Source of the DNA: Pseudoclavibacter terrae
Lineage (GTDB): Bacteria > Actinomycetota > Actinomycetes > Actinomycetales > Microbacteriaceae
Direction: 5' to 3'
Length of the DNA: 64,000 bases
Assembly: GCF_008831075.1 (NCBI RefSeq)
Contig: NZ_WBJX01000005.1
Location: forward strand, 186,001-250,000
Shown piece after piece: positions 1 to 64,000 of this stretch; position 1 is the stretch's first letter; each line of letters opens with the position of its first letter. The translations under genes were made by a program, and so were the position numbers. Under the pieces are notes generated by a model, which saw only the letters and a program-made list of their open reading frames with translations, searched no databases and was not told the origin of the DNA.

Positions 1-1
1 C

Positions 2-490
2 CTCGCCTCAACGAGTGTCGGACAGGAGGGCATCGACTTCCACTGGTGGAGCCACTCCGTCGTCCACTGGAACCTGCCGTCGAACCCCGTCGACTTCGAG
101 CAGCGTGAAGGACGCGTGAACCGATTCGCTGGCCACGCCGTGCGCAAGAACGTCGCGGCCGCGCACTGGGCTGACGCCCTCGCATCGACGGATGCGCGCG
201 CCTGGCGGGCCGCGTTCGACGCAGCCACGCGTGTCGACAACGGTTTGGGGGAGTTCTCGCCCTGGTGGGTGTACCCGGGGCCGGCGCGCATCCATCGCGT
301 GATCGCGCAATACCCGCTGAGTCGCGATGCGGTGAAATACGAGCGGCTACGAGAAGCGCTGACGCTCTATCGACTCACGCTCGGGCAACCACGGCAAGAG
401 GACATGCTCGAGTTGCTGGCGAAGCGCGGGGCGGAGGCGGATGCTCTGCCCACGATCGACCTACGGCCACCGGGGCCTTCCCGAACGTAA
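2..490 (+). CDS. Helicase C-terminal fragment (5' end outside window)
   Basis: This reading frame is open from the first bases and encodes the last 162 residues of a superfamily 2 helicase; the start lies upstream of the window. The visible part contains a motif V-like stretch (TSVGQEGIDF) and a motif VI-like stretch (EQREGRVNRF) with the arginine finger region, followed by about 110 residues of charged C-terminal tail. The intervening 'VVHWNLPSNPVD' is characteristic of the large helicases that carry an N-terminal PLD-like or SNF2-like module and often occur in genome-defence or repair islands. That association is from memory of the family, and the N-terminal domains that would decide it are not visible. 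It ends 86 bases before the Fic gene and is probably a separate transcription unit, because an operator-like palindrome lies between them. Confidence 0.75.
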   Translation, partial: LASTSVGQEGIDFHWWSHSVVHWNLPSNPVDFEQREGRVNRFAGHAVRKNVAAAHWADALASTDARAWRAAFDAATRVDNGLGEFSPWWVYPGPARIHRVIAQYPLSRDAVKYERLREALTLYRLTLGQPRQEDMLELLAKRGAEADALPTIDLRPPGPSRT

Positions 491-513
491 CCTTGGGCCC
501 AGCGCCGTCATTT

Positions 514-538
514 TTAACTTTAGATGCTTTAAAGTTAA
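514..538. promoter_or_regulatory. Perfect AT-rich palindrome upstream of fic gene (putative operator)
   Basis: TTAACTTTA and TAAAGTTAA form perfect 9-base arms around a 7-base spacer, in a strikingly AT-rich patch inside very GC-rich DNA. It ends 38 bases before the Fic start codon. The Fic protein has a C-terminal winged-helix-like region, so autoregulation is a reasonable inference, not shown. Confidence 0.6.
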
Positions 539-576
539 GGCATGGCGCACGCGCCAAACCGAGGAGGGAGGCCCCG

Positions 577-1848
577 ATGGTCTATGTCGACCGCATCTGG
601 GAGCCACAGGACACCTTCGGCGTGAGCCGGAAGGACCGCGCGGGCGGCAGGTACCGCGCATTCGTCCCCGACGAACTCAACCCCGAACTCGCGCCCCTGT
701 CGGCAGCAGCCGAACGCGCCGCGCAGGACGCGCTCCAGGCGCTCACTCGCGCAGACGAGCGCGTCGGAACGAATGGTCGATTCCTCAACCACCTGCTCAT
801 TCGATCCGAGAGCATCTCCTCGTCCTGGATCGAAGGAAACCGCGTCACGCCCAAGCGTCTGGCAATCGCCGAGCTCTTGCGCCAAGGCAAGCCCGTCGCG
901 CTCGACGTGGTCGCTAACGTGCGCGCCACGGAAGACGCGATCGCCGCCCTCGCCGACCACACGCGACCCATCCAAGTCGCCGACATCGAGGCGCTCCAGC
1001 ACACCATCGAACCCAGCCTCACGCTCGGCATCCGCACCGAGCAGAACTGGGTCGGCGGCCCGGGCTACTCACCCCTTCGCGCAGACTTCATCCCGCCGCC
1101 CGAAACAGAAGTGGGTCGACTCGTCGGCAACCTGGCCGAATTCGTGACCGCCACCGAAGGGAATCCCGTCGTGCGCGCTGCCATCGCGCACGCGCAGTTC
1201 GAGACGATTCACCCCTTTGTGGACGGCAACGGGCGCACTGGTCGTGCCCTCATCCACACCGTCCTCAAGCGCGCGGATGCCCTCCGCAACATCCTCATCC
1301 CCATCAGCACGGTCTTCGCGGGCGCCAAGAACGCGTACATCGAAGGGCTCACCGCGTACCGGGCGGAACGCGTCGACGAATGGGTCATCGCGTTCTCTCA
1401 AGCCGCTGAGCTTGCCGCCGCCAACGCCGTTCGTCTCGCGGACGACGTGCAACGACTCGACGCCGAGACCCTCGAGCAGCTCATCGAATGGCGCACCCAG
1501 CAGCAGCTGTCGCCCGCGCGACCCAGGCGCGACGCTGTCGCGCTGCGCATCCTCGGCAGGCTGGCAACCGAGCCAGTCGTCACCACAGACTCTGTTGCTG
1601 CCGCCCACGGCGTGTCCAACGTCGCAGCCCATAAAGCGCTGACGCAGCTCGGCGACGCCGGCGTGCTCTCCCGCAACACGGACCACAAGGGGCGGGTCGT
1701 CTGCTGGAGCGCCGACCGACACCTGGCGCTCGTCGCACTCACCGAACGCAGCAACAGAGTCGGCGGCGCCGACACCGCCGGCCGGACTCCACCACGCGGG
1801 CCGGACACCCCCGATCGCAGTGTCCTCGGGAACCTCAGGGGCGACTGA
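577..1848 (+). CDS. Fic family protein adenylyltransferase with C-terminal winged helix
   Basis: A 423-residue Fic (filamentation induced by cAMP) protein, expected to transfer AMP from ATP to hydroxyl side chains of target proteins. The complete catalytic motif HPFVDGNGRTGR lies at residues 212-223. The self-inhibitory motif of form (S/T)xxxE(G/N) is present at S82-E86-G87, placing it among Fic proteins with an intramolecular inhibitory helix at the N-terminal side. Residues 1-100 match a Fic/DOC N-terminal domain, and the last 80 residues look like a winged-helix DNA-binding module. The ATG at 577 is chosen because GGAGG lies 9 bases upstream; the frame stays open further upstream but through the operator. 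No toxin-antitoxin partner is visible. The target protein is unknown. Confidence 0.9.
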   Translation: MVYVDRIWEPQDTFGVSRKDRAGGRYRAFVPDELNPELAPLSAAAERAAQDALQALTRADERVGTNGRFLNHLLIRSESISSSWIEGNRVTPKRLAIAELLRQGKPVALDVVANVRATEDAIAALADHTRPIQVADIEALQHTIEPSLTLGIRTEQNWVGGPGYSPLRADFIPPPETEVGRLVGNLAEFVTATEGNPVVRAAIAHAQFETIHPFVDGNGRTGRALIHTVLKRADALRNILIPISTVFAGAKNAYIEGLTAYRAERVDEWVIAFSQAAELAAANAVRLADDVQRLDAETLEQLIEWRTQQQLSPARPRRDAVALRILGRLATEPVVTTDSVAAAHGVSNVAAHKALTQLGDAGVLSRNTDHKGRVVCWSADRHLALVALTERSNRVGGADTAGRTPPRGPDTPDRSVLGNLRGD

Positions 1849-2014
1849 CACCTCCTTCTCCACTGCAGCCATGCGTCACGGTGCAGGACAGTGCGAACTC
1901 CAGCACGGCCGCTCGGCTCCGCGCATCCGGGGGCCCGCCACCCCACTAAAGTTCAGGGGTACCCGCGCGAGCCCCACCCCCTGTCTTCGGCTCGCCCGAG
2001 AAGAGGACTCCCCT

Positions 2015-3382
2015 TTGACGCAGACACTCACCCGCAAGCTCGGCGTGCCCGGAATCGTGTTCATGGTGATCGCGGCCGCCGCACCCATCACCGTGGTCGC
2101 CGCGAACTTCCCGATCATCTTCGGCGTCTCCGGCTCCGTCGGGGCGCCGCTCATGGTGCTCGTCGCCACCGCCATCCTGCTGCTGTTCTCCGTCGGCTAC
2201 GCGTGGATGACCCCGCACGTGCCAGACGCGGGCGCCTTCTACTCCTACGTCGACCGCGGGCTCGGGCGACGCCTGGGGCTGGGCACCGCATCCATCGCCC
2301 TCCTCTCGTACGTGCTGCTCACCGTGTCGATGACCTGCTACCTCGGCGTGCAGGCCGGCAACCTCTTCGAGCTGTGGACCGGGATGCAGGTGCCCTGGTG
2401 GCTCATCTCGGCCCTCATGATCGGGATCGTCGGGTTGCTCGGCTACCGCAACATCGACCTCTCCGCGAAAGTGCTCGGAGTCGTCCTCGTGCTCGAGGTC
2501 GTCGCGGTCATCGTCATCGACGTGGGCGTGCTCGCCTCCGGGCGCGAGCTCACGACGTTGCCCTTCAGCGTGAGCGAGGCCGTCTCCGGCACCCCGGGAC
2601 TCGGCCTGCTGTTCGCGTTCCTCGGCTTCTTCGGCTTCGAAGCAACTGCGGTGTTCCGCAACGAGGCCCGCGACCCGGAGCGCACCGTCCCCCGCGCCAC
2701 CTACATCGCCGTCATCGCCGTTGGGGCCCTGTACTTCGTCTCGTCCTGGCTCGTCATCGCGGGCCTCGGCGCCGACAACGCGGTCGCCCTCTCCGACGAG
2801 GACCCAGCCGGCGTCGTCGTGGGCCTCGCCGGCGACGTGGTCGCGCCGATCATGGCCGACATCGTGCAGGTCCTCGTCGTGACGAGCATGTTCGCGTGCA
2901 TGCTCGCGTTCCACAACATCGTCACCCGCTACCTGTTCACGCTGGGGGAGCGGGACGTGCTGCCGCGCACCCTCGCCGCCGTGCACCCGAAGCACTCGGC
3001 ACCGTCACGCGCATCCCTGTGGGTGACGATCATCACCGCCGTCGTGGTCGTCGTCTCCGCGCTCGCGCAGCTCGACCCCGTGCTGCAGATCTACACCTGG
3101 TACTCGGGAGCCGGCGCGGTGGGCGTCATCGTCATGATGACCCTCGCGAGCTTCGCCGTCGTCGCCTTCCGCGCGCGCCTGAAGCGGGATGCAGCCGAAC
3201 GGACGGCCTCGTCGTGGGTGACGGTCGCGTCGCTCGCCGGCGGCATCGGGCTCGTCCTCGTGCTGATCATCGCGATCTGGAACTTCCCGTTCCTCGTCGG
3301 CGGAATCCTCGCGGCGATCATCTGGGGTGTTGTGCTCGCCGGGTTCTTCGCGATCGGGATGCTGCTGCCCAGCAAGCGCTGA
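2015..3382 (+). CDS. APC-superfamily amino-acid permease
   Basis: A 455-residue polytopic membrane protein with about twelve hydrophobic segments, of the amino acid-polyamine-organocation (APC) superfamily. The opening 'GVPGIVFMVIAAAAPIT' with the helix-breaking GIVF segment and the following 'FSVGYAWM...AGAFYSYV' region are typical of the substrate-binding helices 1 and 2 of this family. Members are secondary transporters importing or exchanging amino acids or amines through the cytoplasmic membrane; the specific substrate cannot be read from sequence. The TTG at 2015 is preferred because an AGAAGAGGA Shine-Dalgarno stretch precedes it and membrane segment 1 begins shortly after; the frame is open further upstream into the end of the Fic gene. 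It stands alone between two unrelated units. Confidence 0.85.
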   Translation: MTQTLTRKLGVPGIVFMVIAAAAPITVVAANFPIIFGVSGSVGAPLMVLVATAILLLFSVGYAWMTPHVPDAGAFYSYVDRGLGRRLGLGTASIALLSYVLLTVSMTCYLGVQAGNLFELWTGMQVPWWLISALMIGIVGLLGYRNIDLSAKVLGVVLVLEVVAVIVIDVGVLASGRELTTLPFSVSEAVSGTPGLGLLFAFLGFFGFEATAVFRNEARDPERTVPRATYIAVIAVGALYFVSSWLVIAGLGADNAVALSDEDPAGVVVGLAGDVVAPIMADIVQVLVVTSMFACMLAFHNIVTRYLFTLGERDVLPRTLAAVHPKHSAPSRASLWVTIITAVVVVVSALAQLDPVLQIYTWYSGAGAVGVIVMMTLASFAVVAFRARLKRDAAERTASSWVTVASLAGGIGLVLVLIIAIWNFPFLVGGILAAIIWGVVLAGFFAIGMLLPSKR

Positions 3383-3455
3383 CGCCTTCCTGCACAATCT
3401 CCACTTCAGGGGTCGAACGCCTTCGCTCGGCCCCTGGAGTGCTCTTTTGCGTGCG

Positions 3456-3509
3456 CATCTGAGCACCTTTCGCGAGTGCCCGTGCTCAGATGAGCGAAAA
3501 GATGCTCAG
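3456..3509. promoter_or_regulatory. Cluster of inverted repeats upstream of SorC/FGGY/DeoC operon
   Basis: CATCTGAGCAC (3456-3466) and GTGCTCAGATG (3482-3492) form a perfect 11-base inverted repeat. The half-site TGAGC/GCTCA occurs again: TGAGC at 3491-3495 is followed after 8 bases by GCTCA at 3504-3508, giving a second, overlapping inverted repeat. Such repeated half-sites 70-120 bases before the first gene fit an operator array for the SorC-type regulator encoded within the operon. The assignment is an inference. Confidence 0.6.
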
Positions 3510-3576
3510 CTGTTGCCGTCGCGCTCAAGCCCGACCTACCTTGTCCTCAGTCATCCGGACCAAGGAGGTCATTTCA

Positions 3577-4563
3577 ATGAAGAAATCAGGCTTGTTTCTC
3601 ACCACTGTCGCTGCAGCATCGTTGCTGCTGACCGGCTGCTCTGTCACCACCACCCCAGGAGGGGAGGGGGCCAGCGCAGGCGGTGCCGACGACGGCACCA
3701 TCTCGATCGGCTTCAGCCAGGCCACACAGCAGTCGCCGTTCTACGTCGAGCTCGGCGTTGGCGTGCAGGAAGCCGCGGACGCGGCGGGTGCCGACCTCGA
3801 GTACGTCGACGCCAACGGCGACGTCACCAAGCAGAACAACGACATCGAAGACCTCATCACCAAGGGCGTGGATGTCCTCCTCATCAACCCCGTCGACCCG
3901 CAAGGCATCGCGCAGAGCATCGCCTCCGCAGAAGCCGCGGGCATCCCCGTTGTCACCGTCGACCGATCCGCGGAGGGCGCCATCGCCCACGTCGGTCGCG
4001 ACAACGTCGAGATGGGCAAGCTCGTCGGCGAGCAAGTCAAGGAAGCGCTCGGCGCCGAGGGCGGCAAGATCATCGAGATCCAGGGCGACGCCGGCGGAAC
4101 GGTCGCCATGGACCGCTCTGAAGGTTTCCACAGCGTGTTCGAGGGCGACTCGTCCGTGAACATCGTCGCGGGACCGTACGCCGAGTACATCCGCTCGAAC
4201 GCCGTCACCGCCATGCAGGACCTCCTGCAGTCGAACTCCGACGTCAAGGTGGTCTACGCACACAACGACGACATGGCTCTCGGCGCCCTGCAGGTGCTGC
4301 AGGAGAACGGGCGCACGGACGTGCTCGTGGCCGGCGTCGACGGCCTCATGGAAGCAGTGGATGCAATCGCCGAGGGAAACCAGTACGTCGCAACTTCGCT
4401 CAACGACCCGATCGCACTCGGCACAGTCGCCGCTGAAACCGCGCTCAGCGCGGCAGCCGGCGAAGACGTCGAGGCCGAGATCGACGCTGGCACCGAGCTC
4501 GTCACGAAGGACAACGCCGGCGACCTGGTCGGAGACACGCTCTTCGCGCAGGGCGGCAAGTAA
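3577..4563 (+). CDS. Sugar ABC transporter substrate-binding lipoprotein (RbsB-like)
   Basis: A 328-residue periplasmic-binding-protein type 1 of the RbsB cluster. It begins with a lipoprotein signal peptide (lipobox LTGC, Cys at about residue 25), so it should be anchored to the outer face of the membrane, where it captures a sugar or polyol for the importer encoded at 8170-10691. Characteristic features are 'IGFSQATQQSPFYVEL' in the first strand-helix unit, 'GVDVLLINPVDPQ', and 'VAGVDGL'. The ATG at 3577 has an AAGGAGG ribosome-binding site 8 bases away. It is the first gene of the operon running to 11407 and sits directly downstream of the inverted-repeat cluster. The ligand is not known; gene context suggests a polyol or a deoxy sugar. 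Confidence 0.9.
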   Translation: MKKSGLFLTTVAAASLLLTGCSVTTTPGGEGASAGGADDGTISIGFSQATQQSPFYVELGVGVQEAADAAGADLEYVDANGDVTKQNNDIEDLITKGVDVLLINPVDPQGIAQSIASAEAAGIPVVTVDRSAEGAIAHVGRDNVEMGKLVGEQVKEALGAEGGKIIEIQGDAGGTVAMDRSEGFHSVFEGDSSVNIVAGPYAEYIRSNAVTAMQDLLQSNSDVKVVYAHNDDMALGALQVLQENGRTDVLVAGVDGLMEAVDAIAEGNQYVATSLNDPIALGTVAAETALSAAAGEDVEAEIDAGTELVTKDNAGDLVGDTLFAQGGK

Positions 4564-4617
4564 GCCACGCCCACCCGTGAGACCCCCAACCACCATCGAT
4601 CCCTGGAGGAAGCGACA

Positions 4618-5661
4618 ATGACCGAGACCATGACCGCGGCAGTGATGCACGCACCTGGCGACATCCGCGTGGAAAGCGTCGATGTGCCGAAGCCGGGTGA
4701 CGGCGACGTGCTGCTCAAGGTCGCCGCGTGCGGCGTGTGCGGCTCCGACATTCCACGCATGAACTTCGCCGGCGCCTACCTGCTCCCGATCATCTGCGGG
4801 CACGAGTTCTCGGGCCACATCGTTGAAATCGGCGCAAACGTCGAAGGCCTCGAGATCGGCCAGCTCGCGACCGTGCCGCCGCTCATCCCGTGCAACGAAT
4901 GCGAGAGCTGCCTCGACGGGCATTTCAGTCTCTGCGAGAACTACGGCTACTTCGGCAGCCGCCAGGACGGGGCCTACGCACAGTACGTGGTCGTCAACGC
5001 GGGCAACATCTTTCTCATGCCGGAGGGCGTCGACCCGCGGGCCGCTGCCATGATGGATCCGTCTGCCATCGCGCTCCACGCCATCTACAAGACGAAGCTC
5101 GGAGAAGGCTCCAGGGTCGCTGTCATCGGCGCGGGCCCCATCGGCCTGTTCGCCATCCAGTGGGCGAAGCTCATGGGCGCGAGCGAAGTGCTCGCAGTCG
5201 ACGTGAGTCAGCAGAAGGCCGACATGGCGGTCGAAGCCGGGGCCACACTCACGGCCGTCAACGACGAAGAAGCCATCGCCCACGCGGGCAAGGGCTTCGA
5301 CGTCATCATCGAGTCCGCCGGCGTGCCAGCAACGATCGCCCTCGCGACGAAGCTCACGGCACGCCACGGCGAGGCGGCCTTCATCGGCATCCCCCACAAG
5401 ACGGTGGAGCTCGAGAAGGCGGTCTTCAGCCACTTCCTCCGCAAGGAAGTGTCCCTCCACGGCAGCTGGAACTCCTTCTCGGCGCCCTTCCCGGGCCGAG
5501 AATGGGTCGAATCGGCGCGAGCCTTCGCAGACGGCAGCCTGAAGTGGGAGTTCATGATCACGCACGAGCTCAGCCTCGACGAGCTTCCCCTGACCATGAA
5601 GCAGCTCGGTGAACGCTCCATCTTCAGCTCGAAGGTGCTCTTCCTCCCCAACCGAGACTGA
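4618..5661 (+). CDS. Zinc-dependent medium-chain polyol/sugar dehydrogenase
   Basis: A 347-residue zinc-type medium-chain dehydrogenase. Catalytic zinc ligands are visible at C41 (GVCGSD) and H62-E63 (GHEFSG); the structural zinc lobe has four cysteines at 92, 95, 98 and 106. The Rossmann fold shows 'VIGAGPIGLFAIQ'. Overall resemblance is to galactitol-1-phosphate 5-dehydrogenase and sorbitol dehydrogenases, which oxidise a secondary alcohol to a ketone with NAD(P)+. Because the operon carries an ABC importer and not a PTS, and the kinase is encoded after this gene, the likely substrate is a free polyol oxidised before phosphorylation. It lies 54 bases after the binding-protein gene, with GGAGG upstream of its ATG. 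Confidence 0.88.
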   Translation: MTETMTAAVMHAPGDIRVESVDVPKPGDGDVLLKVAACGVCGSDIPRMNFAGAYLLPIICGHEFSGHIVEIGANVEGLEIGQLATVPPLIPCNECESCLDGHFSLCENYGYFGSRQDGAYAQYVVVNAGNIFLMPEGVDPRAAAMMDPSAIALHAIYKTKLGEGSRVAVIGAGPIGLFAIQWAKLMGASEVLAVDVSQQKADMAVEAGATLTAVNDEEAIAHAGKGFDVIIESAGVPATIALATKLTARHGEAAFIGIPHKTVELEKAVFSHFLRKEVSLHGSWNSFSAPFPGREWVESARAFADGSLKWEFMITHELSLDELPLTMKQLGERSIFSSKVLFLPNRD

Positions 5662-5705
5662 CACCCCACCCTCGAGGCCCGAACCACAACACGAAGGACA
5701 GAACA

Positions 5706-7229
5706 GTGGCGTTCTACTTGGCAATCGACATCGGCACGGAAGGCGCGCGCGCCGGAGTGTTCGACGAGGCAGGGACACGAGTCTCCACCGCGTCGGCCCC
5801 CTACCAGACCGCGTACCCGCACCCAGGCTGGGCCGAGCAGAACCCCCGCGACTGGTGGAGCGCCACCGTGCGCGCCGCAAGGGAAGCGTTGGAAACCGCC
5901 TCGGTGCGGTCCGTCCGCGCAGTGGGCGTCGCCACGACCTCCTCGTCGGTCGTGATCCTCGATGACACAGGCACCCCCATCCGCCCTGCTCTGCTTTGGA
6001 TGGACAGCAGAGCAGGCGCGGAGTCCGAGCGCACCGCGGAGATCGACCACCCGTCTCTGCGGTTCGCGGGCGGATCCGACAGCTCTGAGTGGCTGGTCCC
6101 CAAGGCCATGTGGCTCGCCCGCAACGAGCCGGAGACCTACGCGGCAGCGACGCACATCGGCGAATCCGTCGACTACATGACCCTGCGCCTCACCGGGCGC
6201 TGGGTGGGCTCGCGACTCAACGCGACCTGCAAATGGAACTACGACCACCGAGAGGATGCGCTCCCGTCCGACCTCTACGCGCAGCTCGGCATCCCAGACC
6301 TCGCGGAGAAACTGCCGCGCGACATCGCCGCGGTGGGCGATGTCGTCGGCGAGCTGAGCCGTGCGGCCGCCGCAGAGCTTGGGCTCGAGCCGGGCGCCAT
6401 CGTCTTCGCCGGCGGCATCGACGCCCACCTTGCGCTCGTTGCGCTCAGGGGCGTCAGCAGCAACCCGGTGGCGATCGTCGCCGGGACCTCCAATGCCTTC
6501 ATCGCGGAGCTCGACGAGCCTGTCTTCTCGCCCACGATCTGGGGGCCCTACCCGGGCGCGCTCACCCAAGATCGCTGGCTCATCGAGGGTGGCCAGGTGT
6601 CAGCCGGATCCGCGCTCTCGTGGCTCTCGGAGCGGATCCTCGGCGTGCCGAGAGACAGACTCGGCCAGCTCGTCGCGAGCGCCACCGAGGTTCAGGCTGC
6701 CGAACACGGCATCCTCGTGCTCGACCACTTCATGGGCAACCGCACGCCCCACCGTGACCCGAGCCTCCGCGGCGCGGTGCTCGGCCTCTCGCTCGGCGCG
6801 ACCCCGGCCCAGCTCTACCGGGCCACGGTCGAAGCCGTCTCCTTCGGCACCCGGCAGGTGCTCGAATCCTTCGAGGCCGTCGGGGTCGACTCCGACGACG
6901 TCTTCCTGACCGGTGGCATCCGGCACAACCCGCTCTGGCTGCAGACGACAGCGGATGCACTCGGCCGCCCCGTCAACCTCGTCTCGGGGGAGAACCTCAC
7001 GACCCTCGCGCTCGGAATCCTGGGGGTCGCCGCAGACACCGGCGAGGGCCGCGCCGAGGTCGCCAGACGCTTCGCCCCGGACCACATCATCGTGGAACCG
7101 AACCCCGCCGCAACTCAGCCGCTCGCGGACGCCTATGAGCGGTACGAGCGGTCGACGCAGCTGCTCACCGGCATGAGCCACGAGCTCGCGAGATCGACGC
7201 AGACGACCGCGAGAGTCGGCGCAGCATGA
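5706..7229 (+). CDS. FGGY-family carbohydrate kinase
   Basis: A 507-residue sugar kinase of the FGGY family (ribulokinase, xylulokinase, erythritol and AI-2 kinases). The N-terminal ATPase-fold signature 'DIGTEGARAGVFD' begins at D8, and the probable catalytic aspartate is D239 in 'GGIDAHLALVALRG'. The C-terminal half carries the second actin-like lobe with 'TGGIRHNPLWLQ', which contacts nucleotide in this family. It should phosphorylate the keto-sugar or polyol delivered by the dehydrogenase next door, trapping it in the cell. The GTG at 5706 is preceded by AAGGA. The stop codon overlaps the next start by 4 bases (ATGA). Substrate specificity is not readable; the combination with a SorC regulator and a DeoC aldolase is reminiscent of LsrK. 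Confidence 0.88.
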   Translation: MAFYLAIDIGTEGARAGVFDEAGTRVSTASAPYQTAYPHPGWAEQNPRDWWSATVRAAREALETASVRSVRAVGVATTSSSVVILDDTGTPIRPALLWMDSRAGAESERTAEIDHPSLRFAGGSDSSEWLVPKAMWLARNEPETYAAATHIGESVDYMTLRLTGRWVGSRLNATCKWNYDHREDALPSDLYAQLGIPDLAEKLPRDIAAVGDVVGELSRAAAAELGLEPGAIVFAGGIDAHLALVALRGVSSNPVAIVAGTSNAFIAELDEPVFSPTIWGPYPGALTQDRWLIEGGQVSAGSALSWLSERILGVPRDRLGQLVASATEVQAAEHGILVLDHFMGNRTPHRDPSLRGAVLGLSLGATPAQLYRATVEAVSFGTRQVLESFEAVGVDSDDVFLTGGIRHNPLWLQTTADALGRPVNLVSGENLTTLALGILGVAADTGEGRAEVARRFAPDHIIVEPNPAATQPLADAYERYERSTQLLTGMSHELARSTQTTARVGAA

Positions 7230-8173
7230 ACGGCGAGGACGAGCTTCTCGCGATTCGCGCCGCTGAGCTGTACTTCCAAGACGACAAGAACCAGTCGGAG
7301 ATCGCCGCCCGCCTCGGCGTGACGCGCTGGAAGGTCGGCCGCCTCCTCGCGCAGGCGAAGGAACGCGGCTTCGTGCGCATCGAGATCGTGCACCCCAAGG
7401 CCAGGCGGCTGCCACTCGAGCGCGAGCTGCAGGAGCTCTACGGGCTCGCCGACGCGATCGTCGTCCCGAGCTCGAACAACGACGCCGAGACGCGCATCCG
7501 AGTTGCCGAAGCGGCAGCCGACTACCTCGCGACACTTCGGCCTCGGGTGCGAACGCTCGGCGTCTCCTGGGGGCGCACCCTCCAGCAGGTCGCCGACGCG
7601 CTGCCAGACGGTTGGGCCGACGGCGTCGACGTCGTGCAGGTCAACGGAGGGGTGACCGTGAACCGGCGGGTCGGTATGGCCTCGACCACGGCCACGACGA
7701 TCGCATCCAAGGGAAAGGGAACGGTGACTCTCCTCCCGAGCCCCGCGATCCTCGAGCAGGCGGCGACGCGCGAGGCCATCGAAAGCGACCGGTTCGTCTC
7801 GACGATCCTCGACAAGGCGAGGGAAGCATCCACCGTCGTCTTCAGCGCAGGCCCCGTCGACACCAAGTCGGTACTCGTATCCAGCGGCTACCTGACCGCG
7901 GAGGACGTGCGGACCCTCGAACGCAAAGGGGCCGTCGGCGACGTGCTCGGACGCTACATCGATGCCGACGGACACATCGTCGACCCAGCCCTCGACGCTC
8001 GAACCCTCGGTCTCGAACTCGAAACGCTCAGCCGCGCGCGCACCGCCGTCGCCGTCATCTCCGGCCGCGAGAAGTGGCCCGTCTGCCACGCGGTCGTCGA
8101 CAACAAGTTCTGCTCAGTGCTCGTCACGGACGACGAGTGCGCCAACTACCTCAAAGAAGCGAGGAAACGATGA
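7226..8173 (+). CDS. SorC/DeoR-type sugar-binding transcriptional regulator
   Basis: A 315-residue regulator of the SorC family: a short helix-turn-helix at about residues 22-46 ('QSEIAARLGVTRWKVGRLL') followed by a sugar-phosphate-binding domain of about 250 residues related to phosphosugar isomerase folds. Relatives such as SorC, B. subtilis DeoR and LsrR bind tandem inverted repeats and are released by a phosphorylated sugar. Here the ligand would be the product of the FGGY kinase just upstream. It is embedded within the operon with ATGA overlaps on both sides, so it is presumably co-transcribed and autoregulated through the inverted-repeat cluster at 3456-3509. DNA-binding polarity (repressor or activator) cannot be told from the sequence. 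Confidence 0.88.
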   Translation: MNGEDELLAIRAAELYFQDDKNQSEIAARLGVTRWKVGRLLAQAKERGFVRIEIVHPKARRLPLERELQELYGLADAIVVPSSNNDAETRIRVAEAAADYLATLRPRVRTLGVSWGRTLQQVADALPDGWADGVDVVQVNGGVTVNRRVGMASTTATTIASKGKGTVTLLPSPAILEQAATREAIESDRFVSTILDKAREASTVVFSAGPVDTKSVLVSSGYLTAEDVRTLERKGAVGDVLGRYIDADGHIVDPALDARTLGLELETLSRARTAVAVISGREKWPVCHAVVDNKFCSVLVTDDECANYLKEARKR

Positions 8174-9681
8174 CCGCAGTCATTGAAGAAGCAAGGCCGC
8201 CGGTCCTGACCATGCGCGGCATCCGCAAGGGCTTCCCAGGCACGCTCGCCCTCAAGTCGGTCGACCTTGACGTGTACCCGGGCGAGGTGCACTGCCTGCT
8301 CGGCGAGAACGGGGCTGGCAAGTCGACGCTCATGAAGATCCTCGCCGGTTCCTACACGCCTGACGCGGGAGTGATCTCCATCGGTGGTGAAGAGGTGAAG
8401 TTCTCTGGCCCCCTCGACGGCATTCGCGCCGGCATCAGCGTCATCTATCAGGAACTTGACCTCTTCGCCGATCTCACGGTCGCGCAGAACCTCTTCCTCG
8501 GGCACACGCCAAGCGTCGGTGGAGTCGTGAAGCGTTCGACCAGGAGGCGCCTCGCCGCCGATTACCTCAAGCGCGTCGGGGCGAAGTTCTCCCCTGACGC
8601 CGTCGTGGGCACCCTTCCGCTCGCGGACCAGCAGCTCACCGCAATCGCGCGCGCCCTCACGACGGATGCACGCATCATCGTGATGGACGAGCCGACGGCA
8701 ACGCTGGGCGAGTCGGACGTCGAGAACGTCTTCAACGTCATCCGCCGCCTCACCGAAGAGGGGCGCGCCGTCATCTACATCTCCCACCGGATGGACGAGA
8801 TCCGCGACATCGGAACACGCATAACCGTGCTCCGCGACGGCTACAACGCGGCGAAGTACCCCGTCGTTGACACGGACGCGGACCGCTGGATCCAGGACAT
8901 GATCGGAGACAAGAAGGCCGAGCTGACCGAGCACAGGGATGCGCGGGAATTCAGCGACGTCGAGGCCCTCAACATCAAGAGCGTGTCGGTCGACGGGCTC
9001 ATCGATGTCCGGGACGTCGTCGTGCGCAAGGGCGAGATCGTCGGTCTCGCTGGCCTCGGCGGGGCGGGGCGCACCACGCTCCTCTCTGCGCTCTTCGGAG
9101 CACGCAAGGCGAAGCGTGACGTCCAGGTCTTCGGCAAGCAGGCGACCCTCAACTCCGTGCGAGCCGCGGTCAATCACCACTTCGGGCTCGTTCCCGAGAG
9201 CCGAAAGACGGAGGGGCTCTTCCTGGGGCTCTCCGTGGCCCGAAACGCTGGCATCGCCGCGCTCCGCGGCTCCTCCCAAGTGCTGCCGCGCGAAAGGTCT
9301 TGGACGAAATCGGCGCCCATTCTGGAGCGTCTCTCGGTCAAGTTCGGCAAGCCTGGGCAGGAGATCCGTCTCCTCTCTGGCGGCAACCAGCAGAAGGTCG
9401 TCCTCGCCAAGTGGCTCGCTCGCGACACGAGAGTGCTGCTGCTGGACGAGCCCACTCGAGGCCTGGACATCGGCGCCAAGGCCGACCTCTATCGCCAGGT
9501 CCGCATCCTCGCGGACCAGGGCGCCGCCGTGCTCGTCGCATCAAGCGAGCTCGGCGAACTCATGGCGAATGCCGACCGCATCGTCGTCATGCACGAAGGC
9601 CGCAACGTCGCGGACTTCGACCCGCTCGTCTCGAGCGAAGCACGCATCAGTCACGCAATCATCAGCGGGAAGGCATCATGA
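8170..9681 (+). CDS. Sugar ABC transporter ATPase, two fused domains (RbsA/MglA-like)
   Basis: A 503-residue ATPase with two ABC cassettes in one chain, as in RbsA, MglA and XylG. Domain 1 has an intact Walker A (GENGAGKST, 45-53), but its signature loop is degenerate ('[13 protein letters not shown]'). Domain 2 has a degenerate P-loop (GGAGRTT) yet an intact signature (LSGGNQQK, 402-409) and Walker B ('[12 protein letters not shown]'). This complementary asymmetry is normal for the family: one composite site hydrolyses ATP. It energises the permease that follows. The start ATG overlaps the stop of the regulator gene (ATGA), and its own stop overlaps the permease start in the same way, indicating translational coupling. 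Confidence 0.93.
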
Positions 9682-10691
9682 ACGCGACCACCACAACGCC
9701 AGCTCCAACCGAGGAGCGCGCGAGCGCGAAGACCTGGAAGCAGCGCAGCTCGAGCTGGCTCATCAAGGGCAACCTGCTCATCGTGTTCGTCATCATCTGC
9801 GCGCTGGCGGCCATTCTCAGCCCGGAGTTCCTCACCGTCCGGAACGTGTCGAACCTGCTGCAGCAGTCGAGCCTCACGGGCATCATCGCCATCGGCATGA
9901 CCCTCGTGATCCTCACGAGCGGCATCGACCTCGCGGTCGGCTCGATCGCCGCCTTCAGCGGCATGACCGTGGCGATCCTGCTCGACGGCCGCATGCCCGT
10001 GGTGCTCGCGATCGTCATCTCCCTGGCCGCCGGCATCGGCATCGGGCTCCTCATGGGTGCGGTGTCGTCCTGGGTGCGACTCCCCGCCTTCATCGTGACG
10101 CTCGCTGGACTCACGGCAGTGCGGGGCTGGGCCTACACGCTCACCGACGGGCGCCCGGCTGGCACCAACCTGCCTGCCGAGTTCACGATCATCGGCGGCG
10201 GCTACCTCGGGCTGCTCCCGCTCACCGGCCTCATCTTCATCGGCGTCACGCTCCTCACCGCCGTCATCCTCCGCTACACGACCTTCGGCGAGTACATCTA
10301 CGCCGTCGGGAGCAACGAAGAAGCAGCACGCCTCTCCGGCATCCCGGTCAACTGGGTCAAGGCAGCGGTCTTCGGCTTCTCCGGGTTCACGGCAGCGCTC
10401 GCCGGGGTGCTCCTCACGAGTCGCCTCACCATCGGCCAGCCCACGGCCTTCCAGGGAGCCGAGCTGGATGCGATCGCGGCCGTCGTCCTGGGCGGCACGA
10501 GCCTCTTCGGCGGTCGAGGCGGCGTGGGCGGCACGTTCATCGCCGTCCTGCTCCTCTCCGTCCTGAAGAACCTCTTCAACCTCATGGGAATCGGGTCCTT
10601 CGTGCAGATGATCGCGACCGGCATCATCCTCGTGCTCGCCCTCATCCTCAACAAGTTCCTCGACAGCCGCGCACAGGCATCCGCGGCGTGA
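9678..10691 (+). CDS. Sugar ABC transporter permease (RbsC-like)
   Basis: A 337-residue inner-membrane permease of the RbsC/BPD_transp_2 family with about eight to ten hydrophobic segments. Family features include '[18 protein letters not shown]' in the second hydrophobic block, '[15 protein letters not shown]' (the cytoplasmic coupling region contacting the ATPase) and '[18 protein letters not shown]' near the C-terminus. A homodimer would form the translocation pore for the ligand delivered by the binding protein of 3577-4563; only one permease gene is present, as in ribose and xylose systems and unlike the two-permease Lsr system. The hydrophilic N-terminus of about 35 residues is a little longer than usual. 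Translationally coupled to the ATPase by an ATGA overlap. Confidence 0.92.
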
Positions 10692-10723
10692 CAACCACCA
10701 ACCAGCAAAGGACCTTCCAACCC

Positions 10724-11407
10724 ATGACCAGTGCACGCCCCCTCGCCGCATACCTAGACCACACGCTCCTCAAGCCAGAGGCGACTCGCGCCGACGTCGA
10801 GGCCACCATCGCCGAGGCCGCCGAACTGGGGGCGTACAGCGTCTGCCTCTCGCCTTCGGTGCTGCCGGTGACGATCCCCGCCACATCCGACCTCAAGCTC
10901 ACCGTGGTGTGTGGCTTCCCAAGCGGACGCCACCAGAGCAACGTCAAGGCGTTGGAAGCCGCAACCGCGGTCGAGCAGGGCGCCCACGAGATCGACATGG
11001 TGATCGACATCGGAGCGGCTGTTGACGGCGCGTACGAATCGGTCGAGGACGACATCCGCGCGGTTCGTGCCGCTGTCCCGGCCCCCACCGTGCTGAAAGT
11101 CATCATCGAGTCGGCAGCCCTCTCTGATGACGCCATCGTCGCCGTCTGCCGTGCAGCGGAGGCCGCCGGCGCCGACTTCGTGAAGACATCCACCGGCTTC
11201 CACCCTGCGGGAGGCGCGAGCCTGCACGCGGTTGACCTCATGAAGCGCACGGTCGGCGACCGGCTGGAGGTCAAGGCGTCCGGGGGCGTCAGGACGCGAG
11301 CCGAAGCGGATGCATTCATCGCCGCCGGAGCGAGCCGTCTCGGTGTGTCCGGCAGTCGGGCGCTGCTGAAGGACGACGTGGAGTCGACGGCTGCTGCCGG
11401 GTACTGA
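10724..11407 (+). CDS. deoC: Deoxyribose-phosphate aldolase-family protein
   Basis: A 227-residue class I aldolase of the DeoC family. The Schiff-base lysine is K154 in 'FVKTSTGF'; the partner acid D92 ('HEIDMVID') and second lysine K184 ('VKASGGVR') are in the expected places. Classical DeoC splits 2-deoxyribose 5-phosphate into acetaldehyde and glyceraldehyde 3-phosphate. Here it closes a polyol/sugar operon, so it may act on the phosphorylated ketose made by the FGGY kinase or on a deoxy analogue. ATG at 10724 follows AAAGGA by 11 bases; an alternative GTG at 10688 would overlap the permease stop (GTGA) and add 12 residues, matching the coupling seen in the rest of the operon. A terminator follows. 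Confidence 0.88.
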
Positions 11408-11430
11408 GTCGAGCAAGACTTCCTGACCGA

Positions 11431-11463
11431 GCGGTGGCCCAGTTGACTCTGGCCCACCGCTTT
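11431..11463 (+). terminator. Hairpin terminator of the SorC/FGGY/DeoC operon
   Basis: GCGGTGG (11431-11437) pairs with CCACCGC (11454-11460); the stem continues inward after one C-C mismatch with CCAG/CTGG around a six-base loop, and TTT follows. It begins 24 bases after the deoC stop. Confidence 0.55.
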
Positions 11464-11478
11464 GTCGGTGGCACATTG

Positions 11479-11484
11479 CACACT
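11479..11484 (+). promoter_or_regulatory. -10 element for leaderless ADP-ribosylglycohydrolase mRNA
   Basis: CACACT lies exactly 6 bases before the ATG at 11491, the same spacing seen at many other starts in this window, implying transcription starts at the start codon. No clear -35. Confidence 0.35.
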
Positions 11485-11490
11485 AGGAAC

Positions 11491-12444
11491 ATGACCCTCA
11501 CCGCACCCCAGCTCGACCGCGCACGCGGCGCCGTCCTCGCATCAGCTGTCGGCGACGCCCTCGGCTCGCAGTACGAGTTCGGGCCGCCGCTCTCGGATGC
11601 GACGCCCGTGTCCTACGGTGTCGGCGTGTTCGGCCACGGGGTCGGCGAGTGGACCGACGACACCTCCATGGCCATGCCGATCCTCCAGGGCCTCGCGGCG
11701 GGGGAGTCGCTGAACGACGCCCATGTGCTCGCACGAATCGTCGTCGCCTGGCGCGAGTGGGCTCGGGATGCGAAAGACGTCGGCGCGCAGACGCGCACCG
11801 TGCTGTCCGCCCTCGACGGCGATGTCACCGAGGACAGAGCCCGCGGCGCCGCCCGCGACGTCCACGCGCGCGCCGGCCGAAGCGGCGGCAACGGCGCCCT
11901 CATGCGCACCGGCCCCGTCGCCCTCGGCTACCTCGCCGACGGCCAAGAGCGCGACCTCGCCGACGCCGCCACCCGCATCGCACAGCTCACCCACTGGGAA
12001 GACGACAACGCCGACGCCTGCGTGCTCTGGTGCCTCAGCATCCGCCACGCCATCCGCACCGGCGAACTCGACGTCCTCAGCCAGCTCGACGCCCTCCCCA
12101 GCGAACGCCGCGACAGGTGGCGCGGCTTCACCGAGGAAGCGCTCGCGTCCGGCGCCCACCCCCGCGACTTCTCCGAACTGAACGGCTGGGTCGTCCGCGC
12201 CTTCCAAGGCGCACTCGCCGCGATCACCGGTGCCACGTCAGCAGTGGATGCACTCGAACGCGCCGTCCGCGGAGGCAACGACACCGACACCGTCGCCGCC
12301 ATCGCCGGGTCACTCGCCGGTGCCGTCCACGGCGCGGACGCGCTGCCACGAGTCCTCGTCGACCCCGTGCACGGCTGGCCGCGGCTGCACGGCGCCGACC
12401 TCATCGCGCTCTCCGACTCAGCCGTCGCGAAGCGGGGCGCCTAA
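11491..12444 (+). CDS. ADP-ribosylglycohydrolase family protein
   Basis: A 317-residue all-helical ADP-ribosyl-acceptor hydrolase (DraG/ARH family). It should remove ADP-ribose from modified proteins or from ADP-ribosylated small molecules using two magnesium ions. Metal-binding signatures are visible at both ends: 'WTDDTSM' at 54-60 and 'GGNDTDTVAAIAGSLAGA' beginning at 261, together with 'GSQYEFGPP' near the N-terminus. The substrate-loop 'GGNGALMRTGPVAL' is also present. Length is normal for bacterial relatives. No ADP-ribosyltransferase gene is adjacent, so it is more likely a general eraser than the antitoxin of a pair. It begins 6 bases after a -10-like hexamer, suggesting a leaderless message. 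A macrodomain hydrolase at 38460-38975 offers a related activity elsewhere in the window. Confidence 0.9.
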   Translation: MTLTAPQLDRARGAVLASAVGDALGSQYEFGPPLSDATPVSYGVGVFGHGVGEWTDDTSMAMPILQGLAAGESLNDAHVLARIVVAWREWARDAKDVGAQTRTVLSALDGDVTEDRARGAARDVHARAGRSGGNGALMRTGPVALGYLADGQERDLADAATRIAQLTHWEDDNADACVLWCLSIRHAIRTGELDVLSQLDALPSERRDRWRGFTEEALASGAHPRDFSELNGWVVRAFQGALAAITGATSAVDALERAVRGGNDTDTVAAIAGSLAGAVHGADALPRVLVDPVHGWPRLHGADLIALSDSAVAKRGA

Positions 12445-12570
12445 CGTAACGGAGTCCCTGAACGCACGCGCACGGGGTGCCCCGGCCTGCTGACGCACAT
12501 GCGAGCCGACTCCTCACCCCGGTTGCGCGAGCCGATCGGTCTCGGGCCGACTGGCATTGCGGCCGACCCG

Positions 12571-12576
12571 TAGCCT
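12571..12576 (+). promoter_or_regulatory. -10 element for leaderless lipoprotein mRNA
   Basis: TAGCCT is followed by 6 bases and the ATG at 12583; there is no Shine-Dalgarno sequence in between. Confidence 0.4.
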
Positions 12577-12582
12577 GTTGGT

Positions 12583-13167
12583 ATGTTCTCCGCGCATCCA
12601 CGACGCCTGGCGGCACTCGCGACTGCGCTGCTCGCCTCCACCGTGCTCAGTGGATGCGGGCCCGCGTACCCGGAGATCCCTCGCGACGCCGAGACCGGCG
12701 GGCAGACGCTCGTCGAGCTCGAGGACACCCTTGACTCCATTGAGGGGCTCACCTTCTCCGACGTCGGCGGGTCGGATCCCAGCATCAAGGGCAACACCGG
12801 GTTCGGGATGAAAGTGACCCTGGAGGAGGGGTACCAGCTCGCCAACCCTGGCGCGCTCCTCGTCTTCCTCACCGAATCGGCGTGGTCGGTGCGCGACGGT
12901 TACATGCCGAATATCGCCGTCGAGATCCACTACATGGGCCCCGTGGACGACGACATCGACATGACCGCCGTCGGCATCGAAGCCGGGTGGGTGCCGAGCA
13001 CCTCCTCGACTCCTGGGGTTGCCGACAACGGCTTCACCAGCGTGTCCGTTCCCGTCGCCGACTCCGCCGCCGAGAAGGGGGTACCCGAGAACGCGCTGCG
13101 GCTCGGGCCGTGGCCCGGCGACGTGCCCGAGGTCCCGACCGGGATGGTCGTCGAACGCCGAGACTGA
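12583..13167 (+). CDS. Putative lipoprotein of unknown function
   Basis: A 194-residue exported protein that I do not recognise. It has a basic N-terminus (HPRR), a hydrophobic core and a lipobox LSGC with the acceptor Cys at about residue 26, so it should be lipid-anchored on the outer face of the membrane. The mature part is acidic, has no further cysteines or repeats, and looks like a single mixed alpha/beta domain. The start ATG has no ribosome-binding site but sits 6 bases after TAGCCT, consistent with leaderless translation. It ends 63 bases before the cysteine-synthase-like gene, which appears to have its own promoter, so the two need not share a function. Confidence 0.75.
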   Translation: MFSAHPRRLAALATALLASTVLSGCGPAYPEIPRDAETGGQTLVELEDTLDSIEGLTFSDVGGSDPSIKGNTGFGMKVTLEEGYQLANPGALLVFLTESAWSVRDGYMPNIAVEIHYMGPVDDDIDMTAVGIEAGWVPSTSSTPGVADNGFTSVSVPVADSAAEKGVPENALRLGPWPGDVPEVPTGMVVERRD

Positions 13168-13218
13168 CCGACGCGCCGACCCCGCAGGCCAGGGGGAAGC
13201 ATCCGGCCGCTCGCGTCG

Positions 13219-13224
13219 CATACT
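13219..13224 (+). promoter_or_regulatory. -10 element for leaderless cysteine-synthase-like mRNA
   Basis: CATACT is followed by 6 bases and the GTG start at 13231; no Shine-Dalgarno sequence. Confidence 0.4.
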
Positions 13225-13230
13225 GGATCG

Positions 13231-14319
13231 GTGGCACACGCAACCGAGACCCCAGACCGACGCCAGTGGATGCGCGAGGCGATCCGCGTGCTCGAGGCTG
13301 ACGCGAACCGCAGCGCCGACACGCACCTCCACGTGTTCCCGCTTCCGCCGGAGTGGGGCATCGACCTGTATCTGAAGGACGAGTCGGTGCACCCGACTGG
13401 GTCGCTGAAGCACCGCCTCGCGCGCTCCCTCATCCTCTACGCCATCGTGAACGGGCAGGTCGGTCCGCGCACCACGCTCGTCGAGGCGTCGAGCGGGTCG
13501 ACCGCCGTGTCGGAGTCGTACTTCGCGCGGATGCTCGGGTTGCCGTTCGTCACGGTCGTGCCCCGCACCACGAGCCCCGAGAAGATCGAGCTCATCGAGT
13601 TCTACGGCGGCCGCTGCCACCTGGTCGACGAGCCCCTCCACGTGTACTCGGAGGCGGAACGGCTCGCCGCCGAGCTCGACGGGCACTACCTCGACCAGTT
13701 CACCAACGCCGAGCGCGCCACCGACTGGCGCGGCAACAACAACATCGCGAAGAGCGTCTACTCGCAGATGACGCTGGAACGCTTCCCCATTCCCAGCTGG
13801 ATCGTGGTCAGCGCCGGCACCGGCGGCACCTCCGCGACCTTCGGCCGCTACGCCAGGTACTGCGGGCACGACACCCGTCTGGCCGTCGTCGACCCGGAAG
13901 GCTCGGCGTTCTATGAGGCCTGGAAGACCGGAGACCGCAGCCACGCGACCGGTCGGGGCTCGAAGATCGAGGGCATCGGACGCCCACGCGTCGAGCCGTC
14001 GTTCATCGAGACCGTCATCGACGACATGATCCAGGTGCCGGACGCCGCCTCCGTCGCCGCGATCCGCGTCCTCCGCGAACGCACTCAGCACTGGGCGGGC
14101 GGATCCACCGGAACGAACCTCGTGGGCGCCTTCCAGATCATCGCGCGGATGCTCGCCGCCGGTGAGCGGGGCAGCGTCGTCACCCTCATCTGCGACGGGG
14201 GAGCCCGCTACGCGAACACCTACTACGACGACGCCTGGGTCGCCGCGCAAGGATGGGAGCTCGAGCCCCACCTCGACCGGATGCATGCGTTCCTCGACAC
14301 GGGGCAGTGGAATGACTGA
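13231..14319 (+). CDS. PLP-dependent cysteine synthase-family enzyme (possible cysteine desulfhydrase)
   Basis: A 362-residue fold-type II pyridoxal-phosphate enzyme of the cysteine synthase/cystathionine beta-synthase family. The PLP-binding lysine is K60 in 'PTGSLKHR'; the substrate loop '[10 protein letters not shown]' and the glycine-rich phosphate loop '[11 protein letters not shown]' are present. The closest group I can place it in is the actinobacterial Cds1-type proteins, which release sulfide from cysteine; that assignment is from general resemblance and is not certain against an O-acetylserine-dependent synthase. There is no cysE or sulfate-assimilation gene next to it, which favours a degradative or detoxifying role. 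GTG start without ribosome-binding site, placed 6 bases after CATACT. Confidence 0.82.
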
Positions 14320-14438
14320 CTCAGCGCGCGCAGGGCTGCCCTTCACGAGTGTTCGAGAGGAGCCACGTAGATGCGAGGCCGGAGCGCTCCGAACGCATCC
14401 CTGATTCCTGCGGTGGATAGGTGCTTTGAGCCATCTGA

Positions 14439-15059
14439 TTAGTCGGATGCTTCAGTGAGGAGATCCTGAAGTACGCCACCCGCGAGGCGATCTTGCACTG
14501 GGCAGGTGTCCGTATTCGGGCAAATGAGCATGCCAAGAATCCGGAGGCCAAGGTACAGCTGCTCCGCTGGACTAGCAGCGCTCAGGGCTCCGGCCGTGGC
14601 TTTCGCAATTGCTGTTCCGGCGCCCCGTGCGGCCCAGTCGGGGAGCCCGCACTGAACTAGTGCGGATGCGAAGGCGCCGCCCACGGCTTCGGATGCCCAG
14701 GACGGGTCTAGGGCGTCCGCCGCCTCTGCGAAGAGTTCACAGAGCCAGTGTGAGCCTTTCCCCTTTTTCGCGGCGCTTCGAGCTAAGTCGTCCGCCGCAG
14801 CCGCGAGGATCGCAACGTCGGTAGTCGAGAGGATGAGCTCGAGAGCAGCAGAGACGGTCTTTGCGCTGATCTCGGCACCGACGGGGCCCGCGCTTTTTCT
14901 TAATGTTGCGGCTGTCAGATTTCTGGCGCGGTTACCCGCTGCGGATAGGTGCGAATCAGGTCGGGGCCACCCTCCGCGACCTGATCCGCCACAGGTAGGG
15001 CAACGGTCAAATGCTGTGGCTCGGTAGTGGCCTTTTACGGGTGCAGTGCATTTCGTCAT
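14439..15059 (-). CDS. Orphan protein with N-terminal CHCC zinc-ribbon-like module
   Basis: A 206-residue protein I cannot assign. The first 25 residues hold C4, H11, C20 and C23 in the pattern 'CTAPVKGH...CPTCGG', a plausible zinc site; I recall similar N-terminal modules on assorted accessory-region proteins of actinobacteria, but could not check this. The remainder is helical and alanine-rich, with two further cysteines near the C-terminus (CPNTDTC). The gene and its flanks are visibly richer in A+T and in codons such as TCT, TTT and AGT than neighbouring genes, suggesting horizontal acquisition. Its ATG lies 6 bases after TAGATT, so it has its own leaderless promoter. Single gene, no partner. 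Confidence 0.7.
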   Translation of the reverse strand: MTKCTAPVKGHYRATAFDRCPTCGGSGRGGWPRPDSHLSAAGNRARNLTAATLRKSAGPVGAEISAKTVSAALELILSTTDVAILAAAADDLARSAAKKGKGSHWLCELFAEAADALDPSWASEAVGGAFASALVQCGLPDWAARGAGTAIAKATAGALSAASPAEQLYLGLRILGMLICPNTDTCPVQDRLAGGVLQDLLTEASD

Positions 15060-15065
15060 TCGCCA

Positions 15066-15071
15066 AATCTA
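15066..15071 (-). promoter_or_regulatory. -10 element for leaderless zinc-ribbon orphan
   Basis: On the minus strand TAGATT is followed by 6 bases and the ATG at 15059. The remaining intergenic DNA up to 15283 (about 210 bases, A+T-richer than its surroundings) shows no gene or convincing structure. Confidence 0.45.
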
Positions 15072-15283
15072 TGGCTCCGTATGCGTGCGGGAAAGGTGCT
15101 TGGAGTTGTTCGATTCCGCCAACCCCTATTGACTCTAAGTGATCCGCTATTCTTCCCGAATCGATGGCGTCGAAATGCTGAGCATGCACGGTTCGTGTGT
15201 GTCGCTTGTCTTGCGAATTGCATAGCGGTGTTCGTGGCGGACAACTCGCCACGAGGTGCCGCGGGTGGCAAGAGCGCACTTTC

Positions 15284-15311
15284 TGGACAACCGTCCGAAA
15301 CTTGCTAGGCT
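15284..15311 (+). promoter_or_regulatory. Promoter of tetR-SDR operon, leaderless
   Basis: A TGGACA -35 (15284-15289) and TAGGCT -10 (15306-15311) are separated by 16 bases; the GTG start at 15318 follows 6 bases later. The -35 is part of the palindrome GGAC-AACC-GTCC (15285-15296), a candidate operator for the TetR protein itself. Confidence 0.5.
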
Positions 15312-15317
15312 CGTCGT

Positions 15318-15911
15318 GTGCCAACGACCGCCACGCCCCGCTCGCCTGACCCTCGCCCCGCCCGGACACAGGCCGCGATCGTCGCCGCCGTCGAGGAGCT
15401 GTCAGCTCGTGGCGACGAGGTCACGGTGCCCGCGATCGTCGCCGAAGCCGGCGTCAGCCGCTCGACCTTCTACGCGCAGTTCCGCGACCTCGACGCGCTC
15501 GCCGTCCGCATCCTCACTGAGGTCTTCACGCAGATCGAGGAACTCGACCTGAGCCTGCGCGCGTCCGCGACCCCCATCGAGACGGCCCGGGCGACGACGT
15601 CGCAGCTCGTCGCCGAATTCGCGAAGCGCCGCACGCTCTACGCCGGCGTGCTCGGCAGCCGGACGACCACGGAAGCGGCCCGAGCCGTCCGCGCGGCCTT
15701 CGCCGAGCAGGCCCTCGGCACCATGCAGCTCACTGTTCCCGCAGGCCTCGACCCGAAGGTCGCCGCTGAGTACGTCGCGGGCGGCAGCCTCGCCGTCATC
15801 ACGGCCTGGCTGCTCAGCGACACCCCAGAACCCACCGAACGCGTCCAGCAGCAGCTGCTCGCGCTCCTCCCCGCCTGGCTCATCAACGACGATAAGGACA
15901 CCCCCTCATGA
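15318..15911 (+). CDS. TetR/AcrR family transcriptional regulator
   Basis: A 197-residue one-component repressor. The N-terminal helix-turn-helix is clear at about residues 32-55 ('TVPAIVAEAGVSRSTFYAQFRDL'); the C-terminal ligand/dimer domain is helical and variable, as is normal in this family. It presumably represses its own operon: the start codon sits just downstream of a leaderless promoter whose -35 overlaps a GGAC-N4-GTCC palindrome, and the stop codon overlaps the start of a short-chain dehydrogenase by 4 bases. The inducer is unknown, probably a substrate of that dehydrogenase. Start chosen at GTG 15318, 6 bases after the -10; another GTG two bases earlier is in a different frame. 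Confidence 0.88.
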   Translation: MPTTATPRSPDPRPARTQAAIVAAVEELSARGDEVTVPAIVAEAGVSRSTFYAQFRDLDALAVRILTEVFTQIEELDLSLRASATPIETARATTSQLVAEFAKRRTLYAGVLGSRTTTEAARAVRAAFAEQALGTMQLTVPAGLDPKVAAEYVAGGSLAVITAWLLSDTPEPTERVQQQLLALLPAWLINDDKDTPS

Positions 15912-16693
15912 CCCGCACCTACGTAGTCACCGGCTCGGCCTCCGGCATCGGCAAGGCCACCGCAGACAAGCTCCGCGCCGACGGGCACACCGTCATCGGC
16001 GTGGACCTCAAGAACGCCGACATCAACGCCGACCTCACGACCGCCGAGGGCCGGGCCGAGCTCGTCACCCGCGCCGAGGAGCTCAGCGGTGGCGTGGTCG
16101 ATGGCGTGCTCGCGATCGCGGGCCTCGTCATCCCGGCCCCCGTCACCGTCGCCGTGAACCACTTCGGCGCCGTCGCCACGCTCGAGGGCCTCCGGCCGCT
16201 GCTCGCGAAGTCGGATGCGCCCCGCGCCGCCGTCGTCGCATCCCTCGCCGCCCTCGAGGAGGTCGACCAGCAGCTCCTCGACCTCATCGAGTCGGGCGAC
16301 GAAGCTGGCGCGCTCGCCTACGCCGACTCGCTTGGTGCGACCGCCAACGCGACGGGCTCGTCCGTGCTCTACACGACCTCGAAGCTGTCGATCGCCCGCT
16401 GGGTTCGCAGGAACGCCCCGAGCACCGAGTGGGCGAAGGCCGGCATCGCGCTCAACGCCGTCGCGCCCGGCGTCATCCTCACCCCGATGACCGCGGCCGC
16501 GCTCGAGACTGAGGAGGGCCGTGCGGCACTGGATGCGGGTGCCCCGGCACCATACGGGGGCCCCGCCGCCGACCCCGTCCAGGTCTCGAACCTGCTCGCC
16601 TGGCTCACGAGCGAGGACAACGGCTACGTCACCGGGCAGATCATCTTCATCGACGGGGGAGCGGAGAGCATCCGCCGGCCCGAGCTCGTGTAG
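15908..16693 (+). CDS. SDR-family NAD(P)-dependent oxidoreductase
   Basis: A 261-residue classical short-chain dehydrogenase/reductase. The nucleotide-binding motif TGSASGIG is at 8-15 and the catalytic YxxxK at Y155-K159 ('LYTTSKLSI'). The usual NNAG element is replaced by 'VLAIAGL', and the region around residues 110-130 is longer and more acidic than in typical members. This pattern resembles the 3-alpha-hydroxysteroid dehydrogenase-like SDRs, which I recall as having a shortened central sheet followed by an insertion; the resemblance is loose. Its start overlaps the tetR stop (ATGA), so it is the regulated target of that repressor. Followed by a convergent terminator. Substrate unknown. 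Confidence 0.87.
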   Translation: MTRTYVVTGSASGIGKATADKLRADGHTVIGVDLKNADINADLTTAEGRAELVTRAEELSGGVVDGVLAIAGLVIPAPVTVAVNHFGAVATLEGLRPLLAKSDAPRAAVVASLAALEEVDQQLLDLIESGDEAGALAYADSLGATANATGSSVLYTTSKLSIARWVRRNAPSTEWAKAGIALNAVAPGVILTPMTAAALETEEGRAALDAGAPAPYGGPAADPVQVSNLLAWLTSEDNGYVTGQIIFIDGGAESIRRPELV

Positions 16694-16716
16694 CGAGCCC
16701 CGGCTGCCCCAATGGC

Positions 16717-16754
16717 GCCGGCCGGCGGCGGGAATCCCGCCGTCGGTCGGCTTC
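16717..16754. terminator. Bidirectional hairpin between SDR and phnA genes
   Basis: A 15-base stem (16717-16731 with 16737-16751, two G-T pairs) closes a 5-base loop between two convergent genes, only 23 bases after one stop and 5 bases from the other. Confidence 0.6.
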
Positions 16755-16758
16755 GTCG

Positions 16759-17115
16759 TCAGACGACCTTCTTGACCACGCTCGACTTCAGCTGCATCTG
16801 CCCGAACCCTGGCACCTTCGCGTCGATGTCGTGGTCGCCGACACCGTCCGTGATCAGGCGGATGCCGTTGACCTTCGTGCCCACCTTGACTGTTCCGCCG
16901 CCTGCGCCCTTGACCTTGAGGTCCTTCGCGATCGTGACGGAGTCGCCGTCGGCCAGCACGTTCCCGACCGAGTCCCGAACTTCGAGGTGTGTCTCGGCAT
17001 CGTCGGCGTCACCGGGCGCCCACTCGTGGCCGCACATCGGGCACACCAGCAGCGCTCCCATCTCGTAGGCGAGCTCGCTCGCGCACTCGGGACACGGGGG
17101 AAGCTGATCAGGCAT
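16759..17115 (-). CDS. phnA: Zinc-ribbon alkylphosphonate-utilisation-operon protein PhnA/YjdM
   Basis: A 118-residue PhnA/YjdM-family protein. It starts with a four-cysteine zinc ribbon ('CPECAS...CPMCGHEW') and continues with the compact beta domain seen in the family ('VRDSVGNVLADGDSV', 'DLKVKG', ending KKVV). Despite the historical name it is not required for phosphonate use, and its biochemical role remains unclear; no phosphonate genes are nearby. The ATG at 17115 is favoured over an upstream in-frame ATG at 17160 because GGAGG lies 10 bases before it and the zinc ribbon then begins at the expected distance from the N-terminus. Monocistronic, converging on the SDR gene. Confidence 0.9.
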   Translation of the reverse strand: MPDQLPPCPECASELAYEMGALLVCPMCGHEWAPGDADDAETHLEVRDSVGNVLADGDSVTIAKDLKVKGAGGGTVKVGTKVNGIRLITDGVGDHDIDAKVPGFGQMQLKSSVVKKVV

Positions 17116-17237
17116 CGAGGCTGACCTCCAGGGAATCTCGCCGAACAGGAACGCCGACAACGCTAGGGCACGAGGCGTCGCCGCATCGAACGAGGAGTAC
17201 GCGCTTGCGTGCGGGAACGCGACGGCGGCCTGCTCCG

Positions 17238-17243
17238 TACGAT
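17238..17243 (+). promoter_or_regulatory. -10 element for leaderless sdpI-like mRNA
   Basis: TACGAT is followed by 7 bases and the ATG at 17251, which helps choose that start over ATG 17242, which overlaps the hexamer itself. Confidence 0.35.
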
Positions 17244-17250
17244 GGTGCAG

Positions 17251-17631
17251 ATGGATACTCCCCTTGCCGCTCGAATCGTGCTGGCAATCGTCATGGCAGG
17301 CTCCGGGCTCATCGTCATGTGGATGGCCCAGGCCGCCGCCTCTGGCCAGCTGAAGCGGAACGACATCGCCGGCATCCGGACGCCGAGCGCGATGTCAAGC
17401 GACGTGGCCTGGCTCGCCGCGCACGTGCGGTCGAAGCGCGCCACGATGACCGCCGGCATCCTGGCGCTGGTGACCGGCCTGGTGGTGCTGATCCCGATGC
17501 CGAGCCCGGTCATGATCGGGGTTGTCCTGGCGGGATGTGCGGCCCTGCTCGGGTTCGTCCTCTACGGTGCCCGCGTTGGCGTCCGAGCGGCGAAGCAGGT
17601 CGGGGAGAGGCCGAGGGGATCGGCCAAGTAG
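17251..17631 (+). CDS. SdpI family membrane protein
   Basis: A 126-residue integral membrane protein with three hydrophobic segments. The block 'SGQLKRNDIAGIRTPSAM' followed by 'W..AHVRSKR' after the first segment is the signature of the SdpI/YhfL family; the founding member gives immunity to the SdpC toxin in Bacillus, while most actinobacterial relatives are uncharacterised. There is no SdpC-like toxin next to it. In-frame ATGs at 17242 and 17251 are both possible, with 17251 best placed relative to the -10-like hexamer. The C-terminal 15 residues are basic and cytoplasmic. Convergent with the cupin gene that follows. Confidence 0.8.
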   Translation: MDTPLAARIVLAIVMAGSGLIVMWMAQAAASGQLKRNDIAGIRTPSAMSSDVAWLAAHVRSKRATMTAGILALVTGLVVLIPMPSPVMIGVVLAGCAALLGFVLYGARVGVRAAKQVGERPRGSAK

Positions 17632-17685
17632 TCGTAATCGCAGTCGTAGCCTCAGCCGACTGAAGGCGCCGCAGCGGGGCCCGAC

Positions 17686-17988
17686 TCAAGACCCTGGTGC
17701 CGCTTTCGCCTCGACCTCCACGAACGTGAACTGCTCGTCGCGGTCGTTCACGATGTTGTGGCGTGCGCCGGCCTCGCGGCTGTAGCTCACGCTCGCCGTG
17801 CACTCCATCGCGAACGGGTCAGCAGTCTCGGTCTCGACGGTCAGGGTTCCCGTCGTCTGCGGCACGACGACATACGGCATCGTGTGCGTATGCCAGCCGG
17901 TCTCGGCACCGGGAGGGAAGCGCCACTCGGTCACGCGGAATCGGTCGTCGTCGACCTGGACGGTTGGGGTGGCGGCGGGGCGAGTCAT
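17686..17988 (-). CDS. Small cupin-domain protein
   Basis: A 100-residue single-domain cupin. The first cupin motif is visible as 'PGAETGWHTHTMPYVVVP', with two histidines (and no clear conserved glutamate) as potential metal ligands; the second motif is weak ('GARHNIVN') but keeps a histidine and asparagine. Small cupins of this kind bind metal and act as dioxygenases, isomerases or sensors, so function cannot be assigned more narrowly. Start ATG is 6 bases downstream of TAGCGT on the minus strand, so it is probably a leaderless single gene. It converges with the SdpI gene. Confidence 0.78.
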   Translation of the reverse strand: MTRPAATPTVQVDDDRFRVTEWRFPPGAETGWHTHTMPYVVVPQTTGTLTVETETADPFAMECTASVSYSREAGARHNIVNDRDEQFTFVEVEAKAAPGS

Positions 17989-17994
17989 GACACG

Positions 17995-18000
17995 ACGCTA
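17995..18000 (-). promoter_or_regulatory. -10 element for leaderless cupin mRNA
   Basis: On the minus strand TAGCGT is followed by 6 bases and the ATG at 17988. Confidence 0.4.
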
Positions 18001-18029
18001 CCGGTCACGACGATGCAACGCCCATCCGC

Positions 18030-18230
18030 CTAGTTCTGCTCCTCAGCGGGGTCCTCTTCCTCCTGCTGCGTCTCCTCGGTGCGGTCGCGGAGCTCGTCGG
18101 CCATCGCGGCTGCGCCGTCGCGCCCGTGCTCGCCCTCGACCTCTTCGATGATGTCGCGCAGGTTCTCGTCGCCGGCCGAGGAGTCGTTCGAGTCGCCGGA
18201 CGCGGGGGATACGTTCTGTGGGGTCGTCAT
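18030..18230 (-). CDS. Small highly acidic protein
   Basis: A 66-residue protein of unknown function, dominated by Glu, Asp, Gln and Asn, with only four or five arginines and no lysine; it should have a strongly negative charge and probably little stable structure outside a helical stretch around residues 22-50. No signal peptide, cysteine or membrane segment. The ATG at 18230 is supported by TACGGT 6 bases upstream; a longer frame exists upstream, but it runs antisense through the monooxygenase gene and lacks this promoter arrangement. Lies between the cupin and the monooxygenase genes on the same strand, with no evident link to either. Confidence 0.65.
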   Translation of the reverse strand: MTTPQNVSPASGDSNDSSAGDENLRDIIEEVEGEHGRDGAAAMADELRDRTEETQQEEEDPAEEQN

Positions 18231-18236
18231 GGCGCG

Positions 18237-18242
18237 ACCGTA
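18237..18242 (-). promoter_or_regulatory. -10 element for leaderless acidic-protein mRNA
   Basis: On the minus strand TACGGT is followed by 6 bases and the ATG at 18230. Confidence 0.4.
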
Positions 18243-18270
18243 CGCACCGAGGCTGGACGACCGCAGATCA

Positions 18271-19413
18271 TCAGCTGACTGCCGACTCCCGTGGACCCGC
18301 GGTGCGCTCGCTCCGCCCCAGCTCGAGCCTCTCGATCGCTCGCACCGCATCTCGTCCCGCCCGGTTGGCGCCGACCGTCGACTGCGACGGCCCGAACCCG
18401 ATGAGGTGGATGCGCGGCTCGTCGGCGACCTGCGTGCCCCGCATCGTGATGCCGCCGCGCTCGTTGCGCAGCCCCAGCGTGTCGAGGTGTGCGAGGTCGG
18501 CGCGGAAGCCGGTCGCCCAGAGGATCGCGTCCACGGGCGTGAAGGCGCCGTCGGCCTCGCGCACCCCGCCCGGTTCGATCGCGGTGAACATGGGCCGCCG
18601 CACGAGCGCCCCACGGTCGCGCGCGGCGATCGCGTACGGCGACCAGCCGAGGCCCGTGTACGAGACGACGCTGCTCGCCGGCTCGCCCGCCTCGACGTCG
18701 GCGATCACCTTCGCGATCGTGCTCCGCCCCTCGACCTCAGGGTTGAAGCCGTGCTCCAAGAACACCGGCTCGCGCCGCGTGTACCAGAACGTCCGGGCCC
18801 CACGCGAGATCTCCTCCAGCTGCTGCACGGCTGAGATGCCGCCGCCCACGACCGCCACCCGCTGACCCGCGAACTCCTCCGCTGACACGTAGTCGCGCGT
18901 GTGCAGCTGACGCCCCTCGAACGTCTCCTGGCCCGGAATGCTCGGCAGTAGCGGGTTGTTCCAGGTGCCCGTTGCGTTGATGATCGCGCCCGCCCGCCAC
19001 ACGCCGGCCGCATCCGTGCGCACGAGCAGCTCGCCGCGGGGGTCTGCACCGACGCGCGAGACATCGAGCACCCGAACCGGCCGCACGATGGGCAGCGGAT
19101 GCGCGTGCTCGAACTCCGCGAAGTACCGCGGCACCGCATCCCGACTCGGTTCGTCCTCGCTGCCGGGTGTCCGCGCGAACGTCGGCAGGTCGAAGATGCC
19201 GTTCACGGTCGCCATCGTCAGCGACTCCCAGCGATGCTGCCACGCGCCACCCGGTTCGGGGTTCGCGTCGAGCATCACGAAGGTGCGCTCGGCCGCCGGC
19301 TCGTCCAGGGCGCTCACGAAGCCGCGCCGCTGCAGGTGGAACCCCGCCGACAGCCCGGCCTGGCCGGCGCCGATCACGACGACCGTCGCGGAGCGCGGGG
19401 TGATGTCAGTCAA
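18271..19413 (-). CDS. FAD-dependent NAD(P)H oxidoreductase / flavin-containing monooxygenase-like
   Basis: A 380-residue two-dinucleotide-domain flavoprotein. The N-terminal FAD motif is 'VVIGAGQAGLSAGFHL' and the NADPH motif 'VAVVGGGISAVQQ' sits in the middle; 'GGAWQHRWESLTM' after the first domain is typical of flavin monooxygenases that oxygenate amines, sulfides or ketones. The full Baeyer-Villiger/FMO fingerprint is not evident, so it is best called FMO-like. It follows a MarR-family regulator on the same strand with an 8-base overlap, indicating co-regulation with redox or xenobiotic stress genes, and faces a divergent LLM oxidoreductase operon across shared operators. Confidence 0.85.
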   Translation of the reverse strand: MTDITPRSATVVVIGAGQAGLSAGFHLQRRGFVSALDEPAAERTFVMLDANPEPGGAWQHRWESLTMATVNGIFDLPTFARTPGSEDEPSRDAVPRYFAEFEHAHPLPIVRPVRVLDVSRVGADPRGELLVRTDAAGVWRAGAIINATGTWNNPLLPSIPGQETFEGRQLHTRDYVSAEEFAGQRVAVVGGGISAVQQLEEISRGARTFWYTRREPVFLEHGFNPEVEGRSTIAKVIADVEAGEPASSVVSYTGLGWSPYAIAARDRGALVRRPMFTAIEPGGVREADGAFTPVDAILWATGFRADLAHLDTLGLRNERGGITMRGTQVADEPRIHLIGFGPSQSTVGANRAGRDAVRAIERLELGRSERTAGPRESAVS

Positions 19414-19897
19414 GATCGGAGCCGTCCTTTGACCTGTCGAGCCCCAGGTGCCCGCGAATCGTGTCCGTCAGGGCCTCGACCTGAGCGAGCTGCTCGGGGG
19501 AGAGGGCGTCGAGGAACAGCTCTTGCACGGCCTTGAGGTGCGGAACTGACCCGCGGCGGAAGGCGGTCGCCCCCTCCTCGGTGAGGCTCACCACCGACCC
19601 GCGCGTGTCCTCCGGGCACGGGTCGCGGCGCAGCAGGCCGCGCTTCTCCATGCGGCCGAGCTGGTGAGAAAGGCGGCTGCGTTCCCAGCCGACCGACGCC
19701 GCGAGCTCGGATGAGCGCAGTGAGCGCCCTGGCGCCTCACGCAAGGCGAGCAGCACGCCGTAGTCACCCGTCGACAGCGACGACTCGCTCTGCATGCGGC
19801 TCGCGAGGCGGGAGTTGAGCACGCCCGTCGTCTCGATGAACCCGCGCCAGACGCGCAAGTCCTCGGCGCTGATCTGCGTTCTCGGCGATGCGTTCAT
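19406..19897 (-). CDS. MarR family transcriptional regulator
   Basis: A 163-residue winged-helix regulator of the MarR family. The recognition-helix region reads 'LRSSELAASVGWERSRLSHQLGRMEKRGLL' and the beta-wing 'DTRGSVVSLTEEG', both highly typical. MarR proteins bind palindromes as dimers and are released by phenolic or oxidising ligands. It is read with the monooxygenase (8-base overlap) and diverges from the LLM oxidoreductase gene; the intervening 96 bases hold two copies of a TTGA-N4-TCAA palindrome, so it very likely controls both directions. ATG 19897 with GGAGG 5-6 bases upstream decides the start over the longer open frame. Confidence 0.9.
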   Translation of the reverse strand: MNASPRTQISAEDLRVWRGFIETTGVLNSRLASRMQSESSLSTGDYGVLLALREAPGRSLRSSELAASVGWERSRLSHQLGRMEKRGLLRRDPCPEDTRGSVVSLTEEGATAFRRGSVPHLKAVQELFLDALSPEQLAQVEALTDTIRGHLGLDRSKDGSDLD

Positions 19898-19934
19898 GAG
19901 GCCTCCAGGGTTCGGAATGCCTCCATCATGCCAC

Positions 19935-19982
19935 GTAGTTGACATATCAACTACCCTGACGCATGATTGACGCGTCAACTAC
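19935..19982. promoter_or_regulatory. Two MarR-type operators in the divergent promoter region
   Basis: Site 1, GTAGTTGACATATCAACTAC (19935-19954), has perfect 8-base arms around CATA. Site 2 has TTGA-CGCG-TCAACTAC (19967-19982), sharing TTGA-N4-TCAACTAC with site 1. Centres are 28 bases apart. Both lie between the MarR gene and the divergent LLM gene. Confidence 0.75.
19939..19967 (+). promoter_or_regulatory. Promoter of LLM oxidoreductase operon
   Basis: TTGACA (19939-19944), 17 bases, then CATGAT (19962-19967). The -35 lies inside MarR site 1 and the -10 abuts site 2, so binding of the regulator would block RNA polymerase. Confidence 0.55.
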
Positions 19983-19993
19983 TTGGAGGACCC

Positions 19994-21082
19994 ATGAGCA
20001 CGCAGCAGGGAACGCAGATGAGCGCAGTGGATGCAGCCCAGCTCCCATTCGAGATCGGCCTCAACTCGTTCGGCGACGTGCCGAACGTCGACGGCACGCC
20101 CCTGTCCGACGCAGCGACGGTTCGCCTGCTCGTCGACGAGGCCCGCCTCGCAGAGAAGGTCGGCCTCGACGTCTTCAGCATCGGCGAGCACTACCGCGAG
20201 GGCTTCGTCGACTCCGCGACCCCCGTCATCCTGGCCGGCATCGCGACCGCGACCGAGCGCATCCGCCTCGGCTCGGCCGTCACCGTGCTCAGCACCAACG
20301 ACCCCGTTCGCCTCTACAACGAGTTCTCCACGCTCGACGCGCTCTCGAACGGACGCGCCCAGATGGTCGTTGGCCGCGCCTCGCAGACCCAGTCGTTCCC
20401 GCTCTTCGGCTACGACATCGCCGACTACGAGCAGCTCTTCGAGGAGAAGCTCGACCTCTTCATGCAGCTGCAGCGCAGCGACTCGGTCACGTGGTCGGGC
20501 AGCGTTCGCGCGCCGCTCGTGAACCAGACGCTGCATCCGACCATGCGCCCCGGTGGCATCCCCACCTGGGTGGGCGTCGGCGGCAGCCCAGACTCGGTCG
20601 TGCGCGCCGCCCGCTACGGCCTGCCGCTCATGCTCGCCATCATCGGCGGGCAGCCCGAGCGCTTCGCCGGCCACGTCGACCTCTACTTCCGTGCGCTCGA
20701 GAAGTTCGGGATGCCCGCGAACCGGGTCGGCCAGCACGCCCTCGGCCTCGTCGCCGAGACGGATGAGGAAGCCGCCGAGACCTGGTGGGAGTCGTGGAAG
20801 CCCATGGTCGAGATGATGGGGAAGGAGCGCGGCTTCTACCCGCCAACCAAGGAGCGCTACCTCATGGAGCTCGAGACCGGCGCCCTCTTCGTCGGCTCGC
20901 CCGACACGGTCGCGAAGAAGATCGTGCGCATGGTGGAGGTTCTCCGCATCAGCCGCTTCGACCTCAAGTACGACGTCATCGGCCTGCCGACGGACGCCCG
21001 CGCCCAGACCATCAGCCTGCTGGGCACCGAAGTCGCACCCCGAGTGCGCCGACTGCTCGCGAAGGAGTCCATCAATGTCTAG
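19994..21082 (+). CDS. LLM-class flavin-dependent oxidoreductase
   Basis: A 362-residue TIM-barrel oxidoreductase of the luciferase-like monooxygenase superfamily, using FMN or F420. Typical elements are 'LAEKVGLDVFSIGEHYREG', 'RIRLGSAVTVLSTNDPVRLYNE', and 'LDALSNGRAQMVVGR'. It lies downstream of two MarR-type operators and overlaps the next gene, an F420-reductase-like protein, by 8 bases, which suggests a flavin or F420 redox pair induced by the signal sensed by the MarR protein. The ATG at 19994 follows GGAGGA closely and is preferred over an in-frame TTG at 19967 that lies within the operator. Substrate unknown. Confidence 0.9.
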   Translation: MSTQQGTQMSAVDAAQLPFEIGLNSFGDVPNVDGTPLSDAATVRLLVDEARLAEKVGLDVFSIGEHYREGFVDSATPVILAGIATATERIRLGSAVTVLSTNDPVRLYNEFSTLDALSNGRAQMVVGRASQTQSFPLFGYDIADYEQLFEEKLDLFMQLQRSDSVTWSGSVRAPLVNQTLHPTMRPGGIPTWVGVGGSPDSVVRAARYGLPLMLAIIGGQPERFAGHVDLYFRALEKFGMPANRVGQHALGLVAETDEEAAETWWESWKPMVEMMGKERGFYPPTKERYLMELETGALFVGSPDTVAKKIVRMVEVLRISRFDLKYDVIGLPTDARAQTISLLGTEVAPRVRRLLAKESINV

Positions 21083-21845
21083 CGTTCAGACGAACAGGAA
21101 CGGGTCGGCAGGGAGCCTGCCCACCATCGGCATCCTCGGTGCGGGCAAGGTCGGCACCGTGCTCGCCCGCCTCCTCCTCGGCAGCGGCTACCGGGTGCTC
21201 ATCGCCGGGTCCGGGGCGCCGAGCAAGATCGACCTCATCATCGACGTGCTCGTGCCGGGCGCCAGCACGGGAACGAGCGCCGAGGTCGCGGCCGAGGCCG
21301 ACATCGTCATCCTGGCCCTGCCGCTCGGCAAGGCCCTGCCGCTCGCCGAGCGCGACGCGCTCCCGCTCGACGGGCTGCGGGGCAAGCTCGTCATCGACGC
21401 CATGAACTACTGGTGGGAGATCGACGGCGTGCGCGACGACCTCAACGACCCGACCGTGGCGACGAGCGAGCTCGTGCAGCAGCTGCTGTCCGACTCGCGC
21501 GTCGTGAAGGCCTTCAACCACATGGGCTATCACGACCTCGACGAAGGTCCGAGGCAGACCGGCGCCCCCGGCAGGCGGGGGATCGGCATCGCGGGCGACG
21601 ACGACGCCGACCTCGCCGCCGCGGCGACGCTCGTGGATGCGGCCGGGTTCGACCCCGTGCTCGTCGGCACCCTGCACGAGAGCTTCCTGCTGCAACCGGG
21701 CAGCGAGCTCTTCGGCGCGAACTTCCCCGCCGACGAGGTTCGCGCCGCCGCCGCGCGCTTCCCGGGCACCGAGCGCGCCCTCGAACTCACCGCGCGGCGG
21801 GCCGAGAACGCCGGGACGGTACCAGCGGACACCGTGCGAGTCTGA
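21075..21845 (+). CDS. NADPH-dependent F420 reductase-like protein
   Basis: A 256-residue Rossmann protein. The N-terminal NADP-binding motif is 'IGILGAGKVGTVLARLLLGSGYRV', followed by the strand 'VIDAMNYW' and 'VKAFNHMGYHDL'; this arrangement matches the F420H2:NADP oxidoreductase-like/pyrroline-5-carboxylate reductase-like domain proteins. The first 16 residues are a short polar extension. True F420 use cannot be proven from sequence; many actinobacterial members work only with NADP. It overlaps the upstream LLM gene by 8 bases, so the two are produced together under MarR control. An alternative would be an NADP-dependent reductase unrelated to F420. Confidence 0.82.
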   Translation: MSSVQTNRNGSAGSLPTIGILGAGKVGTVLARLLLGSGYRVLIAGSGAPSKIDLIIDVLVPGASTGTSAEVAAEADIVILALPLGKALPLAERDALPLDGLRGKLVIDAMNYWWEIDGVRDDLNDPTVATSELVQQLLSDSRVVKAFNHMGYHDLDEGPRQTGAPGRRGIGIAGDDDADLAAAATLVDAAGFDPVLVGTLHESFLLQPGSELFGANFPADEVRAAAARFPGTERALELTARRAENAGTVPADTVRV

Positions 21846-21900
21846 CCGGACACCAAGCTCCCGCACACCGCGCATCCACGTCAGGATGCTCAACTCGATG

Positions 21901-21916
21901 CAACGCAATCGCGTTG
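21901..21916. promoter_or_regulatory. Short palindrome upstream of antitoxin-like gene
   Basis: CAACGC-AATC-GCGTTG is a perfect inverted repeat 26 bases before the start codon of the small MT0933-like gene; it may be its operator. Confidence 0.35.
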
Positions 21917-21941
21917 ATCCGACGAAGCGAAGGAGACCACC

Positions 21942-22124
21942 ATGGTGTTCGAGAACATCGGCGACAAAGCAGCCCAGGCAGCGAACAGCGAGCAGGGCGA
22001 GCAGCTCACCGACCACGCCTTCGACGCGGCCGGCGACCACGCGGAGACCGCGATCGGCAACCAGCACGACGAGCACATCCAGAAGATGCGCGACGGCGCA
22101 GACGAGGCAGTCGGCACCGAGTGA
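21942..22124 (+). CDS. Small MT0933/Rv0909-like antitoxin-family protein
   Basis: A 60-residue hydrophilic helical protein. The pattern 'IGDKAAQAANSEQGEQLTDHAFDAAGDHAE' followed by 'HDEHIQKMRDGADEAVG' resembles the Rv0909/MT0933 antitoxin family, whose members have repeated short amphipathic helices with Gly-Asp-Lys and Ala-Gly-Asp turns. In M. tuberculosis the partner toxin is Rv0910, a START-like protein; no such gene is adjacent, so this may be an orphan or a stress protein. AAGGAG precedes the ATG with good spacing, a small palindrome lies upstream, and a strong terminator follows 26 bases after the stop codon. Confidence 0.65.
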   Translation: MVFENIGDKAAQAANSEQGEQLTDHAFDAAGDHAETAIGNQHDEHIQKMRDGADEAVGTE

Positions 22125-22150
22125 CGACGAGCGACCAGCTCGCCTGACAG

Positions 22151-22187
22151 CGCAGGAAAGGCCCGCCACCGGCGGGCCTTTCCTGCG
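22151..22187 (+). terminator. Strong intrinsic terminator after antitoxin-like gene
   Basis: A perfect 17-base stem (22151-22167 with 22171-22187) closes on an ACC loop, just downstream of the small gene's stop. Confidence 0.8.
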
Positions 22188-22340
22188 TCCGGGCCGCTTC
22201 CTGGACGAAGCATCCGGAAGCCTGGGCGTCCCGTGAATCCATTTGACTGACCCCAGACCCAGCCTCATAGGGTCGAAGACGTCGGGCCACAACCGGCACT
22301 CACGCAACATGCACTCGATGAGCACACTCACGGAGGAATC

Positions 22341-22868
22341 ATGAAGCTGAAGAACACCGTCACCCTGGCCACATCCATCGTCGTCGCTGGAGCCCTCGGC
22401 GTCGCAGGCAGCACGGCCGCGAACGCCGCCCAAGCACCCGTCGTCACCGCAGCGTCCGCCACCGCAGACAGCGGGGGATACTCGCAAGAGGCCTTCGCCG
22501 CAGAAGTCGAATACACCGCCTCCCTCAGCGCCGAGGAGCAGGACGCCCGCGTCGAGCAGCTCATGGCGGAGGCGAGCGCCGAAGCCGAGGCGGTCGAAGG
22601 CCGCGCCGCGCTGCCGCTCATCCCGTTCGCGGTCGTGGCGGCCTGCATCGGCTCCGCCGGCTACGGCGCCTACTCGTCCTACAAGTCCGGCGACCCCGTC
22701 GACTTCATCGCGCAGACCGTGATCGGCTGCATCCCCTTCGGTGCCGCAGCCAAGCCCGTCGTCGTGACCCTCATCAACGCCAACAAGCCGCTCGTCATCT
22801 CGGGCCTCAAGGCGCTCGGCCTCGGCGCGAACTCCGCCATCATCCTGGCCCTCGGCGGCGACAGCTGA
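22341..22868 (+). CDS. Secreted hydrophobic polypeptide, bacteriocin-like
   Basis: A 175-residue secreted protein without a family I can name. A Sec signal peptide covers residues 1-30 ('LKNTVTLATSIVVAGALGVAG', cleavage probably after ANA-A). A polar, acidic stretch follows (about residues 31-85: 'EEQDARVEQLMAEASAEAEA'), and the last 80 residues are hydrophobic and glycine-rich with two cysteines (in 'AACIGS' and 'IGCIPFG') that could form a disulfide. Signal, acidic middle and hydrophobic cationic C-terminal core together resemble the precursor of a secreted membrane-active peptide, with the middle part as a propeptide. GGAGG precedes the ATG. The next gene, 61 bases away, encodes a small four-helix membrane protein that could give immunity. 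This is inference from shape only. Confidence 0.65.
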   Translation: MKLKNTVTLATSIVVAGALGVAGSTAANAAQAPVVTAASATADSGGYSQEAFAAEVEYTASLSAEEQDARVEQLMAEASAEAEAVEGRAALPLIPFAVVAACIGSAGYGAYSSYKSGDPVDFIAQTVIGCIPFGAAAKPVVVTLINANKPLVISGLKALGLGANSAIILALGGDS

Positions 22869-22929
22869 GACAACCCCGCTGACACCCGGTCCACGACCGC
22901 AGACGACACGACGAAGAGGAGTCCTCCCC

Positions 22930-23322
22930 ATGAGCAGCAGCACTGAACAGCGAGACGGCAGCCGGCTGGCCGTCGCAGCAGCAGCGGTCTTCCTCGGAGG
23001 TGCCGTCGCCGCATCGGCAACGCAGACCACCGCCGGGTGGGCGGATGCGCTCCTCGCGGGACCAGTCGTGCTCGCGCTGATCCTGCTCGCCGCGACAGCC
23101 TGGGTGGCGCGCTCCCGTCCCGCAGCCGCCAGCCGCCGCGCATCCGCGACCTACCTCGGCGTCGCCATCGCGGCCAGCATCGGGATCACCGCGACGCTCG
23201 CCCTCACGGGCCTCGAGGGCGGCCTCCTGGTCTACGCGCTCCCGCTCGGATCGGCGCTGCAGCTCGCGCAGCTGGCACGCTCCCTCTCCGAGGGACGAGC
23301 GGGCCGAACCGTGAACGGCTGA
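22930..23322 (+). CDS. Small four-helix membrane protein
   Basis: A 130-residue integral membrane protein with four hydrophobic segments (about residues 14-30, 38-58, 74-92 and 98-115), a short polar N-terminus and a basic C-terminal tail. No recognised domain, no catalytic-looking motif. It follows the secreted polypeptide gene by 61 bases with its own Shine-Dalgarno (GAGGAG), and the pair is bounded by strong terminators on both sides, so they form a compact two-gene unit. Immunity or export of the secreted product is the natural hypothesis, but an unrelated small membrane protein cannot be excluded. Confidence 0.65.
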   Translation: MSSSTEQRDGSRLAVAAAAVFLGGAVAASATQTTAGWADALLAGPVVLALILLAATAWVARSRPAAASRRASATYLGVAIAASIGITATLALTGLEGGLLVYALPLGSALQLAQLARSLSEGRAGRTVNG

Positions 23323-23356
23323 CGGGCGCGCACCGGGACGGCGCACGCCCTGAACG

Positions 23357-23402
23357 ACAGACTGCGGGCGGTGGAACAGGGGTTCCACCGCCCGCAGTCT
23401 GT
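23357..23402. terminator. Bidirectional intrinsic terminator, 21-base perfect stem
   Basis: Arms 23357-23377 and 23382-23402 pair without mismatch around an AGGG loop, between the convergent membrane-protein and surface-protein genes; T-rich flanks on either side are weak. Confidence 0.85.
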
Positions 23403-23465
23403 TGGCGTCTCCGCCGCTGACTCGCCGCTGGCAGCGAGACGCGGCCTGCGCCGCCGCTCTGTCAG

Positions 23466-26400
23466 CTACGCGCTTTCAGCTCGACCGCGGCGGATGAGCG
23501 TGAGCGCGGCGCCTCCCGCGAGGAGCGCGAGCGCCCCGAGCACCACGGCGAGCGTCGGACCGTCGGCGCCCGTCGCCGCAAGCTCGCCACCGTCGGCCTC
23601 GGGTGCATCCGAGCCGTCAGCCTCGCCCGAGCCGTCAGTCTCGCCCGATCCGTCAGGGGAGCCGCTCTGGCCGGGATCCGATGGCGTCGTCGTCTCGGAG
23701 GGCTCTTCCGGAGCAGACGTCTCGCCGGGCTCACCGGGCTCGCCGGGCTCACCGGTCTCGCCGGGCTCACCGGGCTCGCCGGGCTCGCCGGGCTCGCCAG
23801 GCTCGCTCGGCCCGGGCGTCTCCCCGGGACCCGTCGCCTCGATGACCGTCAGCTCGGACACGCGGGACAGGCTCACCGCTCCGAACGGGTCGGCGGTGCG
23901 CACGTACCAGCCGAGCTCGCCGAGGGGCGCATCCGCCCAGCTGGCCGTGAGGGTGGTGCCGCTCGCCACGTCCTGGAACGAGGCGATCTCGTCGCCCGTG
24001 AGGATCTCCGCTGAGAACGAGTCCGTGCCAAGCGTCCGCTCCCCGGGCACGATCCCCAGGTCAGCGTACGGGAGCTCGAACTCCTGCGGCGCATCGGCGA
24101 GGCTCGGGTCGTCCGAGTTGTGCACGTCCAGCGACGGGGAGTAGGTGCGCACGATCATGCGCTCGCCCTCATTGTCGAAGTGCATGAGGCGCAGGAACCC
24201 GAGGCCGCCCTCCGGCAGGCCCTGGTAGTCGAAGAGCATCGAGTGCACCTTGCGGTCCGGCGTCCCGTCGCCGTTGTCGTCGAACTCATCGACCCGCGTG
24301 AACGCGTCGTGGTAGTGCCCCGAGATGACCATCTTGACGTTGGGGTTCGGCGCGACGACCTCGTCCATGACGCGCTGCGGGATCTCACCGAGTCCGCCGG
24401 TCGTCAGCATGAACTCGTGCTGCGCGATCACCGCGACCCGGTCGGGGTGCTCGGCGAGCACCTCGTTCATCCACGCGATGCTGTCGTCGTTCGGCAGCCA
24501 TCCCGTGTAGAGCATGAGGAAGTCGATGCCCCCGGCCGACACCAGGTCGAAGTGGCCGCGGTTGTCCTCGTAGGAGCCGCCGTACCAGGGGTTGCCCGCG
24601 AAGCGCTCCTCGCCGAAGTACTCGCCGTAGTACGAGTAGTCCTCGAGGTCGTTGCCCACGTCGTGGTTCCCGGCCAGCACGCCGTACGGCAGGCCGGCGT
24701 CGTCGAGACGCTGGTACTCGGGGTCGGCGTTCTCCCACTGGTAGCGCTGGTCGTAGTCGTCGATGATGTCGCCCGTGTGGAACAGGTACTGCAGGTTCAG
24801 CTCCTCGCGCTGCTCGAGCAGGTAGGAGTGCATCGCCTGCTGGTGCTTGTACGGCTCGCCCTCCATCGTGTTCTCGTTGTAGTACTGCGTGTCCGACTCC
24901 CACGCGAGCGTGAAGTCGTACTCGGAGCGGGGCGTGTCCGCCTCGTTGTTGGGGGTCACCGCGGTCGTGCGGTCGCTGAGGTTCTCCCCGGCGAAGCCCT
25001 CGGAGTGCTGCACGAGCACCCGCACGGCCCCGTCTCGGGTGTACGCCGCCGCATCCACGGTCCCCTCGAGCGAGATCTGCTCGTCGTCGGCGGATGCGGT
25101 GTGCCGGGTCACCTCGTCCCAGCCGCTGCCGTCCGCCCGCAGCGCGGAGAGGATGACGGTGCCGTCGGCGTTCGCGGTGCCGTCCCAGCTCACGCGCACC
25201 TGCGCATCCTGTTCGCCGTCCTGGAGCGCGACGTCGAAGAGCTGATAGGGGAACTCGGCGTTCGAGGTCACCTCGGCGGTCAGGCCATCGACGCTCGCGA
25301 GCTGCTCGAGGGACGGCCCGGTCGGGACGCTCGTCGGGTCGCGGTCGACGCTGGCCGCGTCGTTCACGGTTCCCGCCGACGTCGTGACGCCGCCATCAGC
25401 GAGGTCCGCCTGACGACCCTCGAGGAACGTGACGTCGAGCGCGTCACCGGTCGGGTCCTCGACCTTGGCCTGCAGCTCGACACCGCCCGCCTCGACCTCG
25501 GCTCCCTCCGCGGGCCAGATCGACGACGAGGAGGGGTGCTCCTCTGGGGTCGTGAACCCGGTGCGCCACGTCTCGACGTTGCCGAGCGCATCCGTCGCCG
25601 TCACCTCCACCTCGTGGCCGCCCGCGGGCAGCGTCACCGAGGAGGTGGTGTGCGGGAGTTCGACAGCGGTGCCGTCGAGGGTCGCGGTGACCTCGCGGAC
25701 CCCGGACCCGGCGTCGCTCACCTGGGCGTCGATGACGAACTCGCCCTGGTACTCACCGCCGTCGCGGAGCTCGGAGGAGACCGTGGGGGCGGTGTTGTCG
25801 ACCAGTACCTGCCTGGTGACGCTGTCGGTGCCGTCGGTCGCAGCGATCTCGACCGGGCCGTCGGCGGTGGTCGTCGTGTCCCACTGCGCCGAGGCCGCCG
25901 CGAACGCGTCGTCCGGCAACGCGAAGCGCGCGTCGTAGAAGTCGTACTTCCCGGCGCTGTCGCCCATGGCCAGGCGCAGCGCGGGGTCGTCGTAGCCGAT
26001 GGGGCGCAACGTGCGGCCATCCGGCAGGACGAGGCGCAGGTCCCAGACCGTGAAGTCGTCGTTGTTCTCGGCCTCGTCGATCTCGGGCGCCTTCTTCGAG
26101 CCGGCCCAGATGCTCACCACGAGCTCGTCGCCGAGCTTCGTGTACTCGAGCGGCACGGGCGTGACGATCGTCTCCGATCCCTCGTAGATGCCCTGGTCGA
26201 AGATCGTGAGCACGTCGTCGCCGACTCGCACGCCGTTCTTGAAGTAGTAGTCGACCCCGGTCGCCTCGAAGGCGAAGACCGGAGCGCCCTCGAGCGACGG
26301 CGACGTCTGCTGCGGCTGCCCGCCGATCGACAGCTCGATCGGGCTCGGGTACTGGTCGCCCGCGGCGGCGATCGTGGTCGTGCCGCCCACGTACTGGCCT

Positions 26401-28112
26401 TCGTCGACGTTCAGCCGCACGGGGGCCGAGCTCGCGCCTGCCACCTGCACCCGCCGCGGCTCGCTGATGACACGGTTGGTGCCGTCCGAGACGGTGACCG
26501 TGTACTCGTACCAGCTCTTGCCCGTCAGGTCGGCGACGTTCACCGAGGTCGTGAACATCCCGTCGCCCGCGTCCGTCAGGTTCAGCCGGACCGGGGTCGC
26601 GTCGACGTCGTTGCGCAGCTCGACGGCGACGGTGCGCAGCTGCGTCTCGTCGCTCGCCGCGAAGCGCAGCTCGAAGTCGCCTGCCGGGTCGATCTCGGCG
26701 GGTGTGCGGTCCTCGACGGTCGGCGGGGTCGCATCCACGGGCACGATCGTGAGCCCGGCAGGAACCTGGTCGGCCTGCACGGAGCCCGGGGTCGCCGGGG
26801 CGAGGCCCTGCAGGTCCTGCTTCGCGAGGTCCGCGGCCGACGTCGTGTAGCGGATGCCCTGATCCGCCTGCGTGTCATCCGTGCCGGGGGTCCGGTTGTA
26901 GAACGCCTGGTTGACGGTGTGCCCCGTGTTGGTGGCGATCTCCATGCCGCGGGCGCCGCTGTTCGCCATGCCGCCGGAGAAGACCTCGACGAGGTTCTCG
27001 CCGAGTGTCAGCTCGGTGCCGAACTTGGCGTTGAAGTCGGCGTCACCGAGGTCGTCGTTCTGTCCGTTCTTCACCCACAGCACGAGGGTCTCACCGGCGG
27101 GGATGCTGACATCCGCGGGCGTCGCGGGCCAGAGCGCGGACGTGCCGCTGTCCGGGTACAGGTAGGTGAGGGCGTAGTCGCCGAAGCCGATCGCCTCGCT
27201 CGACGCGTTGTACACCTCGATGAACTCGTAGCCGTCGCCCGTGCCGACGTTGCTCGAGTCGGGGAGCAGCTCGGTGATCTGGAGGGGCGACGTCACGACG
27301 CTCGTGTCCGGCTGCGGATCGAATCCCGGTTCGGGTGGGAGCGTCGGCGTCGGTTCCGTCGGCGTCGGCTCGGTGGGCTCCGGCTCGGCGGGTTCCTCTT
27401 CGCCATCCTCTGGCGCGCCGGGCTGGAGCGCCTCGGGCACGACCACGCCGGGGGAGCGCTCAGCCTGCTGCCCGAAGACGTCGAGGCTCGGCTTCGAGGC
27501 TTCCGCGGGCACCCGGAAGTGCACGGCGAGGTCCTCGCCCATGGAGTCCTTCGGCGCATGCGACCACGAGGTCAGCGCCTCGCCGCGGAGCACCCGGATG
27601 CCGCGGTCGCCGCCGTTGGCCATGCCGGCCTGGCCGGTCACGCGCGCGACCTGGGCTCCAGCATCGACGCCGTGATAGGCGCGGAACTCGTCGACGGTGC
27701 GGGCCGACGAGTCGACGGCGCCGTTCGCGCTCGTGTAGCTGAGCCAGAGCACGGCGGTCTCGCCGGGCTCGAGGACAAGCGGCTCCTCGACGGTGAGGGG
27801 GACGTCGCGGGAGCGGTCGTCCGAGTCGACGTACGAGTACGCGAAGGAATAGCCCTCGGCCGCGAGGTCGACGGGGGCCGCCGACGTGTTGTGCACTTCG
27901 AAGTACTCGAAGTTGTCGTCGCCGACGTTGTTGGCGACGATCTCGGTGACGATGATGGCGGACCGGCCCGTGTCTGCGGGCGACGAGACGGGAGCCGCTG
28001 GCAGCCGGTCCGAGACGGCGGCGGACGCGGCGGGGGCCATCGTGAGGACGGCGGCCGCGACGCAGGCGGTGGTCAGCGCAGCAAGCGGGGCTCTGACGTG
28101 GTGGCGTGGCAT
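23466..28112 (-). CDS. Sortase-anchored lamin-tail / metallophosphoesterase surface protein
   Basis: A 1548-residue secreted protein. After a Sec signal ('LAALTTACVAAAVLTMAPAASAA') come two lamin-tail domains (about 70-170 and 285-400, 'VTEIVANNVGDDNFEYFEVHN' class), Ig-like/bacterial surface domains, then a calcineurin-like phosphoesterase at about 1060-1350. Its metal motifs are GDIIDD (about 1112), GNHD (1148), QHEF and GHYHD (about 1264); the first motif reads SDTQ, where many members have DxH. A Gly-Glu-Pro-rich spacer, an LAATG sorting signal (1511-1515), a membrane segment and a basic tail end the chain, so it should be cell-wall anchored by a class E-like sortase. Likely hydrolyses extracellular phosphate esters or nucleotides. 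ATG 28112 follows GGAGG; ATG 28172 is possible. Confidence 0.88.
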   Translation of the reverse strand: MPRHHVRAPLAALTTACVAAAVLTMAPAASAAVSDRLPAAPVSSPADTGRSAIIVTEIVANNVGDDNFEYFEVHNTSAAPVDLAAEGYSFAYSYVDSDDRSRDVPLTVEEPLVLEPGETAVLWLSYTSANGAVDSSARTVDEFRAYHGVDAGAQVARVTGQAGMANGGDRGIRVLRGEALTSWSHAPKDSMGEDLAVHFRVPAEASKPSLDVFGQQAERSPGVVVPEALQPGAPEDGEEEPAEPEPTEPTPTEPTPTLPPEPGFDPQPDTSVVTSPLQITELLPDSSNVGTGDGYEFIEVYNASSEAIGFGDYALTYLYPDSGTSALWPATPADVSIPAGETLVLWVKNGQNDDLGDADFNAKFGTELTLGENLVEVFSGGMANSGARGMEIATNTGHTVNQAFYNRTPGTDDTQADQGIRYTTSAADLAKQDLQGLAPATPGSVQADQVPAGLTIVPVDATPPTVEDRTPAEIDPAGDFELRFAASDETQLRTVAVELRNDVDATPVRLNLTDAGDGMFTTSVNVADLTGKSWYEYTVTVSDGTNRVISEPRRVQVAGASSAPVRLNVDEGQYVGGTTTIAAAGDQYPSPIELSIGGQPQQTSPSLEGAPVFAFEATGVDYYFKNGVRVGDDVLTIFDQGIYEGSETIVTPVPLEYTKLGDELVVSIWAGSKKAPEIDEAENNDDFTVWDLRLVLPDGRTLRPIGYDDPALRLAMGDSAGKYDFYDARFALPDDAFAAASAQWDTTTTADGPVEIAATDGTDSVTRQVLVDNTAPTVSSELRDGGEYQGEFVIDAQVSDAGSGVREVTATLDGTAVELPHTTSSVTLPAGGHEVEVTATDALGNVETWRTGFTTPEEHPSSSSIWPAEGAEVEAGGVELQAKVEDPTGDALDVTFLEGRQADLADGGVTTSAGTVNDAASVDRDPTSVPTGPSLEQLASVDGLTAEVTSNAEFPYQLFDVALQDGEQDAQVRVSWDGTANADGTVILSALRADGSGWDEVTRHTASADDEQISLEGTVDAAAYTRDGAVRVLVQHSEGFAGENLSDRTTAVTPNNEADTPRSEYDFTLAWESDTQYYNENTMEGEPYKHQQAMHSYLLEQREELNLQYLFHTGDIIDDYDQRYQWENADPEYQRLDDAGLPYGVLAGNHDVGNDLEDYSYYGEYFGEERFAGNPWYGGSYEDNRGHFDLVSAGGIDFLMLYTGWLPNDDSIAWMNEVLAEHPDRVAVIAQHEFMLTTGGLGEIPQRVMDEVVAPNPNVKMVISGHYHDAFTRVDEFDDNGDGTPDRKVHSMLFDYQGLPEGGLGFLRLMHFDNEGERMIVRTYSPSLDVHNSDDPSLADAPQEFELPYADLGIVPGERTLGTDSFSAEILTGDEIASFQDVASGTTLTASWADAPLGELGWYVRTADPFGAVSLSRVSELTVIEATGPGETPGPSEPGEPGEPGEPGEPGETGEPGEPGEPGETSAPEEPSETTTPSDPGQSGSPDGSGETDGSGEADGSDAPEADGGELAATGADGPTLAVVLGALALLAGGAALTLIRRGRAESA
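23721..23808 (-). repeat. Tandem Gly-Glu-Pro coding repeat
   Basis: Nine-base units of the type CCGGGCTCG/A recur here, encoding a Pro-Gly-Glu spacer between the enzyme domain and the cell-wall anchor of the surface protein. Such tracts are prone to length change by slippage. Confidence 0.75.
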
Positions 28113-28251
28113 GGGGGAATGCACCTCCGGGAGCATGTGGGGGACCCGGGGAACCGTATGACGGACGAGCAACCGGCCGGTGACATCAGGTCGATGGGAG
28201 GTGACGGGGAGGTTGCCGGCCGCGTTACCGACGTCTGCTACCGCGCGAGGC

Positions 28252-28283
28252 GGGGCGGGGTCGCCGACTGGTGACCCCGCCCC
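28252..28283 (-). terminator. Hairpin terminator of the FAD reductase gene
   Basis: GGGGCGGGGTC (28252-28262) pairs perfectly with GACCCCGCCCC (28273-28283) across a 10-base loop, just beyond the stop of the minus-strand gene. Confidence 0.6.
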
Positions 28284-28296
28284 GTGCGTCAGGTGG

Positions 28297-29625
28297 TCAG
28301 CGGATGCGCGCGCGCAGTTCCTCCGTCGACGTCACGCCCTCGTCGATGACCGCGCGCGCGGCGTCGCGCAGCGCCTCATCCTCGCCGACGTCCCAGAGCA
28401 GCACGCCCACCGGGGCACCCGAGTCGTCGCGGTAGTAGAAGACGCGGCTCCCGTCGGACTCACCCGATTCGGGCAGCTCCGCCTCGAGCACGTCGAGCTC
28501 CGGATCGAGCGTGCCGACCGCCTCCCACCGCGTGCCGAAGACCATCGAGTAGAAGTACGGCGTGTGCGAGTAGGGGTCGGTGGCGCCTGCCATCGAGCGC
28601 CCGACTGCGGTGCCCATCTCGGTGGCGTTGTCGACGTGCTCGACGCGCGTCTGACCGAGCACCGGGTCGGGGTAGACGGCGATGTCGCCGGCCGCCCAGA
28701 TGAACGGGTCGCTGGTGCGCAGCTGCTCGTCGACGACCACGCCACCCTCGTCGACGACGAGGCCCGCCTCCTCCGCGAGGTCGACGACGGGGGTCACGCC
28801 CAGCCCGAACACCACGAAGTCGGCCTCCGTCTCAGCGCCGTTGTCGAAGACGACCGTGACGCCCGTGGTGGCGGTCGGCGATGCTCGCACCTCGGAGGCG
28901 GCGGCTTCCGCCGCGATCCCGTCGGCGGCCTGCTCGGATGCGTCCTGGAGCGTGTGCGCATCCGCGGCAACCTCGAAGTCGGCGCGCACCTCGTCGCGCA
29001 CCGTCTCGACGCGCCGCCCCGGGATGAGGCCGACGCCGTGCTCGACGTAGAGCTCCTGGAACCGCGACGCCAGGGCGGGCGGGAAGGTGGACGCGCCGAG
29101 CACGTCATCGGGGAACACCAGGTCGACCTCGACGTCGTTCTGGGCGAGGGCGGCGGCGATCTCGGTGCCGATGTAGCCACCGCCGACGACCACGGCGTGC
29201 GAGCCGTGGGCCGCCAGTGCGCGGAGGCGTCGGTAGTCGCTCGCGGAGCGGAAGAAGAAGATGCGGTCGCTCTCGGGGGCGGCCACCTCGACGGGCTTCG
29301 AACCGGTCGCGATCAGCAGCCTCCCGTAGGTGATGGTCTCGCCGCCGCCCGTCGTCACCGTCTTGGCCGCGCGATCGATGCCGGTCACGAGGGTCCCGAG
29401 CGTGATCTCCGCGGCGGTCGCCTCGCTCGTGCCGAGCGGTGTCTGGTCCCAGGTGAAGTCGGGGTCGACCCAGAGCTTCTTCGACAGCGCGGGGCGCGCG
29501 TAGGGTTCGTCGACGTCGGCGCTGAGGATGCCGATGGTCCCCGCCTCGTCTCGTTCCCGGATGCCGCGGGCCGCCGCATCCGCCACCATTCCGCCGCCGA
29601 TGATCAGGTAGTCGTAAGCGCTCAT
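28297..29625 (-). CDS. FAD/NAD(P)-binding disulfide-reductase-fold oxidoreductase
   Basis: A 442-residue flavoprotein of the ferredoxin/rubredoxin reductase type (Pyr_redox_2). The FAD motif is 'LIIGGGMVADAAA', the NAD(P) motif 'AVVVGGGYIGTEIAAAL' in the middle, and 'IWAAGDIAVYPDP' is the second FAD contact. A C-terminal reductase-associated domain follows ('VFYYRDDSGAPVGVLLW'). An alanine-rich insertion of about 35 residues ('AADAHTLQDASEQAADGIAA' and beyond) interrupts the NAD domain, longer than usual. The enzyme probably passes electrons from NAD(P)H to a ferredoxin or dioxygenase, but no partner is adjacent. Start ATG 29625 lies 7 bases after TAGCCT; single gene followed by a terminator. 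Confidence 0.85.
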   Translation of the reverse strand: MSAYDYLIIGGGMVADAAARGIRERDEAGTIGILSADVDEPYARPALSKKLWVDPDFTWDQTPLGTSEATAAEITLGTLVTGIDRAAKTVTTGGGETITYGRLLIATGSKPVEVAAPESDRIFFFRSASDYRRLRALAAHGSHAVVVGGGYIGTEIAAALAQNDVEVDLVFPDDVLGASTFPPALASRFQELYVEHGVGLIPGRRVETVRDEVRADFEVAADAHTLQDASEQAADGIAAEAAASEVRASPTATTGVTVVFDNGAETEADFVVFGLGVTPVVDLAEEAGLVVDEGGVVVDEQLRTSDPFIWAAGDIAVYPDPVLGQTRVEHVDNATEMGTAVGRSMAGATDPYSHTPYFYSMVFGTRWEAVGTLDPELDVLEAELPESGESDGSRVFYYRDDSGAPVGVLLWDVGEDEALRDAARAVIDEGVTSTEELRARIR

Positions 29626-29632
29626 GCTCCCG

Positions 29633-29638
29633 AGGCTA
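29633..29638 (-). promoter_or_regulatory. -10 element for leaderless FAD reductase mRNA
   Basis: On the minus strand TAGCCT is followed by 7 bases and the ATG at 29625. Confidence 0.35.
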
Positions 29639-29714
29639 CGAACCGCGCTCGGGTGGCACCTGGGAGGAGCCGCACCACGCGGATGTCCTCGAGAGGCCGG
29701 AGGCCCACCGCCAC

Positions 29715-29794
29715 GGAAAGCGCTCCCTGCATCACTGACGGTTGTCTCGGGGATCATTCCGCGTTATGTTTGAGCAGTCGGGAAAGCGGTTACC
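29715..29794 (+). promoter_or_regulatory. Promoter with two LacI-type operators upstream of ABC importer
   Basis: A -35 TTGTCT (29742-29747) and -10 TTATGT (29764-29769), 16 bases apart, are flanked by GGAAAGCGCTCCCT (29715-29728) and GGAAAGCGGTTACC (29781-29794). Both share GGAAAGC with the operator at 36092-36107 next to the lacI-type gene. Site centres are 66 bases apart, compatible with looping. Confidence 0.6.
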
Positions 29795-29848
29795 GCCTGT
29801 CGCTCCCTCACCCGAATCCAACTCTTACAACGCTGTAAGGAGCTCCGC

Positions 29849-30700
29849 ATGACGAGCGCTACCACCAACACCCCGGTCATCGGCTCGCCGAGTGACGCGC
29901 AGACACCCCCTCCCGCCAGACGGCGCTCCATCGCCAAGGGGCTCTCCGGCTACACCTACCCGGCCATCTTCCTGATCGTCGCCTTCGCGGCCTGGTGGGC
30001 CGTGACCGAGACCGGAACCGTCGCCTCCTACATCCTGCCCTCACCGGCCGACACGCTCGCGGCGTTCACCGACAACCCGCAGTACCTCTGGGACAACACG
30101 TGGGTGACCACGGTCGAGACCGTCATCGGCTTCGCGCTCTCCGTGGTCCTCGGCATCGCCGTGGCCGTCATCATGGTCTACTCGCGCACCCTCGAGCGCA
30201 CCTTCTACCCGCTCATCCTCTTCGCGCAGGTCATCCCGAAGATCGCCATCGCCCCGCTCTTCATCGTGTGGATGGGGTTCGGACCCGAGCCCAAGATCCT
30301 CGTCGCCGTGCTCATGGCGTTCTTCCCGATCGTCATCGCGGGCATCAGCGGGCTCCGCACGATCGACCCGGAGATCCTGGAACTCACGAGCACCATGGGC
30401 GCCTCACGCTGGAAGACCTTCGTGAAGGTGCGCTTCCCGGCCGCCCTCCCGGAACTGCTCTCCGGGATGAAGGTCGCCGCGACCCTCGCCGTCACCGGTG
30501 CCGTGGTCGGCGAGTTCGTCGGCGCCAACGCGGGCCTCGGCTACGTCATCCTGCAGGCAAACGGCAACGTCGACACCGCCATGCTCTTCGCCGCCCTCAT
30601 CATCATGTCGCTCCTCGGCATCCTGCTCTTCGCCGTCATCCTCGTCGCCGAGCGCTTCCTGGTGCCCTGGCACGCCTCGCGTCGCAACCTCGAGAGCTGA
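29849..30700 (+). CDS. ABC transporter permease, NitT/TauT (SsuC) type
   Basis: A 283-residue permease of the SsuC/TauC/ThiX branch with about six membrane segments after a 30-residue polar N-terminus. The cytoplasmic EAA-like loop reads 'LELTSTMGASRWKTFVKVRFPAALPELLSGMKVA', contacting the ATPase. Members import sulfonates, nitrate, taurine, pyrimidine precursors or other small organic anions; no motif decides the ligand. It opens a three-gene importer unit (permease, binding protein, ATPase). TAAGGAG lies just before the ATG. The LacI-type operators upstream place this importer under the same regulator as the catabolic genes at 32809-36043, suggesting a carbohydrate-derived ligand, unusual for this importer type. 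Confidence 0.9.
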   Translation: MTSATTNTPVIGSPSDAQTPPPARRRSIAKGLSGYTYPAIFLIVAFAAWWAVTETGTVASYILPSPADTLAAFTDNPQYLWDNTWVTTVETVIGFALSVVLGIAVAVIMVYSRTLERTFYPLILFAQVIPKIAIAPLFIVWMGFGPEPKILVAVLMAFFPIVIAGISGLRTIDPEILELTSTMGASRWKTFVKVRFPAALPELLSGMKVAATLAVTGAVVGEFVGANAGLGYVILQANGNVDTAMLFAALIIMSLLGILLFAVILVAERFLVPWHASRRNLES

Positions 30701-30764
30701 TCCGCGCCCCGCGCTGCAGCGTCCACCCACCCAAGACCCCGTACCGAACTACGAAAGGCCCCTC

Positions 30765-31820
30765 ATGTCAAAGAAGACAATCCGCACCGGGCTCGTCGCC
30801 GCTGTCGCCGCCAGCGCCTTGCTGCTCACCGCCTGCTCGGGCAACGCATCCACCGAGCCAGCAGCCGGCGGAGGTGACGCGGGAGGCGAAGGCGGCCTCA
30901 CCGACGTGACCCTCATGCTCAACTGGTACCCCTACGGCGAGCACGCGCCGTTCTACTACGGGGTCGACCAGGGCATCTTCGAAGAGCACGGCATCAACCT
31001 CACGATCCAGGCAGGTCAAGGGTCGACGAAGACGGCACAGGCCGTCGGCCAGGGCCAGGTCGACTTCGGCTGGGCCGATACCCCGGCCGTGCTCGCCAAC
31101 ATCGACAAGGGCGTGAGCATCCGCAGCGTCGGCGTCTTCCTCCAGACCACCCCGTCCGCAGTGCAGGTGTTCACCGACTCCGGCATCACGACGCCCGCCG
31201 ACCTCAAGGGCAAGACGATCGCCACCTCGGCCGGCGACGCGCCGACGACGACCTTCCCGCTCTTCCTCGAAGCGGCCGGCCTCGAAGAAGGCGACGTCAC
31301 GCAGCAGAACCTCGACGCCGCCGGGAAGATGGCGGCCATGATCAACGGGCAGGTCGACGGCCTCATCGGCTTCGCCCACGACCAGGGGCCGACCATCGCC
31401 GCCCAGAGCGGCAAGGACGTCACCTACCTGAAGTACTCCGATGTCGGCCTGAACTTCTTCAGCAACGGCCTCATCGCCAACACCGACCTCATCGAGAGCG
31501 ACCCAGACCTCGTCGAGAACATGGTCGCCGCCACCTCCGAAGCGTACGCGGCCGCCACCGAGGCGCCAGAAGACGCAGTCGCCGCGATGGACGGCAAGGA
31601 CCCGCAGATGCCCGCCGCCGAAGTGCTCATCGAGCAGTGGAACAACACCATCCCGCTGCTGACCTCGCCGGACAGCGACGGCAACGCCCCCGGCGTGAAC
31701 ACGACCGCTGACTGGGAGGCGACCATCGACGTCCTCTCCACCGCGGGACTCATCGACGAGGCCAAGCCCGTCGAGGAGTACTTCGACGCCAGCTTCGAGC
31801 CAAGCGGAGCGGCAGAATGA
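30765..31820 (+). CDS. ABC transporter substrate-binding lipoprotein, NMT1/NitT type
   Basis: A 351-residue lipoprotein (lipobox LTAC, Cys at about residue 23) with the NMT1/SsuA fold. Family elements are 'LMLNWYPYGEHAPFYYGVDQGIFEEHGI' and 'QAVGQGQVDFGWADTPAV', which line the ligand cleft, and 'DGLIGFAHDQGP'. The 'LNWYP' opening is shared with proteins that bind hydroxymethylpyrimidine-like compounds, but there is no thiamine gene or TPP riboswitch here, so I would not call it a thiamine-precursor binder. It lies 64 bases after the permease gene, and its stop overlaps the ATPase start by 4 bases. An acidic Gly/Ala linker follows the lipid-anchored cysteine. Confidence 0.9.
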   Translation: MSKKTIRTGLVAAVAASALLLTACSGNASTEPAAGGGDAGGEGGLTDVTLMLNWYPYGEHAPFYYGVDQGIFEEHGINLTIQAGQGSTKTAQAVGQGQVDFGWADTPAVLANIDKGVSIRSVGVFLQTTPSAVQVFTDSGITTPADLKGKTIATSAGDAPTTTFPLFLEAAGLEEGDVTQQNLDAAGKMAAMINGQVDGLIGFAHDQGPTIAAQSGKDVTYLKYSDVGLNFFSNGLIANTDLIESDPDLVENMVAATSEAYAAATEAPEDAVAAMDGKDPQMPAAEVLIEQWNNTIPLLTSPDSDGNAPGVNTTADWEATIDVLSTAGLIDEAKPVEEYFDASFEPSGAAE

Positions 31821-32641
31821 GCATGACGATCAACGAGCGCACCGCCCCCGCCTCGAGCGGCGGCAGCCAGGACTACCTCCTCGGCATCGACGACGTCGGC
31901 ATCCGCTTCGAGACGAAGCGTCGCAGCGTGCAAGCGCTCCGCGACGTGGACCTGCACGTCCGCAAGGGCGAGTTCGTCTCCATCGTCGGGCCATCCGGAT
32001 GCGGGAAGTCGACGCTGCTGAGGGCAGTCGCCGGGCTCACGATCCCCACCGAGGGAACCATTGAGCTTCGCGGCTCCCGCGTCACCTCGCCGAGGCAGGA
32101 CGTCGGGTTCGTGTTCCAGCGTCCCGCGCTGCTGCCGTGGCGCGACGTGCGCGGCAACATCATGCTGCAGGCGGAGATGCGAAACCTCGACAAGGCCGCG
32201 GCGTCCAAGCGCTGCGACGAGCTCCTGGAGCTCACGAGCCTCTCCGACTTCGCGAAGGCGCTCCCGCACGAGCTGTCCGGCGGCATGCAGCAGCGCGTCT
32301 CGCTCTGCCGAGCGCTGCTGCACGACCCCGACGTGCTGCTCATGGACGAGCCCTTCGGGGCGCTGGATGCGCTCACGAGGGAGCACCTCAACGTCGAGCT
32401 CCAGCGCCTCTGGGCGCAGACCGACCTGACCGTGCTGCTCGTCACGCACTCCGTGCCGGAGGCCGTCTACCTCGCGAGCCGGGTCGTCCTCATGGGGCCG
32501 CGTCCCGGAACGATCATCCAGGAGTTCGACGTCGACCTGCCTCGCGAACGCGCGTACGAGCCGACGCTCGAGGACCCGCGCTTCCACAAGGTCGCCGGTC
32601 GCATCCGCGAACTGCTCGGCAGCCCCATGGGCGGCGACTGA
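31817..32641 (+). CDS. ABC transporter ATPase, NitT/TauT (SsuB) type
   Basis: A 274-residue single-cassette ATPase of the SsuB/TauB group. Walker A GPSGCGKST is near residue 57, the signature is 'LSGGMQQRVSLCRAL', Walker B 'VLLMDEPFGALD' and the switch histidine 'TVLLVTHSVPEAV'. All catalytic elements are intact. The N-terminal 25 residues are a polar extension. It completes the importer started at 29849 and is coupled to the binding-protein gene by an ATGA overlap. Two hairpins follow, the second shared with the convergent catabolic operon. The family's usual substrates are sulfonates and related anions. Confidence 0.92.
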   Translation: MSMTINERTAPASSGGSQDYLLGIDDVGIRFETKRRSVQALRDVDLHVRKGEFVSIVGPSGCGKSTLLRAVAGLTIPTEGTIELRGSRVTSPRQDVGFVFQRPALLPWRDVRGNIMLQAEMRNLDKAAASKRCDELLELTSLSDFAKALPHELSGGMQQRVSLCRALLHDPDVLLMDEPFGALDALTREHLNVELQRLWAQTDLTVLLVTHSVPEAVYLASRVVLMGPRPGTIIQEFDVDLPRERAYEPTLEDPRFHKVAGRIRELLGSPMGGD

Positions 32642-32673
32642 CCGCCCGGACGAACCGGCGACACGCAAGGACC

Positions 32674-32703
32674 AGGCCCGCTCACCGCACGGTGGGCGGG
32701 CCT
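32674..32703 (+). terminator. Hairpin terminator of the ABC importer operon
   Basis: GGCCCGCTCACC (32675-32686) pairs with GGTGGGCGGGCC (32691-32702) with one G-T pair around a GCAC loop; pyrimidine-rich CTCTTCG follows. Confidence 0.7.
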
Positions 32704-32751
32704 CTTCGTGCGCGAGCAGTCAGGCAACGGCGGAGCAGCACGGCACGGACA

Positions 32752-32792
32752 CAGCAGAGCGCCTGCCCCGGGTGGGGGCAGGCGCTCTGCTG
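32752..32792. terminator. Bidirectional terminator between convergent operons
   Basis: A perfect 18-base stem (32752-32769 with 32775-32792) around a 5-base loop, 17 bases from the stop of the minus-strand isomerase gene. Confidence 0.8.
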
Positions 32793-32808
32793 GATCGCGA
32801 CGGCCGGC

Positions 32809-33687
32809 TCAACCGTGGACGGGCACCGCCAGATGCGTGCTGACATGCTCGCCGAACGCCGTGACGGTGTCGGCGACGGCCTCGTCGAAGCCCTTCGCCC
32901 ACAGCTCGGCGTTGAAGACCTCGACCTCGACGTCGCCCGTGTAGCCGGCGTCGTTCACCCACGTCGTGAGCCGCGCGAAGTCGATGACACCGGCTCCGGG
33001 GAGGTGCCGGCTCAGCAGCACGTCTGCGGGCAGGGGAGTGGCCCAGTCGCAGACCTGATAGGAGGCGATGCGTCTGTCACGGCCCGCCCGCGCGATCTGC
33101 TCCTCGGCATCCGGGTCCCACCACACGTGGAAGGAGTCGACGACGACCCCGACGGCTGGGCTGCCGACGCGGTCGGCGAGGTCGAGCGCCTGCTTGAGCG
33201 TCGACAGCACGGCCCGGTCGGATGCGTACATCGGGTGCAGCGGTTCGAGCACGAGCGTCACACCGGCGGCGTGCGCCTCCGGCGCGAGCTCGGCGATGGC
33301 CTCCTCGAGGCGGCCGCGGGCTCCCACGAGGTCGCGGCTGCCCTCAGGGATGCCGCCAGCGACGATGATGAGCGACGCCGATGATCCATCGGCGCCGGCG
33401 GCCGCGAGGGTCGCCGTCTCGTCGATGGCCCGGCGGTTGTCGTCGAGCGCGGCTCGTCGCTCGGGGCCCTCCGGCATCGTCGCGAACCCCCCGCGGCAGT
33501 GGCTCGAGAAGCGCAGCCCCGAGTCGGCGAGCATGCGCGCCGACTCGGCGAGGCCGGCCTTGGCGACCGGCTCACGCCAGAGCCCGATGCTCTGCACGCC
33601 CTGGCGGACGGTCGCGTCGATGGCTTCGCGGAGCGAGGCGTGCTTGATGGTGGCCTGGTTGATCGACAGGCGTGGATGCGGGTTCAT
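32809..33687 (-). CDS. Sugar phosphate isomerase/epimerase-type TIM-barrel protein
   Basis: A 292-residue xylose-isomerase-like TIM barrel (AP endonuclease family 2 fold). Metal-ligand positions are recognisable in 'LVLEPLHPMYASD' (Glu, His), 'VGVVVDSFHVWWDPD' (Asp, His) and 'VEVEVFNAELW' (Glu), the usual ring of divalent-metal ligands. Relatives isomerise or epimerise keto sugars, inosose or sugar acids, and some are dehydratases. It is the last gene of a three-gene minus-strand operon (oxidoreductase, DUF993 enzyme, this one) and starts inside the end of the DUF993 gene (ATGA). Together they suggest a sugar that is first oxidised, then rearranged and cleaved. Exact reaction unknown. Confidence 0.85.
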   Translation of the reverse strand: MNPHPRLSINQATIKHASLREAIDATVRQGVQSIGLWREPVAKAGLAESARMLADSGLRFSSHCRGGFATMPEGPERRAALDDNRRAIDETATLAAAGADGSSASLIIVAGGIPEGSRDLVGARGRLEEAIAELAPEAHAAGVTLVLEPLHPMYASDRAVLSTLKQALDLADRVGSPAVGVVVDSFHVWWDPDAEEQIARAGRDRRIASYQVCDWATPLPADVLLSRHLPGAGVIDFARLTTWVNDAGYTGDVEVEVFNAELWAKGFDEAVADTVTAFGEHVSTHLAVPVHG

Positions 33688-34889
33688 GCGTCGACTCCGT
33701 TCAGGCGCAGCATCGAGTGCCAGCGGTCGGCGGCGAGCTCGGGGCGTTCGAGCGCCCCGGACGCGTTCGCGAGTTCCACGATGCGGGAGAGGTGCGGGAG
33801 GCTGCGGGCCGCGTGCAGGCCGCCCACCATCTGGAACGCATCCTGATGCCCGTTGAGCCAGCTCAGGAATGCGACACCGGTCTTGTAGTAGAAGGTGGGG
33901 GCGGCGAACACCTGGCGCGAGAGCTCCTGGGTGGGCTCGAGGATGCGCCGGAACTCCGCGGGGTCACCCGCGTCGAGCGCCTGCACGGCGGCGGAGGCGT
34001 TCGGTGCGAGCACGCTGAAGGCCCCCAGCAGGGCGTCCGAGTGGATGCCGTCGGCGTCGTCCTCGATGAGCTCGACGTAGTTGAAGTCGTCGCCCGTGAA
34101 CATCGTGACGCCCTCGGGCAGCCGGGCGCGCACGGCCCGCTCGGCGTCCGCGTCCAGCAGGCTCATCTTGATGCCGCTGACCTTGTCGGCATGCTCCTCG
34201 ATGAGGGCGATGACGAGGTCGGACGCCTGCTGCCAGGCGTCGGCACCGAAATAGCCGCGCAGGGACGGGTCGAAGGCGGTGCCGAGCCAGTGCAGCACCG
34301 CCTTCGACGAGACTGCTCCGAGCACGCGGTTGTAGACGCGGAGGTAGTCGGCGGGGGATTGCGCCGCGCGGGCCAGATGGCGGCTCGCCATGATGACGGG
34401 CAGCGCGCCCTGCGCCTCCGCGAACTCCAGCTGATCGAGGTAGGCGTGCTCGATCTCGTCGAGCGTCAGCACCTCCTCGGTGCGGGAATCCGTGTTGACG
34501 CCGACGGCGATGCTGCCACCGGCTTCCTTCGCCGCGGCCGCGCTTCGGGCGATGAGCTCCCGCGTGGCGGCGGCGTCGAGACCCATGTTCCGCTGCGCCG
34601 TGTCCATGGCGTCCGCGACGCCGAGCCCCCACGACCACAGCTGCCTGCGGTAGTCGAGCGTCGCATCCCAGTCGATGTCGGCGGGTGCGCCCGGCACGTT
34701 CTCGCCCGTCGGTCGCGGGATGACGTGCGCCGCCGCGTACAGCTCGCGGGAGCGCAGCGGACCCGCAGGTCGCTGGAACGCCGGCGCCTCGAGAAGCCCC
34801 ACGCGTGACGCGTCGCCGTCGGCGGACACCAGTGCGAGGCGCGTGCCGGTCGCGTGGCGCGCCCCGTCCATCACCTGCGTCGCGGTCAC
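33684..34889 (-). CDS. Dihydrodipicolinate synthase-family protein (DUF993)
   Basis: A 401-residue protein that I place in the DUF993 group of the DapA/N-acetylneuraminate lyase superfamily, longer than the usual 290-300-residue lyases. The barrel is visible in 'IDWDATLDYRRQLWSWGLGVADAMDTA' and 'VSGIKMSLLDADAE', the latter holding the lysine expected to form the Schiff base. Such enzymes cleave or dehydrate 2-keto sugar acids, often releasing pyruvate; no function is established for this subgroup to my knowledge. GTG 34889 overlaps the stop of the dehydrogenase gene (GTGA), which I use to fix the start; ATG 34871 is the alternative. Middle gene of the LacI-controlled operon. Confidence 0.8.
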   Translation of the reverse strand: MTATQVMDGARHATGTRLALVSADGDASRVGLLEAPAFQRPAGPLRSRELYAAAHVIPRPTGENVPGAPADIDWDATLDYRRQLWSWGLGVADAMDTAQRNMGLDAAATRELIARSAAAAKEAGGSIAVGVNTDSRTEEVLTLDEIEHAYLDQLEFAEAQGALPVIMASRHLARAAQSPADYLRVYNRVLGAVSSKAVLHWLGTAFDPSLRGYFGADAWQQASDLVIALIEEHADKVSGIKMSLLDADAERAVRARLPEGVTMFTGDDFNYVELIEDDADGIHSDALLGAFSVLAPNASAAVQALDAGDPAEFRRILEPTQELSRQVFAAPTFYYKTGVAFLSWLNGHQDAFQMVGGLHAARSLPHLSRIVELANASGALERPELAADRWHSMLRLNGVDA

Positions 34890-36043
34890 TTGGCACCACC
34901 CTGTTCTGCCAGCGACACCCGGCGGCCCGCGGCGTTCGACTCGAGAGCGGCCTCGGCGAGCAGCATGCCCTTGGCGCCCGAGCGGAAGTCGTAGTCGTGC
35001 GTGCCGTCGTCGAGCACGTAGCGGAGGAACTCGATCCACTGCAGCTTGAAGCCGTTGTCGACGGCGTCGTTCTGCGGCACCTCGATCCAGTCGGCTGCGT
35101 AGTCGTGCTCATCACGCAGGTCGGGGTTCCACGTGGGCTTGGGTGTCACGTTCCGGGGCTGCACCTTCGCGCCGAAGAGGCCGACGACGGCGCTGCCGTG
35201 CGTGCCGTCGACGTGGATCTCGACGAGCTCGTCACGGTTGACGCGCACCGTCCAGCTCGAGTTGAACTGCACGATCGGGCCGTCGACGAGGTCGAAGATC
35301 GCGTAGGCGGCGTCGTCGGCGGTGGCCGTGTAGCGCTTTCCCGCTTCGTCGACGCGCTCTGGGATGTGGGTGCGCGTCTCCGCGTAGACGGAGGAGATCT
35401 CGCCGAAGAGGTTCTCGATGACGTAGTTCCAGTGCGGGAACATGTCGACGACGATCCCGCCGCCGTCTTCTGCGCGGTAGTTCCAGCTCGGGCGCTGCGA
35501 CGGCTGCCAGTCGCCCTCGAAGACCCAGTAGCCGAATTCGCCGCGCACCGAGAGGATCTCGCCGAAGAAGCCGCTCTCGATGAGGCGGCGCAGCTTCAGG
35601 AGGCCCGGCAGGTAGAGCTTGTCGTGCACCACGCCGTTCTTGACGGCTGCGGCTTCGGCCTCCTCGGCGAGCGCCAGCGCATCCGCGTAGCTCTCAGCGG
35701 TCGGCTTCTCGGTGTAGATGGCCTTGCCGGCCGCGATGGCCTTGCGGATCACGGGCACCCGCAGGCGGGTGATGAGGGCGTCGAAGTAGACGGGGAAGTC
35801 GTCGTCGGCGAGCGCCACGTCGAGGTCGGTCGTGTACTTGTCGATGCCGTGCTTCGCTGCCAGCTCGCGAAGTCGTTCCTCGTTGCGGGCAACCAGGTAG
35901 AGCTCGATCGGGCGGCGTGTCCCGTCCGAGAGCGGGATGCCGCCTTCGTCGCGAAGCGCCAGCAGCGAGCGGACGAGGTGCTGGCGGTAGCCCATGCGCC
36001 CCGTCGCGCCATTGACGATGATCCCGAGCTTGTCCGTGGTCAT
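34886..36043 (-). CDS. Gfo/Idh/MocA family oxidoreductase
   Basis: A 385-residue NAD(P)-dependent sugar dehydrogenase. The N-terminal Rossmann domain begins 'LGIIVNGATGRMGYRQHLV', an unusual variant of the GxGxxG motif, and the family's EKP motif is intact ('YTEKPTAESY'). The C-terminal half carries 'GGGIVVDMFPHWNYV', the usual DxxxH pair near the catalytic site. These enzymes oxidise sugars, inositols or sugar acids at a ring carbon. AGAGG lies 6 bases before ATG 36043, whereas it abuts ATG 36049 directly, so the inner start is chosen. First gene of the three-gene operon read from a promoter overlapped by a LacI-type operator. Confidence 0.88.
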   Translation of the reverse strand: MTTDKLGIIVNGATGRMGYRQHLVRSLLALRDEGGIPLSDGTRRPIELYLVARNEERLRELAAKHGIDKYTTDLDVALADDDFPVYFDALITRLRVPVIRKAIAAGKAIYTEKPTAESYADALALAEEAEAAAVKNGVVHDKLYLPGLLKLRRLIESGFFGEILSVRGEFGYWVFEGDWQPSQRPSWNYRAEDGGGIVVDMFPHWNYVIENLFGEISSVYAETRTHIPERVDEAGKRYTATADDAAYAIFDLVDGPIVQFNSSWTVRVNRDELVEIHVDGTHGSAVVGLFGAKVQPRNVTPKPTWNPDLRDEHDYAADWIEVPQNDAVDNGFKLQWIEFLRYVLDDGTHDYDFRSGAKGMLLAEAALESNAAGRRVSLAEQGGAK

Positions 36044-36084
36044 ATTCATCCTCTCGTCTGAGCCTCGGCGTTGAGGCTCTGATC

Positions 36085-36113
36085 AGCGTATTGGAAAGCG
36101 CTTACCAGAACAA
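36085..36113 (-). promoter_or_regulatory. Promoter of Gfo/Idh-DUF993-isomerase operon with LacI-type operator
   Basis: Minus strand: TTGTTC (36113-36108), 17 bases, TACGCT (36090-36085). The spacer holds the near-perfect palindrome TGGAAAGCGCTTACCA (36092-36107, plus-strand sense), the classical LacI/GalR operator form with a central CG. It is 45 bases from the stop of the lacI-type gene. Confidence 0.75.
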
Positions 36114-36151
36114 GCGGAACGAACAAGATCGCACGGCGGAGCACGCCGCCG

Positions 36152-37189
36152 TCAGCTGCGCCGCGGGGTGCTCTCCCGGATGACGACGGCCGTGTTGACG
36201 GGGAGCACGACCGGCCCGTCCTCACCGCGTTCGGCGAGAGCGAGCCGGACCGCGCGGTAGCCCATGTCGCTCAACGGCGCGACGACGGTGGTCAGCGGGG
36301 GCGTGACGTCGCGGACGAGCGCGATGTCGTCGAAGCCCGCGACCGACACATCCCGACCCGGTTCCCTGCCGAGGTCCCGGAGCGCGGTGAGGACGCCGGT
36401 GGCCATGAGGTCGCTCGTCGCGAAGATCGTGTCCGTGTTCGGGAACCGGGAGAGGAGGGTGCGAAGGGCCTCGTAGCCACCGTCGCGAGTGAACGCCGCC
36501 GAGATGATGGCGTCGTCGTCGACTCGGAGGTCTGATTCGGCGAGGCCCTCGCGGAACCCGTCGACGCGGTCGCGGTTCGTGAGCAGCTCGAGCGGGCCCG
36601 TGACGATGCCGAACTCGCGGCCACCCTGCCCGACGAGCTGGCGGGCGAGTTCCTGCGCGCCAGCCCGGTTGCGAAGCTCGACGACGTCGAACGGCGACGG
36701 GGCCTGGGCGACGAGCACGACCCTCCCGCCGGAAGCCGCATAGGCGAGCAGCTGCTCTTCGAGCGCCCCCTGCTGCGGGTCGTCGACGCGGCGCGAACCG
36801 GTCAAGATGATGGCGCGGGGGCGCTGTCCGCGGAGGGTGCGTACGATCTCGAGCTCGTTCGTGACGCTGCGCTCGGCCGCGGCGATCGTCACGATGAGGT
36901 TCGCCTCTTCGGCCCCGCGCATGACGCCTGCGGCGATGGCGCTGAAGTAGGGGTCGGCGATGTCGCTCACGACGACGGCGATGGTCGAGGATGCGCCCCT
37001 CGCGACGGCCTGCGCTGAGAGGTTCGGCGAGTAGCCGAGCCGGTCCGCGGTCTCCTGGACGCGCTTCCTGATCTCCTCGTTCACGCGCCTGCCCGCGCTG
37101 CCGTTGATGGCGCGCGAGGCGGTGGCGATCGACACGCCGGCGGCCTGCGCGACCTCACCGAGCGTGACGTGGTTTCCGTGCCGACTCAC
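36152..37189 (-). CDS. LacI family transcriptional regulator
   Basis: A 345-residue LacI/GalR-type repressor. The helix-turn-helix and hinge are textbook: 'VTLGEVAQAAGVSIATASRAINGS' then 'LGYSPNLSAQAVARG'. The effector domain is of the periplasmic-binding-protein type ('IAVVVSDIADPYFSAIAAGV', 'VSVAGFDDIALVRDVTPPLTT'). It probably binds the GGAAAGC-type palindromes at 29715-29794, 36092-36107 and 37246-37259, thereby controlling the importer, the catabolic operon, glycerate kinase and possibly itself. GTG start at 37189 with GGAGGAG 7 bases upstream. The effector would be the imported sugar or an early intermediate. Confidence 0.92.
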   Translation of the reverse strand: MSRHGNHVTLGEVAQAAGVSIATASRAINGSAGRRVNEEIRKRVQETADRLGYSPNLSAQAVARGASSTIAVVVSDIADPYFSAIAAGVMRGAEEANLIVTIAAAERSVTNELEIVRTLRGQRPRAIILTGSRRVDDPQQGALEEQLLAYAASGGRVVLVAQAPSPFDVVELRNRAGAQELARQLVGQGGREFGIVTGPLELLTNRDRVDGFREGLAESDLRVDDDAIISAAFTRDGGYEALRTLLSRFPNTDTIFATSDLMATGVLTALRDLGREPGRDVSVAGFDDIALVRDVTPPLTTVVAPLSDMGYRAVRLALAERGEDGPVVLPVNTAVVIRESTPRRS

Positions 37190-37245
37190 GAGTCTCCTCC
37201 CCGGCGTGCAGCGTTGCGCGCCGCTCTGACGAGAAGGAGCCTAGC

Positions 37246-37283
37246 GGGAAACGCTTTCCTCGGGCTGTGCTCGTCGGTAGATT
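37246..37283 (+). promoter_or_regulatory. LacI-type operator overlapping leaderless glycerate kinase promoter
   Basis: GGGAAACGCTTTCC (37246-37259) is a weaker relative of the GGAAAGCGCTTACC operator. The -10 TAGATT (37278-37283) stands 6 bases before ATG 37290; a -35 at the usual distance (TTTCCT, 37255-37260) lies in the operator. Confidence 0.55.
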
Positions 37284-37289
37284 GGCGGC

Positions 37290-38453
37290 ATGCAGCGTCG
37301 AATCGTCATCGCACCGGACTCGTTCAAGGGCACCGCCTCGGCGGCGGAGGTCGCCGCGGCGATCAGGCGGGGATGGCAGCGCGCGAGGTCGGACGATGAG
37401 TGCGTCGAGGTGCCGATGGCCGATGGGGGCGAGGGCACGACGGCTGCGATCGCGGGTTCGGTGCCAGGGGCGCGCGTTGTCGTCGTCACGGTCGAGGGGC
37501 CGCTCGGCGATCCGGTGGATGCTGAGCTCGTCGAGCTGCCCGACGGCACGTGGGTGGTCGAGCTTGCCGAGACGAGCGGTATCGCCCTCCTTGAGCGGGT
37601 CGACCGGGACTCGTGCTTCCGCGCGTCGACCGTCGGGCTCGGTCAGGCCATCAGGTACGCGACCGAGCACGGCGCGAGGCGCGTGCTGGTCGGGCTGGGC
37701 AGCAGCGCGTCGACGGACGGCGGGGCTGGCCTCCTCGCGGGGCTCGGCGTTCGGCTGCTCGATGGTGCCGGGGCGGTCATCCCTCCGGGTAACGGCGGGC
37801 TGCACGCGCTCGAGACGCTGGACGTGTCCGGCCTCGCGCCGCTCCCCGTCGACGGCGTCGTCGCGCTGACGGACGTCGTGAATCCGCTGTTCGGCGAGCT
37901 CGGGGCCGCGTCCGTCTTCGGACCGCAGAAGGGCGCATCCGCCGATGACGTGCCGACGCTCGAGGCGGGGCTCGCACGATTTGCCGAGGTGCTCGGCGGG
38001 GCGCCGGAGACGAGCGGGGATGTGGCCGCGCTCACGGCTCGGCCGGGTGCTGGAGCGGCGGGCGGGACGGGGTTCGGGGTGCTCGCGATCGGCGGCGAGA
38101 TCTCGGCGGGGGCCGTCGCCGTCGCTGACGCGATCGGTCTGCCTTCACTGGTGCGCGGCGCGGACCTCGTCATCACGGGGGAGGGCAGCTTCGATGCGCA
38201 GTCCGAGGCGGGCAAGGTGCCGTCGCTCGTGCGCGCGCTCGCGGAAGAGGAAGGCGCGCGCTTCGGGGTGATCGCGGGGCGGGTGGGGCTCGACGCGGAG
38301 CAGCGCGAGGCCCTGGCGCTCGCCGGGGTCAGCATCCTGTCGCTGTCGGAGCTGGCCGGCTCGGGGCAACGTGCCATGGAGGAGACCCTGCACTGGGTCG
38401 AGGTCGCAGGGGAGCGGATGGCGCAGGCCCTCGAGTTCCAGGTGGCGGGCTAG
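37290..38453 (+). CDS. glxK: Glycerate kinase
   Basis: A 387-residue glycerate kinase of the GlxK/GarK family, which phosphorylates D-glycerate with ATP to 2- or 3-phosphoglycerate, feeding lower glycolysis. Recognisable family elements are 'VIAPDSFKGTASAAEVAAAI' at the N-terminus, 'ADGGEGTTAAI', 'GLGSSASTDGGAG', 'FGPQKGAS' and 'ITGEGSFDAQSEAGKVP', all in the expected order over the normal length. It diverges from the lacI-type gene and starts just after an operator-like palindrome; the start codon follows TAGATT by 6 bases, so the mRNA is probably leaderless. In this context it would finish a pathway that yields glycerate or glyceraldehyde from the sugar handled by the neighbouring operon. 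Confidence 0.92.
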   Translation: MQRRIVIAPDSFKGTASAAEVAAAIRRGWQRARSDDECVEVPMADGGEGTTAAIAGSVPGARVVVVTVEGPLGDPVDAELVELPDGTWVVELAETSGIALLERVDRDSCFRASTVGLGQAIRYATEHGARRVLVGLGSSASTDGGAGLLAGLGVRLLDGAGAVIPPGNGGLHALETLDVSGLAPLPVDGVVALTDVVNPLFGELGAASVFGPQKGASADDVPTLEAGLARFAEVLGGAPETSGDVAALTARPGAGAAGGTGFGVLAIGGEISAGAVAVADAIGLPSLVRGADLVITGEGSFDAQSEAGKVPSLVRALAEEEGARFGVIAGRVGLDAEQREALALAGVSILSLSELAGSGQRAMEETLHWVEVAGERMAQALEFQVAG

Positions 38454-38459
38454 CGCGAC

Positions 38460-38975
38460 TCAGATGCCGAGGCCTCGAGCGCTGAGCGCGCGCTCGACCT
38501 CCGCGAAGATCCGCTGGTCGCGTGCCACGAGGCGCACCTCTTCGACGGCGGTCCCCGATTCCGCGATGGTGTCGACCGCCGCGGCGATCGCGTCGTCGAG
38601 CGGCCACGCGTAGATGCCCGCGCTGATGAGGGGGAACGCGATGGTCGTCGCGCCCAGCTCGTCGGCGATCTCGAGCGAGCGTCGATAGCACGAGGTGAGC
38701 AGCGATCGGTCGCGCTGGCCCGAGCCGTAGTCCGGCCCAACCGTGTGGATGACCCACCGAGTCGGGAGGTCACCTGCCGTCGTGTATCCGGCGTCCCCCG
38801 TGGCGAGGCCGTCGGGGAAGCGGGCGACGCAGTCGCGCAGCACGGCGGCCCCGCCCGCGCGGTGGATGGCTCCGTCGACGCCGCCACCTCCGCGCATGCC
38901 GTTGTTGGCGGCGTTCACCACGGCGTCGACCTCCTGCTGGGTGATGTCGCCGAGAACCGGCACGATGCGCGTCAT
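38460..38975 (-). CDS. Macrodomain ADP-ribose hydrolase (YmdB/O-acetyl-ADP-ribose deacetylase type)
   Basis: A 171-residue macrodomain. The ADP-ribose-binding signatures are complete: 'VVNAANNGMRGGGGVDGAIHRAGG' near residues 19-42 and 'IAFPLISAGIYAWPLDDA' later. This is the MacroD/YmdB class, which deacetylates O-acetyl-ADP-ribose and removes mono-ADP-ribose from acidic residues. Length is right for a stand-alone enzyme. The upstream open frame adds 41 proline- and arginine-rich residues that do not look coding, so ATG 38975 with GGGAG upstream is used. It converges with the glycerate kinase gene, with only 6 bases between the stops, and has no ADP-ribosyltransferase beside it. Confidence 0.92.
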   Translation of the reverse strand: MTRIVPVLGDITQQEVDAVVNAANNGMRGGGGVDGAIHRAGGAAVLRDCVARFPDGLATGDAGYTTAGDLPTRWVIHTVGPDYGSGQRDRSLLTSCYRRSLEIADELGATTIAFPLISAGIYAWPLDDAIAAAVDTIAESGTAVEEVRLVARDQRIFAEVERALSARGLGI

Positions 38976-39028
38976 GCGAGCAGTCTCCCGCAGCGGCGTC
39001 AACGGAACCGGTGAATGCGGCGCTGAGA

Positions 39029-40057
39029 TCACCGACGGGCGCGTCCCACGCCCGCCGCGAAGTCCTCCAGGGCGTCGAGGATCCCCGAGTGCTGCCACAC
39101 CTTCCCTCTGCGCCTGCCGGTTAGCTCCGTGAGGACGCCGCGTTCCGTCAGCAGAGACAGCGCGCGATTCGCGGTCACGGCATCGACGGCGAGAGCACGC
39201 TGCACGAAGGCCGAATCGACGATCGGCTGCCCTACCAGCAGCGGCAGCAGCCGCAACCCGGTCGCCTGGGGGCGCACGCCCGCGAGGAGCTCGCGCGATT
39301 CGTCGAGCGCCGAGCGCAGCGCATCCACGAGGTCCCCACCTGCTGCTGCCGCGAACCTCGCGGCCCCCGCGAAGGTGCGCACGATCGGCTCGGCGTCCCC
39401 GGCCCTGAACGCACCAAGGGCATCGAGATAGCGATCGAGATCGGTCAGCAACCCAGCGGAAAGCGGCACGGTGGTGTGCGAGGCGATGCCGCCGGCGCGC
39501 AGCATGATCTGTACGAGGGCGCGACCCGTTCGTCCGTTCCCATCAATGAACGGATGGATCGTCTCGAACTGCGCGTGCGCGACAGCGATCTGCAGCAGAG
39601 CCGGCAGGTCCGCGCGATCCGCGAACGCAAGCAGATCGGCGAGCGCCGAGGTGATGAGGTCGGGTTGGGGGGGGGCGACGAAGTCGGCATCGCGTGGACC
39701 CGCATTCCCCTTCCCGATCCAGACGAGTTCACTGCGGAGCTGACCGGCATGCTCCTCCATGCCTGGCTGGCGCGCCAGCAGCTCACGGTGCATGGACAGG
39801 ATCGCCGAGACGGACAGACGCTCCGTCAGCGCGACTGCGGCTTCCATCGCACGAACGTTGCCGATGACCGTTCGCGAGTTCGAGGAGGAACCGGCACCGA
39901 TCTCAGCCAGTGCGAGCTGCTTGGCGCTCACGGTGAGGTTCTCGATCTGCGAGCTGGACGCGCTCTCTGTCCGAAGCAGGATGGCCGACATCGGCCCGAG
40001 CGCTGCGCTTCCCGTGCCCAGCACCCCGATGTCATCATGGTCCGAACTTAATAACAT
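39029..40057 (-). CDS. Second Fic family protein, short N-terminus
   Basis: A 342-residue Fic protein with catalytic motif HPFIDGNGRTGR at 168-179 and inhibitory motif S35-x3-E39-N40 close to the N-terminus, followed by a C-terminal winged-helix-like region. Compared with the Fic protein at 577-1848, about 45 residues of the N-terminal Fic/DOC domain are missing: an in-frame stop lies 15 bases before the ATG, so no longer product is possible. It may be a naturally shortened form or a decayed 5' end; the catalytic half is intact. The start codon overlaps a palindrome, suggesting tight autoregulation; ATG at codon 23 is another possible start. A TTAATAA run makes the 5' end locally AT-rich. Target unknown. 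Confidence 0.82.
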   Translation of the reverse strand: MLLSSDHDDIGVLGTGSAALGPMSAILLRTESASSSQIENLTVSAKQLALAEIGAGSSSNSRTVIGNVRAMEAAVALTERLSVSAILSMHRELLARQPGMEEHAGQLRSELVWIGKGNAGPRDADFVAPPQPDLITSALADLLAFADRADLPALLQIAVAHAQFETIHPFIDGNGRTGRALVQIMLRAGGIASHTTVPLSAGLLTDLDRYLDALGAFRAGDAEPIVRTFAGAARFAAAAGGDLVDALRSALDESRELLAGVRPQATGLRLLPLLVGQPIVDSAFVQRALAVDAVTANRALSLLTERGVLTELTGRRRGKVWQHSGILDALEDFAAGVGRARR

Positions 40058-40073
40058 TTCCCGCGGGAAGTGT
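40054..40073. promoter_or_regulatory. Palindrome overlapping start codon of second fic gene
   Basis: ACATTTCCCG and CGGGAAGTGT form an inverted repeat with a single mismatch, no spacer, covering the ATG of the minus-strand fic gene. It is different in sequence from the operator of the first fic gene. Confidence 0.6.
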
Positions 40074-40192
40074 CACTAAGCCAGTGCCGGGAGGAAACGC
40101 TCGCACCAGGACACCCGCGCCCGCTACTGTGACCAGCAGAGCTGAGCGCGCTCTCCCCGATGCGCTCCGCCCCGCAGCGAACGGAGCCTCCC

Positions 40193-41818
40193 GTGGTCAC
40201 TGAAGCAGTGTGGATGCAGGACATCGACCCGTTCGGGAACCCGTGGCTGTCCGCGCTCGTCGCCGTGATCCCCATCGCGGTCTTCCTCGTGTGCCTCACG
40301 GCCTTGAAGATGAAGGGCATCCTCGCCGCGAGCATCGCGGTCGTCGCCGAGATCATCGTCGCCCTGATCGCGTTCGGGATGCCCGCAACCGCCGTCGCAG
40401 GGTCCGGGCTCCTCGGCATCCTCACCGCCATCTGGCCCATCGCCTACATCATCGTCATGGCGGTCTGGCTCTACCGCCTCGCTGTCGCGAGCGGACGCTT
40501 CGACGTGATCCGCGCATCCATCTCCGGCATCTCGCCCGACCAGCGCATCCAGGTGCTGCTCATCAGCTTCGCGTTCGGCGCGTTCCTCGAAGGCGCGGCA
40601 GGCTTCGGCGTGCCCATCGCCATCTGCGCCGCCCTCCTGGTGCAGCTCGGGTTCAAGCCCGTGAAGGCCGCCATGCTGTCGCTCGTCGCGAACGTCGCCG
40701 CCGGCGCCTACGGGGCCATCGGCATCCCCGTGATCGTCGGCGCGCAGGTCGCGGGTGTCGAGGTGCTCGAGATGTCGCGCACCATGATGCTCCTGCTCCA
40801 GCCGCTCACGTTCCTCGTCCCGTTCCTGCTCGTCATCATCCTCGACGGATGGCGGGGCCTCCGCGAGACCTGGCCGGCGACCCTCCTCGTGAGCGTCGTC
40901 TTCAGCGGCGTGCAGGCGAGCGTCCTCTGGTTCCTCGGCCCCGAACTTGCCGACCTCGGCTCTGGCCTCGCCGCCATGCTCGCCCTCTTCGCCTTCGGCC
41001 GCGTGTGGCAGCCGAAGCGCATCTTCCGCGAGAGCGGAGAAGCGGCACCCGCCGTCGAACGGCACAGCGTGCGCGAGATCGCCGTCGCCTGGAGCCCCTT
41101 CTACATCCTCACCGCCCTCATCCTCGTGTGGAGCATCCCCGCCTTCAAGCAGCTCTTCGCCGCCGACGGCCCCCTCGCTGCCGCCGTCATCAAGTTCCCC
41201 ATCCCGGGACTCACCGGCCAGGTCGCCCTGCCAAGCGGCGACCCCGTCGCCAGCACCTGGGACTTCGCGCCCATCAGCGCCACCGGCACCGCGATCCTGC
41301 TCGCCGTCATCGTGTCGTTCCTGACGACGCCGAGCCTCAAGGCCGCCGACCTGTGGCACGAGCTCGTCGCAACCCTCCGCGAGCTCTGGCAGGCGCTCGT
41401 GCTGATCGCGCTCATCCTCGTGCTCGCCAACATCGCCAACTACTCAGGCGGGTCGGCCAGCATCGGCAGCGCCCTCGCCGCAGTCGGCCCCGTCTTCCCG
41501 CTCCTCGCACCCATCATCGGGTGGCTCGGCGTGTTCCTCACCGGCTCGGTCGTCAACAACAACACGCTCTTCGGGCCGCTGCAGGTCGCGACGGCGGGAC
41601 GCATCGGCGTCTCGCCCGAGCTGCTGGTCGCCGCGAACACGGCGGGCGGCACGACCGCCAAGGTCATCTCGCCGCAGTCCATCGCCATCGCCGCGGGCGC
41701 GGTCGGCCTGTCCGGGCGCGAGGGCGAGATCCTCCGGACCTCCATCGGCTACAGCCTCGGGATGCTCGCCTTCATCTGCGTGTGGAGCTACACGCTGTCC
41801 GTGCTGCTGCCGGGGTAG
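40193..41818 (+). CDS. lldP: L-lactate permease family transporter
   Basis: A 541-residue secondary transporter of the LctP/LldP family with about twelve to fourteen hydrophobic segments. Diagnostic stretches are 'DPFGNPWLSALVAVIPI' at the N-terminus, 'FGAFLEGAAGFGVPIAI', 'LTGSVVNNNTLFGPLQ' and 'NTAGGTTAKVISPQSIAIA', the last two being near-invariant in lactate/glycolate permeases. It should import L-lactate (or glycolate) with protons. GTG 40193 has GGAG 6 bases upstream; an in-frame ATG at 40160 would add 11 residues. No lactate dehydrogenase gene is adjacent, so it stands as a lone uptake gene. A REP-like palindrome follows. Confidence 0.9.
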   Translation: MVTEAVWMQDIDPFGNPWLSALVAVIPIAVFLVCLTALKMKGILAASIAVVAEIIVALIAFGMPATAVAGSGLLGILTAIWPIAYIIVMAVWLYRLAVASGRFDVIRASISGISPDQRIQVLLISFAFGAFLEGAAGFGVPIAICAALLVQLGFKPVKAAMLSLVANVAAGAYGAIGIPVIVGAQVAGVEVLEMSRTMMLLLQPLTFLVPFLLVIILDGWRGLRETWPATLLVSVVFSGVQASVLWFLGPELADLGSGLAAMLALFAFGRVWQPKRIFRESGEAAPAVERHSVREIAVAWSPFYILTALILVWSIPAFKQLFAADGPLAAAVIKFPIPGLTGQVALPSGDPVASTWDFAPISATGTAILLAVIVSFLTTPSLKAADLWHELVATLRELWQALVLIALILVLANIANYSGGSASIGSALAAVGPVFPLLAPIIGWLGVFLTGSVVNNNTLFGPLQVATAGRIGVSPELLVAANTAGGTTAKVISPQSIAIAAGAVGLSGREGEILRTSIGYSLGMLAFICVWSYTLSVLLPG

Positions 41819-41852
41819 CCCGCGCATCCGCTGGTCCGGCGCGCGTCAGGGG

Positions 41853-41914
41853 CGCAGAGTTGTGGCGTGGTGCGGTTCCGAGCGCGGCGACCAGCGTTCT
41901 GCCACAACGTTGCG
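41853..41914. repeat. REP-like palindromic element, copy 1
   Basis: CGCAGAGTTGTGGC (41853-41866) and GCCACAACGTTGCG (41901-41914) pair at 12 of 14 positions. The loop contains GTGCGGTT, as in copies 2 and 3. It lies between convergent lactate permease and VOC genes, where it could also terminate transcription. Confidence 0.6.
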
Positions 41915-41928
41915 GAAGAACGAGGGCC

Positions 41929-42327
41929 TCACTTCGAGACGAAGAACTCCAGCGCGATCTGGTCGGGGTCCTTGAAGCTCAGCGCGTAGCCGTACGGCGC
42001 CTCGACGATGCCGCTGTGCTCGATGCCGCACCCGGTCAGGTGCTCGGCCCACGCATCCAGCTCATCGAGGGTCTCGACGGCGAGGCCGAGGTGGTCGAGG
42101 CCCGGCGAGAACGGCGAGAACGACCCCGAACCGTCACCGCCTCGGTCGTGCTGCGTGAGCCCGAGGTTCGTGCCGCCGGGCAGCGCGAAGAGCGTGCGGC
42201 GCAGGGTCTCGTCGTCGAGCTCGGTCGCCGGTTCGAAGCCGAACACCTGCTCGTAGAAGGCGACGCTCGCATCGAGGTCGCGCACGGTCACGGCAAGGTG
42301 ATGGATGTTCGTGAAGGTGGGCACCAT
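41929..42327 (-). CDS. VOC-family (glyoxalase/dioxygenase fold) protein
   Basis: A 132-residue vicinal-oxygen-chelate protein with two beta-alpha-beta-beta-beta repeats: 'IHHLAVTVRDLDASVAFYEQVFGFE' begins the first and 'LDHLGLAVETLDELDAWAEHL' the second. Potential metal ligands are the two histidines at the starts of the repeats and the glutamate in 'IALEFFVSK' at the end. The family includes glyoxalase I, fosfomycin resistance proteins and ring-cleavage dioxygenases; nothing here picks one. AGGA precedes the ATG. Single gene flanked on both sides by REP-like palindromes. Confidence 0.88.
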   Translation of the reverse strand: MVPTFTNIHHLAVTVRDLDASVAFYEQVFGFEPATELDDETLRRTLFALPGGTNLGLTQHDRGGDGSGSFSPFSPGLDHLGLAVETLDELDAWAEHLTGCGIEHSGIVEAPYGYALSFKDPDQIALEFFVSK

Positions 42328-42403
42328 CGCTCATTCCTGCGCGCGTCGGGGGCAGCGCGCTCCGCCACCCATCTAACGCCTGCCCGACTGGGAAGCCCCG
42401 GCA

Positions 42404-42434
42404 TGCAGTGGGAGGGTGCCTGCAGTGGGAGGGT
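42404..42434 (+). repeat. Short tandem repeat, 17-base period
   Basis: TGCAGTGGGAGGGT occurs at 42404-42417 and again at 42421-42434, separated by GCC, immediately beside the second and third REP-like palindromes. Confidence 0.7.
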
Positions 42435-42454
42435 CGCCGGGCGCCGGCATCGCC

Positions 42455-42516
42455 CGCAGGGTTGTGGGTGAGTGCGGTTGCGGCGCGTCGCGAGCGCGCT
42501 TGCCCACAACGTTGCG
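42455..42516. repeat. REP-like palindromic element, copy 2
   Basis: CGCAGGGTTGTGGG (42455-42468) and CCCACAACGTTGCG (42503-42516) form the stem. Its outer sequence CGCAG-GTTGTGG...CCACAACGTTGCG and inner AGTGCGGTTGCG match copy 1 closely. Confidence 0.65.
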
Positions 42517-42522
42517 CCCGGA

Positions 42523-42578
42523 CGCAGCTGTGGCGAACCGGCACCCAGGAGCGGGAGGTGCGGTTCGCCACAGCGTCG
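42523..42578. repeat. REP-like palindromic element, copy 3
   Basis: CTGTGGCGAACCG (42528-42540) pairs perfectly with CGGTTCGCCACAG (42561-42573) with CGCAG/CGTCG flanks. It begins 6 bases after copy 2 and again contains GTGCGGTTC. This accounts for most of the 296-base space between the VOC and mannosidase genes. Confidence 0.65.
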
Positions 42579-42623
42579 GACCGGGCGGGCAGCGCAGTCT
42601 GCGCCGCCCGGTCTCCCCAGATG

Positions 42624-45600
42624 TCAGCGCAGCGCTGACACCCCACGGAAGCGCAGCGTGACCAGCTGGAACGGGCGCACCGACAGCGCCAGCGCGCCCT
42701 CGGCATCCACGATCGCCGTCTGGTCGACGTCCCGCTCGAGCAGGTCGGTCTCAGCGACCGCCTCGAACGCGAACCCGGGCGTCACCGTCGCCCGAGCCTT
42801 CGCACCGCGAGCCTCATAGAAGCGGACCACCACGTCGCCGCTCCTGTCCTCCGCCAGCTTCACGGCCTCCACGACAACCGCGGGGTTGTCGACCGTGAGC
42901 AGCGGCTCGATCGGCGCCGAACCCGTCACCGGGCGCGGGCCGACATTGAGCCGGTAGCCCTCCGCGGCCGCATCCAGCACGTCCGCACCCACGCGCACCG
43001 AGGTGCGCAGCACGTGCCGGCCCTGGTCGGCGTGCGGGTCCGGGAACGTCGGCGCCCGCAGCAGCGACTCCCGCACGAGGGTCGTCGTGCCGCCGCCGTC
43101 CCGGGTGGTGCGCGTCACGTCGTGCCCGTAGGTCGAGTCGTTCGCGACGGCGACGCCGTACCCGGTCTCGCCGACGTGCACCCAACGGTGCGCGCTCGTC
43201 TCGAACCGAGCCACATCCCACGACGTGTTGCGGTGGATCGGCCGGTTCACGTGCCCGAACTGGATCTCCGACGACGACCGCTCCGCGTGCACGTCGAGCG
43301 GGAACGCCAGCTTCAGCAGCTTCTGCCGCTCGTGCCAGTCGACGTCCGTCGTCAGGTCGAGCGTCGGGCGCCCCGCGCTCAGCGACAGCTCCTGCACGAA
43401 CGTGCTCGCACCGTCCGAACGCGACACCTTCACGACGACCCGGTCGGCGCTCTCCGAGACGACCTCGACCGACTCGACCGACCGGATCGGCCGGCCGTGG
43501 CGCTGGTAGTGCACGTCGATGTCCCACGCGTCCCACTGTGCGGGGGTGTCGCGGTAGACCCACAGCTCGGCGGCGCGCTCGCCGGCCGGAACCAGCTCGC
43601 GGTCGGCGGTGACATCGAAGAGCGACGAGACGAGTCCGTCGGCGTCGATCGTGACCCGCACGAGCGAGTTGTCGAGCACCAGATCGTCGCCGGAGCGCGT
43701 GAGGGTGACGGAAGCGACAGCTTCGGTGCCCGAGGCCGCTCCGGCACCGGATGCGCCGCCGCCCAGGGCTGGCACGCCGTCGACCGCGTATGGTCCGGCG
43801 TTCGCGAGCAGCGCCGTCTCACCCTCTCCCGTCAGCGAGCCGAGCGCCGACGCGATGAGCGTCTCGAGCTCACCCGCGACCCGTTCGTAGTGCTCCTCCG
43901 CGACCTGATGCACCCAGGCGATGGACGACCCGGGCAGGATGTCGTGGAACTGCTGCAGCAGCACCGTCTGCCAGGCCGAGTCGAGCTCGGCGTACGGGTA
44001 CTCGGCGCCCGTGCGGATCGCGGCGGCGCTCGCCCACAGCTCGGCCTCGCGCAGCAGGTGCTCGCTGCGCCGGTTGCCTCGCTTCGTGCGGGCCTGCGAG
44101 GTGTAGGTGCCGCGGTGGAACTCGAGGTAGATCTCGCCCGACCAGACGGGCGGCTGCTCGAGCTCGGCCTCGGCCTGCTCGAAGAACGCCTGCGGGCTGG
44201 TCATCTCCACGGTCGGGGAGCCTTCGAGGTCACGGGTCCGCTCGGCCGCCGCGACCATCTCGCGCGTCGGCCCGCCGCCGCCGTTGCCGTATCCGAACGG
44301 CACGAGCGACGAGTTGGCCTCGCCCTTCTCCTTGTAGTCGCGCTGGGCCTTGTGCAGCTCCTCCTGCGAGAGCACGGAGTTGTAGGTGGCGACGGGTGGG
44401 AAGTGCGTGAACACCTGCGAGCCGTCGATGCCCTCCCAGTTGAAGGTGTGGTGGGGCATGACGTTCGTCTCGTTCCACGACGGCTTCTGCGTGAGGAAGT
44501 ACTTCGACCCTGCGGCCTTGACGATCTGAGGGAGCGCAGCCGAGTAGCCGAAGGAGTCCGGCAGCCACACCTCTGGCGGTTCGATGCCGAACTCGCGGAT
44601 GAAGAAGCCCTTGCCCGCGACGAACTGGCGGGCCATGGCCTCACCGCCAGGGAGGTTCGTGTCCGACTCCACCCACATGCCGCCGACGGGCACGAAGCGT
44701 CCCTCGAGGACCCGCACCTTGATGCGCTCGAACAGGTCCGGGTAGTGCTCCTTCATCCACGCGAACTGCTGCGCCGACGAGCAGGCGAACAGGAAGTCGT
44801 CGTTCTCGTCCATGAGCGACAGCACGTTCGAGAAGGTGCGGGCGCACTTGCGGATCGTCTCGCGCACGGGCCACAGCCAGGCCGAGTCGATGTGCGCGTG
44901 CCCGACGGCGACCAGGTGGTGGGCGCTCGCGTAGGCGGGGGAGGCGAGCAGCGGCGCGAGCACCTCGCGCCCGGCCTGCGCCGTGCCGGAGATGTCGTCC
45001 GGGTCGAGCGTGTCGATGAGGCGCTCGAGTCCGCGCAGGATCTCCGCGCGACGCGGCTGCTCCTCGCCCAGCTCGCGCCACAGGCCGTCGAGCGTCCACA
45101 CGTCCTGCGCGAGCTCCCACACGGGCACGTCGCGCAGGCCGATGTCGAGGACCCGGGTGCGGTAGATCGGGGCATCACCGGACGTGGCGAGGTCGCCCAT
45201 GGGGGTCGGCGCGTAGACCGACTCGCCCTGCACATCCGGGTTCGAAGCGGCCTCTATATAGAGGTCGATGCTGTCGCCTGGCCCGATCTCCAGCGGCACC
45301 GCGGTGTTGCGGGGCTCGATGGCCTTGAGGATGTGCCCCTCGGGGGTCCACACGAGGCCCTCGGCCTGGAAGCCGGGGTGGCCGCTCACGAAGCCGAGGT
45401 CGACGAGCACCTCGACGCGAGCATCCGTCATCTCCCAGTCGGTGGGAACCGTGCCGGTGATGTGGAACCACGTGGTTCCCCACGGGCGGCTCCACTCGTC
45501 GCCGACCCGGAAGGGCGCGAACTGCTGGGTGACGGCCTCGGCGAACGGAACGGGCTCGCCCGGCACGTCCCACGAGGTGACCGTGAGCTGCTGGCGCTCG

Positions 45601-45677
45601 CGGTAGATGGCGGGGGTGAGTCGTTCGGACACGAACCGGCGGATGCGGAGGTCGACGAACTGCGTGGGGTCAGGCAT
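42624..45677 (-). CDS. Alpha-mannosidase, glycoside hydrolase family 38
   Basis: A 1017-residue retaining alpha-mannosidase of family GH38. An N-terminal beta-rich accessory domain is followed by the catalytic alpha/beta barrel with zinc-site motif GHAHID (259-264) and the probable nucleophile D339 in 'GGMWVESDTNLPGGE'; 'LPDSFGYSAALPQI' and 'QQFHDILPGSSIAWVHQ' are further family landmarks. The C-terminal third is the beta-sandwich region. No signal peptide, so it acts inside the cell on mannosides imported by the adjacent ABC system, releasing mannose. Last gene of the operon starting at 48945, 42 bases after the second permease. Full family length. Confidence 0.95.
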   Translation of the reverse strand: MPDPTQFVDLRIRRFVSERLTPAIYRERQQLTVTSWDVPGEPVPFAEAVTQQFAPFRVGDEWSRPWGTTWFHITGTVPTDWEMTDARVEVLVDLGFVSGHPGFQAEGLVWTPEGHILKAIEPRNTAVPLEIGPGDSIDLYIEAASNPDVQGESVYAPTPMGDLATSGDAPIYRTRVLDIGLRDVPVWELAQDVWTLDGLWRELGEEQPRRAEILRGLERLIDTLDPDDISGTAQAGREVLAPLLASPAYASAHHLVAVGHAHIDSAWLWPVRETIRKCARTFSNVLSLMDENDDFLFACSSAQQFAWMKEHYPDLFERIKVRVLEGRFVPVGGMWVESDTNLPGGEAMARQFVAGKGFFIREFGIEPPEVWLPDSFGYSAALPQIVKAAGSKYFLTQKPSWNETNVMPHHTFNWEGIDGSQVFTHFPPVATYNSVLSQEELHKAQRDYKEKGEANSSLVPFGYGNGGGGPTREMVAAAERTRDLEGSPTVEMTSPQAFFEQAEAELEQPPVWSGEIYLEFHRGTYTSQARTKRGNRRSEHLLREAELWASAAAIRTGAEYPYAELDSAWQTVLLQQFHDILPGSSIAWVHQVAEEHYERVAGELETLIASALGSLTGEGETALLANAGPYAVDGVPALGGGASGAGAASGTEAVASVTLTRSGDDLVLDNSLVRVTIDADGLVSSLFDVTADRELVPAGERAAELWVYRDTPAQWDAWDIDVHYQRHGRPIRSVESVEVVSESADRVVVKVSRSDGASTFVQELSLSAGRPTLDLTTDVDWHERQKLLKLAFPLDVHAERSSSEIQFGHVNRPIHRNTSWDVARFETSAHRWVHVGETGYGVAVANDSTYGHDVTRTTRDGGGTTTLVRESLLRAPTFPDPHADQGRHVLRTSVRVGADVLDAAAEGYRLNVGPRPVTGSAPIEPLLTVDNPAVVVEAVKLAEDRSGDVVVRFYEARGAKARATVTPGFAFEAVAETDLLERDVDQTAIVDAEGALALSVRPFQLVTLRFRGVSALR

Positions 45678-45719
45678 GAAGCGCCTTTCTGCGTTGAAGG
45701 AGACGTTGGGAGTCGAGGG

Positions 45720-46637
45720 TCAGCCCTTGACGGCGCCGGCGAGCGCGAACGAGCCGCCGCCGAGGCGGGACACGAGCACGTACAGCGCCAGGACCGGCAC
45801 GGAGTAGAGGAGGGAGAAGGCGGCCAGCTGCCCGTAGGCGACTGCGCCGTACTGGCCGAAGAACGAGAAGATGCTCACCGCGGCGGGCAGCTTGTCTGGG
45901 CTCAGCAGCAGGATGAAGGGGATGAAGAAGTTCCCCCACGTCTGGATGAAGACGAAGATGAACACGACGGCGATGCCTGGCCGCATGAGCGGCACGACGA
46001 TGAGTCGCAGCGTCGCCATGGCGGAGGCGCCGTCCGTCCAGGCCGCCTCCTCGAGGGAGACGGGCACCGAGTCCATGAAGTTCTTCATCATCCAGATCGC
46101 CATGGGCAGCGAGGTCGCGGCGAGGAACAGGATGGTGCCGAACATGTTGTCGATGAGGTTGAACGCCACGAACAGTGCGTAGACGGGCACCATCATCGCC
46201 GTGATCGGGAGGCAGGTCCCGAACAGCACCCCGTACAGGAACGGCTTGTTGATGCGCGACTTGTACCTGGAGAGCGGATACGCGGCGAGGATCGCCGCGA
46301 GCACCGTCACGATCGCGCATCCGCCGGAGAGCACGAGGCTGTTCCAGAGCGGGATCAGCGAGATCTCCGGGGTGAGGACTGCCGTGAAGTTGGCGAGCGA
46401 CGGGGCCTCCGGCCACTTCACCGACAGGGTCGCGGTGGAGTCGAACGACGCGAGGACGAGCCAGACGAGGGGGAGGAGGAAGACGATGCCGATGACGCTG
46501 AGCACGATGTTGGCGAACCAGCGCATCGCGCGCCCCCTCGGGGCGGCCGCGCTCGTCTCGACGTGGTGGCTGCCGGTCGCGATGGACCTGGTGGTGGGCG
46601 CGGGGTCAGCCGCGGCCACGGATGCGTGGGTTGTCAT
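45720..46637 (-). CDS. Carbohydrate ABC permease, MalG type
   Basis: A 305-residue permease with six hydrophobic segments after a polar Ala/Thr-rich N-terminus of about 35 residues. The coupling EAA loop reads 'EEAAWTDGASAMATLRLIVVPLMRPGIAVV'. It pairs with the MalF-type permease encoded just upstream (2-base gap) to form the heterodimeric channel for an alpha-mannoside or mannose-containing oligosaccharide. No ATPase gene is present; in actinobacteria a shared MsiK-like ATPase commonly serves such importers, and I infer the same here. ATG 46637 is used; the longer frame overlaps the neighbouring permease. Confidence 0.92.
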   Translation of the reverse strand: MTTHASVAAADPAPTTRSIATGSHHVETSAAAPRGRAMRWFANIVLSVIGIVFLLPLVWLVLASFDSTATLSVKWPEAPSLANFTAVLTPEISLIPLWNSLVLSGGCAIVTVLAAILAAYPLSRYKSRINKPFLYGVLFGTCLPITAMMVPVYALFVAFNLIDNMFGTILFLAATSLPMAIWMMKNFMDSVPVSLEEAAWTDGASAMATLRLIVVPLMRPGIAVVFIFVFIQTWGNFFIPFILLLSPDKLPAAVSIFSFFGQYGAVAYGQLAAFSLLYSVPVLALYVLVSRLGGGSFALAGAVKG

Positions 46638-46639
46638 GG

Positions 46640-47584
46640 TCAGTCCACCTCCGGTTTGAGGGCCCTGATGTAGGCGACCGAGAAGAGCGCGCCGACGAGC
46701 AGGAGCATGGTGGCGATGGCGGTGCCGAAGCCGAGCTGGCCGAAGCGGAACGCCTCCTGGTAGGCGAGCAGCGGCAGCGTGGTGCTGTCGGTGCCTGGCC
46801 CGCCGTTGGTCATCACGAAGATGAGCGCGAAGACGGAGAGCGTCTGCAGGGTCGTGAGCATGAGGTTCGTCGAGATGCTGCGGCGGATCATGGGCAGCGT
46901 GATGAGGACGAAGCGCTGCCACCCCTTCGCGCCGTCGACCTCGGCCGCCTCGGTGATCTCCGGTGGCACGTCGTTGAGTGCCGCGCGGTAGACGAGCATC
47001 GAGAAGGCGGTGCCGCGCCACGTGTTGGCGAGGATCACGCTCAGCAGCGGCAGCGTGTAGAGCCAGTTCGGGCCGGTGATGCCGATGGCCGCGAGCATCG
47101 TGTTGAGCGTGCCCGCGTCGCTGAAGAACGCGTAGGCGGCGAAGGCGGCCACGATCTCCGGCAGCACCCAGGCGGTCACGACGATCGTGCTGACCGTGCT
47201 GCGGACGACCTTGTTCGACGACTGCATGAGCACGGCGAGGCCGAGCCCGAGCACGTTCTGCCCGAGGATCGCGGAGGCGACGAGGAAGATGAGGGTGATG
47301 AGCACCGACTTCGGGAAGTCGGGGCTCGCGAAGAGATCGGTGTAGTTCTGGAAGCCCACGAACTCTGCGCTCGAGGCACCGACACCGCTCAGCGACGAGT
47401 TGGTGAAGGAGCCGTAGAACGACGAGATGACGGGGCCGAGCAGGAAGACGGCGAGGAGGCCGACGGCGGGGAGCAGCGGCACGCCGCGCGTGAGGCGTGT
47501 CACCGCCTTGCGTCGCTTCGGTGCTGGCCTCCCGGCCTCGGGGGCGCGGGGCGCCCCCGAGGTCGGTGTGAGGGTGGCGGTCAT
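46640..47584 (-). CDS. Carbohydrate ABC permease, MalF type
   Basis: A 314-residue permease with six hydrophobic segments. Coupling loop: 'EITEAAEVDGAKGWQRFVLITLPMIRRSI'. The stretch 'TNGGPGTDSTTLPLLAYQEAF' after the fifth segment is characteristic of the UgpA/LacF/MalF group in Gram-positive bacteria. The ATG shares its A with the last base of the binding-protein stop codon (TGATG), indicating translational coupling. It serves the mannoside importer upstream of the GH38 gene. The N-terminal 30 residues are Pro/Arg-rich and cytoplasmic. Confidence 0.92.
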   Translation of the reverse strand: MTATLTPTSGAPRAPEAGRPAPKRRKAVTRLTRGVPLLPAVGLLAVFLLGPVISSFYGSFTNSSLSGVGASSAEFVGFQNYTDLFASPDFPKSVLITLIFLVASAILGQNVLGLGLAVLMQSSNKVVRSTVSTIVVTAWVLPEIVAAFAAYAFFSDAGTLNTMLAAIGITGPNWLYTLPLLSVILANTWRGTAFSMLVYRAALNDVPPEITEAAEVDGAKGWQRFVLITLPMIRRSISTNLMLTTLQTLSVFALIFVMTNGGPGTDSTTLPLLAYQEAFRFGQLGFGTAIATMLLLVGALFSVAYIRALKPEVD

Positions 47585-48945
47585 CAGCTCGACGCCGACG
47601 TCGTGTTCTCTTCGCCGACGATGCCGATGACGGCCTTGTCGTAGGCGGCGGCAGCCTCTTCAGGCGTCTGCTGGCCGGTCATGACGGCCTCCATGGCCAC
47701 CGTGATCGCCGCTGAGACCTGCGAGTAGTCGGAGTTCGCCGGGCGGAAGTTCGTGTCTGGCACGAGGTCCGCGAAGAACCCGAAGGTCGGGTTGGCGTCC
47801 GTGTACTCGGGCGCCTCGGCGACGTCGGTGCGCACCGGCACCTGGCTGGCCGCGACGTCGTAGCTCAGCGCGTTCTCCTGGTTGAGGGCGAGGCTGATGA
47901 AGTCCCACGCCGCATCCGGGTTCTTCGTGCCCGCACCCATGGCGAGCGTCCATCCGCCCGACATGCTCGTGACGCCCGGGTCCTGCCCGTCCTGCGTCGG
48001 CATCGGCGTGACCTGCATGACGTCCGACCACTCCGGCCACGGCTTGGAGCCCGACTCGAGCCAGGTGCCGCTCACCCATGAGCCGTCGAGGCTCATCGCG
48101 AGCTGGCCGCTCGGGATCCAGTCGGTGTTGATGTTCGTGCCGACGTTCTTGTCGAGCGCCTCCTGCGGGGTCGGCCCGAGGCCACCCTGGTAGATGTCGC
48201 CGACGAACGTGAGGGAGTCGATGAAGCCCTGCGAGCCCGTCACCCACTTCTGCTCGTCGGTGTTGAACAGCTCGTCCTCGGTGCCGGTGAGCAGCATCTG
48301 GAAGCCCTGCATCGAGGCGCCCTCTGACATGGCCTTGCCCGAGTAGATGTTGAAGGGGCGGATGCTGGGGTCGTGGGCCTTCACGGCCTCTGCGGCTGCG
48401 ATGATGTCGTCCCAGGTCTTCGGCTCCCACGGCACCTGCACGCCTGCGGCCTTCAGGATGTCCTGGTTGTACCAGAGGGCGCGGGTGTCGGTGCCCATCG
48501 GAATGCCGTAGACCTTGCCGTCGTCGCCGAGCCCAGCCTGACGGGCGTTCTCGGGGAACTGCTCCCAGTCGGCCCAGTCGGCGACGTAGTCGTCGAGGGG
48601 AGCGAGGTAGCCGGCCTCGACGTCGGTCTTGACCATGAACGTGTCCTCGTACATGACGTCCGGAGCCGTCGCGGGGGAGCGGTTCATGAGGGCGAGCTTC
48701 GCGAAGTAGTCGGCTTCCTGCGCCTCGATCGGGATGAGCTCGACGGTCATGCCTTCGTTGGCCGCCTCGTATTCGGCCTTGACCTTCTGCATGTGGTCGT
48801 CCATCTGCGTGAACTGCCCGAACTTCTGGTAGGCGACCTTGAGGGTGTTCGAGTCGCCTCCGCCCGAGTCACCTTCAGCGCAGGCAGAGAGTGCAAGCAC
48901 GGCGGCGGCGGCGACTGCCACGGCCCCGAGTGTGCGATTTTTCAT
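47584..48945 (-). CDS. Extracellular solute-binding lipoprotein for mannoside importer
   Basis: A 453-residue family 1 solute-binding protein. Lipoprotein signal with lipobox LSAC (Cys at about residue 22) and an acidic Gly/Asp linker. Cleft elements typical for oligosaccharide binders are present, including 'YGIPMGTDTRALWYNQDILKAAGV' and 'MSGGWTLAMGAGTKNPDAAWDFI'. ATG 48945 follows GGAG at good distance. It opens the operon binding protein, MalF, MalG, GH38, and the only visible promoter, with an internal palindrome, lies about 70 bases upstream. Its ligand is presumably an alpha-mannoside, judging from the enzyme in the operon. Confidence 0.92.
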   Translation of the reverse strand: MKNRTLGAVAVAAAAVLALSACAEGDSGGGDSNTLKVAYQKFGQFTQMDDHMQKVKAEYEAANEGMTVELIPIEAQEADYFAKLALMNRSPATAPDVMYEDTFMVKTDVEAGYLAPLDDYVADWADWEQFPENARQAGLGDDGKVYGIPMGTDTRALWYNQDILKAAGVQVPWEPKTWDDIIAAAEAVKAHDPSIRPFNIYSGKAMSEGASMQGFQMLLTGTEDELFNTDEQKWVTGSQGFIDSLTFVGDIYQGGLGPTPQEALDKNVGTNINTDWIPSGQLAMSLDGSWVSGTWLESGSKPWPEWSDVMQVTPMPTQDGQDPGVTSMSGGWTLAMGAGTKNPDAAWDFISLALNQENALSYDVAASQVPVRTDVAEAPEYTDANPTFGFFADLVPDTNFRPANSDYSQVSAAITVAMEAVMTGQQTPEEAAAAYDKAVIGIVGEENTTSASS

Positions 48946-49014
48946 GGTGCTCCTTTGCTCCACGACCGTTCTCCGTGCGGTCCGACATCGGTGTCGGGCC
49001 TTCGGCCTGCCATA

Positions 49015-49043
49015 AGTAAACCGATTGGATTAACTCGTGTCAA
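49015..49043 (-). promoter_or_regulatory. Promoter of mannosidase operon with ROK-type operator
   Basis: Minus strand: TTGACA (49043-49038), 17 bases, TTTACT (49020-49015). Between them is an AT-rich imperfect palindrome GTAAACCGATTGGATTAAC (49016-49034, plus-strand sense). The ROK regulator gene ends 53 bases away and is the natural candidate to bind it. Confidence 0.65.
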
Positions 49044-49095
49044 GACATTCTTGCAAGCCCCCGAACATGCGCCGGAGGGGACGAGGCGGAGCCGG

Positions 49096-50376
49096 TCAGC
49101 GCGAGATCAGCAGCGCGGAGGTGTGCGGCGCGAGGCTCTGATCGAGCACGAGGCAGCCTGCCCCGATGGCGGCGACGTCCTCGCCGATGCCGGAGTTCTC
49201 GATGTGGATCGGGTGCTTGGGGATGAGGGCCGGGTCGGTGTTCACGAGGTGGCGGATGGCGCCGAGGAGGGCAGGCTCGATGCGTCGCCAGAACGGGCCG
49301 CCGAAGACGATGGTGTCGACGTCGAGGAGGTTCACGATGGAGACGATGGCTCGCGAGATCTGCGTCGCGACCCCCATGACGATCTCTCGCGAGACGGCGT
49401 CGTGCCGCATGGCGAGCACCGTGAACTCCGTGAACAGGCGGTCGACGTCGTCGAAGTCGGCGCGATCCACGGGGGAGTCGGCGGCGATCAGACCCGCGGC
49501 GAGCGCCCGCTGCACGATGCGGTGCGGGACGACCAGGTCGCCCACGCAGCCGCGCCTCCCGCACGAGCAGACGGGTCCATCCGCCTGCACCATGATGTGG
49601 CCCATGTCGCCGGCGTTGTCGCTCGCGCCGCGCAGCACCTCGTGGTTGATGACGAGCCCGATGCCGATGCCCGTGCCGTAGTAGAAGAAGGCGAAGTTGT
49701 CTCGCCGCGGGCCCGAGTCGACCCAGAGCTCGGCGATCGCGGCCGCAGTGACGTCCTTCTCGAGGACAACCGGGAAGCCGGTCGCCTGGCTGAGCGCATC
49801 CCGAAGCGGCACGACGTCCCAGCCGTCGAGCATCGGCGGGTCGAGGACGTTGCCGCGGGAGGCGTCGAGGGGGCCGGGGGCGGCGATGCCGACGCCGAGC
49901 ACCTGCTCGCGGGGGATCGACTGGCGTTCGAGGATCGCCGAGATCTCGTGCGCCATGTCGGCGATGACGCCAGCGGGGTCCGGTGCCGTCGGCGTGCGTG
50001 CGCGATGATCTGCCACGACCGAACCGGCGAGGTCGAGGAGGGCGTAGGTGATCACGGTCGGGTCGAGATGCACGCCCACGGTGTACCGGCTCGACGCGTT
50101 GAGGCGCAGCAGCGTGCGCGGCTTCCCCGGCCCCGTGATGAGGCGTTCGCCTTCGCGCACGAGGCCGCCGTCGATGAGGCGGCGCGTGATGTTCGAGGCG
50201 GTCTGCGCGGAGAGGCCGCTGGCCTGCGCGACCTCGACCCGGCTCAGGCCGTCCGGTGCGCGGCGGATGAGGTCGAGGATGACGGCCTGGTTGAACTCGC
50301 CGACCGCACCCAGATTGTGTCCACGGCGCACGCGCCACCTCCCATCGACCCTGATCTTGGGAACTGACGTTCTCAC
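49096..50376 (-). CDS. ROK family transcriptional regulator
   Basis: A 426-residue NagC/XylR-type regulator: N-terminal winged helix ('LIRRAPDGLSRVEVAQASGLSAQTASNITRRL') followed by a ROK sugar-kinase-like domain. The zinc-binding ROK motif appears as 'CSCGRRGCVGDL' and the ATPase-like 'GTGIGIGLVIN' is present; such regulators bind free or phosphorylated sugars but do not phosphorylate them. It lies directly upstream of the mannosidase operon on the same strand and probably represses it, with mannose or a derivative as inducer. GTG 50376 is my choice for the start with a weak GGAAAG; the frame is open to an ATG at 50496, but that part overlaps the upstream region of the carbonic anhydrase gene. 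Confidence 0.85.
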   Translation of the reverse strand: MRTSVPKIRVDGRWRVRRGHNLGAVGEFNQAVILDLIRRAPDGLSRVEVAQASGLSAQTASNITRRLIDGGLVREGERLITGPGKPRTLLRLNASSRYTVGVHLDPTVITYALLDLAGSVVADHRARTPTAPDPAGVIADMAHEISAILERQSIPREQVLGVGIAAPGPLDASRGNVLDPPMLDGWDVVPLRDALSQATGFPVVLEKDVTAAAIAELWVDSGPRRDNFAFFYYGTGIGIGLVINHEVLRGASDNAGDMGHIMVQADGPVCSCGRRGCVGDLVVPHRIVQRALAAGLIAADSPVDRADFDDVDRLFTEFTVLAMRHDAVSREIVMGVATQISRAIVSIVNLLDVDTIVFGGPFWRRIEPALLGAIRHLVNTDPALIPKHPIHIENSGIGEDVAAIGAGCLVLDQSLAPHTSALLISR

Positions 50377-50533
50377 ACTTTCCGGAGCATCGTTGACGGC
50401 TGGCGATTCCTCAGGAGGATCGTGCGCCCCGAGGGTGAGTACGCTTGGACGGCGCCACGCCCCAGACGTGGCTCGCGCATCCGGCACCGGATGCACCCCC
50501 GGCAGTCACAGGTTTCAGCACGAAGGAGCAACG

Positions 50534-51196
50534 ATGACGGCAGCAAGAGTCACCCCCCAGCAGGCGTGGGATGACCTGGTCCAGGGCAACGAGCGCTTCA
50601 TCAAGGGCGACCTGCTGCACCCGCAGCAGAGCGCGGCCCGACGGACCGAGATCTCGGGAAGCCAGGCGCCGAACGCCGCGTTCCTCGGCTGCTCCGACTC
50701 GCGCGTCGCCGCCGAGATCCTCTTCGACTGCGGCCTCGGCGACCTCTTCGTCGCCCGCAACATGGGGCAGATCGCCAACGAGAACACGACGGCCACCATG
50801 GAGTTCGCGGTCGCCGAGCTCGGCGTCGCGGTCATCGTGGTGCTCGCGCACGGCTCCTGCGGTGCCGTCAAGGCGGCCATCAACCAGACCACTGCGCACC
50901 CGCGCGACGTGACGCCCGCCATCAAGGACGAGCTCGCTCGCATCCAGCCCTCCGTGCAGGAGGAGTGGTTCACGAGCGACCAGTCGACGCCGTACGTCGA
51001 CGAAGCCCAGATCGACGCGGATGCCGTCGGTCGCCGCCACCTGTACTCGACGATCAACGCGCTTGTGCGCAGCTCGCGCGTCATCAGTGACGCCGTCGCC
51101 AGCGGCGCGCTCAGCATCGTCGGCTGCCAGTACGAGCTGTCCGACGGCCGCGTCGCGCCCGTGACCGCGATCGGCCAGCTCACCATCACCCGCTAG
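50534..51196 (+). CDS. Beta-class carbonic anhydrase
   Basis: A 220-residue beta-carbonic anhydrase, interconverting CO2 and bicarbonate in the cytoplasm. The zinc ligands are C53, H106 and C109, with the catalytic dyad D55-R57 in 'CSDSR' and 'HGSCGAV'. Actinobacterial enzymes of this type supply bicarbonate for carboxylases such as acetyl-CoA carboxylase. AAGGAG precedes ATG 50534. The upstream open frame runs antisense through the ROK regulator gene and is not counted. It diverges from the ROK gene and seems independent of it. Confidence 0.95.
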   Translation: MTAARVTPQQAWDDLVQGNERFIKGDLLHPQQSAARRTEISGSQAPNAAFLGCSDSRVAAEILFDCGLGDLFVARNMGQIANENTTATMEFAVAELGVAVIVVLAHGSCGAVKAAINQTTAHPRDVTPAIKDELARIQPSVQEEWFTSDQSTPYVDEAQIDADAVGRRHLYSTINALVRSSRVISDAVASGALSIVGCQYELSDGRVAPVTAIGQLTITR

Positions 51197-51257
51197 GGCT
51201 CGTCGCCATGGACGGCGCCTCACGAGTCGCCTCCCGCGGTCGCTCCGGAGCGACGGA

Positions 51258-51866
51258 ATGAGGGGACAGCAGGCGTTCGAGGCGTACGGGCGTCGGGCGC
51301 GGGAGTACGCGGACCTGCTCGGCAGCATCTCGGCGACGGCGGCGGAAGATCGTGCACTCGTCGAGCGGTGGGCGAGCGCGATCGACGGCCCGGTGCTCGA
51401 CGTCGGCTGCGGTCCCGGGCACTGGACGGCGTGGCTGCGTGAGCTCGGCGTCGACATCGAGGGCATCGACCCCGTTCAGGAGTTCGTCGACATCGCGGCG
51501 CACCGGCACCCCGACTGCGCGTATCGCCAGGGGACGGCGGAGGCGCTCGGGGTCCCGTCGGCGAGCCTCGGCGGCGCGCTCGTCTGGTACTCGCTCATCC
51601 ACACGGAGCCGTCCGGGCTGCCGGCCGCCTTCGCGGAACTGGCGAGGTGCATCCGCCCGGGTGGCGGGCTGCTGCTCGGCTTCTTCGAGGGGTCAGCCGT
51701 CGAACCGTTCGGGCACAAGGTCGCGACGGCCTTCACCTGGCCCATCGCCGACCTCGCGCGGCTGCTCGACGACGCCGGGTTCATCATCGAGCACGCGCAC
51801 GCCCGAACGGATACGGGTGCCCGGCCGCACGGCGCGATCGTCGCGACGCGCGCATCCGGCGCCTAA
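51258..51866 (+). CDS. Class I SAM-dependent methyltransferase
   Basis: A 202-residue methyltransferase of the Rossmann class. The SAM-binding motif I is 'VLDVGCGPGHWTAWLRELG', with the acidic residue of motif II in 'IEGIDPVQEF'; 'GGALVWYSLIHTEP' and 'IRPGGGLLLGFF' complete the usual order of a ubiE-like small-molecule methyltransferase. The substrate cannot be deduced. It follows the carbonic anhydrase by 61 bases on the same strand but there is no functional link I can see. GGAG lies 9 bases before the ATG. Its stop is 12 bases from the convergent metallopeptidase gene. Confidence 0.88.
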   Translation: MRGQQAFEAYGRRAREYADLLGSISATAAEDRALVERWASAIDGPVLDVGCGPGHWTAWLRELGVDIEGIDPVQEFVDIAAHRHPDCAYRQGTAEALGVPSASLGGALVWYSLIHTEPSGLPAAFAELARCIRPGGGLLLGFFEGSAVEPFGHKVATAFTWPIADLARLLDDAGFIIEHAHARTDTGARPHGAIVATRASGA

Positions 51867-51878
51867 GGGTGACCCCGG

Positions 51879-52874
51879 TCAGGCGGGGATGCTCGAGGGC
51901 TCGCGCAGCGAGTGGATGAACGCGAGCTTCTCGATGACCGTGTCCGGCAGCACGAACGGGTAGAGGTCGCGCTGCCCGAGCGAGCGGTTGACGACGTTCA
52001 TGGCCGTCGCGAACGGCATCCAGCTGTCGAGGACCACGTCGCGGGCCGACGCGCCCGGTTCCGGCGCGGGCAGCAGCTCGAAGGCCACGGCCGTCTCGAG
52101 CGTGTCCTGGATGTGCAGGTAGTGGGCCCACGTCTCGGCGAAGTCCTCGTAGGGGTGCATCGTGGCGTAGCTGCTCAGGTAGTCGCGCTGCCACCCCTCG
52201 GGAGGGCCTTGGTCGTAGTGCCGGTCGATCTCGGCCTGGTAGTCGGCGCGCTCGTCGCCGAACAGCTCCCGTGCCTCGTCGATGCGGTCGGTCTGCTCGA
52301 CCAGCTGCCACTCGTAGTAGTGCCCGCTCTCGTGGCGGAAGTGCCCGAGCATCGTGCGGTACGGCTCGGCGAGGCGCTGCCGCACCTGCTCGCGGTAGCT
52401 GTCGTCGCCCTCGGCGAGGTCGATCGTGATGACGCCGTTGGCGTGGCCGATCGTGACGCTCTCTGACACGCTCGAGAGCAGGTCGAAGACGGGTGCCTGG
52501 CCGACGGTCGCGGGCTCCCCGCTCTCCTCGGGGCGGGTCGCGAACCCGAGGCGGGTGAGGTCGCGGACGAGGTGGCGCTTCGATTCCTCGGCGATGGGGA
52601 AGAGGCGCAGCCCCTTCGCGTCGGCGTCGCTCGGCCGGGTGCGGGTGAGCTGGCAGCTCTCGCACAGCCCGCCAGGCTGCGCCGTCAGCCACGTGCATCC
52701 GGCGAGCTCGGCGTTGCCGCACCGCCGCAGGCCCGCGTCGGCCGCCGCGTCGCCACCTTCGACGAGCACGTCGTCGAGGCTGAGCATGTAGCCCAGCTTC
52801 GACGAGCAGCGCTCGCAGGACACCGAGTCGAAGAAGACCTCGTTCTCGCACACATCGCAGTGGAACCGTCGCAC
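51879..52874 (-). CDS. Zinc-ribbon putative metallopeptidase
   Basis: A 331-residue protein beginning with two zinc-ribbon-like cysteine sets ('CDVCENEVFFDSVSCERC' and later 'CGNAELAGC...CESC') followed by a domain with H181-E-S-G-H185, an HExxH zinc-protease motif, in 'HFRHESGHYYEW'; a third ligand may be in 'DFAETWAHYLHI'. This architecture matches the 'putative zinc-binding metallopeptidase' group, common in actinobacteria and proteobacteria and, to my knowledge, uncharacterised. It has no signal peptide, so it acts in the cytoplasm. GTG 52874 follows GGAGAGG. Single gene, convergent with the methyltransferase. Confidence 0.85.
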   Translation of the reverse strand: MRRFHCDVCENEVFFDSVSCERCSSKLGYMLSLDDVLVEGGDAAADAGLRRCGNAELAGCTWLTAQPGGLCESCQLTRTRPSDADAKGLRLFPIAEESKRHLVRDLTRLGFATRPEESGEPATVGQAPVFDLLSSVSESVTIGHANGVITIDLAEGDDSYREQVRQRLAEPYRTMLGHFRHESGHYYEWQLVEQTDRIDEARELFGDERADYQAEIDRHYDQGPPEGWQRDYLSSYATMHPYEDFAETWAHYLHIQDTLETAVAFELLPAPEPGASARDVVLDSWMPFATAMNVVNRSLGQRDLYPFVLPDTVIEKLAFIHSLREPSSIPA

Positions 52875-53014
52875 GGGGAAGCCTCTCCTGGGCCGCGGCT
52901 CGGGGGTGCCGCGACGACCGACGGATCACTGTACGCGGGGCTGGGTGGGAGGTCCCGGCCCTTGACAAGCCGACGCTCGGGCGGCGCGGTCGCGGCACGT
53001 GGCAGGGTGCGGCG

Positions 53015-53716
53015 TCAGACAGGGAGGCCCTTCTGTCGCAGGAGCGCGTTGAAGCGCTCGGGATCGGCAGTGCCTTCTTCGTTGTGCTTCCGGATGCGTG
53101 CTTCGCGGTCGAGGTGCCTGCGTGCGTCCTGCAGGAGCGACTCCGCTCGCTGCGCAGGAACGGCGAGGACGCCGTCGAGGTCCCCGAGCACCAGGTCGCC
53201 CGGGTTCACGACGAGGCCCGCGATGGACACGGGCACGTTGATCTGGCCCGGCCCGTCCTTCGTGGGCCCGCGGTGCGTGTGGCCGCGCGCGTAGGCGGGC
53301 ATGCCGCCCTCCCGCCACTCGGCGACGTCGCGGAGGGCCCCGTCGATGACGAAGCCCCCGAGCCGCTTGGCGATGGCGCTCGTGCGGATGAGCCCCCCGA
53401 TGACCGCCTGGCTGAGGTCGCCGCCGCCTTCGATCACGATGACGTCGCCCGCGTGGGCATCCATCATGGCCTTGTGGACCATGAGGTTGTCGCCTGGCCG
53501 GATCTTCACGGTGACGGCCTGCCCCGAGAGCGGCGCGTCGCCATGGTAGGCGTGGAGGCCGAGCGCGCCGACCGAGCGCCCGAGGCAGTCGCCGGCGACG
53601 GCGACGGGGATCTCACGGAACGCGTCGATCAGCGATGCCGGGAGGTCGGGTGCACGCTCGCCGATGAAGTAGCCGGTCGGCCAGGCGGGTGCCGCGGTGG
53701 GGTCCTGCTCGGTCAT
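53015..53716 (-). CDS. RraA-like / 4-hydroxy-4-methyl-2-oxoglutarate aldolase-type protein
   Basis: A 233-residue RraA/HMG-aldolase-family protein. The metal- and substrate-binding region 'GGFVIDGALRDVAEW' carries the conserved Arg-Asp pair, and 'GDVIVIEGGGDLSQAVIGGLI' precedes it. Characterised relatives are divalent-metal aldolases that split 4-hydroxy-4-methyl-2-oxoglutarate or 4-carboxy-4-hydroxy-2-oxoadipate, and they also decarboxylate oxaloacetate; RraA proper inhibits RNase E. The neighbours (hydroxyacid dehydrogenase, citryl-CoA-lyase-like enzyme, CoA-transferase, tricarboxylate importer) favour an aldolase or decarboxylase. Starts inside the dehydrogenase stop (ATGA). Read from the IclR side of the locus. 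Confidence 0.88.
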   Translation of the reverse strand: MTEQDPTAAPAWPTGYFIGERAPDLPASLIDAFREIPVAVAGDCLGRSVGALGLHAYHGDAPLSGQAVTVKIRPGDNLMVHKAMMDAHAGDVIVIEGGGDLSQAVIGGLIRTSAIAKRLGGFVIDGALRDVAEWREGGMPAYARGHTHRGPTKDGPGQINVPVSIAGLVVNPGDLVLGDLDGVLAVPAQRAESLLQDARRHLDREARIRKHNEEGTADPERFNALLRQKGLPV

Positions 53717-54702
53717 GCGTTGCTCCGTTCGATCGAGAGAGTGGTGGGGTTCACGCAGGACCGCGCGTCCGGGGGAGTGCCCTCGAGGCAGCCGAGGATG
53801 TTCCGGGCGGCGGCCAGTGCCATGGCCTCCAGGGCCGCCGGGGTCGAGCCGCCGACGTGAGGCGTGACGACCACGTTCGGGCAGTCCAGCAGCGGGTTGC
53901 CCGGCTCCATGGGCTCCGACCAGGTGGTGTCGAGGCCCGCAGCGAAGAGCTGGCCGCTGCGAAGCGCCTCGACGAGGGCGGGCTCGTCGATGACCTCCCC
54001 GCGTGCCGTGTTCAGCACGATCGCATCCGCAGGCAGCAGGGCGAGCTGAGGGGCGCCGATGAGGCCGCGCGTCCGTTCGCTGAGCGGCACGTGGATGCTC
54101 AGCACATCGGCCTGCCCGAGCAGCTCTTCGAGGCTGCCGACCATGGCCAGCTCCGGGACGGGGGAGTCCAGTCCGAACCCCGGGTCGAAGGCCAGCACGC
54201 GCATCCCCGTCGCCGCCGCGGTGCGCGCGACCCGCTGCCCGATCTGGCCTGCACCGACGAGGCCGAGCGTCCCGCCCGCCAGCTGCCGCCCGTCCTGGGC
54301 TCTGCTCCAGCGTCCCGCTCGGATCTCCGCGTCCATCCAGGACACTCGGCGTGCGGCGTTGAACATGAGCGCGATCGTGAGCTCGGCGACCGATTGGGCG
54401 TTGGCCCCCGGCGTGGTGAACACCGGTATTCCACGGGCGGTCGCCGCGTCGACGTCGATGTTGCCGACGCCGACGCCGTGCTTCGAGATGACCCGGAGCC
54501 GCGGACTGGCCTCGATGGCGGCGGCGGACAGCTCGACGGTGCGGGAGATGACCCCGTCGACCGCTTCGCTGGCCATGATCTCCTCGACCTCGGTGCGACC
54601 GCCGCCGTCAGGCAAGTAGATGATCCTGCTTCCGGCGTCCTCCAGGGTTCGAACCCCGGCCTGACCGAGTCGTGGGGCCGTCACGAACACCGTTGCGCTC
54701 AT
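53713..54702 (-). CDS. D-isomer-specific 2-hydroxyacid dehydrogenase
   Basis: A 329-residue NAD-dependent 2-hydroxyacid dehydrogenase (SerA/GhrB-like). The NAD motif is 'LGLVGAGQIGQRVA', the catalytic arginine is in 'LNTARGEVIDEPALV' and the catalytic histidine in 'VVVTPHVGGST'; an Arg/Asn-rich substrate loop 'KHGVGVGNIDVDAATARGI' follows the first domain. These enzymes interconvert 2-oxo and D-2-hydroxy acids such as pyruvate/lactate, glyoxylate/glycolate or phosphoglycerate. Coupled to the RraA-like gene by a 4-base overlap and read from the IclR gene side, it most likely handles the 2-oxoacid made in the same pathway. Confidence 0.9.
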   Translation of the reverse strand: MSATVFVTAPRLGQAGVRTLEDAGSRIIYLPDGGGRTEVEEIMASEAVDGVISRTVELSAAAIEASPRLRVISKHGVGVGNIDVDAATARGIPVFTTPGANAQSVAELTIALMFNAARRVSWMDAEIRAGRWSRAQDGRQLAGGTLGLVGAGQIGQRVARTAAATGMRVLAFDPGFGLDSPVPELAMVGSLEELLGQADVLSIHVPLSERTRGLIGAPQLALLPADAIVLNTARGEVIDEPALVEALRSGQLFAAGLDTTWSEPMEPGNPLLDCPNVVVTPHVGGSTPAALEAMALAAARNILGCLEGTPPDARSCVNPTTLSIERSNA

Positions 54703-54776
54703 CGCACCGTCTCCTTCGTCGGTTCAAGGTCCTGCTTGGCTTGTGGGCGCGGGCGGTCTCGGACCGCACCGCGAGG

Positions 54777-55577
54777 TCATTCGAGGGCTGGCGGCAACCC
54801 GGTGCGTGGCACATCGCGCACGCAGGTGCGGAGCGCGTCGACGAACTCGGGGATGCGAGCGTCGACGAATCTGGCCGTGGGTCCGCCGAGCACCACGACG
54901 ACGGGCTGCAGGTGCGGCCGGTCCGGGTTCTCGGGCACGAGCATCGCTAGCCCGCTGTTGCCGGACTCCCGCTCGCCGTGGCTGAGGCCCCAGCCCTGCT
55001 CGCGGATCTTGTCCACACGTCGGCGCAGCGCGGCGGTGTCGACGTCGATGTCCTCGTCGGCATCGAGCTGCGCGAGCACCGCGTCGAGGACGTCGGGTCG
55101 TTCTCCACTGAGGAGGGTTGTCGATGCGGCGCCGAGCCAGATGGGCAGCTCGTCGCCGACCTGGACGACGTGGCGGATCGTGTGTCGGCCGGGCGCCTGT
55201 GCGATGGCGACGCGCTTGAGGTCGCGGCGGACGTAGAGGCTCACGGTCTCACCCGTCTGCTCGGCAAGCTCCCGGAGTCGGTCGAGCGTGGCGGCCGGGG
55301 CGGACCAGGCTGCCTTCGCGAAGGCTCCCCAGCGGATCATGCGGGGGCCGACGCTCACGCGGCCGTCGGGCAGCAGCTGCAGCATCCGCTCGCCCACGAG
55401 GGTATCGACGAGGCGGAGCACGGTCGTGCGCGGGAGCTCGCAGCGGCGGACGATGTCGGCGACGGCGAGTGACTGGCCTTCGTTCTCGAAGCAGTCGAGC
55501 ACGTCGAGGGCCCGGCTCACGGCGCGGATGCCACCCGGCTCTGACCGCTGGGCGGGTGCGTCGTCGGCGCTTGTCAT
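54777..55577 (-). CDS. IclR family transcriptional regulator
   Basis: A 266-residue IclR-type regulator. N-terminal winged helix: 'IRAVSRALDVLDCFENEGQSLAVADIVRRCELPRTTVLRLVDTL'; the C-terminal GAF-like effector domain contains 'ETVSLYVRRDLKRVAI' and 'GWGLSHGERESGNSGLAMLV'. IclR proteins respond to small organic acids such as glyoxylate, pyruvate, protocatechuate or malonate-type ligands. It diverges from the TctCBA operon across 104 bases containing three GTGGACA-type half-sites and also heads the dehydrogenase/RraA genes, so it should control both arms of the locus. GGAGACC lies before the ATG. Confidence 0.9.
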   Translation of the reverse strand: MTSADDAPAQRSEPGGIRAVSRALDVLDCFENEGQSLAVADIVRRCELPRTTVLRLVDTLVGERMLQLLPDGRVSVGPRMIRWGAFAKAAWSAPAATLDRLRELAEQTGETVSLYVRRDLKRVAIAQAPGRHTIRHVVQVGDELPIWLGAASTTLLSGERPDVLDAVLAQLDADEDIDVDTAALRRRVDKIREQGWGLSHGERESGNSGLAMLVPENPDRPHLQPVVVVLGGPTARFVDARIPEFVDALRTCVRDVPRTGLPPALE

Positions 55578-55631
55578 GGGGTCTCCGGCTTCGGATCGTT
55601 TGCTTGCCCGGTCACACTAGCGTACCATCTG

Positions 55632-55659
55632 GTGGACAGAAGTGTCCGCTGTGTGGACA
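55632..55659. promoter_or_regulatory. Triple half-site operator between iclR and tctC genes
   Basis: GTGGACA (55632-55638), TGTCCGC (55643-55649) and GTGGACA (55653-55659) give two overlapping inverted repeats: GGACA-gaag-TGTCC and TGTCC-N7-GGACA. The cluster ends 22 bases before the tctC start codon, well placed to bind the IclR protein. Confidence 0.65.
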
Positions 55660-55681
55660 AGTCAATCACAAGGGAGTGATC

Positions 55682-56668
55682 GTGACAGCAAGACGGAAGC
55701 TCATGGGCGGACTCGGCATCGCCGCGACCGCCGTGCTCGTCGGGATCGCGGCGTTCGACGCCAGCGACTCGACGACCGGGACCGACCCGAGTACGAAGCT
55801 CACGTTCATGGCGCCGGCAGCGCCTGGCGGTGGATGGGACGGTGTGGCACGCGAGGCGCAGCAGGCGCTGCGCGCAGACGGGATCGTCAACAACGTCCAG
55901 GTCGTCAACGTGCCCGGCGCCGGAGGCACCATCGGACTGTCGCAGTTCGTTGGCCTCGGGGCCGACCCGACCAACCTCATGATGACGGGGACGGTCATGA
56001 TGGGCGCGATCAACGTCAACGACTCCGCCGTCGACCTCTCCGACACGACGCCGATCGTGCGGCTCGCCGAGGACTACGAGGTGTTCATCGTGCCCGCGGA
56101 CTCGCCATACGAGACCCTGGATGACTTCATCGCCGACTGGAAGACGGACCCGCACGCGCTCGCCGTGGGCGGTGGCGGCGTCGGCGGCACCGACCATCTC
56201 CTCGCCGGTCTCGTCGCGGAGGATGTCGGCATCGACCCGGCCGAGCTCAACTACGTCTCATACGCGGGCGGCGGCGAGGTGCTCACCGCGCTGCTCTCGA
56301 ACACCGTCGCCGTCGGCGTCAGCGGCTACAACGAGTTCAGCGACCAGATCGAGGCGGGCAACCTCCGCGCGCTCGCCGTGTCTGCGGAAGCGCCCGTCGA
56401 CGGCATCGACATCCCCTCCCTCATGGACCAGGGCGTCGACGTCCACCTCCCCAACTGGCGAGGCATCGTCGCCCCTCCCGGCATCACGGACGCAGAACGC
56501 GACCAGCTCGTCTCGATCTTCGAGGAGATGGTCGCCACTCCCGAATGGCAGGACACGCTCGAACGCAACAACTGGGAGCCAGCAGTGCTCACGGGCGACG
56601 AATTCGCCGCCTTCATCGAAGAAGACCAGGCGAGAGTCGACCAGATCATCGAGGAGCTCGGACTATGA
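55682..56668 (+). CDS. tctC: Tripartite tricarboxylate transporter substrate-binding protein
   Basis: A 328-residue TctC/Bug-family receptor. The N-terminal signal/anchor ('GIAATAVLVGIAAF') leads to 'LTFMAPAAPGGGWDGVAREAQQAL', the invariant beginning of this fold, and 'VVNVPGAGGTIGL', the loop that binds carboxylates through main-chain amides. Ligands in the family are citrate, tricarballylate, aromatic and other dicarboxylates. There is no lipobox, so the protein may remain attached by its uncleaved N-terminal segment or be released, notable for a Gram-positive. GTG 55682 follows GGGAG. First gene of an operon reaching 60894, in which every gene overlaps the next. Confidence 0.92.
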   Translation: MTARRKLMGGLGIAATAVLVGIAAFDASDSTTGTDPSTKLTFMAPAAPGGGWDGVAREAQQALRADGIVNNVQVVNVPGAGGTIGLSQFVGLGADPTNLMMTGTVMMGAINVNDSAVDLSDTTPIVRLAEDYEVFIVPADSPYETLDDFIADWKTDPHALAVGGGGVGGTDHLLAGLVAEDVGIDPAELNYVSYAGGGEVLTALLSNTVAVGVSGYNEFSDQIEAGNLRALAVSAEAPVDGIDIPSLMDQGVDVHLPNWRGIVAPPGITDAERDQLVSIFEEMVATPEWQDTLERNNWEPAVLTGDEFAAFIEEDQARVDQIIEELGL

Positions 56669-57315
56669 CCGGCGTCATCCCCACCTCAGCGTGGACGCAG
56701 CACGACACCACCGCGAGCCCTGGCTGGTGGCGCCGCCGCACCGGACTCGTCGTGCCCGGAATCCTCACCCTCGTGGGGATCGGCCTCGTCATCGGCACCG
56801 TCACGATGGCCGTGCCGAGCAACGTCTCGCAGCCGGGCCCGCAGGTGTTCCCGGCAATCATCTCGGTCGCGATCTTCATCGTGGCGGCCTTCCTGGCCAT
56901 CGACGTCATCCGCAATCCGGAACCTGAGCGAGTGGCAGAGCCGGACCTGGCCGAGCTCCGAGGCGAGAAGAGGGTCGTCGACCAAGAGGTCGAGGAGCTC
57001 TCCGACTTCGACCGCGACGAGCTCGCGATCGTGCAGGACAAGGAGCTCGCGGCCGAGCACATCAGGCCGCGCACCAACATCCGCTCCCTGCTTGGCGCCC
57101 TCGGCACGACGATCGTCTTCATCGCCGCGCTCACCCCGCTCGGCTGGCTGCTCTCCGGCGCCTTCCTCTTCTGGGGCATCTCCAGGGCCCTCGGCAGCCG
57201 CCGACCCGTGTTCGACATCTTCCTCGCGCTCGCGATGTCGTCCATCGTGCAGATCGCGTTCTCGATCGGGCTCGGCCTCAACCTTCCTCCCGGCATCTTC
57301 GTAGGAGTCCTCTGA
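56665..57315 (+). CDS. tctB: Tripartite tricarboxylate transporter small membrane subunit
   Basis: A 216-residue TctB-type protein with four hydrophobic segments. Between the second and third segments is an unusually long, highly charged cytoplasmic loop of about 60 residues ('RNPEPERVAEPDLAELRG' through 'LAAEHIRPRTN'), larger than in the classical 145-residue TctB; a regulatory or partner-binding role is possible. Starts inside the tctC stop codon (ATGA) and ends with TGATG overlapping the tctA start, so the three subunits are translated together. Works with TctA to move carboxylates by a sodium or proton gradient. Confidence 0.85.
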   Translation: MTGVIPTSAWTQHDTTASPGWWRRRTGLVVPGILTLVGIGLVIGTVTMAVPSNVSQPGPQVFPAIISVAIFIVAAFLAIDVIRNPEPERVAEPDLAELRGEKRVVDQEVEELSDFDRDELAIVQDKELAAEHIRPRTNIRSLLGALGTTIVFIAALTPLGWLLSGAFLFWGISRALGSRRPVFDIFLALAMSSIVQIAFSIGLGLNLPPGIFVGVL

Positions 57316-58832
57316 TGGATACGCTCGCAAACCTCGGGGAAGGGTTCCTCACGGTCCTGACCCCCATCAACATGCTCTGGGTCCTCATCGGCGCCGTGCT
57401 CGGCACGGCCGTCGGGGTCCTCCCCGGCCTCGGCTCGGCGATGGCCGTCGCCCTCCTCCTCCCCGTCACGTTCTCGCTCGACCCCATCGGCGCCTTCATC
57501 ATGTTCGCTGGCGTGCTCTTCGGTGGGCTCTTCGGCGATTCGATCGCCGGCATCCTCATGAACACGCCAGGCAACAGCACGGCGATCGCCGGATCGATCG
57601 AAGGCCATGCCATGGCCAAGAACGGACGAGCGGCTCAGGCCCTCGCCACCTCGGCCATCGGAGCCTTCATCGGCGGCATCCTCGCGTCGATCCTCGTCGT
57701 CTTCTTCGCGCCTCGACTCGCGGAACTCGCGACGCTGTTCGGCCCAGCCGAGTACCTGGCACTCGCCATCTTCGCGTTCATCGCGATCTCGGCGGTCGTG
57801 ACGCAGTCCATCATCCGCGGTCTCGCGGCGCTCGTCCTCGGCCTTGCCATCTCCGTCGTCGGCATCGACTCGATCTCGGGCACATCGCGCTTCACGGCTG
57901 GCATCCCCGAGCTCTTCGACGGCATCGACATCGTCGTCATCACGGTCGGCCTGCTCGCGCTCGGCGAGGTCTTCGCCGTCGCGGGACGTCGCGGCTACTC
58001 CGACGACACCGGTCTCATCCAGTCGAAGGGACGCCTCTGGCTGTCGCTGCGCGAGCTGCGTCAGGCGCTGCCGGCCTGGCTCCGCGGAACCGCCATCGGC
58101 ATCCCCTTCGGCATCATCCCCGTCGGCGGCGCCGAGGTGCCGACGTTCCTCTCGTACGGCGCCGAGCGTCGGCTCGACAAACGTCGCAAGAAGCCGATGT
58201 TCGGCTTCGGCGCCATCCAGGGTGTCGCGGGCCCTGAAGCAGCTGGAAACGCCACAGCGGGAACCGCCATGGGCGCGCTGCTCGCGCTCGGCCTGCCCAC
58301 CTCGGCCACCGCGGCGATCCTCCTCGCGGCGTTCCGGCAGTACGGTCTCCAGCCAGGGCCGCTGCTCTTCGAGCGCTCCAGCGAACTCGTCTGGGCGCTG
58401 CTCGCGAGCTTCTTCATCGGCATGGTCGTGCTCCTCATCCTCAACCTCCCCTTCGCGCCGCTCTGGGCGAAGCTGCTGAAGATCCCACGCCACTACCTGT
58501 ACGCGAGCATCACGCTCTTCGCGATGCTCGGCGTCTACGCCACGAGCGGCAAGATCCTCGACCTCGTGCTCGTCGTCGTCATCGGGCTCATCGGATTCAC
58601 GATGCGGCGCTACGGGCTGCCCGTCGCCCCGATGCTCATCGCGATCATCCTCGGGCCGCTCGCCGAGACCGAGTTCCGCCGGGCGATGGCGGTCAGCGAG
58701 GGCGACCCCGGCGTGCTCATCGACAGCCCCATCACGATCACCCTCTACTCCGTCCTCGCACTCACCGTGGCGTTCGTCATCGTGCGGGTCGTCCGCGCGA
58801 AGCTCGCCGCGAGAAAGGAAGTCACGGTATGA
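57315..58832 (+). CDS. tctA: Tripartite tricarboxylate transporter large membrane subunit
   Basis: A 505-residue TctA permease with ten to twelve hydrophobic segments. Family signatures: 'GTAVGVLPGLGSAMAVALLLPVTF', 'FGDSIAGILMNTPGNSTAIA' and later 'GVAGPEAAGNATAGTAMGALLALGLPTS', the paired PGLG/NTPG and second-half equivalents that form the substrate site. Translocates the carboxylate presented by TctC. Coupled to tctB through TGATG and to the CoA-transferase gene by a 4-base overlap. The operon context (CoA-transferase, citryl-CoA-lyase-like enzyme) favours a branched or tertiary hydroxy-acid such as citrate or citramalate as the transported substrate. Confidence 0.93.
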   Translation: MDTLANLGEGFLTVLTPINMLWVLIGAVLGTAVGVLPGLGSAMAVALLLPVTFSLDPIGAFIMFAGVLFGGLFGDSIAGILMNTPGNSTAIAGSIEGHAMAKNGRAAQALATSAIGAFIGGILASILVVFFAPRLAELATLFGPAEYLALAIFAFIAISAVVTQSIIRGLAALVLGLAISVVGIDSISGTSRFTAGIPELFDGIDIVVITVGLLALGEVFAVAGRRGYSDDTGLIQSKGRLWLSLRELRQALPAWLRGTAIGIPFGIIPVGGAEVPTFLSYGAERRLDKRRKKPMFGFGAIQGVAGPEAAGNATAGTAMGALLALGLPTSATAAILLAAFRQYGLQPGPLLFERSSELVWALLASFFIGMVVLLILNLPFAPLWAKLLKIPRHYLYASITLFAMLGVYATSGKILDLVLVVVIGLIGFTMRRYGLPVAPMLIAIILGPLAETEFRRAMAVSEGDPGVLIDSPITITLYSVLALTVAFVIVRVVRAKLAARKEVTV

Positions 58833-60043
58833 CCGAGACCCCATCAGGCCCACTCGCGGGAGTCCGCGTGCTCGACATGACCAACGTGCTGGCAGGGCCG
58901 TACGCCTGCTACCAGCTCGCCCTCATGGGGGCGGAGGTCATCAAGGTCGAAGTGCCGGACGGGGGAGACCTCGCCCGCAGGCTCGGCGCCGACTCCGAGC
59001 TCAACGGCAGCCTGATGGGGGTCTCCTTCCTGGCGCAGAACGCCCAGAAGCGCTCGATCACGCTCGACCTGAAGTCGGACGGAGGCCGGGAGGTCATGCG
59101 GCGCCTGGTCGCCGAGGCGGACGTGCTCTGCGAGAACTTCCGGCCAGGCGTGCTCGAGCGGCTCGGCTTCGGCTGGGATGCGCTGCGGGCCATCAACAGC
59201 AGGCTCGTCTACTGCGCCATCTCCGGCTTCGGCCAGACGGGACCGCTGCGCTCCAAGCCCGCCTACGACCAGATCATCCAGGGCGGGTCCGGGATGATGA
59301 GCGTCACCGGCACCCCGGAGACCTCCCCGCTCCGGGCCGGCTACCCGATCGCCGACACACTCGGCGGGCTCGCGGCCGCGTTCGCGATCTCGTCCGCACT
59401 GCACGGACGCGAGCGCACCGGGGTGGGCTCGAGCATCGACGTGTCGATGCTCGAGACCGCCGTCACCGCAATGGGGTGGGTCGTGTCGAACCACCTCGTC
59501 GCCGACCAGGTGCCACGCGCCCTCGGCAACGACAACGGCACGGCCGCACCGTCCGGGACCTTCCAGACGGCGACCGGGGCGCTCAACATCGCAGCGAACA
59601 AGCAGGAGCAGTTCGTCGCGCTCGTCGCGGCGATCGGCCGACCCGAGCTGGCCGACGACCCGCGCTTCCGGGACCGGGAGGATCGCAAGCGCTTCCGGGC
59701 GGAGCTCACGCGCGAGATCGAGCAGGCGCTGAGCGCGCACGACACGCCGCACTGGGAGGACCTGCTCTCGGAACGGGGCGTGCCGGCGGCTGCCGTCCTC
59801 ACCGTTCCGGAGATGCTCGCCAGCCCGCAGATCGTCGACCGGGAGCTCGTGCACGACCTGCCCTTCCCCGGGCGCGACGGCGAGACCCTGCGGGTGCTCG
59901 GCAACGGCATCCGCCTCGATGACCGACCGAGCGCCCCGACCGTCCCGCCACCGGGGCTCGGCGAGCACACCGACGAGATCCTGCACGAGCTCGGCTACGA
60001 CGACGGGCAGATCCGAGCACTTCACGAGGAGCGAGCCGTATGA
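58829..60043 (+). CDS. CaiB/BaiF family CoA-transferase
   Basis: A 404-residue class III CoA-transferase. The opening 'LAGVRVLDMTNVLAGPYACYQLALMGAEVIKVE' and 'NAQKRSITLDLKSDGGREVMRRLVAEADVLCENFRPG' are diagnostic, and 'GFGQTGPLRSKPAYDQIIQGGSG' forms part of the CoA site. Members exchange CoA between carboxylic acids (formyl/oxalyl, succinyl/citramalyl, carnitine, benzylsuccinate). In this operon it probably activates the imported acid with succinyl-CoA or acetyl-CoA as donor, making the thioester for the lyase encoded next. ATGA overlap with tctA, and its own stop overlaps the start of the lyase gene in the same manner. Confidence 0.92.
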   Translation: MTETPSGPLAGVRVLDMTNVLAGPYACYQLALMGAEVIKVEVPDGGDLARRLGADSELNGSLMGVSFLAQNAQKRSITLDLKSDGGREVMRRLVAEADVLCENFRPGVLERLGFGWDALRAINSRLVYCAISGFGQTGPLRSKPAYDQIIQGGSGMMSVTGTPETSPLRAGYPIADTLGGLAAAFAISSALHGRERTGVGSSIDVSMLETAVTAMGWVVSNHLVADQVPRALGNDNGTAAPSGTFQTATGALNIAANKQEQFVALVAAIGRPELADDPRFRDREDRKRFRAELTREIEQALSAHDTPHWEDLLSERGVPAAAVLTVPEMLASPQIVDRELVHDLPFPGRDGETLRVLGNGIRLDDRPSAPTVPPPGLGEHTDEILHELGYDDGQIRALHEERAV

Positions 60044-60894
60044 GCAGCACCACCGGCCACCAGCCCACCGTCGACGACGCGACCGCATGGTGGAGCACCA
60101 GCGTCACCCGCATCGCCCCAGGGGAGATCGAGCTCCGCGGCTACCCGATCGAGGAGGTCATCGGCAACGTCGGGTTCGTGAGCACGATCTGGCTCCTCAC
60201 GACCGGGGCGCTCCCGACGAGGGCCGTGTCCGAGCTCCTCGAGGCGACGCTCGTCGCGAGCGTCGACCACGGCCCCCAGGCGCCGTCGATCGCCAGCGCG
60301 CGCATGGCCGCGACCTGCGGCGTGGGCCTCAACTCGGCCGTCGCCAACGGCGTGAACGTGCTCGGCGACACGCACGGCGGTGCCGGCCAGCAGTGCGTCC
60401 AGCTGCTCAACGACCTCGTCGAGCGGCACGAGTCCGAAGGGATCGCGTTGGAGCAGCTCGCCCGCGAGGCGATCGCCGATCACAAGGGCCGGGGCGCGTT
60501 CGTGCCGGGCTTCGGGCACCGGTTCCACCCCCGCGACCCGCGCCGCGACCCGCTGCTGCGGCTCGTCGAGGAGGCCGTCGCGAGGGGTGATATCTCGGGT
60601 CGCTACCTCGCCGCCGGTCTGGCGCTCGAGCGCGCGCTCGAGCGGGGGGAGCGGCGCATCCCGATGAACATCGACGGCATCTCCGCCATCGTGTACGCCG
60701 AGCTCGGCGTCCAGCCGGAGCTCGCGAGGGGCCTCTTCGTGCTGTCGCGCTCCGTGGGGATCCTCGCCCACGCCTGGGAGGAGAAGCAGGCGGGCCAGCG
60801 CATCAAGGGCCCGCTGCCGCCGCCCCTGCTCGCCGACTACACGGGCGAGGCGACGCGCGCCGTGCCCCGCGCACACCGGCCAGCTACTCCCTGA
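60040..60894 (+). CDS. Citryl-CoA lyase / citrate synthase-like enzyme
   Basis: A 284-residue citrate-synthase-superfamily protein, much shorter than citrate synthase (about 370-430). The three catalytic positions are recognisable: His in 'LGDTHGGAGQQC', His in 'PGFGHRFHPRDPR' and Asp in 'IPMNIDGISA'. Short members of this kind act as citryl-CoA lyases (citryl-CoA to acetyl-CoA plus oxaloacetate) or on analogues such as citramalyl-type thioesters. Preceded by a CoA-transferase with a 4-base overlap, it would cleave the activated acid to acetyl-CoA and a 2-oxoacid, the latter being a plausible substrate for the RraA-like and hydroxyacid dehydrogenase proteins on the other arm. Its 3' end overlaps the convergent permease gene by 11 bases. 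Confidence 0.85.
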   Translation: MSSTTGHQPTVDDATAWWSTSVTRIAPGEIELRGYPIEEVIGNVGFVSTIWLLTTGALPTRAVSELLEATLVASVDHGPQAPSIASARMAATCGVGLNSAVANGVNVLGDTHGGAGQQCVQLLNDLVERHESEGIALEQLAREAIADHKGRGAFVPGFGHRFHPRDPRRDPLLRLVEEAVARGDISGRYLAAGLALERALERGERRIPMNIDGISAIVYAELGVQPELARGLFVLSRSVGILAHAWEEKQAGQRIKGPLPPPLLADYTGEATRAVPRAHRPATP

Positions 60895-61702
60895 CCGCCC
60901 CCTCGAGCATCCCCTGGATGAAGTGGCGCTGCAGGAAGATGTAGAGCACCACGACGGGCAGCGCGACCATGATGGCGCCCGCCGCGAGCAGCGCCGTGCC
61001 CTGCGTGTACTGGCCCTGGAAGAAGGCGAGGCCGAGAGGCGCCGTGCGCACGCTGCCGTCGGGCGACATCACGAGGGGGATGAGGAACTCGTTCCAGGTC
61101 CACATGAACGTCAGCAGCACCAGCGTGAGGATGGCGGGCCGGCCGATCGGCACGAGCACCTGCCACAGGATGCGCATGGACCCGGCTCCGTCGAGCTTGG
61201 CCGCGTCGATGAGGGCCTGGCTCGAGGAGCGGAAGTAGGTGCGCATCCAGAACGTGCCGAACGCGATCGACATGGCGATCTGCGGGAACGCGACCCCCCA
61301 CACCGTGTTCGTCAGCCCGACGGTGCGCAGGTCGAAGTAGAGGGGCACGATGAACGCCTCCGTCGGCACCATGATGCCGAGGAGGAACAGGTAGAAGATC
61401 GACGTCGCGCCGCGGAACTTCATGGTGCCGAGCGCGTAGCCGGCGAGGATGGACGCGAGCACGGCGACGACCACCACGATCGCCGCGACGACCACCGACG
61501 TGAGCATGTACTGCCCGAAGCGGGCGACCTCCCAGGCCGTGGGGAAGTTCTCCCAGTGGAAGATGCGCCCCTCCTGGGCGACGGTCGCGTTCTCCGGACC
61601 GAACGCGAGCGCCACGATGACGCTGATCGGTCCGAGGATGACGAGCCCGAAGACGCCGAGGATCAGGTAGTTGGCGACCTTCTCGAAGACGGAGACGTTC
61701 AT
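60884..61702 (-). CDS. Carbohydrate ABC permease, MalG type (second system)
   Basis: A 272-residue permease with six hydrophobic segments; coupling loop 'ALIDAAKLDGAGSMRILWQVLVPIGRPAILT'. It starts inside the stop codon of the MalF-type permease gene (ATGA). The 3' end runs 11 bases into the convergent citryl-CoA-lyase-like gene, so transcription from the two sides meets with no separating terminator. With the neighbouring permease and the binding protein at the window edge it makes a sugar importer distinct from the mannoside system at 45.7-48.9 kb. No ATPase gene is visible; ligand unknown. Confidence 0.92.
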   Translation of the reverse strand: MNVSVFEKVANYLILGVFGLVILGPISVIVALAFGPENATVAQEGRIFHWENFPTAWEVARFGQYMLTSVVVAAIVVVVAVLASILAGYALGTMKFRGATSIFYLFLLGIMVPTEAFIVPLYFDLRTVGLTNTVWGVAFPQIAMSIAFGTFWMRTYFRSSSQALIDAAKLDGAGSMRILWQVLVPIGRPAILTLVLLTFMWTWNEFLIPLVMSPDGSVRTAPLGLAFFQGQYTQGTALLAAGAIMVALPVVVLYIFLQRHFIQGMLEGAVRE

Positions 61703-62613
61703 GCGCGGTCCCCGATCCGGTTCACGACGAAGTTGATGGCGAAGACGATGAGCGTGAGCACAGCGCCGACTGCCGTGGCGGCCCCGACCTCGCCGAGCTC
61801 GAACGCCCGCCGGTACACCTCGAAGCTCGGCACGGTCGTCGATGTGCCGGGCCCGCCGCTCGTGGTGACGTAGATGAGGTCGAAGGTCTTGAGCGCGGCG
61901 ACGATCGTGAGGGTCAGGGCGACCGTGATCTCGCCACGCACCGACGGCAGGGTGATGGAGAAGAACTCGCGCACGGGTCCCGCGCCGTCGAGCCTCGCGG
62001 CCTCGTACAGCTCCTTCGGCACGCGGCTCATGCCGGCCATGAGCAGCACGGTCACGAGGCCGAGCGACACCCACGAGCCGATGAGCCCCACGGCTGGCAG
62101 GGTGAAGGTGTAGTCGCCGAGCCACGCCCGCGTCCAGCTCTCGAGCCCCACGAGGCGCAGCAGCCCGTTGAGCGGTCCGTCGGGCGCGTAGATCTGCCGC
62201 CACGTGACGGCGACGACGACCATCGCGATGACCTGCGGCAGGAAGATGAGGGTGCGGAAGAAGCCGAGGCCCCGCACCTTCGCGCGCGTCAGGATGGCCG
62301 CGAGCATGAGCCCGACCGCGAGCGGCAGGATCGCGTAGAAGAAGATGAGCACGAACGCGTGCCCGAACGCCTCACGCAGCCGCTCGTCCTGCACGATCTG
62401 CACGTAGTTGTCGAAGCCGACGAAGGTGGATGCGCCCAGCCCGTCCCACTCGAAAAACGAGAACTGCACGGCCCGACCGAGTGGGAACAGCAGGAACGTG
62501 CCGTAGAGGAGGAACGCGGGCGCGAGGTACGCGAACGGCACCCAGGCGGGGGTGCCACGGCTGGCACCCCTCGCTGGGCGGCGCTTGCGCGCCGTGGGGT
62601 TCTCGACCGTCAT
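61699..62613 (-). CDS. Carbohydrate ABC permease, MalF type (second system)
   Basis: A 304-residue permease with six hydrophobic segments; coupling loop 'ELYEAARLDGAGPVREFFSITLPSVRGEI' and the 'TSGGPGTSTTVPSFEVYRRAF' region typical of Gram-positive MalF/UgpA relatives. The N-terminus is short and basic ('ARKRRPARG'). ATG 62613 is the only sensible start; the open frame continues upstream but overlaps the binding-protein gene with low-complexity sequence. No Shine-Dalgarno stands out, and 73 bases separate it from the binding-protein stop, the largest gap in this unit. Confidence 0.88.
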   Translation of the reverse strand: MTVENPTARKRRPARGASRGTPAWVPFAYLAPAFLLYGTFLLFPLGRAVQFSFFEWDGLGASTFVGFDNYVQIVQDERLREAFGHAFVLIFFYAILPLAVGLMLAAILTRAKVRGLGFFRTLIFLPQVIAMVVVAVTWRQIYAPDGPLNGLLRLVGLESWTRAWLGDYTFTLPAVGLIGSWVSLGLVTVLLMAGMSRVPKELYEAARLDGAGPVREFFSITLPSVRGEITVALTLTIVAALKTFDLIYVTTSGGPGTSTTVPSFEVYRRAFELGEVGAATAVGAVLTLIVFAINFVVNRIGDRA

Positions 62614-62686
62614 CCGCGGAGACGCTCGGGCCGCACTCGCGCGGCCAGGCCCAGACGGATGCTCCTCAGCTGCGACGACACTCGGC

Positions 62687-64000
62687 TCACTCGTTCGCTG
62701 CAGTGAAGGCCGCGTAGTCGGTCTCGAGGGCCTCGGTGAACTGCTCTGGCGTGAGCTGTCCGTCGATGAGCCCCTGCAGGGACTGGCCGATCGTGTCGCC
62801 GAAGGTCGGCGTCGCGTAGTCCAGGTAGGGGAGCACGCTGCCCGACTCGGTGACCTCGCCGAACGCCCCGTAGATGTCGGCGAAGACACCAGACTCCGGC
62901 GCGAGCTCAGCGGACTTGTTCACGGGCAGGTTGCCCGTGTCGGCGAGGATCTGCATGGCGTCATCGCTCGTCAGGAAGTCGATGTACGCGGCGGCGACAT
63001 CGGTGTTGTCGGCTGCCGAGGTCATCGCGAACGGGAGGCCGGTGCCGCCGGTCGTCGCCAGCGCGCCATCATCCGTCTTCGGCACGAAGAAGCCGAGGTC
63101 GTCGCCCATGGTCGCCTCGAGGTCGGCCGCGAGCCAGGAGCCGCCGATGAGGAAGACGCCGTTGCCCTCGGCAAGCGCCTGCCAGGCCGCGTCGTAGTCG
63201 GTGCCGTTCACGCCAGCATTGAAGTAGCCGTCGTCCACCCAGCCCTTGAGTGCGGACGCCGCCTCCACGTTCTCCGGAGTCGTCCAGCTCGCGCCGGGGT
63301 TGCCGAGCCCGAGGTTCGTGACGGTCTCCGCATCCACGTAGCCACCCTGCAGCGGACCGAACACGTGCCCGGCCGGCCACTGCTCGATGTTGCCGAGCTG
63401 CATGGGCGTCTCGCCCGCCGCCTTCGCTGTCGCGAGTGCTGCATCGAACTCCGACCAGGTGCCGGGCACCTCGATGCCGAGCTTGTCGAGCTTCGCCTTC
63501 GAGTAGAAGATGCCCACGACCTCGCCGACCTGGGGGAGGCCGTACAGGTTGCCCTCGCCGAACACCTTCGCGTCCTCGCTGTACGTCGAGTACTGCAGGA
63601 TCGACTCCTGGTAGCGGTCGAACCAGCCGTACGCCTCCGCGTAGTCGTCGAGCGGGCGCAGCTGCCCGGCCTCGACGAACGCCCCCATCGTGTTCCGGCC
63701 GTTGTTGGCCTGCACGACGTCGGGCGCGTTGTCGTCGGTGAGCGCCAGGCGCAGCGTCGTCGCCAGGTCGTCGAAGGCCTGCGAGTTCCGCTCGATCGTC
63801 ACGTTCGGATACAGCTCCTCGAACGCCGCGTTCAACTGCTCGATCTGCTCGTTCTGCCCGCCGCGCACCTCCTGGTCCCAGACGGTGAGCGTCACGTCCC
63901 CGACCTGCGAGATGTCGGTGCTGATGTCGCCTGCCGGCTCGGCCGGGCCGTCCGTCTGGCCGGTGCCCGGCGCGCAGCCCGCCAGTGCGAGGACGAGCGC
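62687..64000 (-). CDS. Extracellular solute-binding lipoprotein (5' end outside window)
   Basis: The last 437 codons of a family 1 solute-binding protein; the frame is open to the window edge and the start codon lies beyond it. The visible N-terminus reads 'ALVLALAGCAPGTGQ', the end of a lipoprotein signal with lipobox LAGC, so only about 15 residues are missing. The mature part begins 'VTLTVWDQEVRGGQNEQI', typical for sugar binders of the MalE/UgpB type, and includes 'FLIGGSWLAADLEATMGDDLGFF'. It is the first known gene of the importer whose permeases follow at 62613 and 61702. Ligand unknown. Confidence 0.92.
   Translation of the reverse strand, partial: ALVLALAGCAPGTGQTDGPAEPAGDISTDISQVGDVTLTVWDQEVRGGQNEQIEQLNAAFEELYPNVTIERNSQAFDDLATTLRLALTDDNAPDVVQANNGRNTMGAFVEAGQLRPLDDYAEAYGWFDRYQESILQYSTYSEDAKVFGEGNLYGLPQVGEVVGIFYSKAKLDKLGIEVPGTWSEFDAALATAKAAGETPMQLGNIEQWPAGHVFGPLQGGYVDAETVTNLGLGNPGASWTTPENVEAASALKGWVDDGYFNAGVNGTDYDAAWQALAEGNGVFLIGGSWLAADLEATMGDDLGFFVPKTDDGALATTGGTGLPFAMTSAADNTDVAAAYIDFLTSDDAMQILADTGNLPVNKSAELAPESGVFADIYGAFGEVTESGSVLPYLDYATPTFGDTIGQSLQGLIDGQLTPEQFTEALETDYAAFTAANE

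What the first reader, a model, noticed from the sequence alone, without database searches (positions are those of the whole stretch)
53015..60894. CoA-dependent organic-acid catabolic locus combining TTT importer, CoA-transferase, citryl-CoA-lyase-like enzyme, RraA-like aldolase and D-2-hydroxyacid dehydrogenase
Seen: two divergent arms around an iclR gene with a triple half-site operator; TctCBA, CoA-transferase and lyase are all translationally coupled, and the other arm holds a dehydrogenase coupled to an RraA-like gene. Known: class III CoA-transferases activate acids, short citrate-synthase homologues cleave citryl-CoA-type thioesters, HMG-aldolase-type RraA proteins decarboxylate oxaloacetate. 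Inference: imported citrate, citramalate or a related tertiary hydroxy acid is converted to its CoA ester, cleaved to acetyl-CoA plus a 2-oxoacid, and the oxoacid is decarboxylated and/or reduced to a D-hydroxy acid. I know of no described pathway with this exact set.
Basis: partly seen in the sequence, partly recalled or inferred. Interest (0 to 1): 0.75.

Follow-up and report, generated by a model that had tools for sequence, protein, structure and literature searches.

The report
Two-module organic-acid breakdown gene locus
This is a switch-controlled set of genes that most likely imports a citrate-like acid, attaches coenzyme A and splits it; the gene pair at its heart is widespread in bacteria, but our searches turned up no report of which acid it consumes.

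Summary
Eight genes (rraA-like, D-2-hydroxyacid dehydrogenase, iclR, tctC, tctB, tctA, class III CoA-transferase, citryl-CoA-lyase-like) lie at the stated places, with five overlapping stop/start junctions and a triple half-site operator shared with 13 other loci. The lyase scores 419 bits on NCBIfam 'citryl-CoA lyase' NF004864 (cut-off 261), keeps the citrate-synthase catalytic His/His/Asp and separates from citrate and methylcitrate synthases. The CoA-transferase/lyase pair is a conserved core (CoA-transferase in 77 of 80 related loci). The dehydrogenase/RraA pair is a second module: 15 of 80 loci carry both. In this genus it is of proteobacterial type and sits where relatives carry another clade in reversed order, so probably a displacement in place; it also occurs without the core. 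Elsewhere the core is joined by an acetolactate-synthase-like thiamine-diphosphate enzyme plus aldehyde dehydrogenase, or by tricarballylate-dehydrogenase-like and aconitase genes, or by neither. I infer import, CoA activation and retro-Claisen cleavage to acetyl-CoA plus a 2-oxo acid that the second module processes. The substrate is unresolved, and reduction to a D-hydroxy acid is not supported over oxidation.

The parts
53015..53716 (-). RraA-like protein (233 aa), subfamily NF004850/PRK06201.1; Arg129-Asp130 align with catalytic Arg123 and metal ligand Asp124 of the HMG/CHA aldolase
   Evidence: 246.3 bits, cut-off 231; best PDB match 3noj, E 3.2e-26
53713..54702 (-). D-2-hydroxyacid dehydrogenase (329 aa), with Arg234, Glu263 and His282 at the usual catalytic places (roles recalled)
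54777..55577 (-). IclR-family regulator (266 aa)
55600..55628 (+). promoter-like TTGCTT-17-TACCAT upstream of tctC, by eye only; the consensus scan found none
   Evidence: a TACC block stands at this place in all 14 aligned sites
55630..55659 (+). triple half-site operator, GGYGGACA / RTCCRC / GYGGACA
55682..56668 (+). [quoted passage not shown]
56665..57315 (+). TctB small membrane subunit
57315..58832 (+). TctA large membrane subunit
   Evidence: three other TctA copies in the genome at 64-70% identity
58829..60043 (+). class III (CaiB/BaiF) CoA-transferase; Asp176 aligns with an Asp of YfdE (4hl6) and 10uh
60040..60894 (+). citryl-CoA-lyase-like protein of the citrate synthase fold; His112, His160, Asp212, Arg168, Arg237 invariant in 38 aligned rows, window included

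Best explanation
A locally regulated catabolic locus made of two modules behind one importer. The IclR protein binds the triple half-site over the tctC promoter and controls the operon until its ligand is present (inferred). TctCBA imports a citrate-like hydroxy di- or tricarboxylate (inferred). Core module: the class III CoA-transferase makes the CoA thioester, and the citrate-synthase-fold lyase splits it by retro-Claisen reaction into acetyl-CoA and a 2-oxo acid (families and catalytic residues shown; reaction inferred). Second module: the RraA-like class II pyruvate aldolase/decarboxylase and the D-2-hydroxyacid dehydrogenase connect that 2-oxo acid, or a related 2-hydroxy acid taken up by the same importer, to central metabolism (inferred; direction of the dehydrogenase undecided). 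The exact acid is not determined.
For: Lyase 419.1 bits on NF004864 (cut-off 261), 80.4 bits on TIGR01800, the 2-methylcitrate synthase/citrate synthase II model; best solved structure by sequence and by predicted fold is citryl-CoA lyase 6hxp, and fold ranks 1-40 of the 50 shown are citryl-CoA lyase or ATP-citrate lyase (model pLDDT 85.8). Catalytic triad motifs in 78 of 80 relatives. CoA-transferase in 77 of 80 loci, within 300 bases of the lyase on the same strand in 76, in 32 of 35 genus-level labels. TctC-TctB-TctA-CoA-transferase-lyase in the same order in Ruegeria. Both RraA and dehydrogenase in 15 of 80 loci, each of the 15 also with TctA. Pair replaced in place: trees of rows that I chose (24 and 19) put the window's RraA (99/97) and dehydrogenase (100/100) with proteobacterial rows, while Microbacterium, Frigoribacterium and Streptomyces carry another clade in reversed order, although TctA, CoA-transferase and lyase are 82-88%, 73-77% and 64-71% identical in the Microbacteriaceae loci. 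The 15 pair loci show no hit (E 1e-15) to the thiamine-diphosphate or aldehyde dehydrogenase queries that 32 other loci match, as expected of alternative ways to handle one product. Operator conserved. Precedent: Pseudomonas ict and ccl suffice for (S)-citramalate breakdown to acetyl-CoA and pyruvate (PMC9875883, passages).
Against: No substrate or activity is shown by any tool. 33 of 80 loci show none of the queried oxo-acid enzymes (15 with TctA only, 7 with the MHS transporter only, 3 with aconitase only, 8 with none), so the core may not need them. The dehydrogenase-RraA pair also lives without the core (6 of 7 plasmid records opened out of 101 matches), so it may serve a different acid. 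The CoA-transferase reaches no NCBIfam equivalog cut-off (best 306 of 750 bits). In three family members the lyase has no CoA-transferase hit but has a thiamine-diphosphate enzyme, and in the one examined an acylating-aldehyde-dehydrogenase-like gene. The operator was not found in two loci with the full gene set, L020 and L079. By sequence alignment the lyase family has Gly where citrate synthases have their third carboxylate-binding arginine (role recalled), so binding of a distal carboxylate is not assured; 6hxp has Lys-Arg there.
Confidence: 0.6

Rival explanations
1. Plain citrate dissimilation: TctCBA brings in citrate, citryl-CoA is split to acetyl-CoA and oxaloacetate, RraA decarboxylates oxaloacetate to pyruvate and the dehydrogenase makes or uses D-lactate or D-malate.
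For: Family name and structure match citryl-CoA lyase; HMG/CHA aldolase has oxaloacetate decarboxylase activity (PMC5065237, passages); relatives of the pair sit by annotated citrate transporters in two plasmid records; tricarballylate-dehydrogenase-like and AcnA genes beside the core in Nocardia, Amycolatopsis and Agrobacterium; 33 of 80 loci show no dedicated oxo-acid enzyme among those queried.
Against: Citrate and oxaloacetate are central metabolites that need none of the follow-up enzymes seen in the other 47 loci; the R[IN]KGP signature replaces the third carboxylate-binding arginine by alignment.
Confidence: 0.22
2. Citramalate-type breakdown: citramalyl-CoA is split to acetyl-CoA and pyruvate, as by the unrelated Ict/Ccl pair.
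For: Same two-step logic works in Pseudomonas (PMC9875883, passages); loss of the third arginine would suit a smaller product.
Against: Pyruvate needs no RraA or dehydrogenase; neighbours in other genomes (TcuA-like, AcnA) look tricarboxylate-related.
Confidence: 0.15
3. Two independent pathways share one importer: the dehydrogenase oxidises an imported D-2-hydroxy acid and RraA cleaves the 2-oxo acid, while the CoA-transferase and lyase serve another acid.
For: The dehydrogenase directly precedes RraA in 6 of 7 opened plasmid records, four of those six with a citrate transporter or TctC/TctCBA genes next to it and no annotated core; in Streptomyces L041, L047, L054 and L059 the two modules lie side by side with two IclR genes.
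Against: In the Microbacteriaceae loci with all eight genes both modules lie behind one IclR and operator, and the pair was replaced rather than lost.
Confidence: 0.3
4. Not a catabolic lyase but a synthase-like or side activity, with the gene set assembled by chance.
For: Citrate synthase fold; function untested.
Against: CoA-transferase in 77 of 80 loci; separation from citrate and methylcitrate synthases.
Confidence: 0.05

Closest known systems
Citryl-CoA lyase (Hydrogenobacter thermophilus Ccl, PDB 6hxp; ATP-citrate lyase core module)
   Same: Fold, length, catalytic His/His/Asp; best match by sequence and by predicted fold
   Different: 28% identical in the structural alignment; partner is a CoA-transferase, not a citryl-CoA synthetase; R[IN]KGP signature; 6hxp belongs to reductive carbon fixation (recalled)
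Itaconate/citramalate Ict-Ich-Ccl pathway of Pseudomonas
   Same: CoA-transferase followed by a CoA-lyase yielding acetyl-CoA and a 2-oxo acid (PMC9875883, passages)
   Different: That lyase is CitE-like, a different fold (recalled); no hydratase among the eight genes here
HMG/CHA aldolase (PDB 3noj) and the RraA-family enzyme FlDet
   Same: RraA fold, Arg-Asp pair
   Different: Below the equivalog cut-offs (129 of 179 and 119.6 of 304.5 bits); FlDet shows that the family also holds a dehydratase/decarboxylase (PMC8563752, passages)
Tricarballylate utilisation (TcuA, TcuC)
   Same: TcuA-like FAD enzyme and MHS-type transporter lie beside the same core in other genomes
   Different: Not in this locus; the three FAD proteins scored fall just below the TcuA cut-off (350-359 of 369 bits)

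Membership tests
NF004864 citryl-CoA lyase (PRK06224.1-1) | profile score above curated cut-off | tested here: met
   419.1 bits, cut-off 261
NF004864 citryl-CoA lyase (PRK06224.1-1) | citrate-synthase catalytic residues present | tested here: met
   His112, His160, Asp212 invariant in 38 rows; their roles are recalled
NF004864 citryl-CoA lyase (PRK06224.1-1) | cleaves citryl-CoA | not testable with these tools
   needs an enzyme assay
2-methylcitrate/citrate synthase | groups with synthases or scores above their models | tested here: not met
   80.4 of 421.3 bits on TIGR01800; 8 synthase-like rows on a separate 100/100 branch
Class III CoA-transferase | PF02515 above cut-off and aspartate in place | tested here: met
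   401.2 bits, cut-off 23.3; Asp176 aligned with YfdE; its catalytic role is recalled
HMG/CHA aldolase (NF006731, TIGR02798) | profile score above curated cut-off | tested here: not met
   129 of 179 and 119.6 of 304.5 bits
HMG/CHA aldolase (NF006731, TIGR02798) | Arg-Asp catalytic and metal site | tested here: met
   Arg129-Asp130
Tripartite tricarboxylate transporter | TctA, TctB and TctC together | tested here: met
Itaconate Ict-Ich-Ccl pathway | CitE-like lyase and itaconyl-CoA hydratase in the cluster | tested here: not met
   lyase is of citrate synthase fold and no hydratase is among the eight genes

The most novel reading that the evidence does not exclude
The CoA-transferase/lyase pair is the core of a widespread, undescribed route for a citrate analogue that ordinary aconitase and TCA enzymes cannot use. 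In this genus the acid could be hydroxycitrate-like: its CoA ester would give acetyl-CoA and oxaloglycolate, RraA would decarboxylate that to hydroxypyruvate, and the dehydrogenase would reduce it to D-glycerate, while other genomes use a thiamine-diphosphate enzyme and an aldehyde dehydrogenase for the same oxo acid.
Probability: 0.22. Interest if true: 0.7.

Novelty: new variant of a known kind. Interest (0 to 1): 0.48.

Why it matters
A lyase that databases label citryl-CoA lyase sits in a conserved pair with a CoA-transferase in Actinobacteria and Proteobacteria, with at least three different sets of partner enzymes. Finding its acid would test many annotations and might add an organic-acid pathway. 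The apparent displacement of a two-gene sub-module in place is a natural hint that both of its enzymes are needed.

Tried and rejected
Considered and set aside: methylcitrate synthase (scores, tree); the itaconate pathway (no hydratase, other lyase fold); sulfonate catabolism, suggested by sulfoacetaldehyde-dehydrogenase-like scores in neighbours (360 of 700 and 451 of 600 bits) and a TauE/SafE gene in Azoarcus, but those scores are below cut-offs and none of these genes is in this locus; itatartarate (would give hydroxypyruvate), kept only as a candidate.

Papers: in the rows listed by searches 11 (0 papers), 18, 19, 36, 37, 38, 90 and 91 I saw none on this gene set; several lists were capped (for example 25 of 205, 8 of 116). 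Passages of six papers were read (PMC9875883 also abstract and outline). The library holds open-licence papers only.

Led nowhere: promoter/terminator scan (none found); a looser two-half-site pattern is no better than chance (2 matches, 2.46 expected); the family search with NF004864 in 100 genomes rang citrate synthases, with only the own genome over the cut-off. The operator search was mis-spaced by one base and was redone. Trees contained rows read in the wrong frame or strand and are not used. One search dropped four rows (L085, L086, L088, L089; three of them lyase-like), and still holds one unreliable row, L087, placed inside the family; holding the family as one clade is not rejected (p-AU 0.352), which does not prove it. 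ORF clusters include spurious antisense frames and served only as leads. Three plasmid regions opened for annotation, besides one of Streptomyces, had none.

Full report
Observation. The two arms are iclR, dehydrogenase and rraA on the minus strand and tctC, tctB, tctA, CoA-transferase and lyase on the plus strand, with five overlapping stop/start junctions. The operator is supported by three tests: one match and none in 100 shuffles; alignment with 13 of 14 relatives looked at, in which 14 of 37 columns never vary; and top rank in the window for a matrix trained without the window and L004. It was not found in L020 or L079, which also carry the gene set. It is the only exact match in the genome, so the regulator looks local.

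The lyase. It passes the NCBIfam model NF004864 'citryl-CoA lyase' with 419 bits against a cut-off of 261 and scores 80 bits on the 2-methylcitrate synthase/citrate synthase II model. The nearest solved structure is citryl-CoA lyase 6hxp by single sequence, by profile and by predicted fold (TM-score 0.66-0.72, rmsd 11.4 A, perhaps because only a monomer was modelled). In 38 aligned rows the residues that correspond to the citrate synthase catalytic residues are invariant (roles recalled). The tree puts eight synthase-like sequences on a branch of their own (100/100). The family shares R-[IN]-K-G-P (77 of 80; three have R-N-K-S-P) near the end, where the alignments place a citrate synthase arginine that binds carboxylate (role recalled); 6hxp has Lys-Arg there. 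This is a sequence argument only.

The core pair. The three without are L029, whose contig begins 160 bases before the match, and two metagenome contigs, L071 and L082. IclR genes are near in 69 or 64 of 80, by the E-value used.

The partners. TctA is present in 31 of 80 loci and both RraA and dehydrogenase in 15; sorted into exclusive classes, 15 have that pair, 20 a thiamine-diphosphate enzyme with an aldehyde dehydrogenase, 2 the former alone, 8 a TcuA-like FAD enzyme with an aldehyde dehydrogenase, 2 an aldehyde dehydrogenase alone, 3 an aconitase alone, 15 TctA alone, 7 the MHS transporter alone and 8 none of these. AcnA-type aconitases lie in 7 of 80; of three of the seven tested, two pass the AcnA equivalog TIGR01341 (958 and 1015 of 945 bits) and one does not (898). 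None of the 15 pair loci shows the thiamine-diphosphate or aldehyde dehydrogenase genes. The loci are related by descent, so this exclusion is suggestive, not a statistical test. It fits partner sets that are alternative ways to handle one oxo-acid product, and argues mildly that the product is not oxaloacetate or pyruvate; the 33 loci without such sets argue the other way.

The second module was swapped. Of ten relatives in the family that hold the lyase (11 of 398 genomes matched, the own one included), six carry all eight genes, one (L150) has CoA-transferase, lyase and RraA with a distant importer and no dehydrogenase hit, and three (L151-L153) have the lyase without CoA-transferase, TctA, RraA or dehydrogenase. 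In the Microbacteriaceae loci outside this genus with all eight genes, TctA, CoA-transferase and lyase are 82-88%, 73-77% and 64-71% identical to the window's, but RraA and dehydrogenase are only 40-45% identical and stand in reversed order, overlapping in several loci. Their RraA is also of another subfamily by score where tested (L006 182, L047 193 of 231 bits on NF004850, against 246 for the window and 255 for Pseudomonas L079). Trees of rows that I chose place the window's RraA with proteobacterial sequences (99/97) and its dehydrogenase likewise (100/100), apart from those of Microbacterium, Frigoribacterium and Streptomyces. A match to the window's RraA at E below 1e-45 was found in 3 of 299 family genomes, the own one included, all of this genus, whereas plasmids of Neorhizobium and a Comamonadaceae carry 70% and 67% identical proteins. 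I read this as displacement in place of a matched two-gene set, which suggests that both functions are wanted in this locus. A loss followed by an independent gain is not excluded.

The second module alone. I opened 7 of the 101 plasmid records matched by RraA. The dehydrogenase directly precedes RraA in 6; in the seventh (Paracoccus) an Ldh-family enzyme follows it. Next to the pair lie an annotated citrate transporter, TctC genes, MFS transporters, a citrate:proton symporter or TctCBA. No CoA-transferase or lyase is annotated in these stretches; the gene table is incomplete by the tool's own account. In Sinorhizobium medicae an Ldh-family dehydrogenase follows the importer. An imported 2-hydroxy acid that is oxidised and then cleaved or decarboxylated would explain these.

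Mechanism. Shown: gene content, coupling, operator, conserved pair, catalytic residues. Inferred: import, CoA transfer, retro-Claisen cleavage, processing of the oxo acid, control by IclR. Pseudomonas gives a precedent for the two-step logic with an unrelated lyase: ict and ccl suffice for (S)-citramalate (PMC9875883, passages). HMG/CHA aldolase cleaves 4-hydroxy-2-oxo acids and decarboxylates oxaloacetate, with Arg123 and the metal ligand Asp124 (PMC5065237, passages); the window protein has that pair but is below the cut-offs of those models. Another RraA-family enzyme is a dehydratase/decarboxylase (PMC8563752, passages), so the reaction here cannot be read from the family.

Genus. G436, in the same genus as the window by the tool, has a contig of the same length (298,677 bases) as that of Pseudoclavibacter sp. 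AY1H1, so the window probably comes from the genus of that strain.

Verdict. A real, conserved and coherent catabolic locus whose core is widespread and, in the papers searched, without a described substrate. It is a new variant of a known kind (CoA-transferase plus CoA-lyase), not a new kind of system.

Noticed in passing
   Followed up: partly
L010, L026, L030, L032, L038, L042, L045: AcnA-type aconitase genes beside or near the CoA-transferase/lyase pair, in four of them (L026, L030, L032, L038) with a TcuA-like FAD enzyme.
   Followed up: partly
L154 (Azoarcus) and L151: 3-dehydroquinate dehydratase genes, and in Azoarcus also a shikimate dehydrogenase, near the lyase; link unexplained.
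   Followed up: no
[quoted passage not shown]
   Followed up: no
L045, L073, L077: A second, 33% identical citrate-synthase-like gene lies within about 10 kb of the lyase; the one in L073 scores as citrate synthase PRK12350.
   Followed up: partly
window 60884-63895, minus strand: By the look of the translations, a sugar-type ABC transporter (binding protein and two permeases); its last gene ends convergently, overlapping the end of the lyase gene by about 11 bases.
   Followed up: no
window about 50530-51196, plus strand: Protein that looks like a beta-class carbonic anhydrase (by eye).
   Followed up: no
G000 C8:134920, C4:136567, C1:765750: Three further TctCBA importers in the genome (TctA 64-70% identical), none with CoA-transferase or lyase relatives within the 17-kb stretches fetched.
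   Followed up: yes
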